A stretch of DNA of 64,000 nucleotides, taken from contig NZ_FOFN01000001.1 in the NCBI RefSeq assembly GCF_900111025.1, positions 1,116,001 to 1,180,000 on the forward strand, read 5' to 3'. This document shows positions 1 through 64,000 of this stretch, piece by piece. A model generated the notes under the pieces. The model ran no database searches and was not told where the DNA came from. It worked only from the letters and a program-made list of their open reading frames with translations. Positions within the stretch are counted from its first letter, which is position 1, and the number at the start of each line of letters is the position of its first letter. Origin of the DNA: Hyunsoonleella jejuensis. GTDB lineage: Bacteria; Bacteroidota; Bacteroidia; Flavobacteriales; Flavobacteriaceae. The position numbers and the translations under genes were made by a program.

Positions 1-827
1 TTGGTGATATTGATGTTGTTAAGACCGTTTTTGGTTTTCATATTGTGGAGATTGAAGGGTTAACAGACAAAAAGAAAGCTGTGCAACTCGCAACAATTGC
101 AAGAAAGATTGAGCCATCTGAAGCTACGGTAAATGCTGTTTTTAGGGATGCCTCTAATTTTGAGATTGCTGCTGCAGAAGGAGATTTTGAAGAAGTAGCC
201 AAAAGTAACAACTACAATGTGCGTCCTGTAAACGGAATTAAAGCATTAGACGAAAACATCCCGGGAATTGGAAACCAAAGACCAATAGTACGTTGGACAT
301 TTGATAATGAAGCTGAGGTTGGAGACATAAAACGTTTTACCATATCTGGAGGATATGCTATTGCGCAATTGGTTGCTAAGCATGAAGAAGGTTTAATGAG
401 TGTTGAGGATGCATCGGCCACAGTACTTCCTAAATTAAGAAAAGAACGTAAAGCTGAACTGATTAAAGAGCGTGTTACTGTTACTAATTTAGAGGACCTC
501 GCTACTGCTGAAAACACATCTGTTAGAACAGCTTTAGCAATAAATATGAAAAACCCAACTATTTCTGGAGCAGGAAGAGAGCCAATTGTTGTTGGAGCTG
601 CGTTTGCACTTGAAGAAGGTGAAACATCAAATTTAATTACAGGAGAGAGAGGTGTCTATATGGTACAGGTAACTAAAAAAACACCGGCAGTTGATTTAGA
701 TAATTACCAATCTTTTGCCAATAGAGTAGAAACACAAAAATCTAGCGTTGTAAATTCTAAACTGTACAATGCTTTAAAAGAAGCTGCTGATATTGAAGAT
801 AACAGAGCGAAGCTTCAGATTCAATAA
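1..827 (+). CDS. Peptidyl-prolyl cis-trans isomerase (PpiD/SurA-like), 3' part
   Basis: The window opens inside this gene. The frame is open from base 3, so the GTG at 45 is internal and not a start. The visible part (about 274 residues) begins with DIDVVKTVFGFHIVEIEG, which matches the last strands of a parvulin-type rotamase domain (the GxHIVxV-like end). It is followed by a long helical C-terminal region with the motif LRKERKAELIKER. This layout is typical of PpiD-type periplasmic folding factors of Bacteroidota, which are anchored by one N-terminal helix and assist outer-membrane protein folding; the anchor lies outside the window. The gene ends just before a bidirectional hairpin terminator at 853-881. 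The rotamase assignment is fairly secure; the exact subfamily is inferred. Confidence 0.8.
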   Translation, partial: GDIDVVKTVFGFHIVEIEGLTDKKKAVQLATIARKIEPSEATVNAVFRDASNFEIAAAEGDFEEVAKSNNYNVRPVNGIKALDENIPGIGNQRPIVRWTFDNEAEVGDIKRFTISGGYAIAQLVAKHEEGLMSVEDASATVLPKLRKERKAELIKERVTVTNLEDLATAENTSVRTALAINMKNPTISGAGREPIVVGAAFALEEGETSNLITGERGVYMVQVTKKTPAVDLDNYQSFANRVETQKSSVVNSKLYNALKEAADIEDNRAKLQIQ

Positions 828-852
828 ATTACATAAAAACTAACTCAAAAAT

Positions 853-881
853 AGCCTCAGTTTTTCACTGGGGCTTTTTTT
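853..881. terminator. Bidirectional rho-independent terminator
   Basis: The arms AGCCTCAG (853-860) and CTGGGGCT (868-875) form an 8-bp stem with one G-U pair. It is followed by T's on the plus strand and preceded by A's, so it can stop both the isomerase gene (+) and the GHMP kinase gene (-), which converge here. Confidence 0.85.
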
Positions 882-1824
882 ATAGAATCATATCACGGTA
901 AGGAATAACCGTATGGAATCCTTTTTTTATGAAATAAGAGCTAGGATCTTGCTCCGAAGCTGCAAGAATAAAATCGCCACCCCATGCCCCAAGACTTTTT
1001 AAAGCACCATCAAAATCACTAAAAAGTATAGATGTAACTGTATCTTGCCGTATTATTTTTGAAATAACCTGTTCGTGTGTAAATAACAATTCCTGGAATT
1101 CCTTTAAATTTTCACACGAAATCATTCGAGTTGTAATTGTAGTAATATCTGAGATAACCGAACCTAAATCCTGTTGAAACGTTTTGTAATGTGCAATACC
1201 ATCTCGACTATTTTGTTTTTTATTTAGATATACAAAATAGAGGTGGTTTTTAAATGAAGGGTTAAAAACTACAGGTTTTACTATTGGTGTGCCGTTCAGT
1301 AATTGATATGTAATTGCTGTATTATGTTGCGCACAAGCAATATCATACCCGCTACCACCAAAGGTGAGTTCTAACAATTTAAAAGCATCAACATTTGCCC
1401 ATTGGGCTATATTATTAATTAACGTCGAAGAGGTGCCAAGTCCCCAGTTATTAGGGAAATCTAAATGAGTTTCAACTTTGTATCCATTGTGGGTATTTAA
1501 AAAGTCTGGATTCAATGTGTTAACCGCTGAAAGTATTTGCTTTAGTCGTTGTGCAATATTTATATGCTGAATACTTGTGTTGAGTCCAGTCGAGGTGTGT
1601 TTCAGAACCTCAAAATCAACAGTATTAAATTCAGCGTCAAACCAACAATTACCATTTTCGTCAAAACTTTTCCAATGAATCTTTTGGTCTATAATGGTTT
1701 CAACATATAACGATTGCCCTTGTTTTGTTGGTGCAGCAAGTGCTATGGCACCATCCAAAACAACGTATTCGCCAGTTAATAATAATTTACCGTTGCTTCT
1801 AAATGTTTGCGAACTAGAATTCAT
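880..1824 (-). CDS. GHMP kinase, GYDIA type (probable mevalonate-pathway kinase)
   Basis: This is a 314-residue GHMP-superfamily kinase. Visible motifs are an N-terminal GKLLLTGEYVVLDG (residues about 12-25), the nucleotide-binding loop NWGLGTSSTL (about 126-135), GGSGYDIACAQHN (about 156-168), which gives this flavobacterial subfamily its name, and a late GAWGGDFILAAS that corresponds to motif 3. GHMP kinases of this type usually phosphorylate mevalonate or phosphomevalonate. The gene lies downstream of HMG-CoA reductase in the same direction, which supports a role in isoprenoid precursor synthesis. The exact step (mevalonate or phosphomevalonate kinase) cannot be told from sequence alone. 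Its ATG overlaps the TGA of the preceding GIY-YIG frame (ATGA at 1821-1824), suggesting translational coupling. Confidence 0.85.
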   Translation of the reverse strand: MNSSSQTFRSNGKLLLTGEYVVLDGAIALAAPTKQGQSLYVETIIDQKIHWKSFDENGNCWFDAEFNTVDFEVLKHTSTGLNTSIQHINIAQRLKQILSAVNTLNPDFLNTHNGYKVETHLDFPNNWGLGTSSTLINNIAQWANVDAFKLLELTFGGSGYDIACAQHNTAITYQLLNGTPIVKPVVFNPSFKNHLYFVYLNKKQNSRDGIAHYKTFQQDLGSVISDITTITTRMISCENLKEFQELLFTHEQVISKIIRQDTVTSILFSDFDGALKSLGAWGGDFILAASEQDPSSYFIKKGFHTVIPYRDMIL

Positions 1825-2254
1825 TTTCCTTTTTGATTAGTGCTTTCAGGTGTTTTCCGAGTTTTCTCAATACGTTTCTCAGAAATCAGATGGCTTGAGG
1901 TTCTTGTGGTGTCTGAGGTTCTCGTGGTGTCTGAGGTTCTCGTGGTGTCTGAGGTTCTCGAAGACACCTTGTCCCTGTAAGCAATTGACAGTTCTGGTAA
2001 ATTATCATAATTCTTTTCAATAAGAGCTTCTTTCTTTCTTCTATTCCAACCTTGTATTTGTTTTTCTCTATAGAATGCTTCGTCTATTCTTGTGAATTCT
2101 TCCATGTAGACTAAAGTTACTGGTAATCTTTTTTTTTATGATTAGCACCTAAACCACTGTGATGTTGATTTAGCCTTTTTTCTAAGTCAATAGTACTTCC
2201 AGTATAGTAACTGCCATCAGAGCATTCCAATATGTAAACGTAAGCTTTAGTCAT
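1821..2254 (-). pseudogene. GIY-YIG nuclease-like gene, frameshifted in an A9 tract
   Basis: Reading leftward from the ATG at 2254, the frame encodes [20 protein letters not shown], the GIY-YIG signature of small homing-type nuclease domains, and then runs into a tract of nine A's (2129-2137 on the plus strand) and stops at TAA. The second frame gives [20 protein letters not shown] (just after the tract), continuing with REKQIQGWNRRKKEALI, which is the usual second half of this domain. One added A (or two removed) would join the halves into a protein of about 144 residues. The C-terminal tail is unusual: it repeats TRTSDT because an 18-bp tandem repeat lies in the gene (1889-1960). The intact right half ends at the ATGA overlap with the GHMP kinase. 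It may be a dead gene, a phase-variable gene, a programmed slip, or an assembly error. Confidence 0.75.
1889..1968. repeat. 18-bp tandem repeat ending in a palindrome, inside the GIY-YIG 3' end
   Basis: Three exact copies of TGGTGTCTGAGGTTCTCG (1907-1924, 1925-1942, 1943-1960) follow a degenerate copy (1891-1906). The last copy continues into AAGACACC, so that 1944-1968 forms a hairpin with arms GGTGTCT and AGACACC around an inner GAG/CTC pair. The unit is a multiple of three, so the coding frame stays open. Confidence 0.9.
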
Positions 2255-2258
2255 TTTA

Positions 2259-2285
2259 GGTGTGCCTTCGAGTGCCTCAGGCACC
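2259..2285. repeat. REP-like palindrome upstream of the GIY-YIG gene, inverted relative to the 3' copy
   Basis: The arms GTGCC (2262-2266) and GGCAC (2280-2284) enclose an inner GAG/CTC. Read on the minus strand it starts GGTGCCTGAGG and matches the palindrome at 1944-1968 at all but about four of 24 positions, in opposite orientation. The two palindromes therefore bracket the nuclease gene. Confidence 0.8.
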
Positions 2286-2301
2286 TATGTTGGTGTTAAT
2301 T

Positions 2302-3618
2302 TTAACTTCTCAATTTCTCTAATGCCTGCACTACTGCGCTATGAGTGACAGTTTCTGTTTTAAAATGCGCAATTAATTTTTCTTTTTCTGATGGGGTCGC
2401 TTCAAACTGATTTAAAATATTCATCAAATGCATTTTCATGTGGCCTTGTTGAATCCCCGTTGTGGTTAAAGAACGCAATGCTGCAAAATTTTGAGCTAAA
2501 CCAGCCACAGCAACAATTTGCATTAATTCCTTAGCGGATGGTTTTCCCAACAATTCTAAAGCTAATTTTACCAAAGGATGTAGGCCTGTTAAGCCACCAA
2601 CCGTTCCTAGGGCCAGTGGTATTTCCATCCAAAATGTAAAAACCCCATCATTAACTTCAGCATGAGATAAACTGCTGTAGGTTCCATTCCGTGAAGCATA
2701 GGCATGTACTCCGGCTTCAATAGCTCTAAAATCGTTACCCGTTGCCAAAACCACGGCATCAATACCGTTCATAATCCCTTTATTGTGGGTTACCGCACGG
2801 TAGGGTTCAACCTCGGCTATTCTAACCGCTTCTACAAACTTTTTGGCAAAAGCTGCACCAGTAATCTTATGGTTTTCGGTTAACTGATCTACAGGGCAAC
2901 TTACTTCCGCTCTTACTAAACATTCAGGAACATAATTTGATAAAATACTCATTATAATATCAATATCTTTCTCTTCAGAAGAAAAACCATTAAAACGTAA
3001 CGCTTCATTTTTAAAGGTCTTTGCAAATTGCTCTAAACACGAATTAATAAAATTTGCACCCATAGCATCAAGGGTTTCAAATGAAGCATGCAATTGGTAA
3101 TAACCTTCGATGGCGGTGGTTTTATCGCGTAATTCAATATCCAAAATACCTCCTCCACGTTTTTCCATGTTAGCGGTGATAGATTTAGCATCTGCTATCA
3201 ATTTTGATTTTATATGGGTGAAATACGCCTCTAAATGTTCGTGATTTCCATAAAACTTAAAATGTACCTGACCAATTTTTTTAGTGGAGATTACTTCCGC
3301 TTTAAATCCACCACGATCCAGCCAAAACTTAGCGGCTTTACTTGCTGCAGCCACCACCGAACTTTCCTCAATGGCCATGGGTATGGTATAGGTTTTATTA
3401 TTTATTAGAAAGTTTGGAGCAACACCTAAGGGTAAATAATAATTAGTTATGGTGTTTTCTATAAATTCATCGTGTAGTTGCTGTAGCTTGTCGTTAGAAT
3501 TCCAATATTGCTTTAAAATCTGTTTTGTATTTTTAGTGTTAGGGAAGTAACTGTTCACTATCCAATCAATTTTTTCAGACTTAGAAAGTTTAGAAAACCC
3601 AGAAATCGTTTTACCCAT
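2302..3618 (-). CDS. mvaA: Hydroxymethylglutaryl-CoA reductase, class II
   Basis: This enzyme interconverts HMG-CoA and mevalonate, the committed step of the mevalonate route to isoprenoids. The 438-residue protein carries the class II landmarks: ENHKITGAAFAKK with the catalytic Glu, NKGIMNGIDAV with the catalytic Lys, ATGNDFRAIEAG with the catalytic Asp, and GHMKMHL with the active-site His near the C terminus. The start is the ATG at 3618 (MGKTISGFSKLSKSEK). A longer frame from a TTG at 3672 is unlikely because a good -7 element (3639-3646) lies between. In many bacteria class II enzymes are called degradative, but in flavobacteria they feed biosynthesis, and the neighbouring GHMP kinase fits that. 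It is the first gene of the minus-strand operon. Confidence 0.95.
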   Translation of the reverse strand: MGKTISGFSKLSKSEKIDWIVNSYFPNTKNTKQILKQYWNSNDKLQQLHDEFIENTITNYYLPLGVAPNFLINNKTYTIPMAIEESSVVAAASKAAKFWLDRGGFKAEVISTKKIGQVHFKFYGNHEHLEAYFTHIKSKLIADAKSITANMEKRGGGILDIELRDKTTAIEGYYQLHASFETLDAMGANFINSCLEQFAKTFKNEALRFNGFSSEEKDIDIIMSILSNYVPECLVRAEVSCPVDQLTENHKITGAAFAKKFVEAVRIAEVEPYRAVTHNKGIMNGIDAVVLATGNDFRAIEAGVHAYASRNGTYSSLSHAEVNDGVFTFWMEIPLALGTVGGLTGLHPLVKLALELLGKPSAKELMQIVAVAGLAQNFAALRSLTTTGIQQGHMKMHLMNILNQFEATPSEKEKLIAHFKTETVTHSAVVQALEKLRS

Positions 3619-3638
3619 ATTTACATGCTTTTGAAGTG

Positions 3639-3673
3639 CAAAGATACTACTCTTGTTACGAAAATTGAACAAC
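3639..3673 (-). promoter_or_regulatory. Predicted Bacteroidota promoter of the HMG-CoA reductase operon
   Basis: On the minus strand TATCTTTG (3646-3639) matches the -7 consensus TAnnTTTG, and GTTG at 3673-3670 can serve as the -33 element with a spacing near the upper limit. The predicted transcript starts near 3632, giving a very short leader before the ATG at 3618. Confidence 0.5.
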
Positions 3674-3856
3674 TAAGTATCTAGCGTTATTTAACTGTTA
3701 ATAATTTCGGTTAATTACATAATTTTTAGTAAACTTGAAATCGCTTTATAAATTGAGTGGTTTTTACAGCAAAACGTCTATAATTTGTAATTTGTTTTTA
3801 ATGAAATACATATAAATAGAAGCTGAATTATCATATAGTACGACAGAAATATATTT

Positions 3857-6085
3857 ATGAAATACTTAAAATTTTCCTTGTGTATTGGTCTTTTTATTTC
3901 TCTTTCACTAACGGCGCAAACTAAGGAAATTACCCTAGAAGATATTTGGAGTGGTGCGTTTAGGACCGAACGAATAGACGTGCTGCATTCCATGAAAAAC
4001 GGACAACAATATTCGGTTTTAAATTTTGATCGGGCAACACGTTCTACATCAGTTGATATTTATGATTATGAAACTTTGAGTAAGATAGCAACCTTGGTGT
4101 CTTCATCGGATATTCCTGAACTTAATTATTTTACAGACTACACTTTTAGTGAAGATGAGCAGAAAGTACTTTTAGTTACGGAAGAAGAATCTATTTACAG
4201 ACGCTCATCTTTAGGGTATTACTACGTTTATAATGTTAATACTAAAAGCATTAGAAAAGTTGCTGACGAGAAAATACAAGAGCCTACCTTTTCACCAGAT
4301 GGCTCTAAAATCGCCTATGCCTTAAATAATAATATGTATGTGAAGGATTTAGCAGCCAATACTACAAAACAAATTACTTTTGATGGTGAAAAGAACAAAA
4401 TAATCAACGGTATTACCGATTGGGTATATGAGGAAGAATTTGCCGTAGTACGCGCTTTTGATTGGAATACAGCAAGTAATAAAATTGCATTTATACGATT
4501 TGACGAAACTGAAGTTCCAGAATTTTCAATGGATATGTACGGTAAAGCTCTATACCCAACACAACAGGTATTTAAATATCCTAAAGCTGGTGAGAAGAAT
4601 TCAGACGTGTCTTTGCATATTTATGATTTGCAAGATGATGAGGTAATTGATGTTGAAGTGGGTAAGGTGTATAGTGATTTTTATATTCCAAGAATACAAT
4701 GGACGAATGATGCCGATGTTTTAAGTGCGCAGTATATGAATCGTAATCAAAATGAATTGGATTTATGGTTTGTTAATGCTGAAGACAATTCATCTAAATT
4801 AGTATTGGCAGAAAAAGATAAGGCCTATATTAATATAACGGATAACCTAACCTTTTTGAATGATAATAGTTTTATTTGGACGAGTGAAAAAGATGGCTAC
4901 AACCATATTTACCATTATTCTAAAACAGGAGAATTAAAAAACCAAGTTACCAAAGGCAATTGGGAAGTCACTAATTACTATGGCTATAACGACGATAGTA
5001 ATACTATTTTTTACCAATCTACCGAGAACGGTTCTATTAATCGAGATGTATATAGCGTGAAGCTAAACGGACGTAATAAAAAACGTTTAACAAAAACCAA
5101 TGGCACTAACAACGCTTCATTTAGTGCCGACTTTTCATATTTCATTAATACATTTTCTAGTGCTACCACACCACCTGAGTATACATTGAATAGTGCTGCT
5201 TCTGGAAATCTAATTAAGAGTATAAAAGACAATGATAAATTGTCTCAAAACCTATCAGATTATACAACTTCGAAAAAAGAGTTCAGTACCATAAACGTTA
5301 ATGGTAACGATTTAAATATGTGGATGATAAAACCTGCTGATTTTGACGAATCGAAGGCGTATCCTCTTTTTATGACGCAGTATTCAGGCCCAGGTTCACA
5401 ATCCGTCGCCAATAGTTGGAACAGTACGGACGATTATTGGTATCAGATGTTGGCGCAACAAGGCTATGTTGTGGTGTGCATTGATGGCAGAGGTACAGGT
5501 TTTAAGGGTGCAGCGTTTAAAAAAATTACACAAAATGATTTAGGTAAATATGAAGTTCAGGACCAAATTCAAGCAGCCAAACAATTAGGGGCATTACCAT
5601 ATATTGATGCTGATAGAATAGGCATTTGGGGATGGAGTTTCGGTGGTTTTATGAGTAGCAACTGTTTGTTTAAGGGTAATGATGTTTTTAAAATGGCCAT
5701 TGCAGTAGCACCTGTAACAAGTTGGCGTTTTTATGATACAATTTATACAGAACGCTATTTGGGAACACCACAAAACAATCCTGAAGGTTATGATGAAAAC
5801 TCTCCAATAAACCATGTCGATAAATTAAAAGGAGACTTTTTATTGGTGCACGGGACAGCCGATGATAATGTACATGTACAAAACAGTATGCGTTTGGTAG
5901 AAGCTTTGGTGCAAGCCAATAAGCAATTTGAATGGGCAATGTACCCAGATAAGAATCATAGTATCTACGGAGGAAATACCAGATTACACCTCTACAAAAA
6001 AATGACTAGCTTTATCAACGAAACGCTAGGTGACAAAAAGGAGCAACCCAAAGAAGAAGTGGTTGAATCTAATATGAAAGGATAA
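3857..6085 (+). CDS. Dipeptidyl peptidase IV (S9B), exported
   Basis: This is a serine exopeptidase that removes N-terminal dipeptides, preferably X-Pro, from oligopeptides in the periplasm. It has 742 residues: a signal peptide (about 1-20, ending LTAQT), a beta-propeller N-terminal domain, and an alpha/beta-hydrolase catalytic domain. The triad is visible as Ser594 in GWSFGG, Asp669 in HGTADDNVH and His701 in PDKNHS. The motif DWVYEEEF supplies the Glu pair that binds the substrate amino terminus, which separates DPP-IV from other S9 peptidases. Only 23 bases separate it from two POT peptide transporters, so the three probably form a peptide-scavenging operon. The last 15 residues are charged and rich in Lys and Glu. 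Confidence 0.95.
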   Translation: MKYLKFSLCIGLFISLSLTAQTKEITLEDIWSGAFRTERIDVLHSMKNGQQYSVLNFDRATRSTSVDIYDYETLSKIATLVSSSDIPELNYFTDYTFSEDEQKVLLVTEEESIYRRSSLGYYYVYNVNTKSIRKVADEKIQEPTFSPDGSKIAYALNNNMYVKDLAANTTKQITFDGEKNKIINGITDWVYEEEFAVVRAFDWNTASNKIAFIRFDETEVPEFSMDMYGKALYPTQQVFKYPKAGEKNSDVSLHIYDLQDDEVIDVEVGKVYSDFYIPRIQWTNDADVLSAQYMNRNQNELDLWFVNAEDNSSKLVLAEKDKAYINITDNLTFLNDNSFIWTSEKDGYNHIYHYSKTGELKNQVTKGNWEVTNYYGYNDDSNTIFYQSTENGSINRDVYSVKLNGRNKKRLTKTNGTNNASFSADFSYFINTFSSATTPPEYTLNSAASGNLIKSIKDNDKLSQNLSDYTTSKKEFSTINVNGNDLNMWMIKPADFDESKAYPLFMTQYSGPGSQSVANSWNSTDDYWYQMLAQQGYVVVCIDGRGTGFKGAAFKKITQNDLGKYEVQDQIQAAKQLGALPYIDADRIGIWGWSFGGFMSSNCLFKGNDVFKMAIAVAPVTSWRFYDTIYTERYLGTPQNNPEGYDENSPINHVDKLKGDFLLVHGTADDNVHVQNSMRLVEALVQANKQFEWAMYPDKNHSIYGGNTRLHLYKKMTSFINETLGDKKEQPKEEVVESNMKG

Positions 6086-6108
6086 TTACTAACTAATCAA
6101 ACATATTT

Positions 6109-7509
6109 ATGGCGAATGCAGATACCTTAAAACAAAAAGAATTATTTGGACATCCAGTAGGGCTATACGTGCTTTTCTTTACAGAAATGTGGGAGCGTTT
6201 CTCGTATTATGGAATGCGTGCAATTCTTGTACTTTATTTAGTGCAAGCCACAACTGACACTAATCCTGGTTTGGGCTGGTCTAATGGCGATGCTTTAGCC
6301 TTATATGGTTGGTATACCATGTTGGTATATGTTGCTTCTATACCAGGAGGTTGGATAGCCGATAAGATTTTTGGACAGAAAAAATCCGTCCTGTATGGAG
6401 GGATACTTTTAGTATTTGGTCATAGCGTTTTGGCAATTGAACAAATGTGGGCATTCTATACTGGTTTAGGTTTAATTATTGCTGGAGTTGGTATGCTGAA
6501 ACCAAATATCTCAACAATGGTAGGAGGCTTATACAGACAAGGCGATATCAGAAGAGACAAAGGATTTACTATTTTTTATATTGGAATAAATGTTGGTGCA
6601 TTCTTATCCAGCCTTATAGTTGGGTATGTAGGTGAGGTTCATGGTTGGCATTATGGTTTTGGTTTAGCTGGAATAGGTATGGCGCTTGGTTTGCTGCAAT
6701 ATGTGATAGGACAAAAGCACCTAAAGCACGTTGGTAATTTCTTAGGGAATTCTGAAAATCAGGAAGAAAAAGAAGCAATGAATAGACCATTAACTAAGAT
6801 GGAAAAAGACAGAGTTGTTGTACTGTTTGTTTCCTTTTTATTAGTCATTGTTTTTTGGGGTGCTTTTGAGCAGGCTGGAGGTTTAATGAATATCTATGCG
6901 AAAGAAAACACTAACAGGATGCTTTTAGGATGGGAAGTTCCAGCGTCTTGGTTTCAATCTTTAAATGCAATGTTTATTATATTTTTAGGAACTACTGTAG
7001 CATTGTATTGGGCTAACAGAAAACTAAAAGGAAAAATTTCTACTTCGTTATTTAAAATGATAGTCGGTCTTATTATTATGGGAACAGGTTTTTTCTTTAT
7101 GACGGCTGCGTCTATTGAATTTGAAAATACTGGTGCTTCTGCTATGTATTGGCTAGTTTTAGCATATTTATTTCATACGGTTGGAGAATTATGCATATCA
7201 CCAGTTGCGCTATCATATATAACTAAATTAGCACCTGTAAAATATGCATCTTTAATGATGGGAGTCTATTTTGCTATGACTGGTTTTGGGAATAAACTGG
7301 CAGGATTGTTAGGCGAGGCATCCGAAAGTTTGGGTGAGTTTACCATCTTCACAGGAATAGCTATTTTCTGTGTGGTCTTTGGATTGTTAGTCATGGTATT
7401 TAGAAAACAATTAGAAAAATTAACTCATGGGGCAGAAGACAACGAAAGAGAAATGGATTTTGATGAAACCGAAGGGTATGAATTAGCTGATCCAGAAATT
7501 AACAATTAA
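6109..7509 (+). CDS. POT/PTR family peptide:H+ symporter
   Basis: This inner-membrane transporter takes up di- and tripeptides driven by the proton gradient. It has 466 residues and about 12 predicted membrane helices. Near the start is the family signature FFTEMWERFSYYGMRAIL (ExxERFxYYG motif, TM1). Later come GWIADKIFG in the TM2-3 loop, the PTR2 signature region FYIGINVGAF, and FWGAFEQAGG in the second half. An acidic tail ends the protein. It lies between DPP-IV and a second POT gene, so imported substrates likely include the dipeptides released by DPP-IV. Confidence 0.95.
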   Translation: MANADTLKQKELFGHPVGLYVLFFTEMWERFSYYGMRAILVLYLVQATTDTNPGLGWSNGDALALYGWYTMLVYVASIPGGWIADKIFGQKKSVLYGGILLVFGHSVLAIEQMWAFYTGLGLIIAGVGMLKPNISTMVGGLYRQGDIRRDKGFTIFYIGINVGAFLSSLIVGYVGEVHGWHYGFGLAGIGMALGLLQYVIGQKHLKHVGNFLGNSENQEEKEAMNRPLTKMEKDRVVVLFVSFLLVIVFWGAFEQAGGLMNIYAKENTNRMLLGWEVPASWFQSLNAMFIIFLGTTVALYWANRKLKGKISTSLFKMIVGLIIMGTGFFFMTAASIEFENTGASAMYWLVLAYLFHTVGELCISPVALSYITKLAPVKYASLMMGVYFAMTGFGNKLAGLLGEASESLGEFTIFTGIAIFCVVFGLLVMVFRKQLEKLTHGAEDNEREMDFDETEGYELADPEINN

Positions 7510-7528
7510 TTATCTAAACTAAATAGTC

Positions 7529-9304
7529 ATGGCACAAAACTCAACCGATCATTTTTTTGAAGATAAAGTATTAGGACATCCGTCAGGATTATTTGTTCTG
7601 TTTTTCACCGAGATGTGGGAGCGTTTTTCATATTATGGAATGCGCGCCATTTTAGTCATATTTTTAACAGGGGCACTTATAGGCGATAATCCTGGATGGG
7701 AATGGACATCGGAAGCGGCACTATCACTTTTAGGCACTTATGCAATGTTGGTGTATTTAACACCTTTAGTTGGAGGTTGGTTAGCCGATAATAAAATTGG
7801 TTATAGAATGGCGGTGGTAATTGGGGCGCTGTTAATGACCTTAGGGCATGCTTCTATGGCTATAGAAACGCCTACATTTTTATATATAGGAATCGCATTT
7901 TTAATTGTGGGAAATGGATTTTTTAAACCTAATATGACCTCTATAATATCTAAGATGTATGAAGGACATGATGAAAAGAAAGATGGGGCATATAACATTT
8001 TTTATATGGGTGTTAATGCAGGTGCATTTATTGGTATTATGCTCTGTGGTTGGGTAGGTGAAAAAATTGGTTGGAGTTATGGCTTTGGTCTTGCAGGGAT
8101 TTTTATGCTACTGGGAATGTTGCAATTTCAATATGCACAAGCGCTATTTGGAGATATTGGGGCAAAACCCAAAAATGAAAATGTCGATTTAATAGACGGT
8201 TTAACAAATAATGCTCCGTTAGTTTCTCGCGCTGGTGTTAAGTTAAATAAGTTTTTAACTGTGGATTATATTTTAATTGGAGTATTTACTATTTCAGCAC
8301 TTATATTTATTATTAATGATCCTTTAAGTAAAATAGGGAATATATATACCTTTAATTTTACCGTGGCTGGAATGCCAAATTCTTTGTTCTTTGCTTTGTT
8401 AGCAGCCATAACGTTTGTTTTATTGCTAATTGTTAGGATACCTCGATATGTTAAGATTGAAAGAGATAGGATGATAGCCTTCTCAATATTTTGTTTATTC
8501 ACAATATTTTTCTGGGCAGCATTCGAGCAAGCTGCAGGATCTTTGCCAATTTATACAAGAGATTATACCAATAGAATCTTAGAAGGCGGGGCAGCAACAA
8601 CGTTTAAAATTATTGATTTAATTGTAACAGTGGTTCCGCTTTGTGTAATTACTTATGTACTAATAAGTTTATTTAGGAAGACTTTCAATAGAATAGGAGT
8701 GTCAAATATTATTCTGGGGTTTAGTTTTGTTATAGTTTGGGCTATAGTTGGATATAAGTTATATATTGAATTTCAATCTACAGAAACTGAAGTACCGATT
8801 ACTTGGTTTGCCATTTTAAACTCTCTATTTATAATAATGTTTGCACCGCTCTTCACGAAATGGTGGGATAGTAAATATAATCCGCCAGCATCAGTGAAGT
8901 ACTTTCTAGGGCTTGCCCTTCTAGGTATCGGATTTGGTTTTTTAGCATTTGGAGCTAAAGATGTTCCTCTTGGAACTAAAACAGCTAGTTTAAGTATGGC
9001 TTGGTTAGTTTTTGCGTATTTATTCCATACGTTAGGAGAAATGTGTTTGAGTCCAATGGGATTATCTTATTTGAGTAAGCTGGTTCCCGGCAGGATGGTA
9101 GCTTTTATGTTTGGTGTTTATTATTTGGCAATCGCAATTGGAAATAAATTAGCTCACTATGTTGGCGGTGATATTGAAAAGATTACTGAGGAGCACGGTC
9201 TATCCTTTTTCTTTTTGATATTTACACTTATACCAATTGGATTAGGGTTTGTCTCTTTATTGTTGCATCCGTTGCTTAAAAAACTAATGCACGGTGTACG
9301 TTAA
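7529..9304 (+). CDS. POT/PTR family peptide:H+ symporter, long form
   Basis: This is a second peptide symporter, 591 residues, sharing FFTEMWERFSYYGMRAILV, GGWLADNKIG and FFWAAFEQAAGSLPIY with its upstream neighbour. It is about 125 residues longer, because of extra hydrophobic segments in the middle (about residues 235-300 and 350-440), so it probably has two or more extra membrane helices, as in other 14-helix bacterial POT proteins. It starts 19 bases after the first POT gene and is followed by a strong terminator at 9331-9357, which closes the operon. The pair may differ in affinity or peptide preference; this is inferred. Confidence 0.95.
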   Translation: MAQNSTDHFFEDKVLGHPSGLFVLFFTEMWERFSYYGMRAILVIFLTGALIGDNPGWEWTSEAALSLLGTYAMLVYLTPLVGGWLADNKIGYRMAVVIGALLMTLGHASMAIETPTFLYIGIAFLIVGNGFFKPNMTSIISKMYEGHDEKKDGAYNIFYMGVNAGAFIGIMLCGWVGEKIGWSYGFGLAGIFMLLGMLQFQYAQALFGDIGAKPKNENVDLIDGLTNNAPLVSRAGVKLNKFLTVDYILIGVFTISALIFIINDPLSKIGNIYTFNFTVAGMPNSLFFALLAAITFVLLLIVRIPRYVKIERDRMIAFSIFCLFTIFFWAAFEQAAGSLPIYTRDYTNRILEGGAATTFKIIDLIVTVVPLCVITYVLISLFRKTFNRIGVSNIILGFSFVIVWAIVGYKLYIEFQSTETEVPITWFAILNSLFIIMFAPLFTKWWDSKYNPPASVKYFLGLALLGIGFGFLAFGAKDVPLGTKTASLSMAWLVFAYLFHTLGEMCLSPMGLSYLSKLVPGRMVAFMFGVYYLAIAIGNKLAHYVGGDIEKITEEHGLSFFFLIFTLIPIGLGFVSLLLHPLLKKLMHGVR

Positions 9305-9330
9305 TCGAAAAAAGCGTTAAAAAATATTCA

Positions 9331-9357
9331 AAAAGCTCCTGTTTAGGAGCTTTTTTT
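9331..9357 (+). terminator. Rho-independent terminator of the peptide-use operon
   Basis: The arms AAAAGCTCCT (9331-9340) and AGGAGCTTTT (9345-9354) form a perfect 10-bp stem with a GTTT loop, followed by T's. Confidence 0.93.
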
Positions 9358-9391
9358 GTAAGTTAGGCATGTCATTTGCAACAAATCGATT

Positions 9392-9940
9392 ATGAAAAAA
9401 TTTGTAGTTATCGCTGTAATAGCTCTTGCAACGTCTGTTTCAGGAGTAGCTCAGGAAATAAATTGGGTGTCGCTAGAGGAGGCAATTGAACTTCAAAAGA
9501 AAACCCCAAAAAAGATTATGATGGATGTTTATACGGTGTGGTGTGGACCCTGTAAAATGTTAGATAAAAACACCTTTCACAATGCAGACGTGGTAGAGTA
9601 TGTTAATAAAAACTTCTATGCCGTTAAGTTTAATGGCGAAGGGAATGATGTTGTAACATACAAGGACAAAACATTTTCTAATCCTAACTATAATGCGTCA
9701 CGTGCCAAAACACGCAATAGTGCTCATGAACTTGCGAGATATTTACAAGTAAGTGCGTACCCTACTATTGTGTTTTTTGATGAAAATGCCGAAGTTATTG
9801 CTCCAATACGCGGGTATCAGCAGCCTAAACAATTGGAATTATACCTCAAGTTGTTTAAGAATGACGATCATAAGAGTATTAAAACCCAAGACGATTTTAA
9901 CGCATACTACAAATCTTTTAAACCAGAGTTTGAAGGTTAA
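9392..9940 (+). CDS. Periplasmic thioredoxin-fold protein
   Basis: This 182-residue protein has a signal peptide (about 1-20, ending GVAQE) and a thioredoxin domain with the redox motif VWCGPCKM (Cys51 and Cys54) and the cis-Pro region SAYPTIVFFD. The domain resembles the thioredoxin-like/DUF255 proteins of Bacteroidota, which act as disulfide reductases or chaperone-like factors outside the inner membrane. The substrate is unknown. The insertion between the active site and the cis-Pro (about residues 75-110) is longer than in classical thioredoxin. It is monocistronic: it lies behind a terminator and has its own terminator that overlaps the end of the convergent comEC-like gene. Confidence 0.85.
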   Translation: MKKFVVIAVIALATSVSGVAQEINWVSLEEAIELQKKTPKKIMMDVYTVWCGPCKMLDKNTFHNADVVEYVNKNFYAVKFNGEGNDVVTYKDKTFSNPNYNASRAKTRNSAHELARYLQVSAYPTIVFFDENAEVIAPIRGYQQPKQLELYLKLFKNDDHKSIKTQDDFNAYYKSFKPEFEG

Positions 9941-9944
9941 CTAG

Positions 9945-11984
9945 TTAATACTTTATAATAAAAGCTCCCTTTTTGCTAGTTTGGTGAAAAGGGAGTTTTC
10001 TTTTTTTACAGATGGCTTCCCAACGCTCTATATAGGATTTATAATTACTACCATCAGCTATAATTTGTTTGGGGTGTAATGTGTCTATGAGTCTGTTTAA
10101 ATTTATTTTTGGAGACTGCCTTAGTAAAACATAGTCTGGTTTAAAAGTATCAATGTTGTAAATGCCCAAGCTATCTATAATTAAAATGTTGTTTTGTTTT
10201 AAACTATATACCGAATGTATATTGTTTTGCAGTTCGCTTTGTAGGTGCTCCTCAACTGTATAATCTCGAATAATTGTACTTTTTATAGCAGTTATACTAT
10301 CAAAGTCATGCGCGAATTTTACGGTATTATCATTTACATTACCAATTAAAGAAAATCTACTTTTATGAAATATAATAAACTGTTCTTCTGGTTTAGAATA
10401 TTCAGTATAAATAAAAGTACACTGCACTAAAATAATTGCAACTAGGGCATGTTTTAAATTAGTAAAGTTCTTTCTGAAAGTCCATTTGAAAAACGTGATA
10501 ATTAATCCATAGAAAGCTAAAACATGTAAAATGCCAAATGGAATGTCCTTAAACAAAAAGGCTTCTTGTTTGGATATCCAACTTATAAAATTATTCATAC
10601 TGCTGATGATGTATCCAAAAAATGAAGCTAAAAAATATGGAAGGAGATTTATTACAGAAAGTAGAATAACTATTACCCCAAATGCTAATATGATGCCCAA
10701 TAATGGAATAATTACCAAGTTAGACGCAAAGAAAAGCCCTGGGAACTGATGAAAATAATAGAGGCTTACAGGAATAATTCCAAACTGTGCAGCTATGGTA
10801 ATGGTAAACGTATGCCAATATTTATCTAAAAGCCAGTTTTTAGGTTGCCATAGTTTATAAAGTAATGGATCGATAGTAACGATAGAAAAAACCGCCAAAT
10901 AACTCAATTGAAAACCAACATCAAATAAAAACAAGGGTTTTACTAAGAGAATAACTAATATGGAAATGGAGAGGGTGTTATAAATATTTGTAGGCCTATT
11001 TAAATTCATACCAATAGCTACAATACTAAACATGGTTACTGCTCTAGTAACAGATGCAGATAATCCTGCAATAATCGCAAAACCCCACAGCATTAAAACC
11101 AAAAGAATAGTTTTTATAAGTTTACCGTGTTTAAAATGCTCTAGTGGTTTAAGTGCAAAACTTAAAATGAGTAAAATAATCCCCACATGTAATCCTGAAA
11201 CGGCCAGAATATGTATGGCGCCAGCGTTGGTATAACTGGTGTACACTTCCTCACTAATATCTTGGCGCTGCCCAAGTAAAAGCGCATTGACTATAGCGCG
11301 TTCGTCCGGTTTGAAATTATAAGGTTTTAGTTTGGTGTTTACGTGTTCTCTAATGCTATTTGCTATGCCAAACAGTGTTGTTTTATCCGCTTTTAACTTT
11401 AAAAGCAACGGGCTTTCAACAAATAATTGATGATAGATATACTTCTTTTTTAGATAATCTTTATAATCAAATTGCCCGGGATTTAAAGGGTGAATCAAGT
11501 TTTTAAAATTGGTTCGTGCTACAAAGAAATCATCAACTTTTAGGCTTGGGGCGGTACTATCCTTTTCAATGTTTAAGAGTGATTTCCCAACGGCTTTAGT
11601 GTCGTCAATTTTAAAAATGTCAATAACATATTTATCATAGAAATTCCCTGGTTTAAGCACTTCCCGCACCTTAAACGTTACGGTATGTAATGCATTTAAG
11701 TCTTCAGAGATATAATGTGAATAGTGGTTTGGCAGGTTTTTTTGATTGTGAAGATTCACAGTGAGAATACCTATAGATATCATACTTAAAAAAGAGACTA
11801 ATCCAAACCAAATATGCTGTTTAAATTGGCGTTTCGTCAAGAGATATATGATGAATAGGGTAATTAAACAAACAAACGCTAAAGTAATGGATATGGCTAA
11901 ATCAATTTCAAAATAAAATCCAAAAATAATGCCTACAATAAAAAAGCACGTGAGTTTTATTATGGTGAAGTTTAGAAGTTTCAT
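9945..11984 (-). CDS. comEC: ComEC/Rec2 family DNA-uptake channel protein
   Basis: This 679-residue polytopic inner-membrane protein is predicted to pass single-stranded DNA into the cytoplasm during natural transformation. The N terminus has two to three helices plus a DUF4131-like soluble part (about 30-200), and the competence domain follows with the hallmark HILAVSGLHVGIILLIL (about 250-270) and about eight further helices. The C-terminal region (from about 545) aligns in position with the metallo-beta-lactamase-like domain of other ComEC proteins but lacks the HxHxDH metal motif, so it is short and probably inactive, as in other Bacteroidota. No other competence genes are nearby. Confidence 0.9.
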   Translation of the reverse strand: MKLLNFTIIKLTCFFIVGIIFGFYFEIDLAISITLAFVCLITLFIIYLLTKRQFKQHIWFGLVSFLSMISIGILTVNLHNQKNLPNHYSHYISEDLNALHTVTFKVREVLKPGNFYDKYVIDIFKIDDTKAVGKSLLNIEKDSTAPSLKVDDFFVARTNFKNLIHPLNPGQFDYKDYLKKKYIYHQLFVESPLLLKLKADKTTLFGIANSIREHVNTKLKPYNFKPDERAIVNALLLGQRQDISEEVYTSYTNAGAIHILAVSGLHVGIILLILSFALKPLEHFKHGKLIKTILLVLMLWGFAIIAGLSASVTRAVTMFSIVAIGMNLNRPTNIYNTLSISILVILLVKPLFLFDVGFQLSYLAVFSIVTIDPLLYKLWQPKNWLLDKYWHTFTITIAAQFGIIPVSLYYFHQFPGLFFASNLVIIPLLGIILAFGVIVILLSVINLLPYFLASFFGYIISSMNNFISWISKQEAFLFKDIPFGILHVLAFYGLIITFFKWTFRKNFTNLKHALVAIILVQCTFIYTEYSKPEEQFIIFHKSRFSLIGNVNDNTVKFAHDFDSITAIKSTIIRDYTVEEHLQSELQNNIHSVYSLKQNNILIIDSLGIYNIDTFKPDYVLLRQSPKINLNRLIDTLHPKQIIADGSNYKSYIERWEAICKKRKLPFHQTSKKGAFIIKY
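9961..10007 (+). terminator. Terminator inside the 3' end of the convergent gene
   Basis: AAAGCTCCCTTTT (9961-9973) pairs with AAAAGGGAGTTTT (9987-9999) over 13 bp with one G-U pair, followed by seven T's at 10001-10007. It ends the thioredoxin transcript while lying within the last codons of the minus-strand ComEC gene. Confidence 0.8.
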
Positions 11985-12006
11985 TATAGCCTAATTTACT
12001 AAATAA

Positions 12007-12546
12007 CTACAACACGCGACGTACTTCAGCAAATGCGGACTTCCAGTAGTCTTCATTTAATGATGAGATTAAAACACCTTTAGAGGTTGTGGCATGAATA
12101 AAATAAATGGCATTGTTTTTTATTTCAACAACAAGACCAACGTGGTTAATCGAATTCCTTCTGTTTTTTCCTGTTTTAAAGAAAAGCAAATCTCCTTTAA
12201 GTGTTTCTTTTAAGGGTATTTTATTCCCTTTTTTGGCCATATCTCTTGAAATTCTGGGGAGATAAACTTGATGTGCTTTAAACGATTCGTATACTAAGCC
12301 AGAACAATCCATACCTTTTTTGGTAGTGCCACCCCATTTGTAGCGTGTGCCTAAAAATTGTTTCGAATAATTAACGATTTGAGAAGAGGTAGAACCATTT
12401 TTAAGATTGGCTTTGGTAGTTTTACCAGTTCTGGTAATATCCCTTTGCTCTACTTTTGATTTTTTGGTAACTACCTTTTGACGTTTAGTGGATTTACAGT
12501 TAACTAACATTACCATTAAAGAAACTAGAACTAAAAATCGTCTCAT
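12007..12546 (-). CDS. NlpC/P60 family peptidoglycan endopeptidase, lipoprotein
   Basis: This 179-residue protein has a lipoprotein signal (Cys17 in LMVMLVNCKS), a basic linker (about 18-55) and an NlpC/P60 domain. The catalytic set is visible: Cys81 in GMDCSGLV, His135 in NHVGLVV and a polar third position His151 in FIHATTSKG. Such enzymes cut peptide stems of peptidoglycan, usually between D-Glu and the diamino acid. It lies 22 bases from comEC and 7 bases from lpxB, all on the minus strand, so it is probably part of one transcript with surE and lpxB. Confidence 0.93.
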   Translation of the reverse strand: MRRFLVLVSLMVMLVNCKSTKRQKVVTKKSKVEQRDITRTGKTTKANLKNGSTSSQIVNYSKQFLGTRYKWGGTTKKGMDCSGLVYESFKAHQVYLPRISRDMAKKGNKIPLKETLKGDLLFFKTGKNRRNSINHVGLVVEIKNNAIYFIHATTSKGVLISSLNEDYWKSAFAEVRRVL

Positions 12547-12553
12547 GAAAAAA

Positions 12554-13666
12554 CTAGGATTTTAGGGCGTTATATATCAATTTAGCTGTTTTTTCACTGG
12601 CTCCTTTTCCGCCTAGTTTTTGTTCTAGCTCATAATAATCCGAAAACATTGTACTACGCTTATCATCATCCAAAATATGTTCCAATTCCTTTTTCAAACG
12701 TTTTTTGTTGAAATCATTTTGAATTAACTCCGTAACAACTTCTTTGTCCATTACTAGGTTTACTAGCGAAATAAACTTTAAAGTGATGATGCGTTTTGCG
12801 ATATGATATGAAATGGTACTTCCTTTATAGCAAACTACTTGTGGGACTTTAAATAAGGCCGTTTCTAAAGTTGCAGTGCCAGAGGTTACCAAAGCCGCAT
12901 AAGAGACACTCAGTAAATCATAGGTTTTGTTCGAAATAAATTTAACATCATTATGCTTTATGAATGATTGGTAGAACTCTAAATCCTGACTCGGTGCGCC
13001 TGCGATTACAAATTGATATGCTGGAAAATCGTTTATAATACTCAACATCACGCTAAGCATTTTAGTAATTTCCTGCTTTCTACTTCCAGGAAGTAGTGCA
13101 ATTATAGGTTTCTCACTTAGGTTATGGGTTTTTCTAAATAATTTCGGATTTACTTGTGTTCGGTTGGCTATGGCATCAATTAGTGGATGCCCCACAAATT
13201 CTACGTCATAACCATACGATTTATAAAAAGGTTTTACAAAAGGCAAAATCACAAACATTTTGTCAATATCGCGTTGAATGGCTTTTACCCTGCTTGCTCT
13301 AGAGGCCCAAACTTGAGGTGAAATGTAGTAATTGGTTTTAAAACCGCTAGCCTTTGCCCACTTTGCAATGCGTAAATTAAATCCAGAATTATCGATAAAA
13401 ACCACTACATCTGGTTTAAAGTTTGCAATATCGCTTTTACAAAAAGAAATAAGCTTGAAGATTTTCCTTAGGTTCATCAATACTTCAGAAAACCCCATAA
13501 AAGCACGCTCTTTGTAGTGTTTTACTAGGTGTCCGCCAGCGTCTTGCATCAAGTCGCCACCCCAACATCTAATATCAGCATTACTATCAACCTTACGTAG
13601 TGCTTTTATAAGGTTGGAGCCGTGTAAATCTCCAGAGGCTTCCCCAGCAAGAATGTAGTACTTCAT
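12554..13666 (-). CDS. lpxB: Lipid-A-disaccharide synthase
   Basis: LpxB joins UDP-2,3-diacylglucosamine and lipid X to form the lipid A disaccharide at the inner-membrane face (GT19). The 370-residue protein begins YYILAGEASGDLHGSNL, the family N-terminal signature, and contains YYISPQVWASR (about 114-124), VGHPL and LLPGSRKQEI (about 189-198), and the C-terminal donor-binding stretch SGTATLETALF with VPQVVCYK. Length and motifs are standard. It abuts the small membrane gene 13667-13948 and sits downstream of surE. Confidence 0.97.
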   Translation of the reverse strand: MKYYILAGEASGDLHGSNLIKALRKVDSNADIRCWGGDLMQDAGGHLVKHYKERAFMGFSEVLMNLRKIFKLISFCKSDIANFKPDVVVFIDNSGFNLRIAKWAKASGFKTNYYISPQVWASRASRVKAIQRDIDKMFVILPFVKPFYKSYGYDVEFVGHPLIDAIANRTQVNPKLFRKTHNLSEKPIIALLPGSRKQEITKMLSVMLSIINDFPAYQFVIAGAPSQDLEFYQSFIKHNDVKFISNKTYDLLSVSYAALVTSGTATLETALFKVPQVVCYKGSTISYHIAKRIITLKFISLVNLVMDKEVVTELIQNDFNKKRLKKELEHILDDDKRSTMFSDYYELEQKLGGKGASEKTAKLIYNALKS

Positions 13667-13948
13667 TTAAAATAACTTAATTACAAAGGTAAATACTGCA
13701 ATAAATACGGTGATGAGCAACACGCCCCTAGCACGATAATCTTGCTTTTTCTTTATAAAAACAAAAAACGCGATAAGGTTTAATACAGCGCCTAAACTAA
13801 TCAGTTTTCCTAAAAACCCTTCAGTGTAGGCGGATTTTAAAACCGTCATAAAGTCATCCCCATTACCTAAAATTTGCGCCGTAATAAACAGGCCTATGGC
13901 ATTGGCAATTAAACCTACTAAAATTCCTATTCCAATTTCTTTTTTCAT
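13667..13948 (-). CDS. Small conserved membrane protein between surE and lpxB
   Basis: This 93-residue protein has three predicted membrane helices: residues about 4-27 (GIGILVGLIANAIGLFITA), about 47-66 (FLGKLISLGAVLNLIAFFVF) and about 74-92. A basic patch (KKKQDYRAR) lies between the second and third. No known domain is recognised. The gene directly abuts lpxB (stop next to start) and lies 19 bases after surE, so it is co-transcribed with both. Location suggests an envelope role, but no function can be given. Confidence 0.75.
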   Translation of the reverse strand: MKKEIGIGILVGLIANAIGLFITAQILGNGDDFMTVLKSAYTEGFLGKLISLGAVLNLIAFFVFIKKKQDYRARGVLLITVFIAVFTFVIKLF

Positions 13949-13967
13949 CTGTATACGTTCAGTTTTA

Positions 13968-14735
13968 TTATAAATCCCAGGTATTTAGGTCTTGAATAAA
14001 ATGATGTGCAGTAAGATCAAACTGAACAGGAACTACAGAAACATAGCCGTTTTCTAAGGCCCATTCGTCGGTGTCTTCGCCACCATCTAAATTTACAAAC
14101 TTACCCGTGAGCCAATAATAATCTCTCCCAGAAGGGGTTTTACGTTTGTCAAATGCTTCAACCCAATTCGCACGTGCTTGTCGGCATACTTTTATCCCCT
14201 TTATGTTTTTTTCTGGAATATCAGGAATGTTTACATTTAGTACAACACCTTCCTGTAACCCATGCTGTAACACGTTTTTAGTAACAGTTTTCACAAAAGT
14301 TTTACAAGCATCAAACTTTGCACTCCATTTATAATTTAATAAAGAAAACCCAACGGCAGGAATACCTTCAATACCAGCTTCAATAGCAGCACTCATGGTA
14401 CCCGAATAAATCACGTTTATAGATGAGTTTGAACCGTGGTTAATTCCAGAGACACAAATATCTGGACGTCTGTCTAAAATTTCACGAACTGCCAATTTAA
14501 CGCAATCGGCAGGTGTTCCAGAGCAAGTATATTCCAAATGGGTGTTATGGGGTACTTCAATTTGTTCTACATATAAGGTTGAATCTACGGTAATCGCATG
14601 CCCTTTTGCACTTTGTGGACTATCAGGCGCTACCACAACTACGTCACCAATACTAAGCATAACTTCTATTAATTTGCGTATGCCAGGGGCGGTAATACCG
14701 TCATCATTCGTAACTAAAATCAAAGGTTTTTTCAA
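13968..14735 (-). CDS. surE: 5'/3'-nucleotidase SurE
   Basis: This metal-dependent phosphatase dephosphorylates nucleoside 5'- and 3'-monophosphates and is linked to stationary-phase survival. The 255-residue protein starts KKPLILVTNDDGITAPGI, with the paired Asp (DD) that binds the metal. It also has APDSPQSAKGHAIT (about 37-50) and SGINHGSNSSINVIYSGTM with the conserved Asn, both signatures of the family. It is the first gene of the minus-strand surE-(membrane protein)-lpxB-NlpC-comEC group and is divergent from the tail-specific protease gene. Confidence 0.96.
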   Translation of the reverse strand: MKKPLILVTNDDGITAPGIRKLIEVMLSIGDVVVVAPDSPQSAKGHAITVDSTLYVEQIEVPHNTHLEYTCSGTPADCVKLAVREILDRRPDICVSGINHGSNSSINVIYSGTMSAAIEAGIEGIPAVGFSLLNYKWSAKFDACKTFVKTVTKNVLQHGLQEGVVLNVNIPDIPEKNIKGIKVCRQARANWVEAFDKRKTPSGRDYYWLTGKFVNLDGGEDTDEWALENGYVSVVPVQFDLTAHHFIQDLNTWDL

Positions 14736-14900
14736 AATAAAATTAGCTTCATTTTAAGTGATGCTAAAATACATAATTTCTTATGCAAAGCCCTGTTTTG
14801 TTTGCTTTAACAAAAAATTAGCGGCTCATCCGTTCAATGGCACGGTTTTTTCAGTAATTTAGTGAATTGATAAACGAATTAAAAAGCTTTTATTTAGTCT

Positions 14901-17048
14901 ATGAAAGATATGATGAAAAAGAATTATAAGGTTTTACTATTAGTGCTGTTGTTGGCTTTTGCCTCGTGTAGCTTTACTTCAAAAACATTTGACGATACCG
15001 ATAAGGACAAATTATTAATTCAAGTAATAACTTATGTGTTGCAGAATTGGCATTTTGATCCTATTAAAATGAACGATGCGTTCTCTGAAGACTTGTTCGA
15101 CGCCTACATTGAGCGTGTAGACCCAGGAAAGCGTTATTTCTATAAATCTGATTATAAGGAGTTTGAAAAGTATAAGACTTCTATTGATGACCAATTGAAG
15201 GCTTACGATATTACATTCTTCAATGTTGTGCACGATCGATTGATTAAGCGAATTGAAGAAACAAAGACCATATATAAAGATGTGCTCTCTAAACCTTTTA
15301 ATTATGCTATTGATGAAACTTTTGATACCGATTATGATAAGATTGATTTTGTGAGTAATAAGGATGGCATGAGAGAGCGTTGGAGAAAGCAATTAAAGTT
15401 TTCTACACTGTCCAATTATGATGATTTGTTGGAGCAAGAAAAACAAGCCAAAGAGAACGATGCTTCATATGAAATGAAATCTAAAGAAACTATTGAAAAA
15501 GAGGCTCGTGATGCGGCACTTCGCTCTATGGACCACTTATTCAACGATGTTTTAAACGATTTAACACGAGAAGAATGGTTCTCAATGTACGTAAACGCTA
15601 TTGTCGAGGAGTTCGATCCGCACACATATTATCTAGCGCCGCGTGATAAAGAAGGCTTTGATACACAAATGTCTGGAAAATTAGAAGGCATAGGAGCTAG
15701 GTTGACTAAGAGTATGGATTATATTAAAGTAGTTGAGTTAATTTCTGGTGGTCCTGCATGGAGAAGTCAGTTAATTGAAGTTGAGGATGTAATTTTAAAG
15801 GTGAGGCAAGAAAATGAGGAAGCAGCCATTGATATTGTAGGTATGCGAATTAGCGACGCCATTGAATATATAAAAGGCCCAAAAGGCACAAAAGTGATAC
15901 TTACAATTAAGAAAGTAGATGGTACTATAGAAGACGTAACTATAACAAGGGATGTGGTAGAGTTAGGAGAAACTTACGCAAAGGCATCTTTAATTGAAAA
16001 AGATAACAAGAAATTTGGCATCATTAATCTACCAAGATTTTATGTGGATTTTGAAGATTATGAAAATTTAAATGCAGCTATTGATGTTAAAAAGGAAATA
16101 GAGCGTTTAAAAGCGGAAGGGATGGAAGGTTTAATCTTAGATTTACGAAATAATGGAGGCGGTTCATTACCAGCTGTAGTTGATATGGCCGGTTTATTTA
16201 TCAAGGAAGGTCCTGTAGTGCAAGTGCGTTCAACGGGCGCTCCAAAGCAAGTATTGTCAGATACTGACAAGTCTATCACTTGGGATGGTCCTATGGTTAT
16301 TTTGGTAAACGAACTCTCAGCATCTGCTTCAGAAATTTTAGCAGCTGCTATGCAAGATTACAAGCGTGCCATAGTGATTGGTAGTAAACAAACCTACGGT
16401 AAGGGTACAGTACAAACCGTTTTTCCTTTAAACACCATTGTAAGGAATAATACCGCTGGAGATTTAGGCGCTTTAGCTTATACTATTCAGAAATATTACA
16501 GGATTAATGGGGGCTCAGTGCAACTGGAAGGCGTAAAGAGTGATGTGCAAGTACCAGGACGTTTTACGTTTATTGAGGTAGGAGAAAAAGAGAAAGATAA
16601 TCCGTTACCCTATGATGAGATTGCTCCTGTAAATTACCAAACTTGGGACAACTATTTTGATTATGACAGTGCCATTAGTAAAAGTAATGAACGTATGAGT
16701 AGTAACAACCAATTAAAGTTGATTGAAGAGAATGCTAAGTGGGTAAAAAGCCAGATAGACGAAACTGAGTTTTCTTTAAATTACGATATATACAAAAAGC
16801 AACTTGAATTGAATGAAGAGGAATCGAAACGTTTTGATGCGATTTCTAGTTATAAAACTAATTTAACTTTTTCACCTACAAGTTTTGAAAAGCAGTTGTT
16901 CGAAAGCGATACAACTAACTTGCAAGAAAAACGAGAAAGATGGTATAAAAGCCTGAGTCAAGATGTTTATGTTGAAGAAGCAGTAAATGTACTTGAAGAT
17001 TTAAAAATGGCGTACAGTATTAAAAAAGTAGCTAAGGTAAAAGACTAA
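14901..17048 (+). CDS. prc: Tail-specific (carboxy-terminal processing) protease Prc, S41
   Basis: This is a periplasmic protease that recognises the C termini of proteins; in E. coli it trims penicillin-binding proteins and regulates murein hydrolases. The 715-residue protein has a lipoprotein signal (FASCSFTS, Cys23), a helical N-terminal domain (about 40-220), a PDZ domain (about 235-325, with KLEGIGARL), the S41 catalytic domain, and a helical C-terminal DUF3340-type region. The active site shows Ser475 in NELSASASEI and Lys501 in TYGKGTVQ, with LRNNGGG before them. The ATG at 14901 is followed by two more Met codons (14910, 14913), so the exact start is uncertain by three or four residues. 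Confidence 0.95.
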   Translation: MKDMMKKNYKVLLLVLLLAFASCSFTSKTFDDTDKDKLLIQVITYVLQNWHFDPIKMNDAFSEDLFDAYIERVDPGKRYFYKSDYKEFEKYKTSIDDQLKAYDITFFNVVHDRLIKRIEETKTIYKDVLSKPFNYAIDETFDTDYDKIDFVSNKDGMRERWRKQLKFSTLSNYDDLLEQEKQAKENDASYEMKSKETIEKEARDAALRSMDHLFNDVLNDLTREEWFSMYVNAIVEEFDPHTYYLAPRDKEGFDTQMSGKLEGIGARLTKSMDYIKVVELISGGPAWRSQLIEVEDVILKVRQENEEAAIDIVGMRISDAIEYIKGPKGTKVILTIKKVDGTIEDVTITRDVVELGETYAKASLIEKDNKKFGIINLPRFYVDFEDYENLNAAIDVKKEIERLKAEGMEGLILDLRNNGGGSLPAVVDMAGLFIKEGPVVQVRSTGAPKQVLSDTDKSITWDGPMVILVNELSASASEILAAAMQDYKRAIVIGSKQTYGKGTVQTVFPLNTIVRNNTAGDLGALAYTIQKYYRINGGSVQLEGVKSDVQVPGRFTFIEVGEKEKDNPLPYDEIAPVNYQTWDNYFDYDSAISKSNERMSSNNQLKLIEENAKWVKSQIDETEFSLNYDIYKKQLELNEEESKRFDAISSYKTNLTFSPTSFEKQLFESDTTNLQEKRERWYKSLSQDVYVEEAVNVLEDLKMAYSIKKVAKVKD

Positions 17049-17054
17049 GGTTTA

Positions 17055-18149
17055 ATGAGTAGTACATCAAACTCACTAAAACAACTGGCGCTCCAAAAGT
17101 TTAAAAAGAACTTTTGGGGCGTTTTCAGTTTCTATTTTATCGTTTTTGTTGGATTGATTTCCGTTTTTGCCTATGTGTTCGCACCTGATAATTCACAATA
17201 TGCTAACCAAATGCATTTGTCTATTCACTCTAAATCTCCTGGTTTTAAGGTATTGATGTTAATCATACCTTCTCAAGTAAAAAATAATCAATCAGTATTA
17301 GACAAACTATTTTTTGGCACCAAGAATATGGACACTGAAGTTCCTATTTCCGATTATACGGTTGAAGATGATATTTTAACTTACACAGAATATGCTTCAG
17401 ATAATTTAAAAGGGGTTGAAAAATACATACAATTATCTAATTTTCCTGAATTTACTGCTGAAGACCTTGTGAGGGAAAAGACCTTTATTTTCGGTACAGA
17501 TAAATACGGACGCGATTTATTAAGTAGGGTTTTGGTAGGTGCTAGAATTTCATTTTTTATAGGTTTTGTGGCGGTATTCATTTCATTGGTTATTGGTATA
17601 TTAATGGGTAGTTTAGCAGGTTATTTTGGTGGTAAAGTAGATGCTGTTATAATGTGGATTATCAATGTAACATGGTCTATTCCTACATTATTATTAGTTA
17701 TTGCTATTACCTTAGCCTTAGGAAAAGGCTTTTGGCAGGTGTTTATTGCTGTGGGATTAACTATGTGGGTTGAAGTGGCGCGTGTGGTTCGCGGTCAAAT
17801 TATCAGTACTAAAGAAATGCAGTATGTTACTGCAGCAAGAGCTTTGGGGTATAATGATTTCAGAATTATTACCAGACATATCCTTCCAAATATTATGGCA
17901 CCGGTTATTGTAATTTCAGCAGCAAATTTTGCAGCGGCTATTTTAATAGAAAGCGGATTGAGCTTTTTAGGCATCGGCGCACAACCTCCCATGGCTAGTT
18001 GGGGTGCTATGATAAAAGACCATTATAATTATATCATTCTAGGGAAACCCTATTTGGCAATGATACCAGGGCTTTGCATTATGAGTTTAGTAATGGCATT
18101 TATGTTAATAGGTAACGCCTTAAGGGATGCTTTGGATGTTAAGGGGTGA
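17055..18149 (+). CDS. ABC transporter permease, OppC/DppC-like
   Basis: This 364-residue inner-membrane permease is of the peptide/nickel importer type. One N-terminal helix (about 20-42, FWGVFSFYFIVFVGLISVF) is followed by a periplasmic insert of about 110 residues, then five helices with the EAA-type loop ARALGYNDFRIITRHILPNI (about 259-278) that contacts the ATPase. FGTDKYGRDLLSRVL is typical of OppC. It starts 6 bases after prc and is likely co-transcribed, but no OppB, substrate-binding protein or ATPase is adjacent; its partners must be encoded elsewhere. The substrate is inferred from family only. Confidence 0.93.
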   Translation: MSSTSNSLKQLALQKFKKNFWGVFSFYFIVFVGLISVFAYVFAPDNSQYANQMHLSIHSKSPGFKVLMLIIPSQVKNNQSVLDKLFFGTKNMDTEVPISDYTVEDDILTYTEYASDNLKGVEKYIQLSNFPEFTAEDLVREKTFIFGTDKYGRDLLSRVLVGARISFFIGFVAVFISLVIGILMGSLAGYFGGKVDAVIMWIINVTWSIPTLLLVIAITLALGKGFWQVFIAVGLTMWVEVARVVRGQIISTKEMQYVTAARALGYNDFRIITRHILPNIMAPVIVISAANFAAAILIESGLSFLGIGAQPPMASWGAMIKDHYNYIILGKPYLAMIPGLCIMSLVMAFMLIGNALRDALDVKG

Positions 18150-18199
18150 TATTTAGATTTTGTCTATCGTATTTTATAGAGTGTTGATGTGGTCCATGG

Positions 18200-18799
18200 C
18201 TATTTCAAACCGTCATTCAACCCTGCAATATATTCCAAAACATCATCTTTTCCCATAGTGTTAGATGATGATGTAATAAAGTAATTCGGCATCTCTTCCC
18301 AAAATTCTAGCATTACAGTTTTGTAGTCACCAACATGTCGTTCAATAGCTTTTGGTTTTAATTTATCTGCTTTTGTGAAAATAATGGAGAATGGGATACC
18401 ATTTTCTCCCAACCAATTCATAAAATCTAAATCTATTGGCTGTGGTTTGTGGCGAATATCCACCAAAACAAAGGCGGTAACCAACTGTTCCCTATGGCTA
18501 AAGTATTGTGTAATAAATTTTTGGAAGGTCTTTTTCGCACTTTTAGAAACCCGAGCATAACCATATCCCGGTAAATCAACCAGATGCCAGTTTTTGTTAA
18601 TTAAAAAGTGATTGATTAATTGTGTTTTTCCAGGTTTTCCAGAGGTTTTTGCTAAGTTTTTTCTGCTGGTTAACATGTTGATCAGCGACGATTTGCCTAC
18701 ATTACTTCGGCCAATAAAAGCATATTCTGGCAAGCTGCTTTTTGGGCATTTTGCCACATCAGAATTGCTTACAACAAATTCGGCAGATTTAATCAACAT
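18200..18799 (-). CDS. engB: Ribosome biogenesis GTP-binding protein YihA/YsxC/EngB
   Basis: This is an essential small GTPase needed for assembly of the large ribosomal subunit. The 199-residue protein shows all G motifs: GRSNVGKSSL (G1, about 31-40), DLPGYGYARV (G3, about 75-84), TKADKLKP (G4) and a G5-like SSSNTMG. Length is normal. It is convergent with the ABC permease and follows the alpha/beta hydrolase gene by 28 bases on the same strand. Confidence 0.97.
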   Translation of the reverse strand: MLIKSAEFVVSNSDVAKCPKSSLPEYAFIGRSNVGKSSLINMLTSRKNLAKTSGKPGKTQLINHFLINKNWHLVDLPGYGYARVSKSAKKTFQKFITQYFSHREQLVTAFVLVDIRHKPQPIDLDFMNWLGENGIPFSIIFTKADKLKPKAIERHVGDYKTVMLEFWEEMPNYFITSSSNTMGKDDVLEYIAGLNDGLK

Positions 18800-18827
18800 T
18801 ATTAAGTGTTTGGTTTTATTCGGACTT

Positions 18828-19592
18828 TTAAAGTTTGCGCTTAGTTAACCATGCATTCAAAATTGTATTGAACTCTTCCGGATGCTCCATCATTGCAGCA
18901 TGCCCACATTTATCAATCCAATACAAATCAGAGTCTGGTAATAGTTCATGGAACTCTTCGGCAACTTCTGGTGGTGTAACATTGTCATTTTTACCCCAAA
19001 TAATACAAGTTGGGACATTCATTTTAGGTAAGTCTTTGGCCATATTATGTCTAATGGCACTTTTTGCAATAGCCAAGGTTTTAATAAGTTTATTGCGGTC
19101 GTTTACAGTAGCATAAACTTCGTCAACAATTTCTTTTGTTGCCACTTTAGGGTCATAAAAAACATCTTGTGCTTTCTTTTTAATCACCTCATAATCACTG
19201 CGTTTGGTGTAACCGCTACCCATCGCGCTTTCATAAAGTCCAGAACTCCCAGTAATTACTAGTCCCTTTACTTTTTCAGGGTATAATTTGGTATGATATA
19301 GCCCAATATGACCGCCCAGGGAATTTCCTAGTAAAATCACCTCGTCGAAGCCTTTAAACTCTATAAAATCATGTAGATATTTGGCAAAACTTTTTACGTT
19401 TGTTTTAAGAAGCGACATGGTATAAATAGGTAATTCTGGAATTACAACTTTATAGCCTTTTTCACTAAAAAAGTGTTTTACGGCATCAAAATTACTCAAC
19501 CCTCCCATTAGGCCATGTAGCACAATAATAGGTATCCCTTCTCCAATTTCTATATAACTGTAGTCTTTCTCTTTTCTTAAGCTATCCCCCAT
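18828..19592 (-). CDS. Alpha/beta-fold hydrolase
   Basis: This 254-residue hydrolase has the nucleophile elbow GNSLGGHIGL, the oxyanion-loop motif HGLMGGLSNF near the N terminus, a late Asp region GKNDNVTPPEVAEEF and the catalytic His in CGHAAMMEHPEEF. The fold resembles meta-cleavage hydrolases and related carboxylesterases; the substrate is unknown. I chose the ATG at 19592 (MGDSLRKEKDYSY) rather than the ATG at 19643, because homologues begin about 12-15 residues before the EGIPIIVLHG strand and because a TAnnTTTG element lies between the two starts at 19622-19629. It is upstream of engB on the same strand. Confidence 0.88.
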   Translation of the reverse strand: MGDSLRKEKDYSYIEIGEGIPIIVLHGLMGGLSNFDAVKHFFSEKGYKVVIPELPIYTMSLLKTNVKSFAKYLHDFIEFKGFDEVILLGNSLGGHIGLYHTKLYPEKVKGLVITGSSGLYESAMGSGYTKRSDYEVIKKKAQDVFYDPKVATKEIVDEVYATVNDRNKLIKTLAIAKSAIRHNMAKDLPKMNVPTCIIWGKNDNVTPPEVAEEFHELLPDSDLYWIDKCGHAAMMEHPEEFNTILNAWLTKRKL

Positions 19593-19621
19593 TAATCTTA
19601 GTTCATCCGTTTCCTTAAAAA

Positions 19622-19629
19622 CAAATATA
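19622..19629 (-). promoter_or_regulatory. Predicted -7 element for the hydrolase-engB transcript
   Basis: On the minus strand the sequence reads TATATTTG, matching TAnnTTTG. A clear -33 TTG is not visible. The position favours the hydrolase start at 19592. Confidence 0.4.
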
Positions 19630-19813
19630 GTTAAATCATTCATATTTCTAGAAGTTTAATTTTTACTAAATCGTGTGCGTTAAAAATGGGTGTTGTTAAC
19701 ACCAGTTGAAAACTAGCGGGGAGTTTATCCAACCAATTGATAATTAGAGATAAGCTGTAGATATTTTTACTGGATATCGGATAAAAATCACGTGAATCTA
19801 AAAAATTATCAAC

Positions 19814-19843
19814 AAAAGTGGGATAAAGTGGTAAATCGTGGTA
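19814..19843. promoter_or_regulatory. Three MraZ boxes before mraZ
   Basis: GTGG occurs at 19818, 19828 and 19838, exactly 10 bp apart, in the contexts AAAAGTGGGA, TAAAGTGGTA and AATCGTGGTA. Direct repeats of this kind with 10-bp period are the operators that MraZ binds to control its own dcw operon in E. coli and Mycoplasma. They overlap the expected -33 region of the promoter at 19852-19859, which suits repression. Confidence 0.8.
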
Positions 19844-19851
19844 AATTTTGA

Positions 19852-19859
19852 TATATTTG
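19852..19859 (+). promoter_or_regulatory. Predicted -7 element of the dcw promoter
   Basis: TATATTTG fits TAnnTTTG. Transcription would start near 19866, about 26 bases before the mraZ start codon, and the MraZ boxes lie directly upstream. Confidence 0.6.
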
Positions 19860-19891
19860 AAACTTAAACACCAAAATTTTAAGCTGTTATA

Positions 19892-20359
19892 GTGCATTCA
19901 TTAATAGGGACATACAATTGCAAAGTTGATGCTAAGGGTCGCATGATGATTCCTGCTGGCATGAAAAAACAGTTGATGCCTATTTTAGATGATGGTTTTG
20001 TATTGCGTCGTTCTGTATTTCAAAAATGTTTGGAATTGTACCCGATGACGGAATGGCAACTGCTTATGCAGAAAATGAACAAGCTTAACAGGTTTAAGAA
20101 AAAGAATAACGATTTCATCAGAAGATTTAGTGCTGGTGCGAGAATTATTGAGGTAGATGGAAATGGTAGATTGTTAATTCCCAAGGATTTAACGGTATTT
20201 GCTAACATTTCAAAAGACATTGTAATCTCACCGTCGATTAATATTATCGAAATATGGGATAAGAACTTGTATGAGCAATCTATTGACGATGCAGCTCTAG
20301 ATTTTGCTGATTTAGCTGAAGAAGTAATGGGGCAAGATGATAGCGATGATGTATCATAA
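19892..20359 (+). CDS. mraZ: Transcriptional regulator MraZ
   Basis: MraZ is a ring-forming DNA-binding protein with two SpoVT-AbrB-like domains that controls the division and cell wall cluster. The 155-residue protein has the duplicated motif pattern CKVDAKGRMMIPAGMKK (about 9-25) and IIEVDGNGRLLIPKDL (about 85-100). Translation starts at a GTG, because no ATG lies between the predicted transcript start and the conserved LIGTYNCKVD sequence. Its end overlaps rsmH. It is the first gene of the dcw operon and is probably autoregulated through the boxes at 19814-19843. Confidence 0.96.
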   Translation: MHSLIGTYNCKVDAKGRMMIPAGMKKQLMPILDDGFVLRRSVFQKCLELYPMTEWQLLMQKMNKLNRFKKKNNDFIRRFSAGARIIEVDGNGRLLIPKDLTVFANISKDIVISPSINIIEIWDKNLYEQSIDDAALDFADLAEEVMGQDDSDDVS

Positions 20360-21242
20360 TCCAGTTCTATTAAAAGAAACCGTTGAAGGTTTAAATATTA
20401 AGCCAGATGGTGTTTATGTGGATGTCACCTTTGGAGGTGGCGGTCATAGTAGGGAAATTTTAAGTAGGCTTGGGGAAAATGGAAGGCTATTTGCCTTTGA
20501 TCAAGATGAGGATGCGCTAGCTAATGCTCTTGATGATAACCGCTTTACATTAATACATGAAAATTTTAGATACGTGAAACGTTTTTTGAGATTTCATGGC
20601 GTAAAAGAGGTTGACGGTATTTTGGCAGATTTTGGAGTGTCGTCCCATCAATTTGATGTTGCGGAACGCGGGTTTTCTACACGATTTGAAGCAAAGTTAG
20701 ATATGCGTATGAATCAACAAAACGAATTATCGGCATATCATGTGATTAATGAATATGAAGAGGAGCAGCTACGACAAGTGTTTTCACAATATGGTGAATT
20801 ACGGTCTGCTCCGGCTATGGCAAGATTGATTGTTGAGCATAGGCAAAATGAACCAATTGTAACCAGTGAACAGTTAAAACAGGTGTTGCAAAAGTTTTTG
20901 TCGCCACGACATGAGAATAAAATTTTAGCTCAAATATATCAAGCGATACGTATTGAGGTAAATCAGGAGATTGAGGTGTTAAAGGAATTCTTATTACAAA
21001 CACCAGAAATTTTAAAACAAGGTGGGCGGTTAAGTGTTATATCCTATCACTCTTTGGAGGATAGATTGGTGAAACGTTTTATCAGAAACGGATTGTTTGA
21101 AGGCGAACCAGAGCGTGATATATACGGAAATTTTGAGGTGCCTTTAAAAAAGGTGGGAGGTTTAGTGGTCCCTGCAAAAGAAGAGGTTAAATTAAATAAT
21201 AGGGCGCGCAGTGCAAAATTGCGAATTGCCGAAAAACTGTAG
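20346..21242 (+). CDS. rsmH: 16S rRNA (cytosine1402-N4)-methyltransferase RsmH
   Basis: RsmH (MraW) methylates C1402 of 16S rRNA in the ribosomal P site using SAM. The protein of about 298 residues shows YHNPVLLKETVEGL at the start, the SAM-binding DVTFGGGGHSREIL (about 26-39), DFGVSSHQFD and a C-terminal SYHSLEDRLVK. Three in-frame ATG codons (20337, 20346, 20349) are possible; the family usually begins one or two residues before YHNPVLL, so 20346 or 20349 is preferred. All overlap the mraZ stop, suggesting coupled translation. Confidence 0.95.
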   Translation: MMYHNPVLLKETVEGLNIKPDGVYVDVTFGGGGHSREILSRLGENGRLFAFDQDEDALANALDDNRFTLIHENFRYVKRFLRFHGVKEVDGILADFGVSSHQFDVAERGFSTRFEAKLDMRMNQQNELSAYHVINEYEEEQLRQVFSQYGELRSAPAMARLIVEHRQNEPIVTSEQLKQVLQKFLSPRHENKILAQIYQAIRIEVNQEIEVLKEFLLQTPEILKQGGRLSVISYHSLEDRLVKRFIRNGLFEGEPERDIYGNFEVPLKKVGGLVVPAKEEVKLNNRARSAKLRIAEKL

Positions 21243-21560
21243 ATGAAAAAAAACATCTATAACATATTAAAAGGAACATTTTTGGTAAGCGACGATTCGT
21301 TTAAAAATTGGCGCATTATCATTTTTATTTCGGTTTTGGCATTAATAATGATTGCAAGTTCGCATAGTGCGGATGAAAAAGTGCATGAGATTGCACGTTT
21401 AGAAAATGAGGTAAAGGAAATGCGATCTGCGTTTGTAGACGGCCGTTCTAGGTTGATGAAGTTAAAAATGGAATCGGCAGTGGTAGCAAAAATGAAGGAG
21501 AAAGGACTAATGCCTTCTGTAATTCCACCAAAAAAGATAAAAGTAAAATCACAAAATTAA
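21243..21560 (+). CDS. ftsL: FtsL-like division protein
   Basis: This 105-residue bitopic membrane protein has a basic cytoplasmic N terminus, one helix at about 28-44 (IIIFISVLALIMIASSHS), and a periplasmic coiled-coil-like segment (EIARLENEVKEMRSAFVDGRSRL). Size, topology and position between rsmH and the transpeptidase gene match FtsL, which joins FtsQ and FtsB-type proteins to activate FtsWI. Sequence similarity within this family is weak, so position and topology carry the call. The gene starts at the codon after the rsmH stop. Confidence 0.85.
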   Translation: MKKNIYNILKGTFLVSDDSFKNWRIIIFISVLALIMIASSHSADEKVHEIARLENEVKEMRSAFVDGRSRLMKLKMESAVVAKMKEKGLMPSVIPPKKIKVKSQN

Positions 21561-21568
21561 TTAGAGCT

Positions 21569-23581
21569 TTGGCAGTAAGCGAAAAACACATATTAAACCG
21601 ATTGTATTTTGTTGCGGGGTGCATGTTCATCTTCGGGATCGCTGTTATGGTGAAGTTGGGGAACATACAGTTTGTGCAAGGTGATACGTATCGGGCTAAA
21701 GCTGAAGAGCGTATCGTGAAAGACTTTGTAATTCCTGCAAATCGAGGTAATGTGTATTCGGTAAATGGTAATTTGTTGGCAACGTCAATTCCTAAATATG
21801 ATATTCGGTTTGATGCGTTAACACCAAAGAATTCAATTTTTGAAGCGTACTTAAAGCCACTTTGTGATTCTTTGGCAAAATTCCCTGGTATGAAAACGTC
21901 ATCTCAATATCAACGTTTAATCCGTAAAGCCAGAGCTAACAAAAATCGGTATTTAATGTTGGCGCGAAACCTAGGGTATTCTGAGTATATGAGAATGAGA
22001 ACATATCCTTTGTTGAAGATGAGTCCGTTTAAAGGTGGTTTAATCGTAGAGCAAAAAACAAAGCGCGAGCATCCAATGGGTGGTATCGCACAACGTACTA
22101 TTGGTTATGAGCGTATTGACGAAAAAGGAAATGTTACTCGTCCTGGTATTGATGGTGCATTTGGCATAAAATATTTAAGAGGAAAAGATGGCAAACATGC
22201 CAAACAACAAATTGGTAAAAACCAATGGAAACCTATTGTAGATTATAATAAAATTGAGCCTCAAGATGGTTTGGATGTTTACACAACTATTGATGTTAAT
22301 ATTCAAGATATCGCGCATCATGCCTTATTAAAACAATTAGAGCATTATAAGGCAGATCATGGTTGTGCCATTGTAATGGAGGTTGAAACCGGTGAGGTGC
22401 GAGCAATCGTGAATTTAGGTAGAAATACCGAAGGTAAGTATTATGAAAGAAGAAATTATGCAGTGTGGGAAACGCACGAACCCGGTTCTACATTTAAGCT
22501 AATGGCTCTTGCTGCTGCCTTTGAGGATAAAGTAGTAGATACTAGTGATGTTGTAGATACCGAAAAAGGTGTATTGACGTTTTACGGAAAAAAGGTGCGA
22601 GATTCTAAATGGGGAGGTTATGGTAAGATTTCCGTAGCCGAAGCTTTTGAGGTTTCGTCAAATACTGGAATTGTAAGGGCAGTATATGATGCCTATAAAG
22701 ATAAGCCTTCGAAATTTGTTGATAGGTTATATGATATGAATTTAAAAGACAAGCTAAATCTTCCAATTATTGGGGAAGGTGAGGCAATTATCCCAGACCC
22801 AAGAATAAAAAATAAGCGTTGGAGCGGTATAGCGTTGCCATGGATGGCTTTTGGGTATGGCGTGTCTTTTACACCTCTCCAAACATTAACATTTTACAAT
22901 GCCGTAGCTAATGATGGAGTAATGGTAAAACCTCGATTTTTAAGGGAAGTTAAAGAGTTCGATAAAACTATAGAGCCTTTTGAAAGGGAAGTCATTAACA
23001 AACAAATCTGCTCAAAAGAAACTATAGGTAAGCTTCAGCAGCTATTAAAAAATGTTGTAGAGAAAAAACACGGTACAGGGCACCGATTATATTCTAAGAA
23101 TTTCTCCATGGCAGGAAAAACAGGTACCTGTCAGAAAGACTATAGGGATAAGGAAAAGCTGAATTACATTTCTTCATTTGCAGGTTATTTTCCAGCGGAG
23201 AACCCAAAATATTCTTGCATTGTAGTGATTCACGAGCCTGATAAAACTGTTGGGTACTATGGTGCTGATGTTTCAGGGCCCGTTTTTAAAAGCATTGCGC
23301 AAAAAATATTTACAGATACGCCGTTAATTGAAGAAGTAGAGTCATTAGAAGTAAAGCATGCCGCTGTAGAACAGCAATTTGAAAGCTATTACAAAACAGC
23401 ACAAACCTACAAAACCATTATGCCAAATGTAGTAGGACTGCCAGCTATGGATGCTGTGGCGCTATTGGAAAACATGGGTTTAAAGGTGAATTTTAAAGGT
23501 GCAGGAATAGTAAAGAAGCAATCCGTTGTAAAAGGACAAAAAGTAAAAAAGAATCAAAAAATTGTATTAGAAGTTTCGTGA
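21569..23581 (+). CDS. ftsI: Penicillin-binding protein 3 / FtsI with PASTA domain
   Basis: FtsI is the septal class B peptidoglycan transpeptidase. The 670-residue protein has one N-terminal helix (about 11-29), a pedestal dimerisation domain starting IPANRGNVYS, and the transpeptidase domain with Ser307 in GSTFK, SSN at 363-365 and KTG at 517-519. A single PASTA domain follows at the end (IMPNVVGLPAMDAVALLENM), which is common in Bacteroidota FtsI but absent in E. coli. The start is a TTG at 21569 (MAVSEKHILNRL): the residues match the family N terminus and no ATG is available. It overlaps murE by 4 bases. Confidence 0.95.
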   Translation: MAVSEKHILNRLYFVAGCMFIFGIAVMVKLGNIQFVQGDTYRAKAEERIVKDFVIPANRGNVYSVNGNLLATSIPKYDIRFDALTPKNSIFEAYLKPLCDSLAKFPGMKTSSQYQRLIRKARANKNRYLMLARNLGYSEYMRMRTYPLLKMSPFKGGLIVEQKTKREHPMGGIAQRTIGYERIDEKGNVTRPGIDGAFGIKYLRGKDGKHAKQQIGKNQWKPIVDYNKIEPQDGLDVYTTIDVNIQDIAHHALLKQLEHYKADHGCAIVMEVETGEVRAIVNLGRNTEGKYYERRNYAVWETHEPGSTFKLMALAAAFEDKVVDTSDVVDTEKGVLTFYGKKVRDSKWGGYGKISVAEAFEVSSNTGIVRAVYDAYKDKPSKFVDRLYDMNLKDKLNLPIIGEGEAIIPDPRIKNKRWSGIALPWMAFGYGVSFTPLQTLTFYNAVANDGVMVKPRFLREVKEFDKTIEPFEREVINKQICSKETIGKLQQLLKNVVEKKHGTGHRLYSKNFSMAGKTGTCQKDYRDKEKLNYISSFAGYFPAENPKYSCIVVIHEPDKTVGYYGADVSGPVFKSIAQKIFTDTPLIEEVESLEVKHAAVEQQFESYYKTAQTYKTIMPNVVGLPAMDAVALLENMGLKVNFKGAGIVKKQSVVKGQKVKKNQKIVLEVS

Positions 23582-25041
23582 GTATACTTAAAGACATATT
23601 GTATAAGGTAAATATTAATGCTGTTGTTGGAAGCACAAATATAGCTGTTAATGCTATTGATTTTGATTCTAGGAATATTGCCGAAAATGATGTTTTTGTA
23701 GCGGTTAGAGGTACGGTTACCGACGGGCATAAGTACATAGATATTGCCTTAAAGCAAGGTGCAAAAGCTATAATATGCGAAGCTTTACCAGCAAATTTAA
23801 ACGATGGTATAACATACATAGAGGTTGACAACTCAAACAAAGCACTAGCAATAATGGCTTCAAATTATTACGACTCCCCATCGGATAATTTGAAGCTTGT
23901 TGGTGTGACAGGAACCAATGGAAAAACTACAGTAACTACATTGTTGTATCAACTGTTTAAAAATGCAGGATATAAGGTAGGGTTACTTTCAACCGTAAAG
24001 ATTTTAGTAGACGATGAAGAATTCAAAGCAACGCATACTACACCAGATTCTTTAACAATTAATAAGTATTTGCAGCTAATGAATGAGGCTGGTGTGGAAT
24101 TCTGTTTTATGGAAGTAAGCTCTCACGGTATTCATCAAAGCAGAGCAGAAGGTTTAAGATTTGAAGGGGGTGTGTTTACCAATTTATCGCATGATCATTT
24201 AGATTACCATAAGACATTTGCTGAATACCGAGATGTGAAAAAGTCATTTTTTGATGGTTTAGGTAAGCACGCATTTGCCTTGTCCAATACCGATGATAAA
24301 AACGGATTGGTAATGCTTCAAAATACTGAGGCTAAAAAATATACCTACGCACTAAAAGGGTATGCCGACTACAAGGCGCAGATTTTAGAAAATGAATTTA
24401 GTGGTCTGTTGCTGTCTATCGATGGTAGTGAAGTATGGACGCGATTAATAGGAAACTTTAATGCCTACAATGTATTGGCAATTTATGCTACAGCAGAATT
24501 ATTAGGGCTTGAAAAAGTTGAAGTATTACGATTGATTAGTGAGTTGCAAAGTGTAAGCGGACGTTTTCAGTATTTAGTATCTGATGAAAAAATTACAGCA
24601 ATAGTAGATTACGCTCACACACCTGATGCTTTGAAGAATGTTTTGGAAACCATAAACAGCATTCGAACAAAAAATGAATCGCTTATAACAGTTGTTGGTT
24701 GTGGTGGTGATCGTGATAAAACCAAGCGACCGAAAATGGCACATATTGCCTCGGAGTTAAGCACAAAGGTGATTTTTACAAGCGATAACCCTAGAAGTGA
24801 AGTTCCGGAAGATATTATTCAGGACATGGAAAAAGGTGTAGAACCGCAAAATTTTAAAAAAACAGTGTCAATTGTTGATAGAAAGCAGGCGATTAAAACG
24901 GCTTGTCAATTGGCCGAGGCTAACGACATTATTTTAATAGCGGGGAAAGGGCATGAAACCTATCAAGAAATTAAAGGAGAGCGCTTTGATTTTGATGATT
25001 ATAAAACCGTTCAAGAATTTTTAAAACAGTTACAAAAGTAG
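23578..25041 (+). CDS. murE: UDP-MurNAc-L-Ala-D-Glu:meso-diaminopimelate ligase
   Basis: MurE adds the third stem residue during cytoplasmic peptidoglycan precursor synthesis. The 487-residue Mur ligase has the ATP motif GTNGKTTVTTL (about 112-122), the central domain with SSHGIHQSRAEG and NLSHDHLDYH, and the C-terminal DNPR motif (residues 403-406), which marks enzymes that use meso-diaminopimelate rather than lysine. The start is a GTG inside the GTGA overlap with ftsI (23578-23581). Length is normal. Confidence 0.97.
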   Translation: MSILKDILYKVNINAVVGSTNIAVNAIDFDSRNIAENDVFVAVRGTVTDGHKYIDIALKQGAKAIICEALPANLNDGITYIEVDNSNKALAIMASNYYDSPSDNLKLVGVTGTNGKTTVTTLLYQLFKNAGYKVGLLSTVKILVDDEEFKATHTTPDSLTINKYLQLMNEAGVEFCFMEVSSHGIHQSRAEGLRFEGGVFTNLSHDHLDYHKTFAEYRDVKKSFFDGLGKHAFALSNTDDKNGLVMLQNTEAKKYTYALKGYADYKAQILENEFSGLLLSIDGSEVWTRLIGNFNAYNVLAIYATAELLGLEKVEVLRLISELQSVSGRFQYLVSDEKITAIVDYAHTPDALKNVLETINSIRTKNESLITVVGCGGDRDKTKRPKMAHIASELSTKVIFTSDNPRSEVPEDIIQDMEKGVEPQNFKKTVSIVDRKQAIKTACQLAEANDIILIAGKGHETYQEIKGERFDFDDYKTVQEFLKQLQK

Positions 25042-25047
25042 GCCAGA

Positions 25048-25078
25048 GTGTCATTCAGAGCATTAGCGATGAATCTTA
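25048..25078. repeat. Dispersed flavobacterial intergenic repeat between murE and mraY
   Basis: The sequence from GTGTCATTCAGAGC to GATGAATCTTA resembles the GTCATTC..GAGC..GC-GA-GAATC element scattered through intergenic regions of many flavobacteria. It forms an imperfect hairpin (ATTC with GAAT). It lies within the operon and does not interrupt a gene. The assignment rests on recall of the motif, not a search. Confidence 0.5.
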
Positions 25079-25091
25079 ATAAATAGAATAC

Positions 25092-26333
25092 ATGTTATAC
25101 TACCTATTCGATTATTTAGAAAAAGAATTTCAGTTTCCTGGGGCAACGCTTTTTGGGTTTTTAACCTTTCGAGGTGCTTTAGCCATGATTTTATCATTGC
25201 TAATTTCTACTATTTACGGGAAACGCATTATTCGTTTTTTACAGAGGAGACAAATGGGAGAAACTATTAGGGATTTAGGTTTGGCAGGACAAGCAGAAAA
25301 AGCTGGTACACCAACCATGGGTGGTATTATCATAATTCTGGCCACTTTGATTCCTGTATTTCTTTTAGCTAAACTCGAAAATGTGTATATCATCTTACTG
25401 ATTGTAACAACGGTTTGGATGGGTGTCATTGGCTTTTTGGATGATTACAAAAAAAAATTTAAAAACGATAAAGACGGATTAAAAGGGCGTTTCAAGGTAA
25501 TGGGGCAAATAGGTTTGGGTCTTATAGTGGGACTAGCTCTATTTTTTAATAATGATGTTGTTATCAAGGAAAAATTACCAGAGAGCCAACAGAAAGTACT
25601 GTTAGCAGGAAATCCTGATTTACCAATTGCGAAGTTGTTTGGTGCAGAGGAAAAATCTACCAAAACTACGATTCCTTTTGTAAAGAATAATGAATTTGAC
25701 TACGCCAATTTAATCACTTGGATAAGTCCGGAGTTAGGTAAATACGCTTGGGTAATATTTGTATTGGCCGCCATCTTCATTATAACCGCTGTTTCAAACG
25801 GCGCAAATCTCACTGATGGTATAGATGGTTTGGCGGCGGGAACCTCGGCAATAATAGTACTAACGCTAGGGATTTTTGCCTGGGTATCTGGTAATATCAT
25901 TTTTTCAGAGTATCTCAACATTATGTATATCCCTAGAGTAGAGGAAATCACTATTTACATAGCGGCTTTTGTTGGGGCTTTAATTGGGTTTTTATGGTAT
26001 AATACCTATCCAGCACAAGTATTTATGGGCGACACCGGAAGCTTAACTATTGGAGGGATAATTGCGGTAATTGCTATCGCTGTACGTAAAGAATGGTTAA
26101 TACCATTAATGTGCGGTATTTTTTTAGCCGAAAACTTGTCTGTGGTAATGCAGGTAAGTTGGTTTAAGTACACAAAAAAGAAATATGGTGAGGGTCGTCG
26201 CATTTTTAAAATGTCACCCTTACATCATCACTATCAAAAATTAGGATATCACGAAAGTAAAATCGTAACTCGATTTTGGATTGTAGGTATTCTGCTGGCT
26301 ATAATTTCAATAGTAACATTGAAAATTAGATAG
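25092..26333 (+). CDS. mraY: Phospho-MurNAc-pentapeptide translocase
   Basis: MraY moves phospho-MurNAc-pentapeptide onto undecaprenyl phosphate to form lipid I at the inner membrane. The 413-residue protein has about ten helices and the signatures [14 protein letters not shown] (about 74-87), FLDDYKKK (Asp pair, about 116-123), [12 protein letters not shown] (about 239-250), MGDTGSL and the late HHHYQKLG. It is about 50 residues longer than the E. coli enzyme because of a loop at about 160-205, usual in this phylum. Confidence 0.97.
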
Positions 26334-26334
26334 C

Positions 26335-27666
26335 ATGAAAAGGCTGGTGGTATTAGGAGGGGGCGAAAGTGGTGTAGGTACTGCGCTTTTAGGAAAAGCC
26401 AAAGGGTATGATGTTTTTGTTTCCGATAAAGGGAAACTAAAGGATATATACAAAAAAGTTCTTTTACATAATGAGATTGAATGGGAAGAGGCGCAACATA
26501 CAGAGGCTAAAATTTTGAATGCAGACTTGGTAATGAAAAGTCCTGGTATTCCTGAAACGGTTCCTTTAATAAAAGCTATTAGGGCTAGAGATATTCCTGT
26601 GGTTTCTGAAATTGAATTTGCTTCAAAATTTACTAATGCCACAATAGTTGGAATTACGGGAAGCAATGGAAAAACCACTACGGCAACGTTAACACATCAT
26701 TTGTTAAAAGATGAGTTGAATGTGGGTTTAGCTGGAAATATTGGAGACAGTTTTGCGAATCAATTGCTAGAAAAAGATTATGAAAACTATGTGCTAGAAA
26801 TCAGCAGTTTTCAGTTAGATGACGTTGTTGATTTTAAACCGAAAATAGCTGTTATCACCAATATCACACCCGATCATTTGGATAGGTACGCGTATAAATT
26901 CGAAAATTATGTGAAAGCAAAATTTAGAATTGCTATGAATCAAACGTCAAATGATTATTTGATTTATGATGCGGATGACGAAGTGATAGTGAACCACTTA
27001 AAAACCAACCCAGTTCAATCTACATTACTGCCATTTTCGCTCAAAGAAAAGATTGAAAATGGTGCATATTTTGAAAATAACAAACTAATAATAACGATAG
27101 AAAACGACAAACTAATTATGCCAACAACTAACTTAACCCTCGAAGGTAAACACAATATTAAAAATGCAATGGCTGCTTCAACCGTAGCACACTTATTGAA
27201 AATTCGAAAACAAACTATACGCGAAAGTTTAGAGAATTTTCAGGGTGTAGAGCACAGGCTGGAGCAAGTTCTTAAAATCAATAAGGTACAGTATATAAAT
27301 GATTCTAAGGCTACCAACGTTAATGCTACATATTTTGCATTAGAGAGTATGGATACACCTACGGTTTGGATAGTTGGGGGAGTAGATAAAGGTAATGATT
27401 ACCGTGAGTTGTTTCCCTTTGTAAACGAAAAGGTAAAGGCGATTATTTGTTTAGGTGTTGATAATGAAAAACTGATGGACACTTTTGGGAGCATGGTAGA
27501 TATTATTGTGGAAACTCAATTTATGAGCGAAGCGGTGAAGATAGCTTACAAGATTGCTGAAGCAGGAGATAATGTGTTATTATCGCCAGCATGTGCAAGT
27601 TTTGATTTGTTTGAAAACTATGAGGATCGAGGGCGTCAATTTAAAGATGCAGTCAGAAATTTATAA
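26335..27666 (+). CDS. murD: UDP-MurNAc-L-alanine:D-glutamate ligase
   Basis: MurD adds D-glutamate to UDP-MurNAc-L-Ala. The 443-residue protein has an N-terminal GGGESGVGTALLGKAKGYDV nucleotide-type loop, the ATP motif GITGSNGKTTTATL (about 107-120), the NITPDHLDRY sequence and a C-terminal domain with NDSKATNVNAT and LLSPACASFDLF. The ATG is one base after the mraY stop, so translation is probably coupled. Confidence 0.97.
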   Translation: MKRLVVLGGGESGVGTALLGKAKGYDVFVSDKGKLKDIYKKVLLHNEIEWEEAQHTEAKILNADLVMKSPGIPETVPLIKAIRARDIPVVSEIEFASKFTNATIVGITGSNGKTTTATLTHHLLKDELNVGLAGNIGDSFANQLLEKDYENYVLEISSFQLDDVVDFKPKIAVITNITPDHLDRYAYKFENYVKAKFRIAMNQTSNDYLIYDADDEVIVNHLKTNPVQSTLLPFSLKEKIENGAYFENNKLIITIENDKLIMPTTNLTLEGKHNIKNAMAASTVAHLLKIRKQTIRESLENFQGVEHRLEQVLKINKVQYINDSKATNVNATYFALESMDTPTVWIVGGVDKGNDYRELFPFVNEKVKAIICLGVDNEKLMDTFGSMVDIIVETQFMSEAVKIAYKIAEAGDNVLLSPACASFDLFENYEDRGRQFKDAVRNL

Positions 27667-27714
27667 GCTTAAATAACTCACCGAACGAGGTTAAAGTATT
27701 ATTCAATAAAATAA

Positions 27715-28902
27715 ATGCAGCAAATATTTAAAAATATAAAAGGAGACCGGTTGATTTGGGCAATAGTAGCACTATTAGCTATTCTATCGTTTTTACCGGT
27801 ATACAGTGCTGCAAGTAATTTAGCCTACAGAGGAAGTGGAGGCAATACGTTTACTTTTTTTGTAAAACATTTTGTGCACTTATTGCTTGGTTTTTCTATT
27901 ATGTATGGTGTGCATAAAATACCGTATCGTTATTTCAGGGGGTTGTCTTTAGTAATGATTCCTATTGTTTTGGTATTGCTTACCATTACCATTTTGCAAG
28001 GCACAACTGTTGAAGGCGCAAGTGCAAGCCGATGGATAACATTTGGAGGTATGTCTTTTCAAACATCAACGTTGGCATCTGTGGTTTTAATGGTTTATGT
28101 GGCACGGTATTTATCTAAAATGAAGGATAAAGTTATAACATTTAAATCTTCTGTTTTACCACTTTGGGCACCAGTTTTCTTAATCCTTATTTTAATTTTA
28201 CCTTCCAATTTTTCAACCACAGCCATCATATTTACTATGGTGTTGGTGTTGGTGTTTTTGGGAGGGTACCCTGCAAAATATTTGGCAATTATTTTAGGCT
28301 CTGGTGTATTAGCACTTACGTTTTTTGTGTTGGTTGCGAAAATGACAGATGGTCCGTTAAAAGTAAAAGTAAATACTTGGGAAAACAGAATCGCGAATTA
28401 CTGGAATGGCGAAGATACCGAGGCCGATTATCAAATTGAAAAAGCAAAAATAGCTATAGCTTCAGGAAAAATAAGAGGTGTTGGTCCTGGAAAAAGTATC
28501 CAAAAGAACTTTTTGCCACAATCGTCTTCAGATTTCATTTTTGCAATCATTATAGAAGAATACGGATTAATAGGTGGTTTTCTTATAATGCTGTTATATC
28601 TGTGGTTGTTATTTAGAGTGGTTATTGTTGCGCAAAAAGCTGACTCAGTTTTTGGAAAATTATTGGTGCTGGGTGTTGGTTTGCCTATAATTTTTCAGGC
28701 ATTAATAAATATGGCTGTTGCTGTGGAGTTATTTCCCGTAACTGGGCAAACATTACCGCTTATTAGTAGTGGAGGTACTTCCATTTGGATGACCTGTTTA
28801 GCTATAGGTATTATTTTAAGTGTAAGTGCGAGACGAGAAGAAATAAAACAACAAGAAATAAATGACGACAATCCTCTAGAAATCTTGTCGGAAACGATTT
28901 AA
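27715..28902 (+). CDS. ftsW: Septal peptidoglycan glycosyltransferase FtsW (SEDS)
   Basis: FtsW polymerises lipid II at the septum together with FtsI. The 395-residue protein has about ten membrane helices and the SEDS landmarks GASASRWI (about 102-109), GPGKSIQKNFLPQSSSDFIF (about 257-276, the large periplasmic loop with the catalytic Asp), and GQTLPLISSGGTS near the end. A hydrophilic tail of about 25 residues follows. Flanking gaps of about 48 and 70 bases hold no gene. Confidence 0.96.
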   Translation: MQQIFKNIKGDRLIWAIVALLAILSFLPVYSAASNLAYRGSGGNTFTFFVKHFVHLLLGFSIMYGVHKIPYRYFRGLSLVMIPIVLVLLTITILQGTTVEGASASRWITFGGMSFQTSTLASVVLMVYVARYLSKMKDKVITFKSSVLPLWAPVFLILILILPSNFSTTAIIFTMVLVLVFLGGYPAKYLAIILGSGVLALTFFVLVAKMTDGPLKVKVNTWENRIANYWNGEDTEADYQIEKAKIAIASGKIRGVGPGKSIQKNFLPQSSSDFIFAIIIEEYGLIGGFLIMLLYLWLLFRVVIVAQKADSVFGKLLVLGVGLPIIFQALINMAVAVELFPVTGQTLPLISSGGTSIWMTCLAIGIILSVSARREEIKQQEINDDNPLEILSETI

Positions 28903-28972
28903 GGCAATAGACAGGATACGGGTTAGCGTAGCGTTTTGAAATTTAGTTTTTTGAATATTGGAAATTTAATTA

Positions 28973-30076
28973 ATGGCAAATAAAGAAGCATATAAAATAA
29001 TTCTTTCAGGAGGTGGCACGGGTGGTCATATTTATCCTGCAATAGCCATTGCGAATGAGTTAAAGAGTAGGTATCCAGAATCTCAATTTCTATTTGTTGG
29101 TGCTAAGGATAGAATGGAAATGGAAAAGGTGCCACAAGCAGGATACGAGATTAAAGGATTGTGGATTTCGGGTATTCAACGGCGATTAACATTAAAGAAT
29201 GTAATGTTCCCTTTTAAGCTATTGAGTAGTCTATGGAAAGCGAGAAAAATCATAAAGACTTTTAAACCGGATGTGGTAATTGGAACAGGTGGTTTTGCCA
29301 GTGGTCCTTTGTTGCAAATGGCTGCTTCAAATGGTATTTCAACATTGATACAAGAACAGAATTCCTATCCTGGAATCACGAATAAAATTCTATCAAAAAA
29401 AGCACATAAAATTTGTGTTGCTTATGAAGGGCTAGAACGGTTTTTTCCTAAGGAGAAAATTAGGATTACCGGAAATCCTGTGCGGCAAGATTTATTGAGT
29501 GTGGAAGGAAAAACGGTAGAAGCAAAAAATTATTTCAACCTAAAGCATGGTAAATATACCTTATTAGTATTAGGTGGTAGTTTAGGCTCTAGACGGATTA
29601 ATGAATTGATCGAGCAAAAGCTAGATTTTTTTGATACACAGAATATAGAAGTGATTTGGCAGTGTGGTAAACTTTATTATCAGCAATACAAATTTTACGG
29701 TAACTCTAAGAACGTCCAAGTTTATGAGTTTTTAAATAAGATGGATTTAGCGTATGCTGCTGCAGATATTATTATTTCTAGAGCAGGTGCTAGTTCGGTG
29801 TCGGAATTATGCATCGTTGGCAAACCTGTAATTTTCATTCCATCGCCCAATGTGGCTGAAGACCATCAAACCAAAAATGCCATGGCCATAGTGAATCAGG
29901 ATGCGGCATTATTGATAAAAGAAGCCGATTTAGATGCAAATTTTGAAAACACATTTTCAAGACTTAAGTCTGATGCGGAAAGACAATTACAATTAAGTAA
30001 AAATATAAAAAAACTAGCTTTAGTAAATGCCACCAATGATATTGTTGACGAAGTTGAAAAACTACTAAATAAATGA
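28973..30076 (+). CDS. murG: UDP-GlcNAc:lipid I N-acetylglucosamine transferase
   Basis: MurG (GT28) adds GlcNAc to lipid I to make lipid II on the cytoplasmic membrane face. The 367-residue protein has the N-terminal [30 protein letters not shown] (about 102-112), EQNSYPG, the second glycine loop [13 protein letters not shown] and the donor-sugar site [11 protein letters not shown]. Its last four bases overlap the murC start (ATGA). Confidence 0.97.
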
Positions 30077-31425
30077 ATTTGAATAGCGTAAATAACGTAT
30101 TTTTTATTGGTATCGGTGGTATCGGTATGAGTGCTTTGGCGCGCTATTTCAAATCTATTGGAAAAGAGGTTTCAGGGTACGACAAAACACCTACTGAAAT
30201 TACCGAGGCTTTAGAGAATTTAGGTGTTTCTATTCATTTTAAAGATGATGTGCTGAATATAGGCAAAACGTTTAAAGATAGGGATGCAACATTGGTCGTG
30301 TACACACCTGCAATACCAAAAGCGCATTTAGAACTAAACTACTTTATATCACATGGTTTCAGCGTAATGAAGCGTTCTCAAGTTTTAGGGATAATTACAG
30401 AAAATACATTTTGTTTGGCCGTTGCAGGAACACACGGTAAAACTACTACAACCAGTATATTAGGACATTTATTGTATCAGTCTGATGTGAAACTAACAGC
30501 ATTTTTGGGGGGAATTAGTGAAAACTATAATTCGAATCTAATTTTGAATGGCGATGAGGTTTCAGTGGTCGAAGCTGATGAGTTCGACAGGTCGTTTTTA
30601 ACGCTGTCTCCTAATTTGGCATGTATTACATCAATGGACGCAGATCATTTGGATATTTATGGAGACGCTTCAGAATTAATAAAATCATTCAAAGATTTTT
30701 CAAAAAAAATAAAACCTAACGGCAAATTGTTTGTTAGAAACGGATTGCCTTTAAAAGGAATTACATATGGTATAGAGGATGATGCTGATTACTCCGTTCA
30801 AAACATAAAAATTGAAAATGGCACTTATGTTTTTGATATTAGAACGCCTAAGGAGATTATAAAGAATTTAAAGTTCAATCTCCCAGGAAGACATAATTTG
30901 TCTAACGCATTAATAGCAATGGCAATGGCTACGGAGTTTGGCATATCTCAAAAGAAGCTTGCCAATGCGCTGGCTTCTTATAAAGGGGTAAAACGCCGAT
31001 TTTCATATCAAATAAAAACCGATGATTTGGTGTTTATTGATGATTATGCGCATCATCCAGAAGAAATAAAAGCAGTGCACAATGCAGTTCGGGAAATGTA
31101 TCCTAACAAAAAGGTGCTAGCCATTTTTCAACCGCATTTATATTCAAGAACCAGAGATTTTATTGATGGTTTTGCCAAAAGTTTGTCGCAATTTGATGAG
31201 TTGTTATTGCTCGATATTTATCCTGCTAGAGAGTTGCCAATAGCAGGTGTAACTTCAAGTTGGTTACTGGATAAAATTGATAATACTAATAAAAAATTAG
31301 TATCTAAAAAGAATTTAATTTCAGAAATACAAAAAAGTGCAGCACAGGTTATTTTAACTATTGGTGCTGGTGATATAGGGGAAGAAGTAAAGCATATTAA
31401 AAAAGGATTAAGTGTTGCAAGTTAA
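30073..31425 (+). CDS. murC: UDP-N-acetylmuramate:L-alanine ligase
   Basis: MurC adds the first stem amino acid. The 450-residue Mur ligase begins with the Rossmann motif [18 protein letters not shown], has the ATP loop [13 protein letters not shown] (about 117-129), [22 protein letters not shown] and [14 protein letters not shown] (about 321-334). The order murG-murC instead of further Mur genes, with no murF or ddl, is the usual Bacteroidota arrangement. It overlaps murG by 4 bases and ftsQ by 14 bases. Confidence 0.97.
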
Positions 31426-32134
31426 TTGGAATTACATAAAAATGTTGGCCCTACTTATAATAGTAGTGCTTTTGTATGCCTTTTCATCAGTTAAAAATGA
31501 TGTTAGAAAAATATCAAAAGCTAACATCTCATTTTTAGGTGAAAACAATCTTTTTATCACTCATGAGACTGTTAGTAAATTGTTAATACAAAATCAACAG
31601 CGCGTTGAAAATGAGGCTAAAGAAACTTTAGATTTGAATACATTAGAAAACGCCCTGAATTCTAATCCCATGATAAAATCGGCTGAAGTGTATGTTGCTG
31701 TAAATGGTACACTTAATGCCGAAATTAAACAAAAAAGACCTGTTGCGAGAGTAAGCACGAACGCATCTTATTATATAGATGATGAGGGTAATTATATGCC
31801 TTTGTCATCTAATTTTACTGCAAGAGTGCCTTTAGTTACTGGATATGTAGAGAAAAACAATTTGAAAAATGTTTTTCAGGTTGCCCGAAAGGTAGGAACG
31901 GACGATTTTTTAAAACACCATGTCGTAGAGATTCACCAAAATATAAATGGTGCTTTGGCTTTAAGATTGCGACAATGTGATTTTATTGTGAATCTTGGAG
32001 AATTAAGTTTTTTAGATAAAAAGATAAATAATTTAAAGGCGTTTTATAAAAAGAGTTTAAAAGAGAAGACGTTGGATAAATATAGCAAAGTGAATTTGCA
32101 GTTTGATAATCAAGTAGTGTGTACCAAAGCTTAA
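31412..32134 (+). CDS. ftsQ: FtsQ/DivIB-like division protein
   Basis: This 240-residue bitopic protein has one helix (about 9-26, YIKMLALLIIVVLLYAFSS), a short POTRA-like domain (about 38-110, with LNTLENALNSNPMIKSAEVY) and a beta-domain. It links early and late division proteins. Identification rests on topology, the POTRA-type NPxIKSAEV sequence and position between murC and ftsA. The start is the GTG at 31412, inside murC. Confidence 0.9.
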   Translation: MLQVNWNYIKMLALLIIVVLLYAFSSVKNDVRKISKANISFLGENNLFITHETVSKLLIQNQQRVENEAKETLDLNTLENALNSNPMIKSAEVYVAVNGTLNAEIKQKRPVARVSTNASYYIDDEGNYMPLSSNFTARVPLVTGYVEKNNLKNVFQVARKVGTDDFLKHHVVEIHQNINGALALRLRQCDFIVNLGELSFLDKKINNLKAFYKKSLKEKTLDKYSKVNLQFDNQVVCTKA

Positions 32135-32137
32135 CAT

Positions 32138-33457
32138 ATGGAGCATAATTTATCAGTAGGTTTAGATATAGGAACCACAAAAATTGTGGCGATGATTGGT
32201 CGTAAGAACGAATACGGCAAACTCGAAATTTTAGGTATTGGTAAATCTAAAAGTTTAGGTGTGCACCGTGGTGTAGTCAATAATATTACACAAACTATTC
32301 AGTCTATTCAACAGGCCGTTCAAGAAGCTGAAGCTACGGCAGAGTTAAAAATTGAAGAAGTAACGGTTGGTATTGCGGGGCAACATATACGAAGTTTACA
32401 ACATAGTGATTATATCACACGACCAAATTCTGAAACGGTTATAGATGAAGATGATATTGACAGGTTAATTAATCAGGTTCATAAACTGGTGATGCTTCCA
32501 GGTGAGGAAATTATCCATGTGTTGCCACAAGAATTTAAGGTTGATGGGCAAGCAGAAATAAAGGAGCCTATTGGGATGTATGGCGGACGATTGGAAGCTA
32601 ACTTTCATGTAGTTGTTGGTCAAGTATCTTCTATAAGAAATATTGGGCGCTGTGTGCAAAGTTCTGGGTTAAACCTTGAAGGTATTACTTTAGAACCGCT
32701 AGCTTCTGCAAACGCAGTATTAAGTCAAGAAGAAAAAGAAGCCGGTGTAGCTTTAATAGATATAGGTGGCGGGACTACCGATTTGGCTATTTTTAGAGAT
32801 GGTATCATACGTCATACAGCAGTAATACCTTTTGGTGGTAATGTTATAACAGAAGACATTAAAGAAGGATGCTCCATTATTGAAAAACAAGCTGAACTTC
32901 TTAAAATAAAATTTGGATCTGCGTGGCCTGGTGAAAATAAGGATAACGAGATTGTGTCCATCCCAGGATTACGAGGAAGAGAGCCAAAAGAGATAACCCT
33001 CAAAAATCTCTCGAGAATTATTCATGCGCGTGTTGTAGAAATTGTAGAGCAAGTTTTTGCAGAGATTAAAAACTACGGGCACGAAGAGCAGAAGAAAAAA
33101 CTTATTGCGGGTATTGTATTAACCGGTGGTGGTAGCCAGTTAAAACATTTAAAGCAATTGGTAGAATATATTACCGGCATGGATACCAGAATAGGTTACC
33201 CTAACGAGCATTTGGCAGGCGATAGTGATGCGGATGTTACAAGTCCGCTCTACGCTACGGCAGTTGGCTTAGTGTTGGATGGCTTAAAACGTAAGGAACG
33301 TAAAAAAGTTGAAGCGCAAGAACAGGAGATGTATGAAGAGCAAATTAAGGATGAAGCTGTTGATGAAGAAGAGATTGAAAAACCTGTTAAAGAACGCAAA
33401 TCGTTCTTAGATAAATTAACCGAACGCGTAAAAGATTTTTTAGATAACGCAGAGTAG
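32138..33457 (+). CDS. ftsA: Cell division protein FtsA
   Basis: FtsA is an actin-like ATPase that tethers FtsZ to the membrane. The 439-residue protein begins NLSVGLDIGTTKIVAMIG (phosphate loop 1), has the inserted 1C domain, ALIDIGGGTTDLAIFRDG (phosphate loop 2, about 206-223) and TGGGSQLKHL (about 329-338). The C terminus ends in an acidic linker and the amphipathic helix KSFLDKLTERVKDFLDNAE (last 19 residues) for membrane binding. It starts 3 bases after the ftsQ stop. Confidence 0.97.
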   Translation: MEHNLSVGLDIGTTKIVAMIGRKNEYGKLEILGIGKSKSLGVHRGVVNNITQTIQSIQQAVQEAEATAELKIEEVTVGIAGQHIRSLQHSDYITRPNSETVIDEDDIDRLINQVHKLVMLPGEEIIHVLPQEFKVDGQAEIKEPIGMYGGRLEANFHVVVGQVSSIRNIGRCVQSSGLNLEGITLEPLASANAVLSQEEKEAGVALIDIGGGTTDLAIFRDGIIRHTAVIPFGGNVITEDIKEGCSIIEKQAELLKIKFGSAWPGENKDNEIVSIPGLRGREPKEITLKNLSRIIHARVVEIVEQVFAEIKNYGHEEQKKKLIAGIVLTGGGSQLKHLKQLVEYITGMDTRIGYPNEHLAGDSDADVTSPLYATAVGLVLDGLKRKERKKVEAQEQEMYEEQIKDEAVDEEEIEKPVKERKSFLDKLTERVKDFLDNAE

Positions 33458-33472
33458 TATAGCGTGAAGTAG

Positions 33473-33493
33473 AAATTGTCTAGCAGACAATTT
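33473..33493. other. Hairpin in the ftsA-ftsZ gap
   Basis: AAATTGTCT (33473-33481) and AGACAATTT (33485-33493) form a perfect 9-bp stem with a three-base loop. Only a short T run follows, so it is not a strong terminator. It may be an mRNA processing or partial attenuation site between ftsA and ftsZ. Confidence 0.5.
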
Positions 33494-33573
33494 TAGCGAA
33501 GATGCCTGATGGCACAAAGTAGAATTAACCATTGATTGAAAATAATATTTAGAACCCCAGAAAAAAAGAATTT

Positions 33574-35535
33574 ATGAGCAGCAAAGACGAATTCGGAAGT
33601 ATTGCATTTGATTTACCTAAAAATCAGTCTAATGTAATAAAAGTAATTGGCGTTGGCGGCGGCGGTAGCAATGCTATTAACCACATGTTTCAGCAAGGTA
33701 TAAAGGGAGTAGACTTTTATATCTGTAATACAGATGCGCAAGCATTGCAGAACAGTGGTGTGCCAAATAAAATTCAATTAGGCGTAAACTTAACCGAAGG
33801 ACTAGGCGCAGGTGCAAATCCAGACATAGGAGAACAATCTGCGGTAGAAAGTTTTGATGAAATTTCCCAAATGCTGGATACCAATACCAAAATGGTGTTT
33901 ATCACTGCAGGTATGGGTGGCGGCACGGGCACGGGTGCTGCACCGATTATCGCTAAAATGGCAAAGGATAAAGATATCTTAACCGTTGGAATTGTAACCA
34001 TGCCATTTCAGTTCGAAGGAAAAATGCGTTTGGAGCAGTCTCAAAACGGTATTGAGAAATTAAGAAGCGTTGTAGATTCGTTAATCGTAATCAATAACAA
34101 TAAACTTCGTGAAGTATATGGTAACCTTGGTTTCAAGGCAGGATTCTCAAAAGCTGATGAGGTGCTATCTACTGCTGCTCGGGGAATAGCCGAAGTTATT
34201 ACTCATCACTACACACAGAATATCGATTTACGGGATGCTAAAACTGTATTGAGTAATAGTGGTACTGCAATAATGGGATCGTCTATCGCTTCTGGTCAAA
34301 ATCGTGCTCAAGATGCCATCCGTAAAGCCTTAGATTCACCCTTGTTAAATGATAACAAAATTACTGGAGCTAAAAATGTATTGTTACTTATCGTGTCAGG
34401 AGCTCAAGAAATTACTATTGATGAAATCGGAGAGATTAACGATCATATTCAAAACGAGGCTGGTCATGGAGCAAATATTATTATGGGTGTTGGAGAGGAC
34501 GAAACCTTAGAAGAATCAATTTCTGTAACCATAATTGCTACAGGTTTTAACATTGAGCAGCAAGACGAAATTTCTAATACTGAAACCAAGAAAGTAGTGC
34601 ATGCTTTAGAGGATGATTCCGAAAAGAAAGATAAAGAACCTGTAATAATAGCGCCTATTGTAGAATTAGAAAAAAAGGAGCCGAACCCTGTTGTGAGACA
34701 TACATTGGACTTAGATGAAGTTGAAGAAGAGATTGTTTCTGCCGAAAAAATAGTAGTAGAAAAGCCTAAGGCGGAAGAAGCTCCAAAAGATATTACTTTA
34801 GTTCCAACATCAGAATTGATAAAAAATATAGATGTGGTATACGATGAGGTAAATGCTAATATTGAAGAAGATGACTTTATTATCAAGCCAGTAACAACTA
34901 TGGAAGTTGAAGAGGAAGTTATAGAGCGTGAAGAGGAAGAGCAACAAATTACGTTAACGTTTGATTTACCTTTATCTACAGTAAACGAAGAAGAACCTGA
35001 GGTAGAAGAAAAGGTCACATACAGTTTGGATGAAGATGAAGTAAAAGATATATCTGTAAACGATTATGTTGAATTGATTACAGTAACTGAGACCAATGAA
35101 GAAGGTAGTGATGTGCGATATGCTTTAGACGATTATATTGAAGCAGAATCATCAATGAATTCGCAACCAGTTGCTGATAAAGTAGCTGAAGAGGTTCAAG
35201 AAGAAGTAGTTTTCGAAAGAAAAGTAATTGAAGAGGAAGTGGCTGAAGAAGTGATAGAAGAAAATGTAGAGCCAACAGAGTTGCCAATTTCAGAAATATT
35301 AAAACAACGTACTGCTGAGCGTAGACGAAAGATGAAAGATTTTAACTACAAGTTTAACAATGCGAAGATTGACGATATAGAAAAAGTACCAGCATATAAG
35401 CGTCAGGGCGTGAATTTAGATGAAGCAAAACATTCTTCTGAAACAGATATGTCTAGAACAAGTGTGGGTTTAGATGATAATGACGACATACAGCTAAGAA
35501 CAAATAATTCTTTTTTGCATGACAATGTAGATTAA
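33574..35535 (+). CDS. ftsZ: Cell division protein FtsZ with long acidic C-terminal linker
   Basis: FtsZ is a tubulin-like GTPase that forms the division ring. Residues about 1-330 are the tubulin core, with GGGGSNAINHM near the N terminus, the GTP signature GMGGGTGTGAAPI (about 108-120) and a T7 loop NIDLRDA. The rest, about 320 residues, is a linker very rich in Glu, Val and Asp that makes the protein 653 residues long against 383 in E. coli. The end LRTNNSFLHDNVD is the conserved peptide that binds FtsA and other partners. The stop is followed by a terminator at 35572-35609, closing the dcw operon. Confidence 0.97.
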   Translation: MSSKDEFGSIAFDLPKNQSNVIKVIGVGGGGSNAINHMFQQGIKGVDFYICNTDAQALQNSGVPNKIQLGVNLTEGLGAGANPDIGEQSAVESFDEISQMLDTNTKMVFITAGMGGGTGTGAAPIIAKMAKDKDILTVGIVTMPFQFEGKMRLEQSQNGIEKLRSVVDSLIVINNNKLREVYGNLGFKAGFSKADEVLSTAARGIAEVITHHYTQNIDLRDAKTVLSNSGTAIMGSSIASGQNRAQDAIRKALDSPLLNDNKITGAKNVLLLIVSGAQEITIDEIGEINDHIQNEAGHGANIIMGVGEDETLEESISVTIIATGFNIEQQDEISNTETKKVVHALEDDSEKKDKEPVIIAPIVELEKKEPNPVVRHTLDLDEVEEEIVSAEKIVVEKPKAEEAPKDITLVPTSELIKNIDVVYDEVNANIEEDDFIIKPVTTMEVEEEVIEREEEEQQITLTFDLPLSTVNEEEPEVEEKVTYSLDEDEVKDISVNDYVELITVTETNEEGSDVRYALDDYIEAESSMNSQPVADKVAEEVQEEVVFERKVIEEEVAEEVIEENVEPTELPISEILKQRTAERRRKMKDFNYKFNNAKIDDIEKVPAYKRQGVNLDEAKHSSETDMSRTSVGLDDNDDIQLRTNNSFLHDNVD

Positions 35536-35571
35536 GAAGACACTTCTGTGTTTAACCTCACTTAAGTTATG

Positions 35572-35609
35572 ATCCCGAAGAGTTTCCCTCATTCTTTTCG
35601 GGATTTTTT
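35572..35609 (+). terminator. Terminator after ftsZ
   Basis: ATCCCGAA (35572-35579) pairs perfectly with TTCGGGAT (35597-35604), followed by a T run. It closes the dcw operon. Confidence 0.9.
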
Positions 35610-35621
35610 AACTCTTTTTTC

Positions 35622-35629
35622 TATCTTCG
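35622..35629 (+). promoter_or_regulatory. Predicted -7 element of the YqeY-like gene
   Basis: TATCTTCG is a close variant of TAnnTTTG and lies between the ftsZ terminator and the ATG at 35653. Confidence 0.4.
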
Positions 35630-35652
35630 CGACACTTTCAAAACAATTAGTT

Positions 35653-36102
35653 ATGAGTTTACAACAAGATATTATGGCAGCGTTAAAAGATGCGATGAAA
35701 GCTAAAGACCAAACAGCTTTAGCCGCATTAAGGGCGGTAAAATCTGCAATTCTTTTAGCCAAAACAGAAAGTGGTGCAGGAGATGAGCTTTCTGAAGATC
35801 AAGAGCTTAAAATATTGCAAAAACAAGTAAAACAACGAAAGGATAGTGCTGCTGTGTATTTAGAGCAAGGTAGAGAAGATTTAGCAGCGCCAGAATTGGC
35901 CGAAGCTGAAATTATTAATCAGTTTTTACCGGAAGCCTTAAGTGAAGAAGAAATAGAAAACGTGGTTGTGGCAACAATCGATCAAATTGGAGCAGACGGC
36001 ATGAAAGATATGGGTAAAGTTATGGGAATTGTTAGTAAGCAGCTTGCAGGACAAGCTGATGGAAAAACTATTTCTAACATTGTAAAAGCCAAATTAGCTT
36101 AA
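35653..36102 (+). CDS. GatB/YqeY domain protein
   Basis: This is a 149-residue YqeY-family protein. It has an N-terminal helical region SLQQDIMAALKDAMKAKD followed by ALRAVKSAI, EDQELKILQKQVKQRKDSA and the GatB/YqeY-type C-terminal tail MKDMGKVMGIVSKQLAGQAD, a helical module related to the tRNA-binding tail of the amidotransferase subunit GatB. Function is not settled; a role in tRNA-linked metabolism is inferred from the fold. The start at 35653 gives the normal family length. An upstream in-frame start at 35569 is rejected because it would translate through the ftsZ terminator. tRNA-Arg follows 36 bases later. Confidence 0.92.
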   Translation: MSLQQDIMAALKDAMKAKDQTALAALRAVKSAILLAKTESGAGDELSEDQELKILQKQVKQRKDSAAVYLEQGREDLAAPELAEAEIINQFLPEALSEEEIENVVVATIDQIGADGMKDMGKVMGIVSKQLAGQADGKTISNIVKAKLA

Positions 36103-36138
36103 CTCTTAAAATAGATTCCAGTTTTTATTGGAATAAAC

Positions 36139-36212
36139 GGCCCCGTGGCGCAACTGAATAGCGCATCAGATTTCGGCTCTGAGGGTTGGGGGTTTGAATC
36201 CCTCCGGGGTCA
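36139..36212 (+). tRNA. tRNA-Arg (anticodon UCG)
   Basis: A complete 74-base cloverleaf folds by hand. The acceptor GGCCCCG/CGGGGTC has 7 bp with one G-U pair, the D stem is GCGC/GCGC, the anticodon stem TCAGA/TCTGA has loop TTTCGGC (anticodon TCG at 36173-36175), the variable loop has 5 bases, the T stem is GGGGG/CCCTC with loop TTTGAAT, and the discriminator is A. CCA is not encoded. It reads CGA (and possibly other CGN) codons. Confidence 0.97.
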
Positions 36213-36217
36213 CGAAT

Positions 36218-36280
36218 AAAAAGAAAAGTTCTGTGTCAAATCAAGCTTGCTTGAATTTGTAAGCAGAACTTTTCTTTTTT
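36218..36280 (+). terminator. Terminator of tRNA-Arg
   Basis: AAAAAGAAAAGTTCTG (36218-36233) pairs perfectly over 16 bp with CAGAACTTTTCTTTTT (36264-36279). The 30-base loop itself holds AAGC/GCTT. The right arm is the first copy of a sequence repeated every 102 bp in the array that follows. Confidence 0.85.
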
Positions 36281-36720
36281 CAAGGCGGAGCCTTGTGGGA
36301 TATGTAATCCCGCGACTCATTAAACGAATAAAATAAATTGTAATTTGCTTGCTTGAATTTGTAAGCAGAACTTTTCTTTTTTCAAGGCGGAGCCTTGTGG
36401 GATATGTAATCCCGCGACTCATTAAACGAATAAAATAAATTGTAATTTGCTTGCTTGAATTTGTAAGCAGAACTTTTCTTTTTTCAAGGCGGAGCCTTGT
36501 GGGATATGTAATCCCGCGACTCATTAAACGAATAAAATAAATTGTAATTTGCTTGCTTGAATTTGTAAGCAGAACTTTTCTTTTTTCAAGGCGGAGCCTT
36601 GTGGGATATGTAATCCCGCGACCCAGTAAACGAATAAAATAAATTGTAATTTGCTTGCTTGAATTTGTAGGCGGAGTTTGTCCTTTTTGAAGGCGGAGCC
36701 TTTAGGTATATGCAATCCCT
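36245..36720. repeat. Array of five 102-bp tandem repeats behind tRNA-Arg
   Basis: GCTTGCTTGAATTTGTA recurs at 36245, 36347, 36449, 36551 and 36653, exactly 102 bases apart. Units 1-4 are almost identical; the fifth is degenerate. Each unit contains the right arm of the tRNA terminator (CAGAACTTTTC), a hairpin AAGGC-GGA-GCCTT, a second hairpin GGGAT-ATGTA-ATCCC, and CGAATAAAA, which also stands just behind the tRNA. The second hairpin plus the following GCGACTCA resembles a worn T arm and acceptor end of a tRNA. Because 102 is a multiple of 3, reading frames stay open through the array on the minus strand; these are not genes. No direct-repeat/spacer pattern of a CRISPR is present. Confidence 0.95.
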
Positions 36721-36904
36721 TTAAGTAGCAATATTGGGTTATTTATTTAAAAATCAGCTACTTGAGTTTATAAGGGGAGTGTTGTGCTGGATATATCAAT
36801 ATCTACACGACCATTAACAAAACATAATCTCCCTTAAATTAAGATATTTTAATTTAAGGGAGATTATTATATTATCAAGAATTAAATTGCCTAATATTAA
36901 GTAT
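36721..36904. other. Intergenic hairpins between the repeat array and the PUL
   Basis: ATAATCTCCCTTAAATTAA (36824-36842) pairs perfectly with 36849-36867 over 19 bp with a 6-base loop. A second stem, ATTGCCTAATA (36886-36896) with TATTAGGCAAT (36910-36920), overlaps the GH3 stop codon. Both could end minus-strand transcription of the PUL. No gene is seen. Confidence 0.6.
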
Positions 36905-39559
36905 TTAATTATTAGGCAATGTGAATACTTTTCCAGTAATATTTAACTTCTCAGAAAGTACTGTCCCATTTTTTACTCTTTCACTTGAAGGTTGAGCTCC
37001 ACCTACAGATATTTTATAAGCTCCTGGTTGTATGATTTTTTCTCCTTCATTATTCACAATAGATAGCTGCTCCTTCTTGATGTTAAACTTTAAAGTCTTC
37101 TTTTCTTTCGGTTCAAATGAAACACGTTCAAAAGCTACTAATGTTTTATGAGGATTATATTCATCTGCATTTGGATTTTCAATATATAATTGAATCACTT
37201 CTTCACCTTTTAAAGCACCAACATTTTCAACGTCAACCTCAATTGTAAACTCATTACCAGCTTCAAGATTTTCAGGCGTTTTAAAATTACCGTATTTAAA
37301 TTTGGTATAGCTAAGCCCATAACCAAACTCATATAACGGATCTCCTTTAAAATATCGATATGTTTTACCTTTCATATCATAATCACTAAATGTAGGTATA
37401 TCATTAATACTTTTGTAGAAGGTAACTGGTAATCTTCCGGCTGGATTATAATCTCCGAAGATAACATCTGCAATGGCAGTACCTCCAGCTTGCCCTGGAT
37501 ACCATGCCTCTATAATAGCTGGAATGTTTTCATTTTCCCAATTTATCGAAAGTGCACTACCGTTTAGTAATACTAATATAGTGGGCTTACCAAGTGACTG
37601 AATTTTTTTAATTAAATCTGTTTGCGTCCTAGGTAATTTGGTGTTAACGCGATCTCCTCCAGAAAATCCATCAACTTTCACTTTCATTTCTTCACCTTCC
37701 AGTAACGGACTAATACCCATACATAATACAACGGCGTCAGCATCCTTTGCGATGTCTAGTGCTTCTTGTTCTAAATTATCCTTAGGTGACTCCCAAAGCA
37801 AATGCATTAGGGAATGCTCTGTATTATCTTGAACACATTCAAATCGAATTTTATAGTTCTTTCCAGCTTGTAGTTTTACATATTCATATAATTTTTTTGG
37901 GTGATGTACATCTTTTCGTTCTATCAAAAGCTTATCATCTAAAAATAATTGAATGGATGAAAAAGCTTCACCGCCTAGGGCGTAATTTCCTGTCTTGTTA
38001 ACTGAAAGTATTCCAGTCCACCTTACGGAGTAGGCGTCATAAGCTATATCAGGAAAAGGAGGTGTAGTTCTCCATGTAAAATATACGGTTTTGTCAACTC
38101 GAGTGTGTTTTGGTGTGCCTTCAAAAGAAATATTATCGTAATATTCAGCTTTTAAACCCGCAGTGCTTTTTGTTTTATCTGTAAATAATACAGTGCTTGG
38201 AATAGCTTCAAAAACAGGTAGTCCCTCAGCTAGTTTACATCCTGTAGCGTAAACTACTTCTGCATTAGGCAACTTATTTTGTAATCCTTTTAGTGGTGTA
38301 ATGGGTTCTTCAGGATAACCATTATAATTACCTAGTAATACTTCTAAATCATCTGCGTTTGATCCAATTACTGCTATTTTTTTAATCTTACTTTTATTGA
38401 GCGGTAATGTATTATTGTCATTCTTTAACAGTACCATAGATTTACGAGCAGTTTCAAGAGCTGCAAGCCTATGTTTTTCAGAATCTACAACATCGTAAGG
38501 TATGGTTTCATATTTAACTGCGCCTTCAGGTGCAAATAAGCCAAGTTTTAGGCGAGCTACCATCAACCTTTCTAAAGAAACATCAAGTTCAGCTTCAGTA
38601 ATTAGTCCATCTTTTACTGCTTGTACTAAGGCAGGGTATGAATTACCGCAGTTTAAATCTGTACCGGCCTTTACTGCCATGGCAGAAGCTTCTTTAGCAT
38701 TGGCGCTTATTTCGTGTGCGCCTTTATCATAAAAATCCCTGATGGCCCAACAGTCGGAAACAATGTAACCTTCAAAGCCCCAATCATCACGTAATAAGCT
38801 ACTCAGTTTTTTACTTCCACAGCAAGGTTCGCCAAAATAACTATTGTAAGCGCACATTACTGAATACACATTAGCTTCTTTAACCACTTTTTCAAAATGT
38901 GGACTATAAGTGTTTAAAAAATCCTGAGCACTGGGCTCCGCATTGAATCGATGACGATCAATTTCAGGACCACTGTGTACCGCAAAATGTTTTGCTGTTG
39001 CTACAAGTTTTAAATAATTTGGGTCGTCTCCTTGAAGCCCTTTTATAAATCTTACTGCTAGTTCTCCAGCAAGATAGGGGTCTTCTCCATAGGTTTCCAT
39101 GCCTCGCCCCCATCTAGGATCTCTAAAAATATTGATATTAGGTGTCCAGTATGTAAGGCCTTGATAGATACCTCTTTTTCCTCGTGAAGCAAATTCATGG
39201 TGTTTTGCACGAGCTTCATCTGATATTATTTCAGATATTTTGCTCATTTGATTTTTATCAAACATCGCTGAAAGCCCTATCGCTTGTGGAAATACGGTAG
39301 CTTTTCCTGCACGACCAACACCATGCAAGCATTCGTTCCACCAATTGTATTCTGGTATTCCAAGTCTTTTTATGGCAGGAGATTCATAGTTCATTTGTCC
39401 TACCTTTTCTTCTAGGGTCATTAAAGCTACAAGTTCTTTCGCCTTTTTTTCGAAATTAGGAGCTTCTTTATTTTCCTGTGTATTAGTTTGAGACTTGTCG
39501 TTAGAGCATGCTACAATGCTCAAAACAAAGAGGAGCATAATACGTATGTGAAAATTCAT
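36905..39559 (-). CDS. GH3 beta-xylosidase/beta-glucosidase-type lipoprotein with PA14 domain
   Basis: This 884-residue exported exo-glycosidase is predicted. A lipoprotein signal (VLSIVACSND, Cys18) leads to the GH3 barrel with NWWNECLHGVGRAG, DPRWGRGMETYGEDP, TAKHFAVHSGPE and the nucleophile Asp269 in VSDCW. A GH3 C-terminal sandwich is interrupted by a PA14-like domain (about 470-600, with AEYYDNISFEG and VRWTGIL), and a fibronectin-III-like domain ends the protein (TFYKSINDIP..FGYGLSYTKF, then VENVGALKGEEVIQLY). NECLHG and SGPE are typical of xylosidase-like GH3 enzymes, so release of xylose or glucose from non-reducing ends is likely. It lies 30 bases downstream of the lipoprotein gene 39590-40486. 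Confidence 0.93.
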   Translation of the reverse strand: MNFHIRIMLLFVLSIVACSNDKSQTNTQENKEAPNFEKKAKELVALMTLEEKVGQMNYESPAIKRLGIPEYNWWNECLHGVGRAGKATVFPQAIGLSAMFDKNQMSKISEIISDEARAKHHEFASRGKRGIYQGLTYWTPNINIFRDPRWGRGMETYGEDPYLAGELAVRFIKGLQGDDPNYLKLVATAKHFAVHSGPEIDRHRFNAEPSAQDFLNTYSPHFEKVVKEANVYSVMCAYNSYFGEPCCGSKKLSSLLRDDWGFEGYIVSDCWAIRDFYDKGAHEISANAKEASAMAVKAGTDLNCGNSYPALVQAVKDGLITEAELDVSLERLMVARLKLGLFAPEGAVKYETIPYDVVDSEKHRLAALETARKSMVLLKNDNNTLPLNKSKIKKIAVIGSNADDLEVLLGNYNGYPEEPITPLKGLQNKLPNAEVVYATGCKLAEGLPVFEAIPSTVLFTDKTKSTAGLKAEYYDNISFEGTPKHTRVDKTVYFTWRTTPPFPDIAYDAYSVRWTGILSVNKTGNYALGGEAFSSIQLFLDDKLLIERKDVHHPKKLYEYVKLQAGKNYKIRFECVQDNTEHSLMHLLWESPKDNLEQEALDIAKDADAVVLCMGISPLLEGEEMKVKVDGFSGGDRVNTKLPRTQTDLIKKIQSLGKPTILVLLNGSALSINWENENIPAIIEAWYPGQAGGTAIADVIFGDYNPAGRLPVTFYKSINDIPTFSDYDMKGKTYRYFKGDPLYEFGYGLSYTKFKYGNFKTPENLEAGNEFTIEVDVENVGALKGEEVIQLYIENPNADEYNPHKTLVAFERVSFEPKEKKTLKFNIKKEQLSIVNNEGEKIIQPGAYKISVGGAQPSSERVKNGTVLSEKLNITGKVFTLPNN

Positions 39560-39589
39560 TAATTTTATTTAAATTAGAGATGGATTAAG

Positions 39590-40486
39590 TTATGGGCAAA
39601 CACCTACGTCGTCTAAGTAGAATGTACCAGATACATCATCTCCTGGACTAATAAACATTTGAAATCTTATGTACTGTCCTGTAGGTTCAAAAGGTGTAAA
39701 GTCAGGAATGCCCAGAGCACCAGATCCTGTAAAACCAGCAGTGGCCGTTGTAAAATCAAACCTTAGTTCTTCCCAACCTGTTCCAGTGTGTATAAGATTA
39801 ACTTCTGCTTCACGTTCTGTATCATTATTAGGGTCCTGTTGCACAGTTAATCTTAAAGGTATTTGTGTGTTTGACCAAAACTTAAGTCTTACGATTTTAT
39901 CATCATTCTCACCATCACTGCTAAAATCTATTGGGCTATTCATTTGAACACCAAAACCATCAAAGTTCCCCCCACCATCTTGCGTAATTTGCAAAACATT
40001 TGAAACCTCAGGATTTGCACCTGATGGGTCTGGGTTTTCAACTGTTGTAAGATCTACTCCATTAAATCCAAAAGAAAAGGCTATGTTGCCATCATCCCAA
40101 GTAGCCGGTGCACTAAAAATTTGCGTACAGGGATCGGCAGGAGGTATTACTTCAAAAAGTTGCTCTGTCACTTTGCCATTGGGTGCAATGGCCCTGATTG
40201 TGACAAAAAAGGTCTCATCAGATTCTGGGTATAAATACATGATTTCTTGTTGAATACCAATAAGGCTAGGGGTGTCACCCGGAAGTCCCGATAATACTTC
40301 AAAAGCTGTCGCTCCAATTGCAGTAGGACTTACCGTTACCTCGAATGGAGGTTCCGAATTATTAAAAGCTATGTTGGCTTGAATACTTTCAGGAGCAGGT
40401 CCTTCTATAAGTATAGCGTCAAACTCAGAATCTCTATTACAAGAGACAAATAATAAGATTACAATTAACAATAAAAACGGTCGCAT
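39590..40486 (-). CDS. PUL lipoprotein with carbohydrate-binding-type domain
   Basis: This 298-residue surface-type lipoprotein (LLFVSCNRDS, Cys16) has a PKD-like beta domain (about 25-120, ending TVRAIAPNGKVTEQLFEVI) and a C-terminal jelly-roll-like domain (about 125-298) with TWDDGNIAF, GGGNFDGFGVQMN and FYLDDVGVC. The latter resembles carbohydrate-binding modules found in surface glycan-binding proteins of laminarin and xylan loci. No catalytic motif is visible. It is divergent from the hybrid regulator gene and precedes a GH3 gene, so capture of the target glycan at the cell surface is inferred. Confidence 0.75.
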   Translation of the reverse strand: MRPFLLLIVILLFVSCNRDSEFDAILIEGPAPESIQANIAFNNSEPPFEVTVSPTAIGATAFEVLSGLPGDTPSLIGIQQEIMYLYPESDETFFVTIRAIAPNGKVTEQLFEVIPPADPCTQIFSAPATWDDGNIAFSFGFNGVDLTTVENPDPSGANPEVSNVLQITQDGGGNFDGFGVQMNSPIDFSSDGENDDKIVRLKFWSNTQIPLRLTVQQDPNNDTEREAEVNLIHTGTGWEELRFDFTTATAGFTGSGALGIPDFTPFEPTGQYIRFQMFISPGDDVSGTFYLDDVGVCP

Positions 40487-40569
40487 AGTTCTAGTTTATT
40501 TTAAATTTATGGAACAATATAATATTTTACTTGTGTTTAGAAGCATGTAAACATTTGTGAATATTGTAT

Positions 40570-40659
40570 TTGCAACATTTGAGGTCTAAAATGCTACATA
40601 TTTTATTGTTATTAGTTTCAAATTGCATTTATTTGACTTCTAAATGCTACATATTTTAT
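40570..40659. promoter_or_regulatory. Direct repeats with ATGCTACATAT in the divergent PUL promoter region
   Basis: ATGCTACATAT occurs at 40591-40601 and 40644-40654, 53 bases apart, each preceded by a related TTGCA..ATTTGA stretch (from 40570 and 40623). A variant, ATGCAACATAT, occurs upstream of susC at 44872-44882. Position and sharing suggest binding sites of the hybrid regulator. The second copy ends four bases before the regulator ATG, which would permit autorepression. Confidence 0.55.
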
Positions 40660-43600
40660 GATTATTAAAAAACGTTATTTTTTGAAATTTTATAGATATA
40701 TATTTTTGACTTTGTTTTTCCTTAACATAGTGAACGGTTATTCCCAAATTGATTTTACCGCTTTAGAGTTTAATACCGTTGAAAATAATATATTTCAACG
40801 CCCCATTACATCAATAGTTCGTGATAGAAATGGGTTTTTATGGATAGCTACCGATGGTGCTGGCTTGTATAAATATAATGGTTTTTCTTATACGTATTAT
40901 GGGCATATTATAGACGATGTCAATAGTGTTAATAGTAATTCAATAACAGCCCTGTTTTTAGATAGTTCTCAGCGATTATGGATTGGAACGGATGCAGGGC
41001 TATGCGTATATAATGAAGAGCAAAATTCATTTAAGCGATATAATCACTCATATTATAACAACTTAGAAAACGCCTACGTTAGTGTATTAAGCTTCGCTGA
41101 ATATGAAGATAGGTTTCTTGTGGGAACTTATGATGGTATTATGGTATTAGATATGGAGAGTGGCATGTTAAAGGATTATGGGCTAGAAGGTCAAGGGGTT
41201 TTAGATATGCAGTTTTCTGCGAAAGGGAATTTATACGCAGCTACTAATCTTGGATTGAAAGTGGAGAGATATCATGAATTAGGAGGGTTTGAGGAGATAA
41301 GTTTGGGAGCTGGTATTTTAGGGGAATACATAACAAGTTTGCATATTGACAAACAAGAGATTTTATGGATAGGAACGCTTAAAAATGGAACTTTTAAGGG
41401 TGATTTAAAAAAATCAATAGTTGCTTTCGATAAATTAGATATCGTTGATAGTGCTACAATGGCTATTACAAGTGGTTTAGATCATGTTTTTGTATCTGTA
41501 GAAAATGAAGGTCTTTTTGTTTTGGATCAGACGGGAGAAATAGTAAAACACTATTTGTATAGCGTAAAAAATCTTAACGGCGTGGGTTCAGATTCTGTTT
41601 GGTCCATGTTTTTGGATAACGAGAACAGGCTATGGTTGGGCTATTACGAAAATGGTTTAGGTTTTTTTGATAAATACCATAACAAGTTCGATTCTATTAA
41701 AAGGAAGGAGGAAGGCAATGGCATTCATACCAATGAAATAAAGGCATTTGCTAAAACAGGAGATGGTAATATATGGATAGCTCAAATAAATGGAATTGAT
41801 ATTTTAAATACTAGTAGTGGTACTGTAGCCAATATTTATGGGAAACAAAGCTCAGAATATAAAGGCCTGAAAAAGGGACTATATATTGAAGATGTTTTTA
41901 TAGATAGTAAGGGTAATGCTTGGGTTGCAACATGGGGCGAGGGGCTTTTCTTTCTAAAAAAAGGGAGTAAAACTTTTGTAAACTTTAATAAAGTTAATAC
42001 CTCTGGAGCTCTAAAAACAAATAAAGTTAAATGTTTTGCTGAAGATAGTACTGGTAAGGTTTGGATAGGTTCTTTTTTAGAAGGGGTTTTTTATTTTGAT
42101 TATAATACTGGAAAAATTCATTCACCAAGTGGGGAGTTTTATGCTAGGTCAGAAGTAGTGGATAAGGATATTGAGGTGATACACAACGATAGTTCTGGTC
42201 ATATTTGGATAGGGACGTCGTCTGGTTTATATCAAATCGACAATAAAGATAATAATGAGTATGTAGTAACTGCACATAATGACTCTATTTCGTCCAAATT
42301 TGCTGGCCACCCAAGTTCTAATAGAATATTAGATATCTATGAGACGCAAGACGGAACGGTATGGTGTGGGACTAATGGCGGTGGGTTGTTTGAGTACAAA
42401 AGAGATAAGAAGTGTTTTGAATCTTTTGAGTTGGAAGGATTTGATTTATCATTTGTAAATACCATTTTTGAGCCTGTAAAAAATGAGCTGTGGGTTAGTA
42501 GTAAACAGGGAATTCTTAAAATTAATCGAGATACCAATGATGTTGTTCAGTTTACTATTTATGATGGTTTGCTTGAAAACTTTTTGATAGATGGAGCAGC
42601 AATATTAGATAATAACAACAATTTATATTTAGGTACCAAGAGCGGGGTTAATATTATAAATCCACAAAACATACCGTTTAACCCTTATTTAGCAAAACCC
42701 TATCTTAAAGGTGTAAAATTATTTAATAAAAAAGTAAATAAAAGCGACAAGGATAGTCCTTTAGTTATCAAAAGTGATACTAATGTAATATCCCTAAGGC
42801 ATGATCAACGTGTTGTTACTATAGATTATGGTGCCGTTAGCTTTACAAGGCCAGAAAAAAACCAGTTTGCCTATCTTTTGGAGGGTTTTGAGGAAGACTG
42901 GAATTACGTTGGGTCAAAAATGAATGCAACTTATACTAATCTTGAGCCAGGAGATTATACTTTTAAGTTAAAGGCTTCAAATAATGATAATATATGGAAT
43001 GACGCATCTGCTATTCTCAAGATACAGGTGCAGTCTCCGTGGTGGAAAACTATATGGGCGTACATTGCCTACATTATTTGTTTTGGTTTATTTGTGTTAG
43101 TTGGAATGTATTCGTATCGCAAGTATGTTAACGAGCGAAATACTTTTAGACTCGAGAGAGAACGAAGAAAGCAAAAAGTGGAACTGCAAAAGCAAAAACT
43201 TCAATTCTTTACAAATATATCACACGAATTCAGGACACCACTTACCTTAATAATTAACCCAATAAAGGAGCTTATCGAGAAGCATAATACAGAAGCGTCA
43301 AAGTCTGTACAACAAAAATATCATATCATTTATAAAAACGCTGAACGCCTTTCTAGATTGATAAACGAACTTATGGATTTTAGAAAGCTGCAATCCAATA
43401 AGCTTCAATTAAAATTGAGCGAGTTTAATATTGTTAAAAGTACAAAGAACATTCTCAGCTTTTTTAACGAAGAATCTAAAAGAAGATCAATACAACTGGA
43501 TTTAAAATATGAAAGCATAGATTTTAATATATGGGCAGATAAAGGGATACTGGATAAGGTATTGTTTAATTTGTTATCCAATGCTTTTAAGGTAACGCCT

Positions 43601-44782
43601 AATAAAGGGAAAATTCGAGTAAAGATTGCTTCTAAAAAGAAAAAGATATTACCACTATTAGATAAAGACACTCCCGTACCTGTGTTAGAAATTAGTGTTA
43701 AGGACAATGGGCCAGGTATAGACCAAAAAGATTATAATAAAATTTTTGAACGATTTTATCAAGTAGGGCAATTAAATAAATCTTACTACGGTAGTACTGG
43801 AGTGGGTTTAGATATGGTTAAAAACTTTATTAAACTTCATAAAGGTTTGATAGAAGTAGAGAGCGAATTAGGAAAAGGTTCAAGTTTCAAGGTGTTTTTG
43901 CCTTACGGAAAAGAATATTTTAAAGACGAGGAATTTTCATCGAAATTGTCAGATAAAATGTTGCAGTTACCTAAAATCTCTAAAACTAAAGTTTATAACA
44001 TAGAAGATATTCTTTCAAAAAAAGAAGTAAAGAATAAATTGCTGATTGTGGAGGATAACGTAGATCTTCAAGATTACTTAGTATCAGTTTTAAAAGAAGA
44101 GTACGATTTGGTTTTGGCGTCGGATGGGCAAGAAGGGTGGCTAAAAACTATGGAACATAGTCCCGATATAATTATTTCAGACTTAATAATGCCAATTATG
44201 GATGGGATAGAGTTTTGTAAAAAAGTTAAGAATGATCCTAACCTAAGCAGTATACCTATAGTAATGCTTACAGCAAAAAACTTGAGCGAGGATAGAATAA
44301 AAGCAATAAAGGGAGGTGCCGACGCATATATCGTGAAGCCTTTTGACAATGACGAACTAATGGTGGTTCTGGAGGAGCTTCTTGCAAAGAGTGAAAAGTT
44401 ATCTGAGAAGTACGCTAATACAGCAGCGCCTTTAAATGAAGAGAAAAAGGAAAAGGATTTGGACAATGATTTTATTCAAAAAGTGCTAGGATTCATTTAT
44501 GAGAATATTGAAAACCCTGATTTAAATGTAGAAAAGCTATCTTCTCACCTTTGCCTAAGTAGAAGTCAGGTTTATAGAAAGATAAAAACGCTAACGGGCT
44601 TGTCCCCCATACAGTTTATAAGAAGAGTAAGATTAGAAAGATCTAAGGTGATTTTTCAAAATGATAAAAATTTAAATGTAAGTGAAGTTGCCCATAAAGT
44701 AGGTTTCCTGTCTGCATCATATTTTACAGTTTGTTATAAGAAACAGTTTGGAGAATTACCCAAAAGCAGGAAGAGCGATTAG
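40658..44782 (+). CDS. Hybrid two-component system regulator (HTCS)
   Basis: This one-protein sensor, kinase and transcription factor controls the PUL. The 1374 residues comprise a signal sequence (about 1-31), two beta-propeller repeat sets (about 35-710, with many LWIGT/LWIAT motifs), a Y_Y_Y domain (about 725-790), a transmembrane helix (about 798-820), HisKA with phospho-acceptor His856 in NISHEFRTPL, HATPase (about 957-1075, with NGPGIDQKD and GVGLDMVKNF), a receiver domain with Asp1175 in IISDLIMPIMDG, and an AraC-type HTH (about 1275-1370, ending ASYFTVCYKKQFG). In this family the periplasmic propeller binds an oligosaccharide released from the substrate. All key residues are present. 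Confidence 0.97.
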   Translation: MIIKKRYFLKFYRYIFLTLFFLNIVNGYSQIDFTALEFNTVENNIFQRPITSIVRDRNGFLWIATDGAGLYKYNGFSYTYYGHIIDDVNSVNSNSITALFLDSSQRLWIGTDAGLCVYNEEQNSFKRYNHSYYNNLENAYVSVLSFAEYEDRFLVGTYDGIMVLDMESGMLKDYGLEGQGVLDMQFSAKGNLYAATNLGLKVERYHELGGFEEISLGAGILGEYITSLHIDKQEILWIGTLKNGTFKGDLKKSIVAFDKLDIVDSATMAITSGLDHVFVSVENEGLFVLDQTGEIVKHYLYSVKNLNGVGSDSVWSMFLDNENRLWLGYYENGLGFFDKYHNKFDSIKRKEEGNGIHTNEIKAFAKTGDGNIWIAQINGIDILNTSSGTVANIYGKQSSEYKGLKKGLYIEDVFIDSKGNAWVATWGEGLFFLKKGSKTFVNFNKVNTSGALKTNKVKCFAEDSTGKVWIGSFLEGVFYFDYNTGKIHSPSGEFYARSEVVDKDIEVIHNDSSGHIWIGTSSGLYQIDNKDNNEYVVTAHNDSISSKFAGHPSSNRILDIYETQDGTVWCGTNGGGLFEYKRDKKCFESFELEGFDLSFVNTIFEPVKNELWVSSKQGILKINRDTNDVVQFTIYDGLLENFLIDGAAILDNNNNLYLGTKSGVNIINPQNIPFNPYLAKPYLKGVKLFNKKVNKSDKDSPLVIKSDTNVISLRHDQRVVTIDYGAVSFTRPEKNQFAYLLEGFEEDWNYVGSKMNATYTNLEPGDYTFKLKASNNDNIWNDASAILKIQVQSPWWKTIWAYIAYIICFGLFVLVGMYSYRKYVNERNTFRLERERRKQKVELQKQKLQFFTNISHEFRTPLTLIINPIKELIEKHNTEASKSVQQKYHIIYKNAERLSRLINELMDFRKLQSNKLQLKLSEFNIVKSTKNILSFFNEESKRRSIQLDLKYESIDFNIWADKGILDKVLFNLLSNAFKVTPNKGKIRVKIASKKKKILPLLDKDTPVPVLEISVKDNGPGIDQKDYNKIFERFYQVGQLNKSYYGSTGVGLDMVKNFIKLHKGLIEVESELGKGSSFKVFLPYGKEYFKDEEFSSKLSDKMLQLPKISKTKVYNIEDILSKKEVKNKLLIVEDNVDLQDYLVSVLKEEYDLVLASDGQEGWLKTMEHSPDIIISDLIMPIMDGIEFCKKVKNDPNLSSIPIVMLTAKNLSEDRIKAIKGGADAYIVKPFDNDELMVVLEELLAKSEKLSEKYANTAAPLNEEKKEKDLDNDFIQKVLGFIYENIENPDLNVEKLSSHLCLSRSQVYRKIKTLTGLSPIQFIRRVRLERSKVIFQNDKNLNVSEVAHKVGFLSASYFTVCYKKQFGELPKSRKSD

Positions 44783-45027
44783 ATATTAGCCTTTTAAAAA
44801 GTGTTTTGTTTTAGTCTGCAAGGGTGTTTAAAAAACCATATAAAACACAGGTGTTTGTGGATAATGTCCAAATGCAACATATGAAATATTTATTGCATCA
44901 AATAAATTGCTCTCGTTGCAACTACTAAATATAAATTGCAATCAATAAAGCAGTTGTTGGTATTACTCATAACAATTTGTGAGACCAACAAGAAACTTAA
45001 ACTATTTAATCAAAACTAAATTCGAAC
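44783..45027 (+). promoter_or_regulatory. susC upstream region with a candidate HTCS site
   Basis: This gap of 245 bases holds ATGCAACATAT at 44872-44882, matching the two sites near the regulator start except for one base, and further TTGCA words at 44915-44960. No clear TAnnTTTG element or gene was found. It probably carries the inducible promoter of susC-susD. Confidence 0.5.
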
Positions 45028-48000
45028 ATGAAATTAAAGAACTTATGTATTGTTTTCTTTTTGACCATTGTAGGTCAAATCATGGGACAAACAGTCACTG
45101 GAACAGTTACTTCTAACGGAGGACCGTTACCAGGAGCTAACGTTACTGTAAAAAACCAATCTAAAGGAGTAGTTACAAATTTTGATGGAATGTACACCTT
45201 GGATAATCTAAGTAATGGCGATATTATTGTATATTCTTTTGTAGGTTTTATAACTAAAGAAGTTACGTATTCCGGACAAAAAGAGGTAAACGTTTTTCTA
45301 GACGAGGACTTGGTCGGTCTAGATGAAGTGGTTATTGTAACTTACGGTACACAAAGAAATACACCAGTTTCTGTTGTGAAATCAGAAGATCTTAGTGAAT
45401 TTCCAACGGCAGATTTGGGGCAAGCACTTCAAGGAAGAGCCGCTGGTGTAACTATTACAAATGGAGGTTCTCCTGGATCGCAAACCCTAGTACAAATACG
45501 AGGTGTAAACACATTTGGTGATGGTACGCCACTTTACGTTGTGGATGGTGTTTTTACTAACAGTATTAATAGTCTCGACTTATCAAGTGTAGAGAAAGTT
45601 GATATATTAAAAGATGCCGCTTCACTTGCTGTATATGGTTCAAGAGGAACCAATGGCGTGGTTTTAATTACCACAAAAAAGGGTAAGGTAGGTAAAGCAA
45701 CCTTTACAGTTCAAGCTTCTGCAGGGATTCAGGAGTTCAACAGAAGGTACGACCTTATGAATACTTCACAATATATCCAATTCTTGAGAGAAATAAATGC
45801 ACTAGTAGGACAAAATGGAGGACCAGATGACCCAGTAGGAAGAATAAATGACAACCCCTTGTTTGATGGTAATGGTATAGATACAGACTGGCAAGATGCT
45901 TATTTTAGACAAGCACCCTTATATAACGTTAACGGTAATATAAACGGCGGTAGTGAAAAAGCTAGATTTAATATAGGTTTTTCTAGGCTTAGTCAGGATG
46001 GTGTATATATAGATACTGGCTTTAACCGATCAACGTTGAATATCAATTCAGATGCTAGTATAGCTGATTGGGTAGATATAGGACAAACGCTTGCATTAGC
46101 ACACAGTGAAACAGTACTTCCAGAACAATTTGAGGGTAGAGATCCTTTGTGGAACATTATTGGGCAAGCACCCTATGTTCCTGTTATCGACCAAAATGGT
46201 CTTTTTGGTGGAACTGCTTCAGGCGATCTCAATGATGCAAGAAATCAAATTAGAGTTCAGGAGACTAACGATAACTTATCAAGATTTTCATCTATCATTG
46301 GTAGTTTATATGCTACTTTTAAATTGGCTAAAGGACTTACTTTTAGAACACAATTTGGTTTAAATGCAAATTTGAATTTATTTGATGCGCAAAATAGAGC
46401 TTTTGAAGAAGGTGGTGGTAGATTTGAAAACCCTATAAATTTTATTACTAAAAATAGACAGACAGTTTCTCAAACCATATTTACAAATACCTTAGGGTTT
46501 GATAGGACTTATGGTAAGCATTCCGTAAACGCTTCTGCCGTTTTAGAACAAACGAAAATTAAGCTAGAGTCAGCTTCCATATCTGATAATAACACAGTGT
46601 CATCAAGTATTCCCGAAGTATTTTCACCCAATGCTAGAGCCACATCTTTTTCTGTTCCAGAAAATCTAAATTCTATTCTATTTCTTGGCGGGTATGAGTT
46701 TGATAAAAGATATTCGGTAAGTGCTTCTGGACGTAGAGATACATCTTCAAGATTTTCTCCTGAAAATGCTTCAGAATGGTTTTTCTCTGGGGCATTAGGT
46801 TGGAACGTAACTAATGAATCCTTCTTTAATGTGGATTGGATTAATAATCTGAAACTAAGAGCAAGTTATGGAGAGACAGGAAATAATAGGACTGGAAATA
46901 CAGTTAACCAATTCTTGCCTACATTAGGTCTAAATTTACCTTCTTCAATTAATAATGAAACAGCAACTGGTATTAGTCCAAATAATGCAGCTAATCCTGA
47001 TATAAGATGGGAAACTCAAATTAAGCAGAACTATGGTTTTAATTTGGGCATTTTGAACGATCAGATACAGGTAACTATTGATTACTTCAAAAACAGAAGT
47101 GAGGATTTATTAATACCCGTAGAATTAGCAGCATCAGCAGGTATTCCCGGGAATGCGCAAACAGGACCATCAGTTATAAGAAATGTGGGTATTGTAGATG
47201 TAAAAGGTTTTGAGTTCACATTAGGGTACAATGATTACAAAGGAGATTTTAAATGGAATTTTTGGGCTAATTTAACAACTGCTCAAAATGTTGTTGAAAG
47301 TTTAGGTGTTAGTGGAGAACCCATTGAACGTGCTAGATTGAATCCACCATTTGCTGCTCCTTTAAATAGATTAGCAGTAGGTGAAGCTCCATTCCATTTT
47401 TTTGGTTTAGTAGCTGATGGTGTCTTTTCTACCCAAGAGCAAATAGATGCGGAGCTACCTAATAATGGTAATGCTGCTGTACCAGTTCAACCAGGCGATG
47501 TAAGGTATCTTGATATTGATGGTGATGGATTGGTTACCTTAGGTGACAGAGCTGTTATTGGTGATCCTAATCCAGACTTTACCTATGCTATTAATCTTAG
47601 AGCCGAATATAAAGGCTGGGATTTTAATGTATTACTCAATGGCGTACAAGGTGTTGATGCCTTTAATAGTAACATTTACTATTTAGAAGGTTTAGATAAT
47701 GGGTTAAATTACGGCACTCGCGTAATACGAAGATGGCAAAACCCAGGAGATATTACAGATATACCAAGATTTAGGTTTGGATCAAACATTAATAACGAAA
47801 TTTCTTCCCGTTATGTTGAAGACGCCTCTTATCTTAGGTTGAGAAACGTTACGGTTGGTTATAATCTTCCAAGTAATTGGATAAATAAATCAGGCAATGG
47901 CATAATTAAAAAGCTTAGGATTTATGTACAAGGTCAGAATTTGTTAACTTTCACTAATTACACAGGACTTGATCCAGAAATAGCACCATTTTACAATGCG

Positions 48001-48087
48001 CTAGGGCTTGTGGATGGGCTAGGAATTGACAGAAGTGCACAACCAAGACCAGTTACCGTGTTGAGCGGAATTCAAATAGAGTTTTAA
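45028..48087 (+). CDS. SusC-like TonB-dependent outer-membrane receptor
   Basis: This outer-membrane barrel imports oligosaccharides with energy from TonB. The 1019-residue protein has a signal peptide (about 1-20, ending IMGQ), a carboxypeptidase-regulatory-like domain (about 22-95, TVTGTVTSNGGPLPGANV), the plug (about 110-215, with GRAAGVTI, YVVDGVF and ILKDAASLAVYGSRGTNGV) and a C-terminal barrel ending ..SGIQIEF with a terminal Phe. The TonB box lies near DEVVIVTYG. It is paired with SusD, which acts as its lid. Confidence 0.97.
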   Translation: MKLKNLCIVFFLTIVGQIMGQTVTGTVTSNGGPLPGANVTVKNQSKGVVTNFDGMYTLDNLSNGDIIVYSFVGFITKEVTYSGQKEVNVFLDEDLVGLDEVVIVTYGTQRNTPVSVVKSEDLSEFPTADLGQALQGRAAGVTITNGGSPGSQTLVQIRGVNTFGDGTPLYVVDGVFTNSINSLDLSSVEKVDILKDAASLAVYGSRGTNGVVLITTKKGKVGKATFTVQASAGIQEFNRRYDLMNTSQYIQFLREINALVGQNGGPDDPVGRINDNPLFDGNGIDTDWQDAYFRQAPLYNVNGNINGGSEKARFNIGFSRLSQDGVYIDTGFNRSTLNINSDASIADWVDIGQTLALAHSETVLPEQFEGRDPLWNIIGQAPYVPVIDQNGLFGGTASGDLNDARNQIRVQETNDNLSRFSSIIGSLYATFKLAKGLTFRTQFGLNANLNLFDAQNRAFEEGGGRFENPINFITKNRQTVSQTIFTNTLGFDRTYGKHSVNASAVLEQTKIKLESASISDNNTVSSSIPEVFSPNARATSFSVPENLNSILFLGGYEFDKRYSVSASGRRDTSSRFSPENASEWFFSGALGWNVTNESFFNVDWINNLKLRASYGETGNNRTGNTVNQFLPTLGLNLPSSINNETATGISPNNAANPDIRWETQIKQNYGFNLGILNDQIQVTIDYFKNRSEDLLIPVELAASAGIPGNAQTGPSVIRNVGIVDVKGFEFTLGYNDYKGDFKWNFWANLTTAQNVVESLGVSGEPIERARLNPPFAAPLNRLAVGEAPFHFFGLVADGVFSTQEQIDAELPNNGNAAVPVQPGDVRYLDIDGDGLVTLGDRAVIGDPNPDFTYAINLRAEYKGWDFNVLLNGVQGVDAFNSNIYYLEGLDNGLNYGTRVIRRWQNPGDITDIPRFRFGSNINNEISSRYVEDASYLRLRNVTVGYNLPSNWINKSGNGIIKKLRIYVQGQNLLTFTNYTGLDPEIAPFYNALGLVDGLGIDRSAQPRPVTVLSGIQIEF

Positions 48088-48104
48088 ATAAAAGAATTGT
48101 TAAG

Positions 48105-49649
48105 ATGAAAAAATTTAGTAATTATTTTTTGGGTTTTGCAGCGTTGTTTGCGTTATTCCTTATAGCTGCATGTGACGAAGATGTACCTGTTGAGAATACA
48201 AATGCATTAAATCCTGAGATTTTCTTTGAGTCTCGAAGTCAAGTAGAAGCGGCTGTTAACTCAGCTTATAATCAATTTCAAACCTTATATCAGCGTGTAG
48301 GTTATGTTTTTCCGGATGCAATTTCGGATGAGGTGGTCGCTAGTGGAGATCCAAACTTTGCACCTTATAATAGGTTTGAGTTTAATGCCACTCTTGATAA
48401 TATCGCATTGTATTGGACTGCTTGTTTCAATGGTGTAGGAGCCTGTAACTTTGTTATAGGGAATGAAGACAGGATGAGAGCCAATGCTGAAGGCTCCGAT
48501 TTTTCTGACGAAGATATTGATAATGCATTAGGACAAGCCTATTACTTAAGAGCACTTTACTATTATCACTTAGTAAAGCGTTTTGGTGGTGTACCCCTAA
48601 AAATCGATGTTTTGACAGCTACTAATGACGAACCTAGGGCAACGGCGGATCAAGTTTACAATCAAATCATAGCAGACTTACAAATGTCAACCACATTAAC
48701 TTTGTCTAAAGGTGCAACGGAAAAAGGACGAGTTACAAAAGAGGCTGCCTATGCCATGCTTGGTAAAGTATATTTGCACAGGGAGTTATACCCTGAAGCT
48801 AAAGATGCCTTTAGCAATGTTACAAATCATAGTCTACTTCCAATAGAGGAATATCGTGATAACTTTAGTGAAACAGGAGAACATAATGATGAGTCTATGT
48901 TTGAGATAGGCTACAATGGAGAAGTTGGTACTGAAGCAGAGCGATGGGCGCAAACAGGTATAGGAACGTCAGAAGTAACGTTTCGCTCTCAAGACTACAC
49001 TGGATGGGCTAATGCACGGCCATCTACTAAAATTATAGAAGAGTTTGAGGAGGATGACCCAAGGTTAGACCTTGCTATTTTGCAGGATGATACCAATAGT
49101 TATGGACCAGGAGATGCTTTTCAATTTCCGTGCCCTGGATGTGTTGGTGGACCTGTTTGGTATAAGTTTTCACAATTGTATGATGAGCAAAATGTATCAC
49201 AAAATAGTGGGGTGAATGTAAGAATAATGAGGTATGCCGATGTGGTACTTATGCAAGCAGAAGTCGAAATGAATTTAAATAATAATGATGCCGCTGTAGA
49301 TTTTCTAAATGAAATAAGGGACAGGGCAGGCATGCCAAGATATGGTACTGCAACAATGGACGCAAGAGGTTTTCCAGTAAACACAAAAGAACAAATATTT
49401 GATGCTATTGTGCATGAAAGATTTGTAGAGCTGTGTGGGGAACAAGTAAGATTTGACGATTTGGTAAGATGGAATTTAGACGATCAGGAATTATCAATTT
49501 TTCCAGATGCTAATTTTAACAATCCAGATCCATCATTGAGAGTCACCAGGAATTATGATCCATCTGTACATCGTGTAATGCCAATACCTCAGAATGAGAT
49601 AGATGCGAATACACAAATGACCGGAGCGGATCAGAACCCCGGATACTAA
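48105..49649 (+). CDS. SusD/RagB-like glycan-binding lipoprotein
   Basis: This surface lipoprotein (Cys23 in FLIAACDED) of 514 residues is helical and contains TPR-like segments, as in the SusD family. Visible family features are FFESRSQVEAAVNSAYN at the N terminus, YYLRALYYYHLVKRFGGVPL (about 145-164), RYADVVLMQAEVEMN and EIRDRAGM in the C-terminal half, and ERFVELCGEQVRFDDLVRW. It begins 17 bases after susC and is followed by a terminator at 49677-49715. Confidence 0.97.
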   Translation: MKKFSNYFLGFAALFALFLIAACDEDVPVENTNALNPEIFFESRSQVEAAVNSAYNQFQTLYQRVGYVFPDAISDEVVASGDPNFAPYNRFEFNATLDNIALYWTACFNGVGACNFVIGNEDRMRANAEGSDFSDEDIDNALGQAYYLRALYYYHLVKRFGGVPLKIDVLTATNDEPRATADQVYNQIIADLQMSTTLTLSKGATEKGRVTKEAAYAMLGKVYLHRELYPEAKDAFSNVTNHSLLPIEEYRDNFSETGEHNDESMFEIGYNGEVGTEAERWAQTGIGTSEVTFRSQDYTGWANARPSTKIIEEFEEDDPRLDLAILQDDTNSYGPGDAFQFPCPGCVGGPVWYKFSQLYDEQNVSQNSGVNVRIMRYADVVLMQAEVEMNLNNNDAAVDFLNEIRDRAGMPRYGTATMDARGFPVNTKEQIFDAIVHERFVELCGEQVRFDDLVRWNLDDQELSIFPDANFNNPDPSLRVTRNYDPSVHRVMPIPQNEIDANTQMTGADQNPGY

Positions 49650-49676
49650 TTGAGTAATTTGTTTAGTTTAGTTAAT

Positions 49677-49715
49677 AAATGGGCGGAAGTTTTTCTTTTC
49701 GCTCATTTGTTTTTA
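49677..49715 (+). terminator. Imperfect terminator after susD
   Basis: AAATGGGCGGAA (49677-49688) pairs with TTTTCGCTCATTT (49697-49709) using G-U pairs, and a T run follows. It may reduce expression of the downstream VCBS gene relative to susCD. Confidence 0.6.
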
Positions 49716-49751
49716 ATTTAAGCAAATAAAGAAAGTTAAAAAGTAAACACC

Positions 49752-52700
49752 ATGTTGCGATACATTGTTATGTTGGTTTTGGGAGCAACCATTTTAGGTT
49801 GCGCAGGAAATGATGCTATAGAGAAAAATTCAGGTAATACGGATAAAGAAAAGATTTTTACTAAACTTTTACCTGAGGATACGGGTATAGTTTTTAAAAA
49901 CAACTTAGTTGAAAATGATACGTTAAACTACTTTACTTATCCTTACATATACATGGGTGGCGGTATTTCTGCTGGCGATATTAACAATGACGGCCTTACC
50001 GATTTATTCTTTTCGGGTAATATGGTGGATAACAAACTTTACCTTAATCAGGGCGAACTAAATTTTAAGGATGTTACTGAGGAATCTGGACTTTCTGGAG
50101 ATAGACGATGGTACACAGGTACAACTATGGCAGATGTAAATGGAGATGGTTTAATGGATATCTATTGCTTAGTTGCTGGACAATCTGGAAATAAAAAAAA
50201 TCAACTTTTCATTAATCAAGGCGATAATACGTTCAAAGAGCAAGCATCTAATCTTGGTTTAGATGATGCTGGTAATAGTGTTGATGCCACTTTTTTTGAT
50301 TTCGATAATGATGGTGATCTCGACGTATATGTTGCTAACTATCCCATTACACCATTTGAATACAATAGCTATCATTACAAGATGCGCATGGATAGGGTAA
50401 CAGATACAGAAACCGATAATTTATATAGAAACGATGGTGGAAAATTCACTAAAATTACAAACAACGCGGGAGTTAGGCTATATAGCCTTTCGCTTAGTGT
50501 TACAGCATCTGATATAAATAATGATGGGTGGATCGATCTTTATGTTTCCAATGATTTTGGTACACCAGATTGTTTATATATCAATCAAAAAGATGGCACG
50601 TTTAAAAACGAAATTAAGAGTGCCACGGCTCATACTGCATTTTATGGAATGGGTGTGGACATAGCAGATTTTAATAACGATGGCCATGTCGATATCATCC
50701 AAATGGATATGGATGCCTCGTCTAACAGACGCTCCAAAGCCAACATGGCTAGTATGAATCCTGAGCTTTTTGCAAATATAGAGCGTGTGGGTTTTCAGTA
50801 CCAATATATGCAGAATGCGCTTCAGATCAATACAGGGTTTAATCATCAAGGCATTCCAAAGTTCAAGGATATTTCGCGTTTAGCAGGAGTGTCTTCCACA
50901 GATTGGAGTTGGGCACCACTATTGGCTGATTTTGACAATGACGGCTATAAAGACCTGTTTGTTTCTAACGGTACAAGAAGAGAAATAAACAATAAAGACT
51001 ATTTTGAGAGCCTTCGAGGTGAAAAAAAACATGAGGATAGTTTGTTAATTAAAAGCCTAAACATTCCAACAGAACCCATTGATAATTATGTTTTTAAGAA
51101 TAATGGGGATCTCACATTTTCAAAAAGTAATGCAAACTGGGGTATTGAAGATAAGGGCTTTTCCAATGGTGCTGTTTATGTGGATTTGGATAATGATGGG
51201 GATTTAGAATTGGTCACAAATAATATAGATAATTATGCGTCTTTATTTGAAAATCATAGTGCGGATATTAGTAATCATTTAACGGTAGCTTTTAAAGGAA
51301 GCGCTAAGAACACCCATGGCATAGGAGCTAAAATACACTTGTATCATAACAATAAATATCAAGTTCAAGAGCTGTCTTTAAGTCGTGGATTTCAATCATC
51401 AATAGCACCAAAGCTTCATTTCGGGCTTGGTGATGATGAAAAAATTGATAGTTTGGTAGTTGTTTGGCCAAATCAAAAAAGCCAAAAGTTATCAGATGTC
51501 AAAATAAATACTGCAATAACTCTGGATGTAAATCAGGCTCAAGGAGGAAAGGTTGTTGAAAATAATATTGCTGCTGGTGAGTTATTTGAGAGTTTTACAG
51601 ATACACTAGCGCTATACAAGCACAAGGAGAACAGGTATGATGATTTTAAAAAGGAAATCCTTTTGCCACATAAAACGTCTCAATTTGGCCCTGGTTTATC
51701 AGTGGGCGACTTAAATGGTGATGGTTTGGATGATTTTTATGTTGGCGCCGCATCAAAATACCCGGGAGGATTATTTTTTCAGAAAAGCGACGGTACTTTT
51801 GAGCAACAAAAATTTAAGATACTGCTTGAGGATAGAAAACATGAAGACATTGGTTCGCTTATTTTTGACGCTGATAACGATGGAGATAATGACCTTTATA
51901 TTGTTAGCGGTGGAAACGAATTTAATAGTGGATCACCCATGTTAATGGATAGACTTTATGTGAATCAAGGTAATGGTGAATTCATTAAAAGTTATAATGC
52001 ATTGCCACCAATAAGCGAAAGCGGTAGTAGAGTTTACGCTTATGATTTTGATAAGGATGGTGATAAGGATTTATTTGTGGGCGGCAGGCTTGTGCCGTCA
52101 AATTATCCATACCCAGCTTCTAGTTATATATTAGAGAATATAAGTGAAGCGGGTAAGCCTAAATTTAGAAATATAACTCAGAATGTTGCTCCTGAATTAA
52201 GTAGAATAGGTTTGGTAACCGCTGCACAATGGTTTGATTATGATAATGATGGTTGGGAAGACCTCGCTGTGACAGGAGAATGGATGCAGGTTAGGGTTTT
52301 TAAAAATGATAAAGGAAAGCGTTTTACTGAAACTACTAAAGCCCTTGGTTTAGATGAAACAAGAGGTTGGTGGTTTAGTTTAGTGGCTGACGATATTGAT
52401 AATGATGGCGATATTGATTTGGTTGGAGGAAATCTTGGAGATAACTACAAGTATAAAGCTTCGGATGAGGCTACTTTTGATATTTACTTAAATGATTTTG
52501 ATGGAAACAGAACTAATGATATTGTTTTGAGTTATTATAACGAAGGGAAGCAGTATCCTGTAAGGGGTAGAGAGTGTTCTTCACAACAAATACCATCAAT
52601 TAAGAAGAAATTTAAAAATTATAATGAGTTCTCAACAGCAACGTTGAGTGATGTTTATAGTGAGAAAAAACTTGAGAACGCCATACACTATCAAGTATCT

Positions 52701-53069
52701 TCATTTAAAAGTGCCGTATTTGTAAACGAAAATGGGAAGTTTATCAGGCGCGACTTGCCTATACAGGCGCAAATTGCACCCACAAATCAAATTTTGGTAA
52801 AGGACTTTGATTCTGACGGGATTAAGGATATGGTTCTTGGCGGTAATTTATATGCTTCGGAAGTTGAAACACCTAGGGCAGATGCTGGTTATGGTACGTT
52901 TTTAAAAGGCCAAAAGGAAGGTAAAGGTTTTAATGCCTTAAGTGCCACACAAACAGGACTATTTATTGATGGTGATGTTAAAGACCTCGCGATGATTCAG
53001 GTGCAGGGAAAGTTTTACATTTTGGTAGCAAAAAACAATGATTTTTTAAAATTTGTTGCTATACTATAA
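49752..53069 (+). CDS. VCBS/FG-GAP and ASPIC/UnbV repeat lipoprotein (CRTAC1-like)
   Basis: This 1105-residue lipoprotein (GATILGCAGND, Cys17) is made of beta-propeller repeats with calcium-binding loops such as DINNDGLTD, DVNGDGLMD, DFDNDGDLD and DLDNDGDLE. An ASPIC/UnbV domain lies at about 513-590 (TVAFKGSAKNTHGIGAKIHL), and a second set of FG-GAP repeats follows (DLNGDGLDD, DADNDGDND, DFDKDGDKD, DIDNDGDID). No catalytic motif is seen. Such proteins often follow SusCD pairs in flavobacterial PULs and are thought to bind glycan or other surface proteins; the function is unknown. It sits 102 bases after susD. Confidence 0.92.
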   Translation: MLRYIVMLVLGATILGCAGNDAIEKNSGNTDKEKIFTKLLPEDTGIVFKNNLVENDTLNYFTYPYIYMGGGISAGDINNDGLTDLFFSGNMVDNKLYLNQGELNFKDVTEESGLSGDRRWYTGTTMADVNGDGLMDIYCLVAGQSGNKKNQLFINQGDNTFKEQASNLGLDDAGNSVDATFFDFDNDGDLDVYVANYPITPFEYNSYHYKMRMDRVTDTETDNLYRNDGGKFTKITNNAGVRLYSLSLSVTASDINNDGWIDLYVSNDFGTPDCLYINQKDGTFKNEIKSATAHTAFYGMGVDIADFNNDGHVDIIQMDMDASSNRRSKANMASMNPELFANIERVGFQYQYMQNALQINTGFNHQGIPKFKDISRLAGVSSTDWSWAPLLADFDNDGYKDLFVSNGTRREINNKDYFESLRGEKKHEDSLLIKSLNIPTEPIDNYVFKNNGDLTFSKSNANWGIEDKGFSNGAVYVDLDNDGDLELVTNNIDNYASLFENHSADISNHLTVAFKGSAKNTHGIGAKIHLYHNNKYQVQELSLSRGFQSSIAPKLHFGLGDDEKIDSLVVVWPNQKSQKLSDVKINTAITLDVNQAQGGKVVENNIAAGELFESFTDTLALYKHKENRYDDFKKEILLPHKTSQFGPGLSVGDLNGDGLDDFYVGAASKYPGGLFFQKSDGTFEQQKFKILLEDRKHEDIGSLIFDADNDGDNDLYIVSGGNEFNSGSPMLMDRLYVNQGNGEFIKSYNALPPISESGSRVYAYDFDKDGDKDLFVGGRLVPSNYPYPASSYILENISEAGKPKFRNITQNVAPELSRIGLVTAAQWFDYDNDGWEDLAVTGEWMQVRVFKNDKGKRFTETTKALGLDETRGWWFSLVADDIDNDGDIDLVGGNLGDNYKYKASDEATFDIYLNDFDGNRTNDIVLSYYNEGKQYPVRGRECSSQQIPSIKKKFKNYNEFSTATLSDVYSEKKLENAIHYQVSSFKSAVFVNENGKFIRRDLPIQAQIAPTNQILVKDFDSDGIKDMVLGGNLYASEVETPRADAGYGTFLKGQKEGKGFNALSATQTGLFIDGDVKDLAMIQVQGKFYILVAKNNDFLKFVAIL

Positions 53070-53163
53070 CTCATTTATAGTTACTGATAATTACCCGAAT
53101 TGGCTTCAGGCAAAAACGCTTAGTACTGCCAAAAAAACCGCTAAGTTGGCTGGTAAGCCCCAT

Positions 53164-53184
53164 GGTGGCTGAGGTTCTCGAAGC
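53164..53184. repeat. Solo degenerate copy of the GIY-YIG-associated palindrome
   Basis: GGTGGCTGAGGTTCTCGAAG at 53164-53183 matches the palindrome at 1944-1968 in its central CTGAGGTTCTCGAAG but has lost most of the outer arm pairing. It lies between two convergent genes, where it does no harm. Confidence 0.7.
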
Positions 53185-53242
53185 AAGGGTAACACCCAAA
53201 TTTTGTTATTGGTTTGAGTCGTCTTAAAAAAGGTTTTTTTAT

Positions 53243-54400
53243 TTATTGGTAGGCTTTAATGATTACATTGGCGATATCATCAAAAGGCCAGGTAATATTT
53301 CGCCTGTTAAATATGCCTAAATCGTCGTTAGATACGCCAATTTTACCATTATCCCACCAAACGGACGGCATGCCTCTTTGCGCTGCTGCCTTGGCATAAT
53401 AATCGGCATGCGTGATACGGTCAGACAAATTGTTTAAGTTTCCAGAACTCCATTCACCAAGTACTACGGGGATGCCGTTATCAATAAATTTAGCCTTTAT
53501 CTTATCCATTTCGGCATCCAAGGCTTGTTTGTCACTGTTAGTACCCCAAGTTGTATCAGTACCCCCCAATGTAAAAGGAAAAGGAAAATAAGAATGAAGG
53601 GAGACGATGACTTTCTCATCATTGTTAGGAATTTTTAGTGCGTTTATGGCAACAGGCAGCGTACTTGCTGCATAGCTTGAAATCATGATGTGCCTTGAGA
53701 TATTATTGCCTCCAGTAGCTCTTATGGCGTCCAAACTTACTTGATGGTATTGGTTTACTACATCTCTGCCCTCTGCGGTTCCGCCCGTCCATTCTTGTGG
53801 TGTGTTTTCATAACGGGGCTCGTTAAGTGTTTCAAAAATTAGATAGTCGCTATAGTTTCGAAATCTGGTTGCGATTTGTGTCCATAATTTTGATAGTCTT
53901 TTTTTTACTTCGTCGGCTTCCGCATAAGTAGGTATTATCCAAGTATCTTCATGGTGCGTATTAAGGATAACATACATGTTATTGGCTCTAGCGTAATTTA
54001 CGACCTCTTCCACACGATCCAACCACGCTTTGCTAACAGTATAATCGGGACTTGGTCCTTGGTGGAAACGCCAAGTTACTGGTATTCTTATGGTTTTAAA
54101 ACCCCTATTTGCTACTGCGTCAATCATAGCTTTTGTGGTAACAGGGTTGCCCCAATGGGTTTCGGTAGGGCCTTCAGCATCTAGGCTGTTTCCCAAATTC
54201 CAGCCTATTTTCATTTCAGAAACAATTGCAACAGATGTCATGTCTCTCATTTCTCCATCATCAAATTCGCTAGCAAAACCATCGCCATCGTTATTATCGA
54301 TTGGTGCTTCTTGTTCTGGTATTACAGTTATATTCATTGTTGGTTTATCGCATGAGGCGACCAATATAAACACAGCAAATAAAATAGTGTGAAATCTCAT
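53243..54400 (-). CDS. GH5 endoglucanase-type lipoprotein
   Basis: This 385-residue lipoprotein (Cys17 in FILVASCDKP) has one GH5 (cellulase) barrel. The acid/base Glu194 lies in ETLNEPRYE and the nucleophile Glu316 in VVLGEWSSG. Other family markers are GWNLGNSLDAEG, HWGNPVTT, IRIPVTWRFH, NTHHEDTW and VWWDNG. This pattern is usual for endo-acting beta-1,4-glucanases and close relatives that cut xyloglucan or mixed-linkage glucan. The start is the ATG at 54400; an upstream TTG at 54418 falls inside the predicted promoter. It is on the strand opposite to its PUL neighbours and convergent with the VCBS gene, so it has its own promoter. Confidence 0.93.
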   Translation of the reverse strand: MRFHTILFAVFILVASCDKPTMNITVIPEQEAPIDNNDGDGFASEFDDGEMRDMTSVAIVSEMKIGWNLGNSLDAEGPTETHWGNPVTTKAMIDAVANRGFKTIRIPVTWRFHQGPSPDYTVSKAWLDRVEEVVNYARANNMYVILNTHHEDTWIIPTYAEADEVKKRLSKLWTQIATRFRNYSDYLIFETLNEPRYENTPQEWTGGTAEGRDVVNQYHQVSLDAIRATGGNNISRHIMISSYAASTLPVAINALKIPNNDEKVIVSLHSYFPFPFTLGGTDTTWGTNSDKQALDAEMDKIKAKFIDNGIPVVLGEWSSGNLNNLSDRITHADYYAKAAAQRGMPSVWWDNGKIGVSNDDLGIFNRRNITWPFDDIANVIIKAYQ

Positions 54401-54415
54401 AGTATTCTTTTTTTG

Positions 54416-54423
54416 CAAATTTA
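54416..54423 (-). promoter_or_regulatory. Predicted -7 element of the GH5 gene
   Basis: On the minus strand the sequence reads TAAATTTG, matching TAnnTTTG. It supports the ATG at 54400 as the start. The implied leader is short (about 9 bases). Confidence 0.45.
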
Positions 54424-54785
54424 GTTAAAACTACGGATGAGCTTCATCCGTAATGATGTAAATAGTACTAGAAATGATGAATATTATTTGTGTGTTAACT
54501 AAAATAAGAGCGCACTCTAGTTTAGGGTAAGTTGTATCTTTAAATATTCTTGTTGTTTCGTGATAATTTTTTCCTAACTGAGATTAATTTTAGAAATTCA
54601 TGCTTCTTGATTTTAATGTATTACTTGACTGCTATTTTTTTTGAAACAACAAGGACTAACTTGATCAAAACATATTTTTAGAGTTTAATAATGATACGCA
54701 TCATTTGTTATATAAGATGCTCTATTTGGACTGTTGGATTATTTGGAAGGATACTAATTTAGTGTTCATAAAAAACTATATAATT
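54424..54785. other. Divergent intergenic region between GH5 and the T9SS protein
   Basis: This stretch of about 360 bases has no convincing gene. It contains an exact 11-bp inverted pair, CTTGTTGTTTC (54549-54559) and GAAACAACAAG (54643-54653), separated by 83 bases, which might be two sites for one regulator or the ends of a long loop. No copy of the ATGCWACATAT motif was found here. Frames from 54705 are open but start far before the signal peptide and are unlikely. Confidence 0.5.
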
Positions 54786-55436
54786 ATGATGAAAAAATTA
54801 CTCTTTTGTACAACGCTCCTATTGAGTGTTTATGCGTCAAATGCACAAGGATTTTCAAATCTTGTTTTTGACACCACTATTCCGCCAACGGCAACAACAG
54901 TAGATGTAACTTTTGACTACTCAGGTATTTCAACTGGAGATGTTTTTGAGTGGCAATTGTTTTTGGCTAATCCTGATGGGAGCCCGAATTGGGGTTCAGG
55001 ACGAAACATAGCTTATGAAGGAAATATTGTTCCCACTTCTATGGGGTCTGGAACACAAACCGTTACTATTAACATTTTTAACACACCGGTAGATGGTGAG
55101 GTTTTCACATGGGCTGGTAAAATAACGTTGGGTTCAGATGGTTCTGATACGGGTTTTAACAATACTGGAAATTTAGTTACAATATCGTCTACTGCTAGTG
55201 TAGAAGAAGTTGTAAATAAAAATTCAATTTTGATTTTTCCTAATCCTGTTGAGAATATCTTAAATATAGACCTTATGGGGGTGCCGTCGGAAAAAGCATC
55301 AATTTTAGATATGACTGGAAAAGTAGTAATGAAGCTTTTGAATATTACTACTGAAATCGATGTTTCGAATTTAGAACAAGGATTTTATTTTCTAAAAACA
55401 AATGATAATAGGTCATTTAAATTTGTTAAGAAATAA
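54786..55436 (+). CDS. Small T9SS-secreted protein in the PUL
   Basis: This 216-residue protein has a signal peptide (MMKKLLFCTTLLLSVYASNA), a beta-rich central domain (about 22-140, with VDVTFDYSGISTGDVFEWQL and FTWAGKITLGS) and a type IX secretion sorting domain (about 145-216, ILIFPNPVENILNIDLMG, ending DVSNLEQGFYFLKTNDNRSFKFVKK in the full protein). It should be exported by T9SS to the surface or medium. The central domain is not recognised; given its neighbours it may bind the target glycan. The start was set at the ATG pair 54786/54789, which gives a standard signal peptide. Confidence 0.8.
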   Translation: MMKKLLFCTTLLLSVYASNAQGFSNLVFDTTIPPTATTVDVTFDYSGISTGDVFEWQLFLANPDGSPNWGSGRNIAYEGNIVPTSMGSGTQTVTINIFNTPVDGEVFTWAGKITLGSDGSDTGFNNTGNLVTISSTASVEEVVNKNSILIFPNPVENILNIDLMGVPSEKASILDMTGKVVMKLLNITTEIDVSNLEQGFYFLKTNDNRSFKFVKK

Positions 55437-55457
55437 AACTGTATGAAAAAATAAAAA

Positions 55458-55502
55458 TTCAAAAGTCTAGTTATAAATTTGGCTAGTCTTTTGAGTTTTT
55501 TT
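55458..55502 (+). terminator. Terminator after the T9SS protein gene
   Basis: TTCAAAAGTCTAG (55458-55470) pairs with CTAGTCTTTTGAG (55483-55495) with one mismatch, followed by T's. Confidence 0.7.
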
Positions 55503-55592
55503 GTAAATCAAGATGTTAAAAGTTTCCAAAGAACTCTGCGCATTTAAAAAAAATTAATATAATCGATTAGTTGTATAAATTAATTTAAATAA

Positions 55593-57896
55593 ATGAAAAG
55601 GAAAATGAAAAAAAATCAAGCTTTAAGTCAAACTATAAAATTTATCTTAGTGTTTGTTATAACCGGAAGTTGTGCGCAATCAAAATCGCATCTAGATAAA
55701 AGTAAGCCTATAGAAGAGCGCATAACACTTTTAATGAACCAGATGACGTTAGACGAAAAGGTAGGGCAAATGAACCAGTATAACGGTTCTTGGGATTTTA
55801 CGGGGCCTTTGCCAGAATCAGGTTCGGAAGAAGAAAAATATGAGCACCTTAAAAAAGGTTGGGTTGGTTCTATGCTAAGTGTTAGAGGCGCAAAAGAAGT
55901 TAGGGCTGTTCAAAAAATTGCTGTGGAGGAAAGTCGTTTGGGCATCCCAATTATTTTTGGTTTTGATGTGATACACGGGTACAAGACATTAAGCCCCATA
56001 CCGTTGGCAGAAGCCGCAAGTTGGGATTTGGAGGCTATAAAAAAATCTGCTAGTGTAGCTGCGCAAGAGGCTTCGGCATCAGGTTTAAATTGGACTTTCG
56101 GACCTAACGTTGATGTCGCCAATGATGCCAGATGGGGACGTGTTATGGAAGGCGCGGGAGAAGACACCTATTTGGGAAGTAAAATAGCCACGGCCAGAGT
56201 TACAGGATTTCAGGGAGATGACTTAGCCGACGCTACTACCATTGCATCTTGTGCAAAGCATTTTGCCGCTTATGGTTATGCTGAAGCAGGTAGGGAGTAC
56301 AATACCGTTGATATGAGCAGGTCAAAATTGTATAATTCTGTTTTGCCTCCTTTTAAGGCAGCTGTAGATGCAGGAGTTCGTACACTTATGAATTCTTTCA
56401 ATATACTAAATGGTATCCCTGCAACAGGCCATGTTTTTTTACAAAGAGATATTTTAAAGGGCGATTGGGGTTTTGATGGATACGTAGTATCAGATTGGGC
56501 TTCGATTTCTGAAATGGTAACGCACGGTTACGCTTTAGATGGCGCAGATGCTTCTGCTAAGGCTGTAACTGCAGGATCAGATATGGATATGGAATCGCAC
56601 CTATATGTTAAGGAATTAGTGAAGTTAGTTGAGAACGGAACGGTAAAGGAAGCATTAATTGATGATGCCGTTAGAAGAATACTTCGCGTAAAATTTGAGC
56701 TTGGTTTGTTTGATAATCCTTACAAATATTGTGATGAAGCTAGAGAAAAAGTTACCATAGGTAATAAGACTATTAATGATGCGGTTTTGGATATGGCCAA
56801 GAAATCAATTGTACTATTAAAGAATAACGATAACCTATTACCATTAAAAAAATCAGGACAAAAAGTAGCTTTAATAGGTGCACTGGCAGCCGATAAAAAT
56901 AGTCCTCTGGGAAGTTGGAGAATTGCTGCCGACGATAATACTGCCGTGTCTGTTTTGGAAGGTATGCAGCAATATAAAAATAATGAACTTGTTTATGAAA
57001 AGGGAACAGATGTCTCTATTGGAAAACAATTGTTTGTTCAAGAAGTCAAGATAAATAACAATAATTTCTCTGGATTTGAAGCTGCAAAAAACGCTGCAAA
57101 AGATGCTGACGTTGTGGTGATGGTTTTAGGAGAAGTAGGTTTTCAAAGTGGAGAAGGCAGAAGTAGAACAAAATTAGGTCTACCTGGAAACCAACAACAA
57201 TTACTGGAGGCCATTTTTGAGGTGAATAAAAACATTGTTTTGGTCTTGAATAACGGACGTCCATTGGCTTTACCTTGGGCAGCCGAACATATTCCAGCAA
57301 TAGTTGAAGCGTGGCAATTAGGAACGCAAGCTGGAAATGCTGTGGCTCAAGTGCTATATGGAGATTATAACCCAAGTGGTAAATTACCAATGTCTTTCCC
57401 AAGAAATGTTGGGCAATGCCCCATTTATTATAATAACTTCAGTACGGGTAGACCAGTTAACTCGCAAGACAACGTATTCTGGTCTCATTATATAGATGTT
57501 GAAAACACACCTTTATTTCCTTTTGGTTATGGGATGAGTTATACAGATTTTAAGTATAACAACCTAAAATTAGGTAAATCTGAATATAATAAAGGTGAAA
57601 CCGTAGAGTTAAGTGTAGAAGTTACAAATGTTGGTGATTTAGATGGAAAGGAAGTAGTGCAACTTTATATAAATGATCCAGTGGCTAGTATCGTAAGACC
57701 TGTTAAGGAGTTAAAAGGATTTGAGCTAGTCGAATTAAAAAAGGGACAAACAAAAACTATAACATTCAACTTAACAAATGCTGAACTCGGTTTTTATGAT
57801 AATGATGGCAATTACCTAGTAGAACCAGGGATGTTTAACATTATGGTTGGAGGAAGTTCAGACAGTGGATTAAAAGATAAATTTAAGTTGAAATAA
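55593..57896 (+). CDS. bglX: GH3 beta-glucosidase, BglX-like lipoprotein
   Basis: This 767-residue exo-glycosidase has a lipoprotein-like signal (about 9-27, ending TGSCAQS). The GH3 barrel shows GIPIIFGFDVIHGYKT, NWTFGPNVDVANDARWGRVM, CAKHFAAYG and the nucleophile Asp301 in VVSDWAS. A C-terminal GH3 sandwich follows (VLGEVGFQSGEGRSRTKL) and then a fibronectin-III-like domain (FPFGYGMSYTDF, VEVTNVGDLDGKEVVQLY). The layout matches BglX, which acts on beta-linked gluco-oligosaccharides and sometimes xylo-oligosaccharides. It lies 20 bases before the GH10 gene, so the two form an operon. There are two Met at residues 1 and 5. Confidence 0.94.
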   Translation: MKRKMKKNQALSQTIKFILVFVITGSCAQSKSHLDKSKPIEERITLLMNQMTLDEKVGQMNQYNGSWDFTGPLPESGSEEEKYEHLKKGWVGSMLSVRGAKEVRAVQKIAVEESRLGIPIIFGFDVIHGYKTLSPIPLAEAASWDLEAIKKSASVAAQEASASGLNWTFGPNVDVANDARWGRVMEGAGEDTYLGSKIATARVTGFQGDDLADATTIASCAKHFAAYGYAEAGREYNTVDMSRSKLYNSVLPPFKAAVDAGVRTLMNSFNILNGIPATGHVFLQRDILKGDWGFDGYVVSDWASISEMVTHGYALDGADASAKAVTAGSDMDMESHLYVKELVKLVENGTVKEALIDDAVRRILRVKFELGLFDNPYKYCDEAREKVTIGNKTINDAVLDMAKKSIVLLKNNDNLLPLKKSGQKVALIGALAADKNSPLGSWRIAADDNTAVSVLEGMQQYKNNELVYEKGTDVSIGKQLFVQEVKINNNNFSGFEAAKNAAKDADVVVMVLGEVGFQSGEGRSRTKLGLPGNQQQLLEAIFEVNKNIVLVLNNGRPLALPWAAEHIPAIVEAWQLGTQAGNAVAQVLYGDYNPSGKLPMSFPRNVGQCPIYYNNFSTGRPVNSQDNVFWSHYIDVENTPLFPFGYGMSYTDFKYNNLKLGKSEYNKGETVELSVEVTNVGDLDGKEVVQLYINDPVASIVRPVKELKGFELVELKKGQTKTITFNLTNAELGFYDNDGNYLVEPGMFNIMVGGSSDSGLKDKFKLK

Positions 57897-57915
57897 TTGT
57901 TATAAATAAAAAGCT

Positions 57916-59244
57916 ATGAAAAATATAATAACAACCTATAAGGTTATTTTTCTCTTTGCAATACTATCTGCATTTTTTGCATGCTCTAAAGATGATGACA
58001 CTGCACCACCAGATAACCCTACACCTATTGTTTTATCTTTTGATGTATTAATATCAGAGCAAAACCCGCTTAGAGTTGCAGTAAATAATACATCAACAGG
58101 TACAAGCGGATTAAGCAGTTACTGGCAGTTTTTTACAAATGGTCCCAGAGTTGAAGATTTGGCAGGTCCAGAAGTGCATTTGTACGAGACAGCAGGCGAC
58201 TATACAATAACTCTTACAGTAGAAGGCCCCAACGGTGATGTTAGCACTAGTCAAGTAGTATCGATTACTGGACAAGCTGCTGCGGATCCCGCACTAAAAG
58301 ATGCAGCTGATAAATTTTCAATTGGTATGGCGGTTAAATCAAATAGATTAGATGGAAGCCACGGTGAAATTCTAACCCGTGAATTTAATAACCTTACCGC
58401 CGAATTTGAAATGAAAATGAATATCATGTATCCTTCTCAGGGTAACTATGACTTTACAGCGGCCGATGCAATTGTGGACTATGGAATTGCGAATAACATG
58501 GATATTCATGGACATACTTTAATTTGGCATACAGCAACACCACAATGGGTAGAGAATTTTTCGGGTACAGATGAGGAGTTTGAAACGATGATTAAAGATT
58601 ATATTACAACAGTACTAACACGTTATGCTGGTAAGGTAAGATCTTGGGACGTTGTAAATGAAGCAGTTGAAGATGGTACTAATCAATTAAGAAATACTGT
58701 TTTTAGGAGACGTATGGGGGATAACTATATTGAAAAATGTTATCAATTTGCAAGGGATGCTGATCCAAATGTACTTCTCTTCTATAATGACTACAATATA
58801 ACTTTTGATGCAGGTAAGCAAGCTGCAATGTTTGCTATTGTAGATGATTTGTCTTCAAAAAGCATAATAGACGGGGTTGGTGCCCAAATGCATATAGCCT
58901 ATAACTTTCCATCTGCAGCTCAAATACAAAGTGTAGTTAATGGAGCCGTATCAAGAGGTTTGAAAATGCATTTTTCTGAGCTAGATATAAGGGCAAACCC
59001 AAATAATGATATTACCTCTTTAACAGATGCAAGAGCAACTGCTCAAGAAAACAAGTTTAGAGAGGTGGTTGAAATTTATAATGCTATACCTGAGGCTAAT
59101 AAATTTGCATTGACCGTATGGGGAATACGAGATAACGAAACTTGGTTGATTGATTTTTGGGGACAACCCGATTGGCCATTGTTGTATGATTCTAATTTCA
59201 ATGCTAAAAAAGCTTACAGAGGGTTTTTAGATGGACTGAATTAA
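57916..59244 (+). CDS. GH10 endo-beta-1,4-xylanase lipoprotein
   Basis: This 442-residue lipoprotein (AFFACSKDDD, Cys23) has a PKD-like beta domain (about 38-120) and a GH10 catalytic domain (about 128-440). Key residues are the acid/base Glu249 in WDVVNEAVEDG and the nucleophile Glu355 in HFSELDIR. Other markers are GHTLIWHTATPQW and LLFYNDYNI, with LTVWGIRDNETW near the end. GH10 enzymes cut beta-1,4-xylan and tolerate side chains; some act on mixed substrates. It is co-transcribed with the BglX-like gene and is the clearest pointer to xylan as a target of this PUL. Confidence 0.95.
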   Translation: MKNIITTYKVIFLFAILSAFFACSKDDDTAPPDNPTPIVLSFDVLISEQNPLRVAVNNTSTGTSGLSSYWQFFTNGPRVEDLAGPEVHLYETAGDYTITLTVEGPNGDVSTSQVVSITGQAAADPALKDAADKFSIGMAVKSNRLDGSHGEILTREFNNLTAEFEMKMNIMYPSQGNYDFTAADAIVDYGIANNMDIHGHTLIWHTATPQWVENFSGTDEEFETMIKDYITTVLTRYAGKVRSWDVVNEAVEDGTNQLRNTVFRRRMGDNYIEKCYQFARDADPNVLLFYNDYNITFDAGKQAAMFAIVDDLSSKSIIDGVGAQMHIAYNFPSAAQIQSVVNGAVSRGLKMHFSELDIRANPNNDITSLTDARATAQENKFREVVEIYNAIPEANKFALTVWGIRDNETWLIDFWGQPDWPLLYDSNFNAKKAYRGFLDGLN

Positions 59245-59408
59245 AAATCAAGCACTCGTTTATGATGGTTTTAGTCAGATATAAAAAGCGGAACTTACAT
59301 ATAAACTTATTTCATAAAGTTCTTGTTTAATAGAGTTTAAACAGCTACCATAAGTAGTTTAATACAATTTACTTCTTTACTTTAGTTCTAGCACTTATAA
59401 ACTAGTTT

Positions 59409-60278
59409 ATGTTATTGTTAGAACAAACCAACTATGATTTTATTGGAAATATAGTTGTTACCATTCTTTTGTTGGGTGTTTTATTTCTTATGCTACTATT
59501 CATAAGAAAAATAATTACAACGATATTAGATGGACTAGAAATGATATATGCGCTCTTCACAAAACGTCCAGTCTTTATTCATTTTTATTTTTTTAGAAGG
59601 AATTTGAGTCCAGAACAACACAAAATCCTAGAAAAGGAATTTGTTTTTTACAGAAGACTAAGCAAGAAGCATAAAAGCTATTTTAGACACCGAACGGCGA
59701 CCTTTATTAAGTATAAAAAATTTGAAGGTAAAGAGGGTTTTGTAATTACTGAAGAAGTAAAAGTCTTAATTTCGGCAATGTCAGTAATGTTGACTTTTGG
59801 CTTTAGGAGATATATAATTCCGTACATAGAAACTTTTATTGTATATCCTACAGACTATTATTCCATGTTTAGTAAAACAACCAATAAGGGAGAGTTTAAC
59901 GCGCGCCTTAAAACGTTAGTGTTGTCTTGGGATAATTTTTTAGAAGGACATAGAATCGAAGATGATAAATTGAATTTGGGAATTCACGAGTTGTCACATG
60001 CTATTCATTTCAACTGTATAAAGAGTGATGATATCAATTCCATTCTATTTGTGGATACATTTAATGAGCTTAGAAATACCTTATCATCCGATGAAACATT
60101 AAAAACTAAATTGGTTAATTCTGAATTCATAAGAAGTTACGCTTTCACGAACGATTCGGAGCTGCTTGCAGTAATTATAGAAACTTTTATTGAATCTCCT
60201 GAGGTATTTAGAGTGCTTTTCCCTCATATTTATGATAAAGTAAAGCAAATGTTGAACTTTAATTTTTCTGGCTATTAA
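59409..60278 (+). CDS. MtfA-like zinc metallopeptidase (M90)
   Basis: This 289-residue protein has one N-terminal membrane helix (about 14-38, FIGNIVVTILLLGVLFLMLLF) and a soluble domain resembling MtfA, the glucose-regulated metallopeptidase. The zinc motif is His193-ExxHis in GIHELSHAIHFN, with SELLAVIIETFIESPEVF downstream supplying the likely third ligand. E. coli MtfA modulates the glucose PTS regulator Mlc, which is absent in flavobacteria, so the physiological substrate is unknown. A weak hairpin with a T run follows at 60284-60309. It is not obviously part of the PUL. Confidence 0.85.
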   Translation: MLLLEQTNYDFIGNIVVTILLLGVLFLMLLFIRKIITTILDGLEMIYALFTKRPVFIHFYFFRRNLSPEQHKILEKEFVFYRRLSKKHKSYFRHRTATFIKYKKFEGKEGFVITEEVKVLISAMSVMLTFGFRRYIIPYIETFIVYPTDYYSMFSKTTNKGEFNARLKTLVLSWDNFLEGHRIEDDKLNLGIHELSHAIHFNCIKSDDINSILFVDTFNELRNTLSSDETLKTKLVNSEFIRSYAFTNDSELLAVIIETFIESPEVFRVLFPHIYDKVKQMLNFNFSGY

Positions 60279-60283
60279 TAGGT

Positions 60284-60309
60284 TACATGATTTTTGTCAT
60301 GCTTTTTTT
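60284..60309 (+). terminator. Short terminator after the M90 peptidase gene
   Basis: CATGA (60286-60290) and TCATG (60297-60301) form a 5-bp stem followed by C and seven T's. Confidence 0.5.
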
Positions 60310-60359
60310 GTATTTGTATTCCTAATTTTAGAGATAACTAAACTAAATACTTCAATGAC

Positions 60360-60779
60360 ATGATACGAAAAGCACCAATTTCGATGATAATGACGGAGAA
60401 TGTCATTACATTACAAAAAGATGATCATTTAGAAAAAGCAGAAAAACTTTTTAAACAACATCATATACGGCATATACCTGTTGTGCAGGATAATGTTATT
60501 GTGGGTATGCTAAGCTACTCCGATTTATTAAGATTGAGTTTTGCAGATGTAACTGATAATAATGACAGTGCTGCTGATGTCATGGTTTATAATATGTTTA
60601 CTATTAGCCAGGTAATGAAAAAAAAGATAGTTTGCGTATCACCTTCATACTCTATTAAGGAAGTAGCTGAAATTTTAGCTAACAAGGAGTTTCATGCGCT
60701 ACCAGTAGTAAATAACAACCAATTGGTAGGTATTGTAACAACTACAGATATGATTAATTACTTGCTGAAGCAATTCTGA
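60360..60779 (+). CDS. Tandem CBS domain protein, copy 1
   Basis: This 139-residue protein is made of two CBS domains (about 5-60 and 80-138). Each has the turn pattern HIRHIPVV..VGMLSYSDLL and EFHALPVVNNNQLVGIVTT. Free-standing CBS pairs bind adenine nucleotides (AMP, ADP, ATP or SAM) and often report energy state to a partner. No partner domain is fused. The next gene is a close paralogue of the same length. Confidence 0.9.
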   Translation: MIRKAPISMIMTENVITLQKDDHLEKAEKLFKQHHIRHIPVVQDNVIVGMLSYSDLLRLSFADVTDNNDSAADVMVYNMFTISQVMKKKIVCVSPSYSIKEVAEILANKEFHALPVVNNNQLVGIVTTTDMINYLLKQF

Positions 60780-60862
60780 TTGCAGACACCTTGGCGCAAT
60801 ACTAGCTTGCGAAGAGATTGGTGATTGAAATTTCATATTATATTAAACTTAAAACTATAGCA

Positions 60863-61282
60863 ATGAGACAGGGAGTTCCAGTATCGACTATAATGACAAA
60901 AAATCTTATAGCGCTTACACGTTCAGATAATTTAGAAAGAGCAGAAAAACTATTTAATAGGTATAAAATTAAACATATGCCAGTGGTTTCAGGCGAAACC
61001 ATTATAGGTATGTTAAGCTATACAGATTTAATGCGCATAAGTTTTGCGGAGACTTCATCTATTGGAGGTGATACCTTAGAAACGGTAGTTTATAATAATT
61101 TTACCATAGAGCAGGTAATGGTGAAAGATGTGGTTACAATTTCTACAGAAACTACAATTAAAGAGGCGGCTGAGATTTTAGCAAAAAGCGGTTTTCATGC
61201 ATTGCCTGTTGTAGAAGATGGTACTTTGGTAGGCATAATTACTACAACAGATTTACTAAACTATTTTATTAAACAAATTTAA
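60863..61282 (+). CDS. Tandem CBS domain protein, copy 2
   Basis: This 139-residue paralogue of the upstream gene aligns over its full length (MRQGVPVSTIMTKNLIAL against MIRKAPISMIMTENVITL) with two CBS domains (KHMPVV..IGMLSYTDLM and GFHALPVVEDGTLVGIITT). The start at 60863 was chosen because it gives the same length as the paralogue; an in-frame GTG at 60818 would add 15 residues without support. It arose by local duplication. It meets the convergent rpe gene with a 4-base overlap of the 3' ends. Confidence 0.9.
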   Translation: MRQGVPVSTIMTKNLIALTRSDNLERAEKLFNRYKIKHMPVVSGETIIGMLSYTDLMRISFAETSSIGGDTLETVVYNNFTIEQVMVKDVVTISTETTIKEAAEILAKSGFHALPVVEDGTLVGIITTTDLLNYFIKQI

Positions 61283-61941
61283 GAGTTAGCAATCAACTTT
61301 AATTTTTTAATAGTTTCTGGTTGATTGCTACTTTTAAAGACATGGCTTCCCGCCACAAATACATTTGCACCAGCGTCAACTAGTTGTTTTATATTCTTGT
61401 CAGTAACACCACCATCAATCTCAATATGAGTATCTAAACCTTGCTCATCTATCATTTTACGAAGCTTTTTAATTCGGTTATATGTGATGTCTTCAAATTT
61501 TTGTCCACCAAAACCTGGGTTTATAGACATTAATAAAACCATGAAACATTCTGGAAGAATATCTTCCAATACAGATACTGGTGTGGTTAAGTTGAGCACA
61601 ACGCCTGCTTTACATCCAGTGGCTTTAATTTGTCTAAGTGTTCTATGGAGATGTACTGTAGATTCGTAGTGTACCGTAATAATATCTGCACCAACTTTAG
61701 CAAATTCCTCTATATAGCGTTCAGGCTTTTCTATCATCAAGTGTACATCTAGAGGTTTGGTGGCGTGCTTTTTAATAGCTTGAATCACTGGCATACCATA
61801 AGATATGTTTGGCACAAAATGCCCATCCATAACGTCTATATGAAACCAGTCTGCTTCACTGTTGTTCACCATTTCGGTATCTCGTTTAAGATTTCCAAAA
61901 TCTGAAGCTAGCATGGAGGGAGCGATTAATTTAGAGTTCAT
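61279..61941 (-). CDS. rpe: Ribulose-phosphate 3-epimerase
   Basis: Rpe converts D-ribulose 5-phosphate to D-xylulose 5-phosphate in the pentose phosphate pathway. The 220-residue TIM barrel starts KLIAPSMLASDFGNL, has WFHIDVMDGHFVPNISYG (metal-binding His and Asp), LDVHLMIEKP, MSINPGFGGQKF and the C-terminal phosphate site IDGGVTDKN with VAGSHVFK. The ATG at 61941 gives the normal length; a longer frame from 62019 would include the promoter and terminator sequences. Xylose released by the nearby PUL would enter this pathway after isomerisation, but the linkage may be chance. Confidence 0.96.
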   Translation of the reverse strand: MNSKLIAPSMLASDFGNLKRDTEMVNNSEADWFHIDVMDGHFVPNISYGMPVIQAIKKHATKPLDVHLMIEKPERYIEEFAKVGADIITVHYESTVHLHRTLRQIKATGCKAGVVLNLTTPVSVLEDILPECFMVLLMSINPGFGGQKFEDITYNRIKKLRKMIDEQGLDTHIEIDGGVTDKNIKQLVDAGANVFVAGSHVFKSSNQPETIKKLKLIANS

Positions 61942-61964
61942 AATATTTAATAGAAAAGTTTTTG

Positions 61965-61972
61965 CAAAAGTA
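61965..61972 (-). promoter_or_regulatory. Predicted -7 element of rpe
   Basis: On the minus strand the sequence reads TACTTTTG, matching TAnnTTTG, directly after the rpoD terminator. It supports the ATG at 61941. Confidence 0.45.
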
Positions 61973-61973
61973 G

Positions 61974-62009
61974 GGAAAAAAACAAACCCGCGGTAATCAG
62001 CCGCGGGTT
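61974..62009 (-). terminator. Terminator of the sigma factor gene
   Basis: AACCCGCGG (61985-61993) and CCGCGGGTT (62001-62009) form a perfect 9-bp GC-rich stem. Downstream on the minus strand is TTTGTTTTTTTCCC. Confidence 0.92.
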
Positions 62010-62083
62010 CTTTCATCAATCAAAAAACGAACAGTTATGTGTAACTGTTGTTGTCGTAATTTAGTCGTTACGCCATGGCATAA

Positions 62084-62947
62084 CTATCCTAAATATGTTT
62101 TTAATATTTTACTTCTAGACGTATGTTTCAATCTACGAATAGCTTTCTCTTTTATTTGTCTTACACGCTCGCGAGTTAAATCAAATGTTTCACCAATTTC
62201 CTCTAAAGTCATTGGGTGTTGGTTGCCTAAACCAAAGTATAAACGAATAACATCTGCTTCACGAGGGGTTAAGGTTTCCAGTGCACGCTCAATTTCTGTA
62301 CGCAAAGATTCATGTAATAACTCTTTGTCAGGATTTGGCGATTCACCAGAATTCAATACATCGTATAAGTTAGAATCTTCACCTTCAACTAAAGGTGCAT
62401 CCATACTAACGTGACGTCCAGAATTTTTCATAGATTCCTTAACATCGTTAATTGTCATATCCAACTCTTTCGCAATTTCTTCAGCGGAAGGCGGGCGTTC
62501 ATGACTTTGCTCCAAGAAAGCAAATGTTTTATTAATCTTGTTAATAGAACCAATTTTGTTCAGCGGTAAACGCACAATTCGTGATTGTTCAGCTAATGCC
62601 TGTAGAATTGACTGACGAATCCACCAAACTGCGTACGATATAAACTTAAAACCGCGCGTTTCATCAAAACGTTGTGCAGCTTTAATTAAACCTAAATTAC
62701 CTTCATTAATTAAATCTGGTAATGTTAAGCCTTGATTTTGATACTGTTTTGCTACAGAAACCACGAAGCGTAAATTAGCCTTTGTTAGCTTTTCTAAAGC
62801 AATTTGATCACCAGCTTTAATACGTTGCGCTAATTCAACTTCTTCATCGGCAGTAATTAAATCTACCTTACCAATTTCCTGTAGATATTTATCTAACGAT
62901 GCAGTTTCCCTATTAGTAACCTGCTTCGTAATTTTAAGTTGTCTCAT
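62084..62947 (-). CDS. rpoD: Primary sigma factor RpoD/SigA (Bacteroidota type)
   Basis: This 287-residue sigma-70 factor lacks region 1.1, as the housekeeping sigma factors of Bacteroidota do. Visible are region 1.2 ([20 protein letters not shown]), region 2 with the core-binding [14 protein letters not shown] and the -10 melting segment [19 protein letters not shown], region 3, and region 4.2 with [15 protein letters not shown] and the [23 protein letters not shown]. It should recognise the TTG and TAnnTTTG elements seen in this window. It is monocistronic with its own terminator. Confidence 0.96.
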
Positions 62948-63103
62948 CTAATGTTCTCCTGTAATTTAATTGTGAAATATGGGTATTCATTAATTATACG
63001 TACAAATACCATATTTTGTTACAAAAAAATTAAAATTTTTATAACACTTTACTATTGAGACACGTAGAATAGACAAAAGTCACAAAACGGAAACATTGTT
63101 GTG

Positions 63104-63478
63104 TTATATTCTGATGAGTTTTTTATTGGTGAGGTTAATATCTTCTAACATGTCTTTTGAAAATTGTATATGCCCCCTAGTGGTTATGAGTCTAAATCTG
63201 TGTGATTTTAGATTACTTAAAGCATTTAAAAATAACCACTTAGATTTTAGTAGTCTAGGTTTTTCAGATTTTAGGCTTATGTCAAAAATATGCTTTCTAC
63301 CTTCTTTTGTTGCCACAATATCTGGAGTTACAGCGATGTCACTCCCTTTTTTGATGTAAGATTTTGGTGTTTCGTACCCATCCATATCCGCCTTAATATT
63401 TTCAAAACCTCTATTTTCTAAATAGTTAATAGAGTTCTCTAGAATATCAGAGTACTTTTCTTTCTCTGTGTAAATCAT
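63104..63478 (-). CDS. Hypothetical protein, possible nuclease fold
   Basis: This 124-residue protein is not recognised. It has a helical N terminus (KEKYSDILENSINYLENRGF), then VTPDIVATKEGRKHIFDISLKSEK, where the pattern Pro-Asp followed about 15 residues later by Asp-x-x-Lys is reminiscent of the PD-(D/E)XK core. A basic C-terminal half follows (SNLKSHRFRLITTRGHIQF). The catalytic residues are only suggested, so no nuclease activity is claimed. It lies upstream of rpoD on the same strand with a gap of about 156 bases and has no signal peptide or membrane helix. Confidence 0.6.
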   Translation of the reverse strand: MIYTEKEKYSDILENSINYLENRGFENIKADMDGYETPKSYIKKGSDIAVTPDIVATKEGRKHIFDISLKSEKPRLLKSKWLFLNALSNLKSHRFRLITTRGHIQFSKDMLEDINLTNKKLIRI

Positions 63479-63556
63479 TTGTCCATTTCATTTAAAGATG
63501 AACTAGTAATATAATGGATAATATGAAAAAATCAAGTTTTTAACAGGGTTTAACGT

Positions 63557-64000
63557 TTATTCAAAATCAAAAGCATCATTATCAATCCTAATGCGTTCCC
63601 TAAGCCTGTTTATTTTTTGATGCATTCTATTGAAGAATAATGAACGGTCCTTTTCTCCTGCATTTACCAAGAGTTTGGAAATACTCATTTGTTTTTCGAA
63701 AAACTCAAACATGAGCTCACAAGTAGGTTGGTGCTCAATTTTAAAATAACTAATTACTGTAAAAGGTGTAAAAAATACTTTTTGGAATGGTGTCTTAACC
63801 ATGATGGTATTGCTCATGGTATGAATATCATTGATATAAAGATTATAGGAGGCTTTAGTTTTAGAATCAATTAGTGATTGCTGTATAGCTTGTTTTTCGA
63901 TGTGCCGAATAACATCTTCTATGTCATCACAAATTTTTAAAGATAATTCTTTAGAAAGTGCACCAGCTTCAAAATAATAGAGTACTTGCTGTAAGGACCC
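63557..64000 (-). CDS. Hypothetical protein, 5' end outside the window
   Basis: The frame is open from the stop at 63557 to the window edge at 64000, giving at least 147 residues; the ATG at 63817 is internal and not needed as a start. The visible part is helical and charged (KELSLKICDDIEDVIRHIEK, LFFNRMHQKINRLRERIRID) with no known motif, signal peptide or membrane helix. A cytoplasmic protein is likely. No function is given. Confidence 0.6.
   Translation of the reverse strand, partial: GSLQQVLYYFEAGALSKELSLKICDDIEDVIRHIEKQAIQQSLIDSKTKASYNLYINDIHTMSNTIMVKTPFQKVFFTPFTVISYFKIEHQPTCELMFEFFEKQMSISKLLVNAGEKDRSLFFNRMHQKINRLRERIRIDNDAFDFE

Follow-up and report, generated by a model that had tools for sequence, protein, structure and literature searches.

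Small GIY-YIG nuclease genes bracketed by inverted palindromic repeats: candidate mobile units related to CGTC-tagged REPs

The window, a stretch of 64,000 nucleotides of Hyunsoonleella jejuensis DNA analysed here at its full length, contains a small GIY-YIG nuclease gene set between two palindromes in opposite orientation, together with a third, solitary palindrome. The features are as follows:

880–1824, minus strand: GHMP-kinase-like gene, 3' of the cassette (name from sequence reading)
1821–2254, minus strand: small GIY-YIG (UPF0213-like) nuclease gene, starting at 2254, with a PF01541 match
1896–1949, plus strand: tandem partial palindrome copies with 18-nt spacing, preceding the downstream palindrome and giving RTSDTT repeats in the second-half frame
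1944–1968, plus strand: downstream palindrome GGTGTCTGAGGTTCTCGAAGACACC, inverted relative to the upstream copy and inside the second-half reading frame
2258–2286, minus strand: upstream palindrome AGGTGCCTGAGGCACTCGAAGGCACACCT, directly before the nuclease ATG
2302–3672, minus strand: HMG-CoA-reductase-like (HMGR) gene, 5' of the cassette (name from sequence reading)
53164–53188, plus strand: solo palindrome, partly decayed, between converging genes ending at 53069 and 53243

The PF01541 match (Pfam) at the nuclease position was above the cut-off. The nuclease frame is broken in a T-run (2129–2137) and its second half continues in another frame to 1821, where it overlaps the start of the kinase gene; this copy is therefore either a pseudogene or affected by a sequencing error. 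Relatives of the window nuclease with an unbroken frame were found at the same site in genomes G005 and G004. In both, at the site matching window positions 880–2254, the GIY-YIG gene is in frame with the kinase gene, and the joint open frames span 436 (G005) and at least 305 (G004) codons, with a palindrome within the linker. With its broken frame (unless this is a sequencing error) and its partial repeat copies, the window cassette looks decayed, judging from sequence. Two further small GIY-YIG genes are present in the genome of H. jejuensis (G000), and a different repeat brackets each of them. The first-pass annotation had described a nuclease gene with one palindrome just upstream of its ATG and an inverted one at its 3' end. 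The inverted palindromes are real (5 of 25 aligned positions differ) and the upstream copy does stand before the ATG, but the frame is broken and the downstream copy lies inside it.

Hairpins of the form YGAG-loop-TCGAR with a matching stem occur exactly three times in the window, in the upstream and downstream palindromes and in the solo copy, so the degenerate solo copy that had been noticed is indeed the sole other such hairpin. Outside the flanks, one weak core match with three mismatches was detected (1594–1612), and a shuffled window gave no match to either palindrome core with up to three mismatches. The core CTGAGGNNCTCGAAG is present in 17 copies in the genome of origin, 3 of them inside the window (reversed control pattern, 0). 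In its best copies the window-type palindrome reads GGTNNCTGAGGNNCTCGAAGNNACC and the C/TGTCA tag is absent; it is treated here as a relative that acts alike, outside membership of the CGTC-tagged REP superfamily. By eye, solo window-type palindromes at three loci (L224, L226 and L225) were seen midway in longer terminator-like palindromes, as if inserted in terminator loops.

Small GIY-YIG genes were collected from relatives (one genome per species) and from named contigs, and were labelled group A or B by profile scores; eleven weak rows of the search in relatives were left out of the locus set. After duplicates and short flanks had been dropped, 115 of 126 group A and 43 of 44 group B genes were tested, the window gene being left out because its frame is broken, and the controls were 226 ORFs taken from the window and from 20 stretches of related genomes. 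A flank-to-flank match score of at least 15, in either orientation, was obtained for 97/115 group A and 37/43 group B genes and for 5/226 control ORFs (in these and all other counts the species are non-independent points). Bracketing of GIY-YIG genes by matching flanks, as the first-pass annotation had envisaged, is thus far above chance, and group B, intended as a contrast set, proved to be bracketed as well. Inverted matches of at least 13 were found for 88/115 group A genes, 28/43 group B genes and 10/226 controls, and direct matches of at least 13 for 68/115, 20/43 and 7/226, respectively; direct matches are common in the cassettes because many flanks hold several repeat copies. Two control matches in the window were short A-rich or chance matches. 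Cross-locus pairs had been used as the sole control and were replaced by the control ORFs and same-genome controls, since unrelated cassettes share palindrome types and this biases the comparison.

The repeats have a preferred direction. Upstream of the group A genes, the tag side of the hairpin nearest the gene faced outward in 61 cases and inward in 14, with no hairpin in 40 (n=115), and downstream the corresponding values were 71, 14 and 30 (n=115). Among the control ORFs, 224/226 upstream and 219/226 downstream flanks had no nearest hairpin. Counts of the TGTCA k-mer by orientation gave the same picture: upstream of group A it was outward in 73/115 and inward in 37/115 (controls 17/226 and 18/226), downstream it was outward in 72/115 and inward in 27/115, and in group B (n=43) outward versus inward counts were 17 versus 8 and 17 versus 3. 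These two approaches were used besides a detector requiring the tag and a perfect stem, which was too strict for the group A hairpins and yielded the opposite downstream result (13 outward versus 23 inward).

Each nuclease gene tends to be associated with its own repeat. Where a genome held several such genes, the highest match score fell on the gene's own flank pair in 46 of 59 cases, against an expectation of 8.9, and a score of at least 15 was reached in 47/59 cases versus 9/218 for other genes of the same genome; in genome G007, five of the six nuclease genes reached this score with their own flanks. Protein and palindrome divergence were correlated for pairs below 70% identity (Spearman 0.466 for 83 group A and 0.363 for 28 group B genes), and 0 of 999 permutations reached the observed value in either group. 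Among the 149 family genomes, the median number of YGAGCGNAGTCGAR copies was 15 in the 54 genomes that carry group A (presence defined by a hand-set cut-off at E about 1e-28), 2.5 in the 20 group-B-only genomes and 0 in the 75 with neither group; the reversed pattern gave four matches in all 149 genomes. Within a set of 20 searched genomes, copies of the window core numbered 17, 15 and 15 in those three that carry this gene type and palindrome. Elsewhere in this set there were 15 copies in G008, one to three in four genomes and none in twelve. The expectation that palindromes match the nuclease of their own genome was thus mostly borne out, but not in G008, for which the search returned no window-type nuclease gene despite its 15 window-type copies, nor in eight family genomes that lack a group A gene and have at least 15 copies of the YGAGCGNAGTCGAR type; conversely, four group A genomes had none. 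Repeat copy numbers were modest, 1–36 where present for exact cores and reaching 134 with the looser pattern.

Across 30 distinct copies of the window-type repeat, the stem appears to have been kept by compensating changes, with 42 doubly changed cells versus 17.0 ± 2.8 in shuffles (0/500). Another covariation measure, the number of pairs with a double change, gave no excess (5 versus 4.9 in shuffles). All 30 copies hold GA...TCGA in the stem, a motif that allows two drawings, one with a GA bulge and one with tandem G.A mismatches. In a DNA energy model the A and window-type hairpins fold weakly (z from −2.2 to +0.4) and two CGTC types gave z values of −4.7 and −5.8. Both CGTC-type sequences that were folded show the CGTC-REP pattern of an 8–9 bp stem starting with A-T pairs and a loop of 4–5; the stems of group A are shorter and have a GA/GA mismatch or bulge.

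The nuclease is a one-domain protein of about 95–110 residues. Y7, Y17, R27, H31 and E65 were invariant in 15 aligned rows, and R27 was nearly invariant in 41 rows; these are the conserved Y, Y, R, H and E residues of the GIY-YIG core, which have a catalytic role. For a group A protein, AF2 gave a model with a pLDDT of 92, and the nearest solved relative was 1zg2 both by sequence (E 1e-11) and by fold (4e-6), followed in fold by 1ywl and Slx1 entries. A predicted fold close to UPF0213 and then to Slx1, a branched-DNA nuclease, fits an enzyme that may read DNA structure. Five proteins were scanned with NCBIfam and no family scored above its cut-off; the group I intron GIY-YIG homing endonuclease family TIGR01453 was rejected, with 17 and 29 bits in two of the five proteins against a cut-off of 56.

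The cassettes vary in presence at defined sites. Of the 12 species of the genus, 3 carry the cassette at the HMGR/kinase site, and in the other nine a gap of 10–55 nt separates the aligned ends; at a second site, between TrmH and M48 genes, 4 of 12 species are filled and 8 are empty (8–130 nt). In a three-protein tree the cassette-filled species did not form one clade, and G002 and G007, the closest pair on this tree, differ at the TrmH/M48 site. These patterns would fit either gain or loss of the cassette. The TrmH/M48 cassette recurs in other genera, TrmH lying upstream in eleven loci (one of them, L086, being the same contig as L009), and some cassettes are old residents. At the HMGR/kinase site of G004, the gene is kept and the palindromes are different, an outcome that the first-pass annotation would have counted against the association. 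The two G004 flanks still match each other, which looks like co-change rather than lost association.

Similar variation was observed outside the genus. In Azospirillum lipoferum a cassette lies between sufB and sufC and is absent in four other Azospirillum records. In Sphingobium, the site between fnrL and a response regulator gene carries a cassette in seven records (three of the seven filled strains were read) and lacks it in four. The gene-free site of strain TomTYG64 contains one palindrome with tags at both ends, composed of the left part of the upstream repeat and the right part of the downstream repeat with 8 nt shared; it looks like a deletion scar formed from the outer parts of both repeats. 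Other palindromes are present at the gene-free fnrL site of strains TomTYG72 and TomTYG65.

Repeats were also found inside genes. A solo repeat of 24 nt lies in frame in a methyltransferase gene of G000 only (1 of 12 species), so that the anticipated solo copies at sites empty in sister genomes could be confirmed for one copy, lacking in 11 of the 12 species. In G000 and G008, Mfd contains an inverted repeat pair at a place where variable stretches of other kinds occur in other species. The methyltransferase and Mfd genes were picked for copies already seen and are therefore uninformative on the frequency of insertion. Residues of about 270–305 of Mfd (P0001, L251–L262) appeared by eye to be hotspot-like, with about three palindrome types across the genus.

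With a group B protein as query, 33 records were retrieved from a plasmid collection, some of them plainly chromosomes, and 15 were taken, mostly one per genus (10 alpha-, 1 beta- and 2 gammaproteobacterial, 1 cyanobacterial and 1 Spirosoma). Inverted flank matches of at least 13 were obtained for 12 of these 15 named loci, including 10 of the 13 proteobacterial ones, and for 0/99 annotated genes from four of the same replicons. The matches of Planktothrix (14) and Spirosoma (13) were marginal, and no inverted match of at least 13 was found in Sinorhizobium C101, Rhizobium tumorigenes and Photobacterium. The first-pass annotation had placed the proposed role in flavobacteria; the cassette itself is not restricted to them. 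A CGTC tag was recognised by eye on the flanks of 9 of the 15 loci, for example CGTCATCCTCGGGCTTGACCCGAGGATCCA in Shinella. Inward-facing tags were seen, by eye, in Neisseria gonorrhoeae and, with CCTC, in Sinorhizobium meliloti. The N. gonorrhoeae gene has about 50% identity to the group B query, and CGTCATTCCCGC..GGGAATC palindromes adjoin it. Group A genes were also present in contigs labelled as Nitrospirae/Nitrospinaceae MAGs (L124, L129 and L141), by horizontal transfer or contamination.

According to the available part of a 2013 survey (Di Nocera et al., PMC3733652), there are two bacterial REP superfamilies, one with a RAYT enzyme (REP-associated tyrosine transposase) and the other, of the CGTC type, without a dedicated transposase; its authors offered the ideas that CGTC REPtrons may have been lost early or that many transposases are able to move the repeats. 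The CGTC-REP organisms named there include A. lipoferum, S. meliloti, Novosphingobium aromaticivorans and Neisseria. The term 'GIY' is absent from that part of the survey. The repeats described here resemble CGTC-tagged REPs, as presented in the same text, in their C/TGTC tag, hairpin, facing pairs, a CCA-like tail in several alphaproteobacterial loci and copies inside repair genes (intragenic REPs in repair genes are reported there; compare Mfd above), and differ in having a GIY-YIG gene between them. They share with RAYT REPtrons, which carry GTAG-tagged REPs, a small gene bracketed by inverted tagged palindromes and solo and paired copies elsewhere, including inside genes. However, the enzyme is of the GIY-YIG (UPF0213-like) type rather than a Y1/HuH transposase, and the tagged repeats fall on the CGTC side, whereas Y1 genes of the same genomes carry other repeats. 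The GIY-YIG cassettes would thus fit the missing element (REPtron) of CGTC REPs. A literature search for a GIY-YIG/REP link found none, the Ssn study (see below) being outside this comparison, and PMC9465073, in the part available, mentions both a RAYT and a GIY-YIG endonuclease among its clade genes but treats them separately and draws no link.

We suggest, and consider somewhat probable, that the bracketed gene is a GIY-YIG REPtron, recognising and cutting its own repeat, with host repair spreading cassette and repeats. Its unit would be the nuclease gene with a hairpin repeat (REP) specific to its family on either side, the two copies being inverted and the C/TGTCA tag, where present, mostly facing outward. 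The nuclease would recognise its own family's repeat in folded form and cut at or near a single-stranded copy, as might be exposed on the lagging strand, in repair gaps or during DNA uptake. Host repair could then leave the cassette, or single or paired repeats, in new places, usually intergenic and occasionally in frame within a gene, and each nuclease and its repeat would diverge jointly over time. We infer recognition, cutting and the causal role of cutting in spread from the associations described above. To our knowledge, no GIY-YIG enzyme is a strand-transfer enzyme. The first-pass annotation, which had ascribed to the nuclease a RAYT-like dispersal of its own palindromes, is partly supported in its interpretation of the unit; dispersal by the nuclease is something we likewise infer.

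The closest known family is probably Ssn, reportedly a family of site-specific single-stranded GIY-YIG nucleases presented in Nature Communications in 2025 and said to be concerned with ssDNA cutting and transformation; part of the repeat association may, from what is said of that study, already be included in it. By this description, Ssn resembles the present system in its GIY-YIG superfamily, in its repeat targets, in a Neisseria relative, which matches the group B query, and in having cognate repeats beside the gene and genome-wide, with exceptions such as G008; the present analysis adds that gene and repeats vary in presence and are inserted. The nearest solved relatives, UPF0213 (1zg2, 1ywl) and Slx1, have entry titles that state no repeat association. 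It is conceivable, if unlikely, that the genes encode Ssn-type nucleases cutting the repeat in ssDNA for a host purpose, such as tuning DNA uptake or recombination, the repeats being working sites spread otherwise and the bracketing reflecting nearby targets and no mobile unit. The palindromes beside the N. gonorrhoeae gene and the fact that dRS3 repeats are CGTC-1 REPs speak for this explanation. However, a host role alone leaves unaccounted for the presence/absence of whole cassettes at defined sites, the several nuclease genes with different matching flanks in one genome (G007) and the solo insert in a coding gene. The Ssn family would account for recognition and cutting, and possibly for a host role, but not by itself for movement.

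Two further explanations place the cause of the pattern outside the nuclease or in its target. That RAYT/Y1 transposases of the same genomes move the palindromes in trans, with the GIY-YIG gene as a passenger, seems very improbable, even though a PF01797 match is present in 10 of the 12 genus genomes. When five GIY-YIG-type palindrome patterns were sought up to 250 nt from 23 Y1 genes (27 loci, four without a usable frame), none of the genes had one, 7 of the 23 had inverted flank repeats of their own, and G006, with four Y1 matches, had no small GIY-YIG match at E 0.001 and almost none of the three exact palindromes tried. Likewise, the 2013 survey (PMC3733652), in the part available, found no RAYT flanked by CGTC repeats. 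It also appears improbable, if to a lesser degree, that the gene inserts by homing at palindromes or terminator hairpins already in place, bracketing being a by-product of target choice. The palindromes at the gene-free sites of TomTYG64, TomTYG72 and TomTYG65 would agree with such homing, but that of TomTYG64 is most simply a deletion scar, the gene-free HMGR/kinase and sufB/sufC gaps have, by eye, no such palindrome, and control genes are bracketed in only 0/99 and 5/226 cases.

The GIY-YIG REPtron would have wider consequences. We give even chances to the proposal that the CGTC-tagged REP superfamily has its dedicated mobility enzymes in the small GIY-YIG nucleases, making up a second class of REPtron unrelated to that of the RAYTs. 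If true, this class would span Bacteroidota to Proteobacteria, perhaps also Cyanobacteriota; Neisseria dRS3 would belong to it and so, by extension, would the CGTC REPs of Rickettsia and Wolbachia. It would achieve mobility through a nuclease that only cuts, with joining by host repair. The bracketed genes offer a concrete candidate for the enzyme missing from CGTC REPs, the many natural enzyme-repeat pairs are material for deriving recognition rules, and repeat families catalogued separately in different bacteria become linked.

An RAYT-like Y1 gene in the genome of H. jejuensis (L314, G000:C2:208442-208627) is bracketed by an unrelated inverted repeat, ACTCGTT..AACGAGCGCTAGC, and two REP systems therefore coexist in this genome. 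On the Planktothrix agardhii plasmid (L275), the GIY-YIG gene (692–976) lies between MmeI-type and DISARM drmA defence genes.
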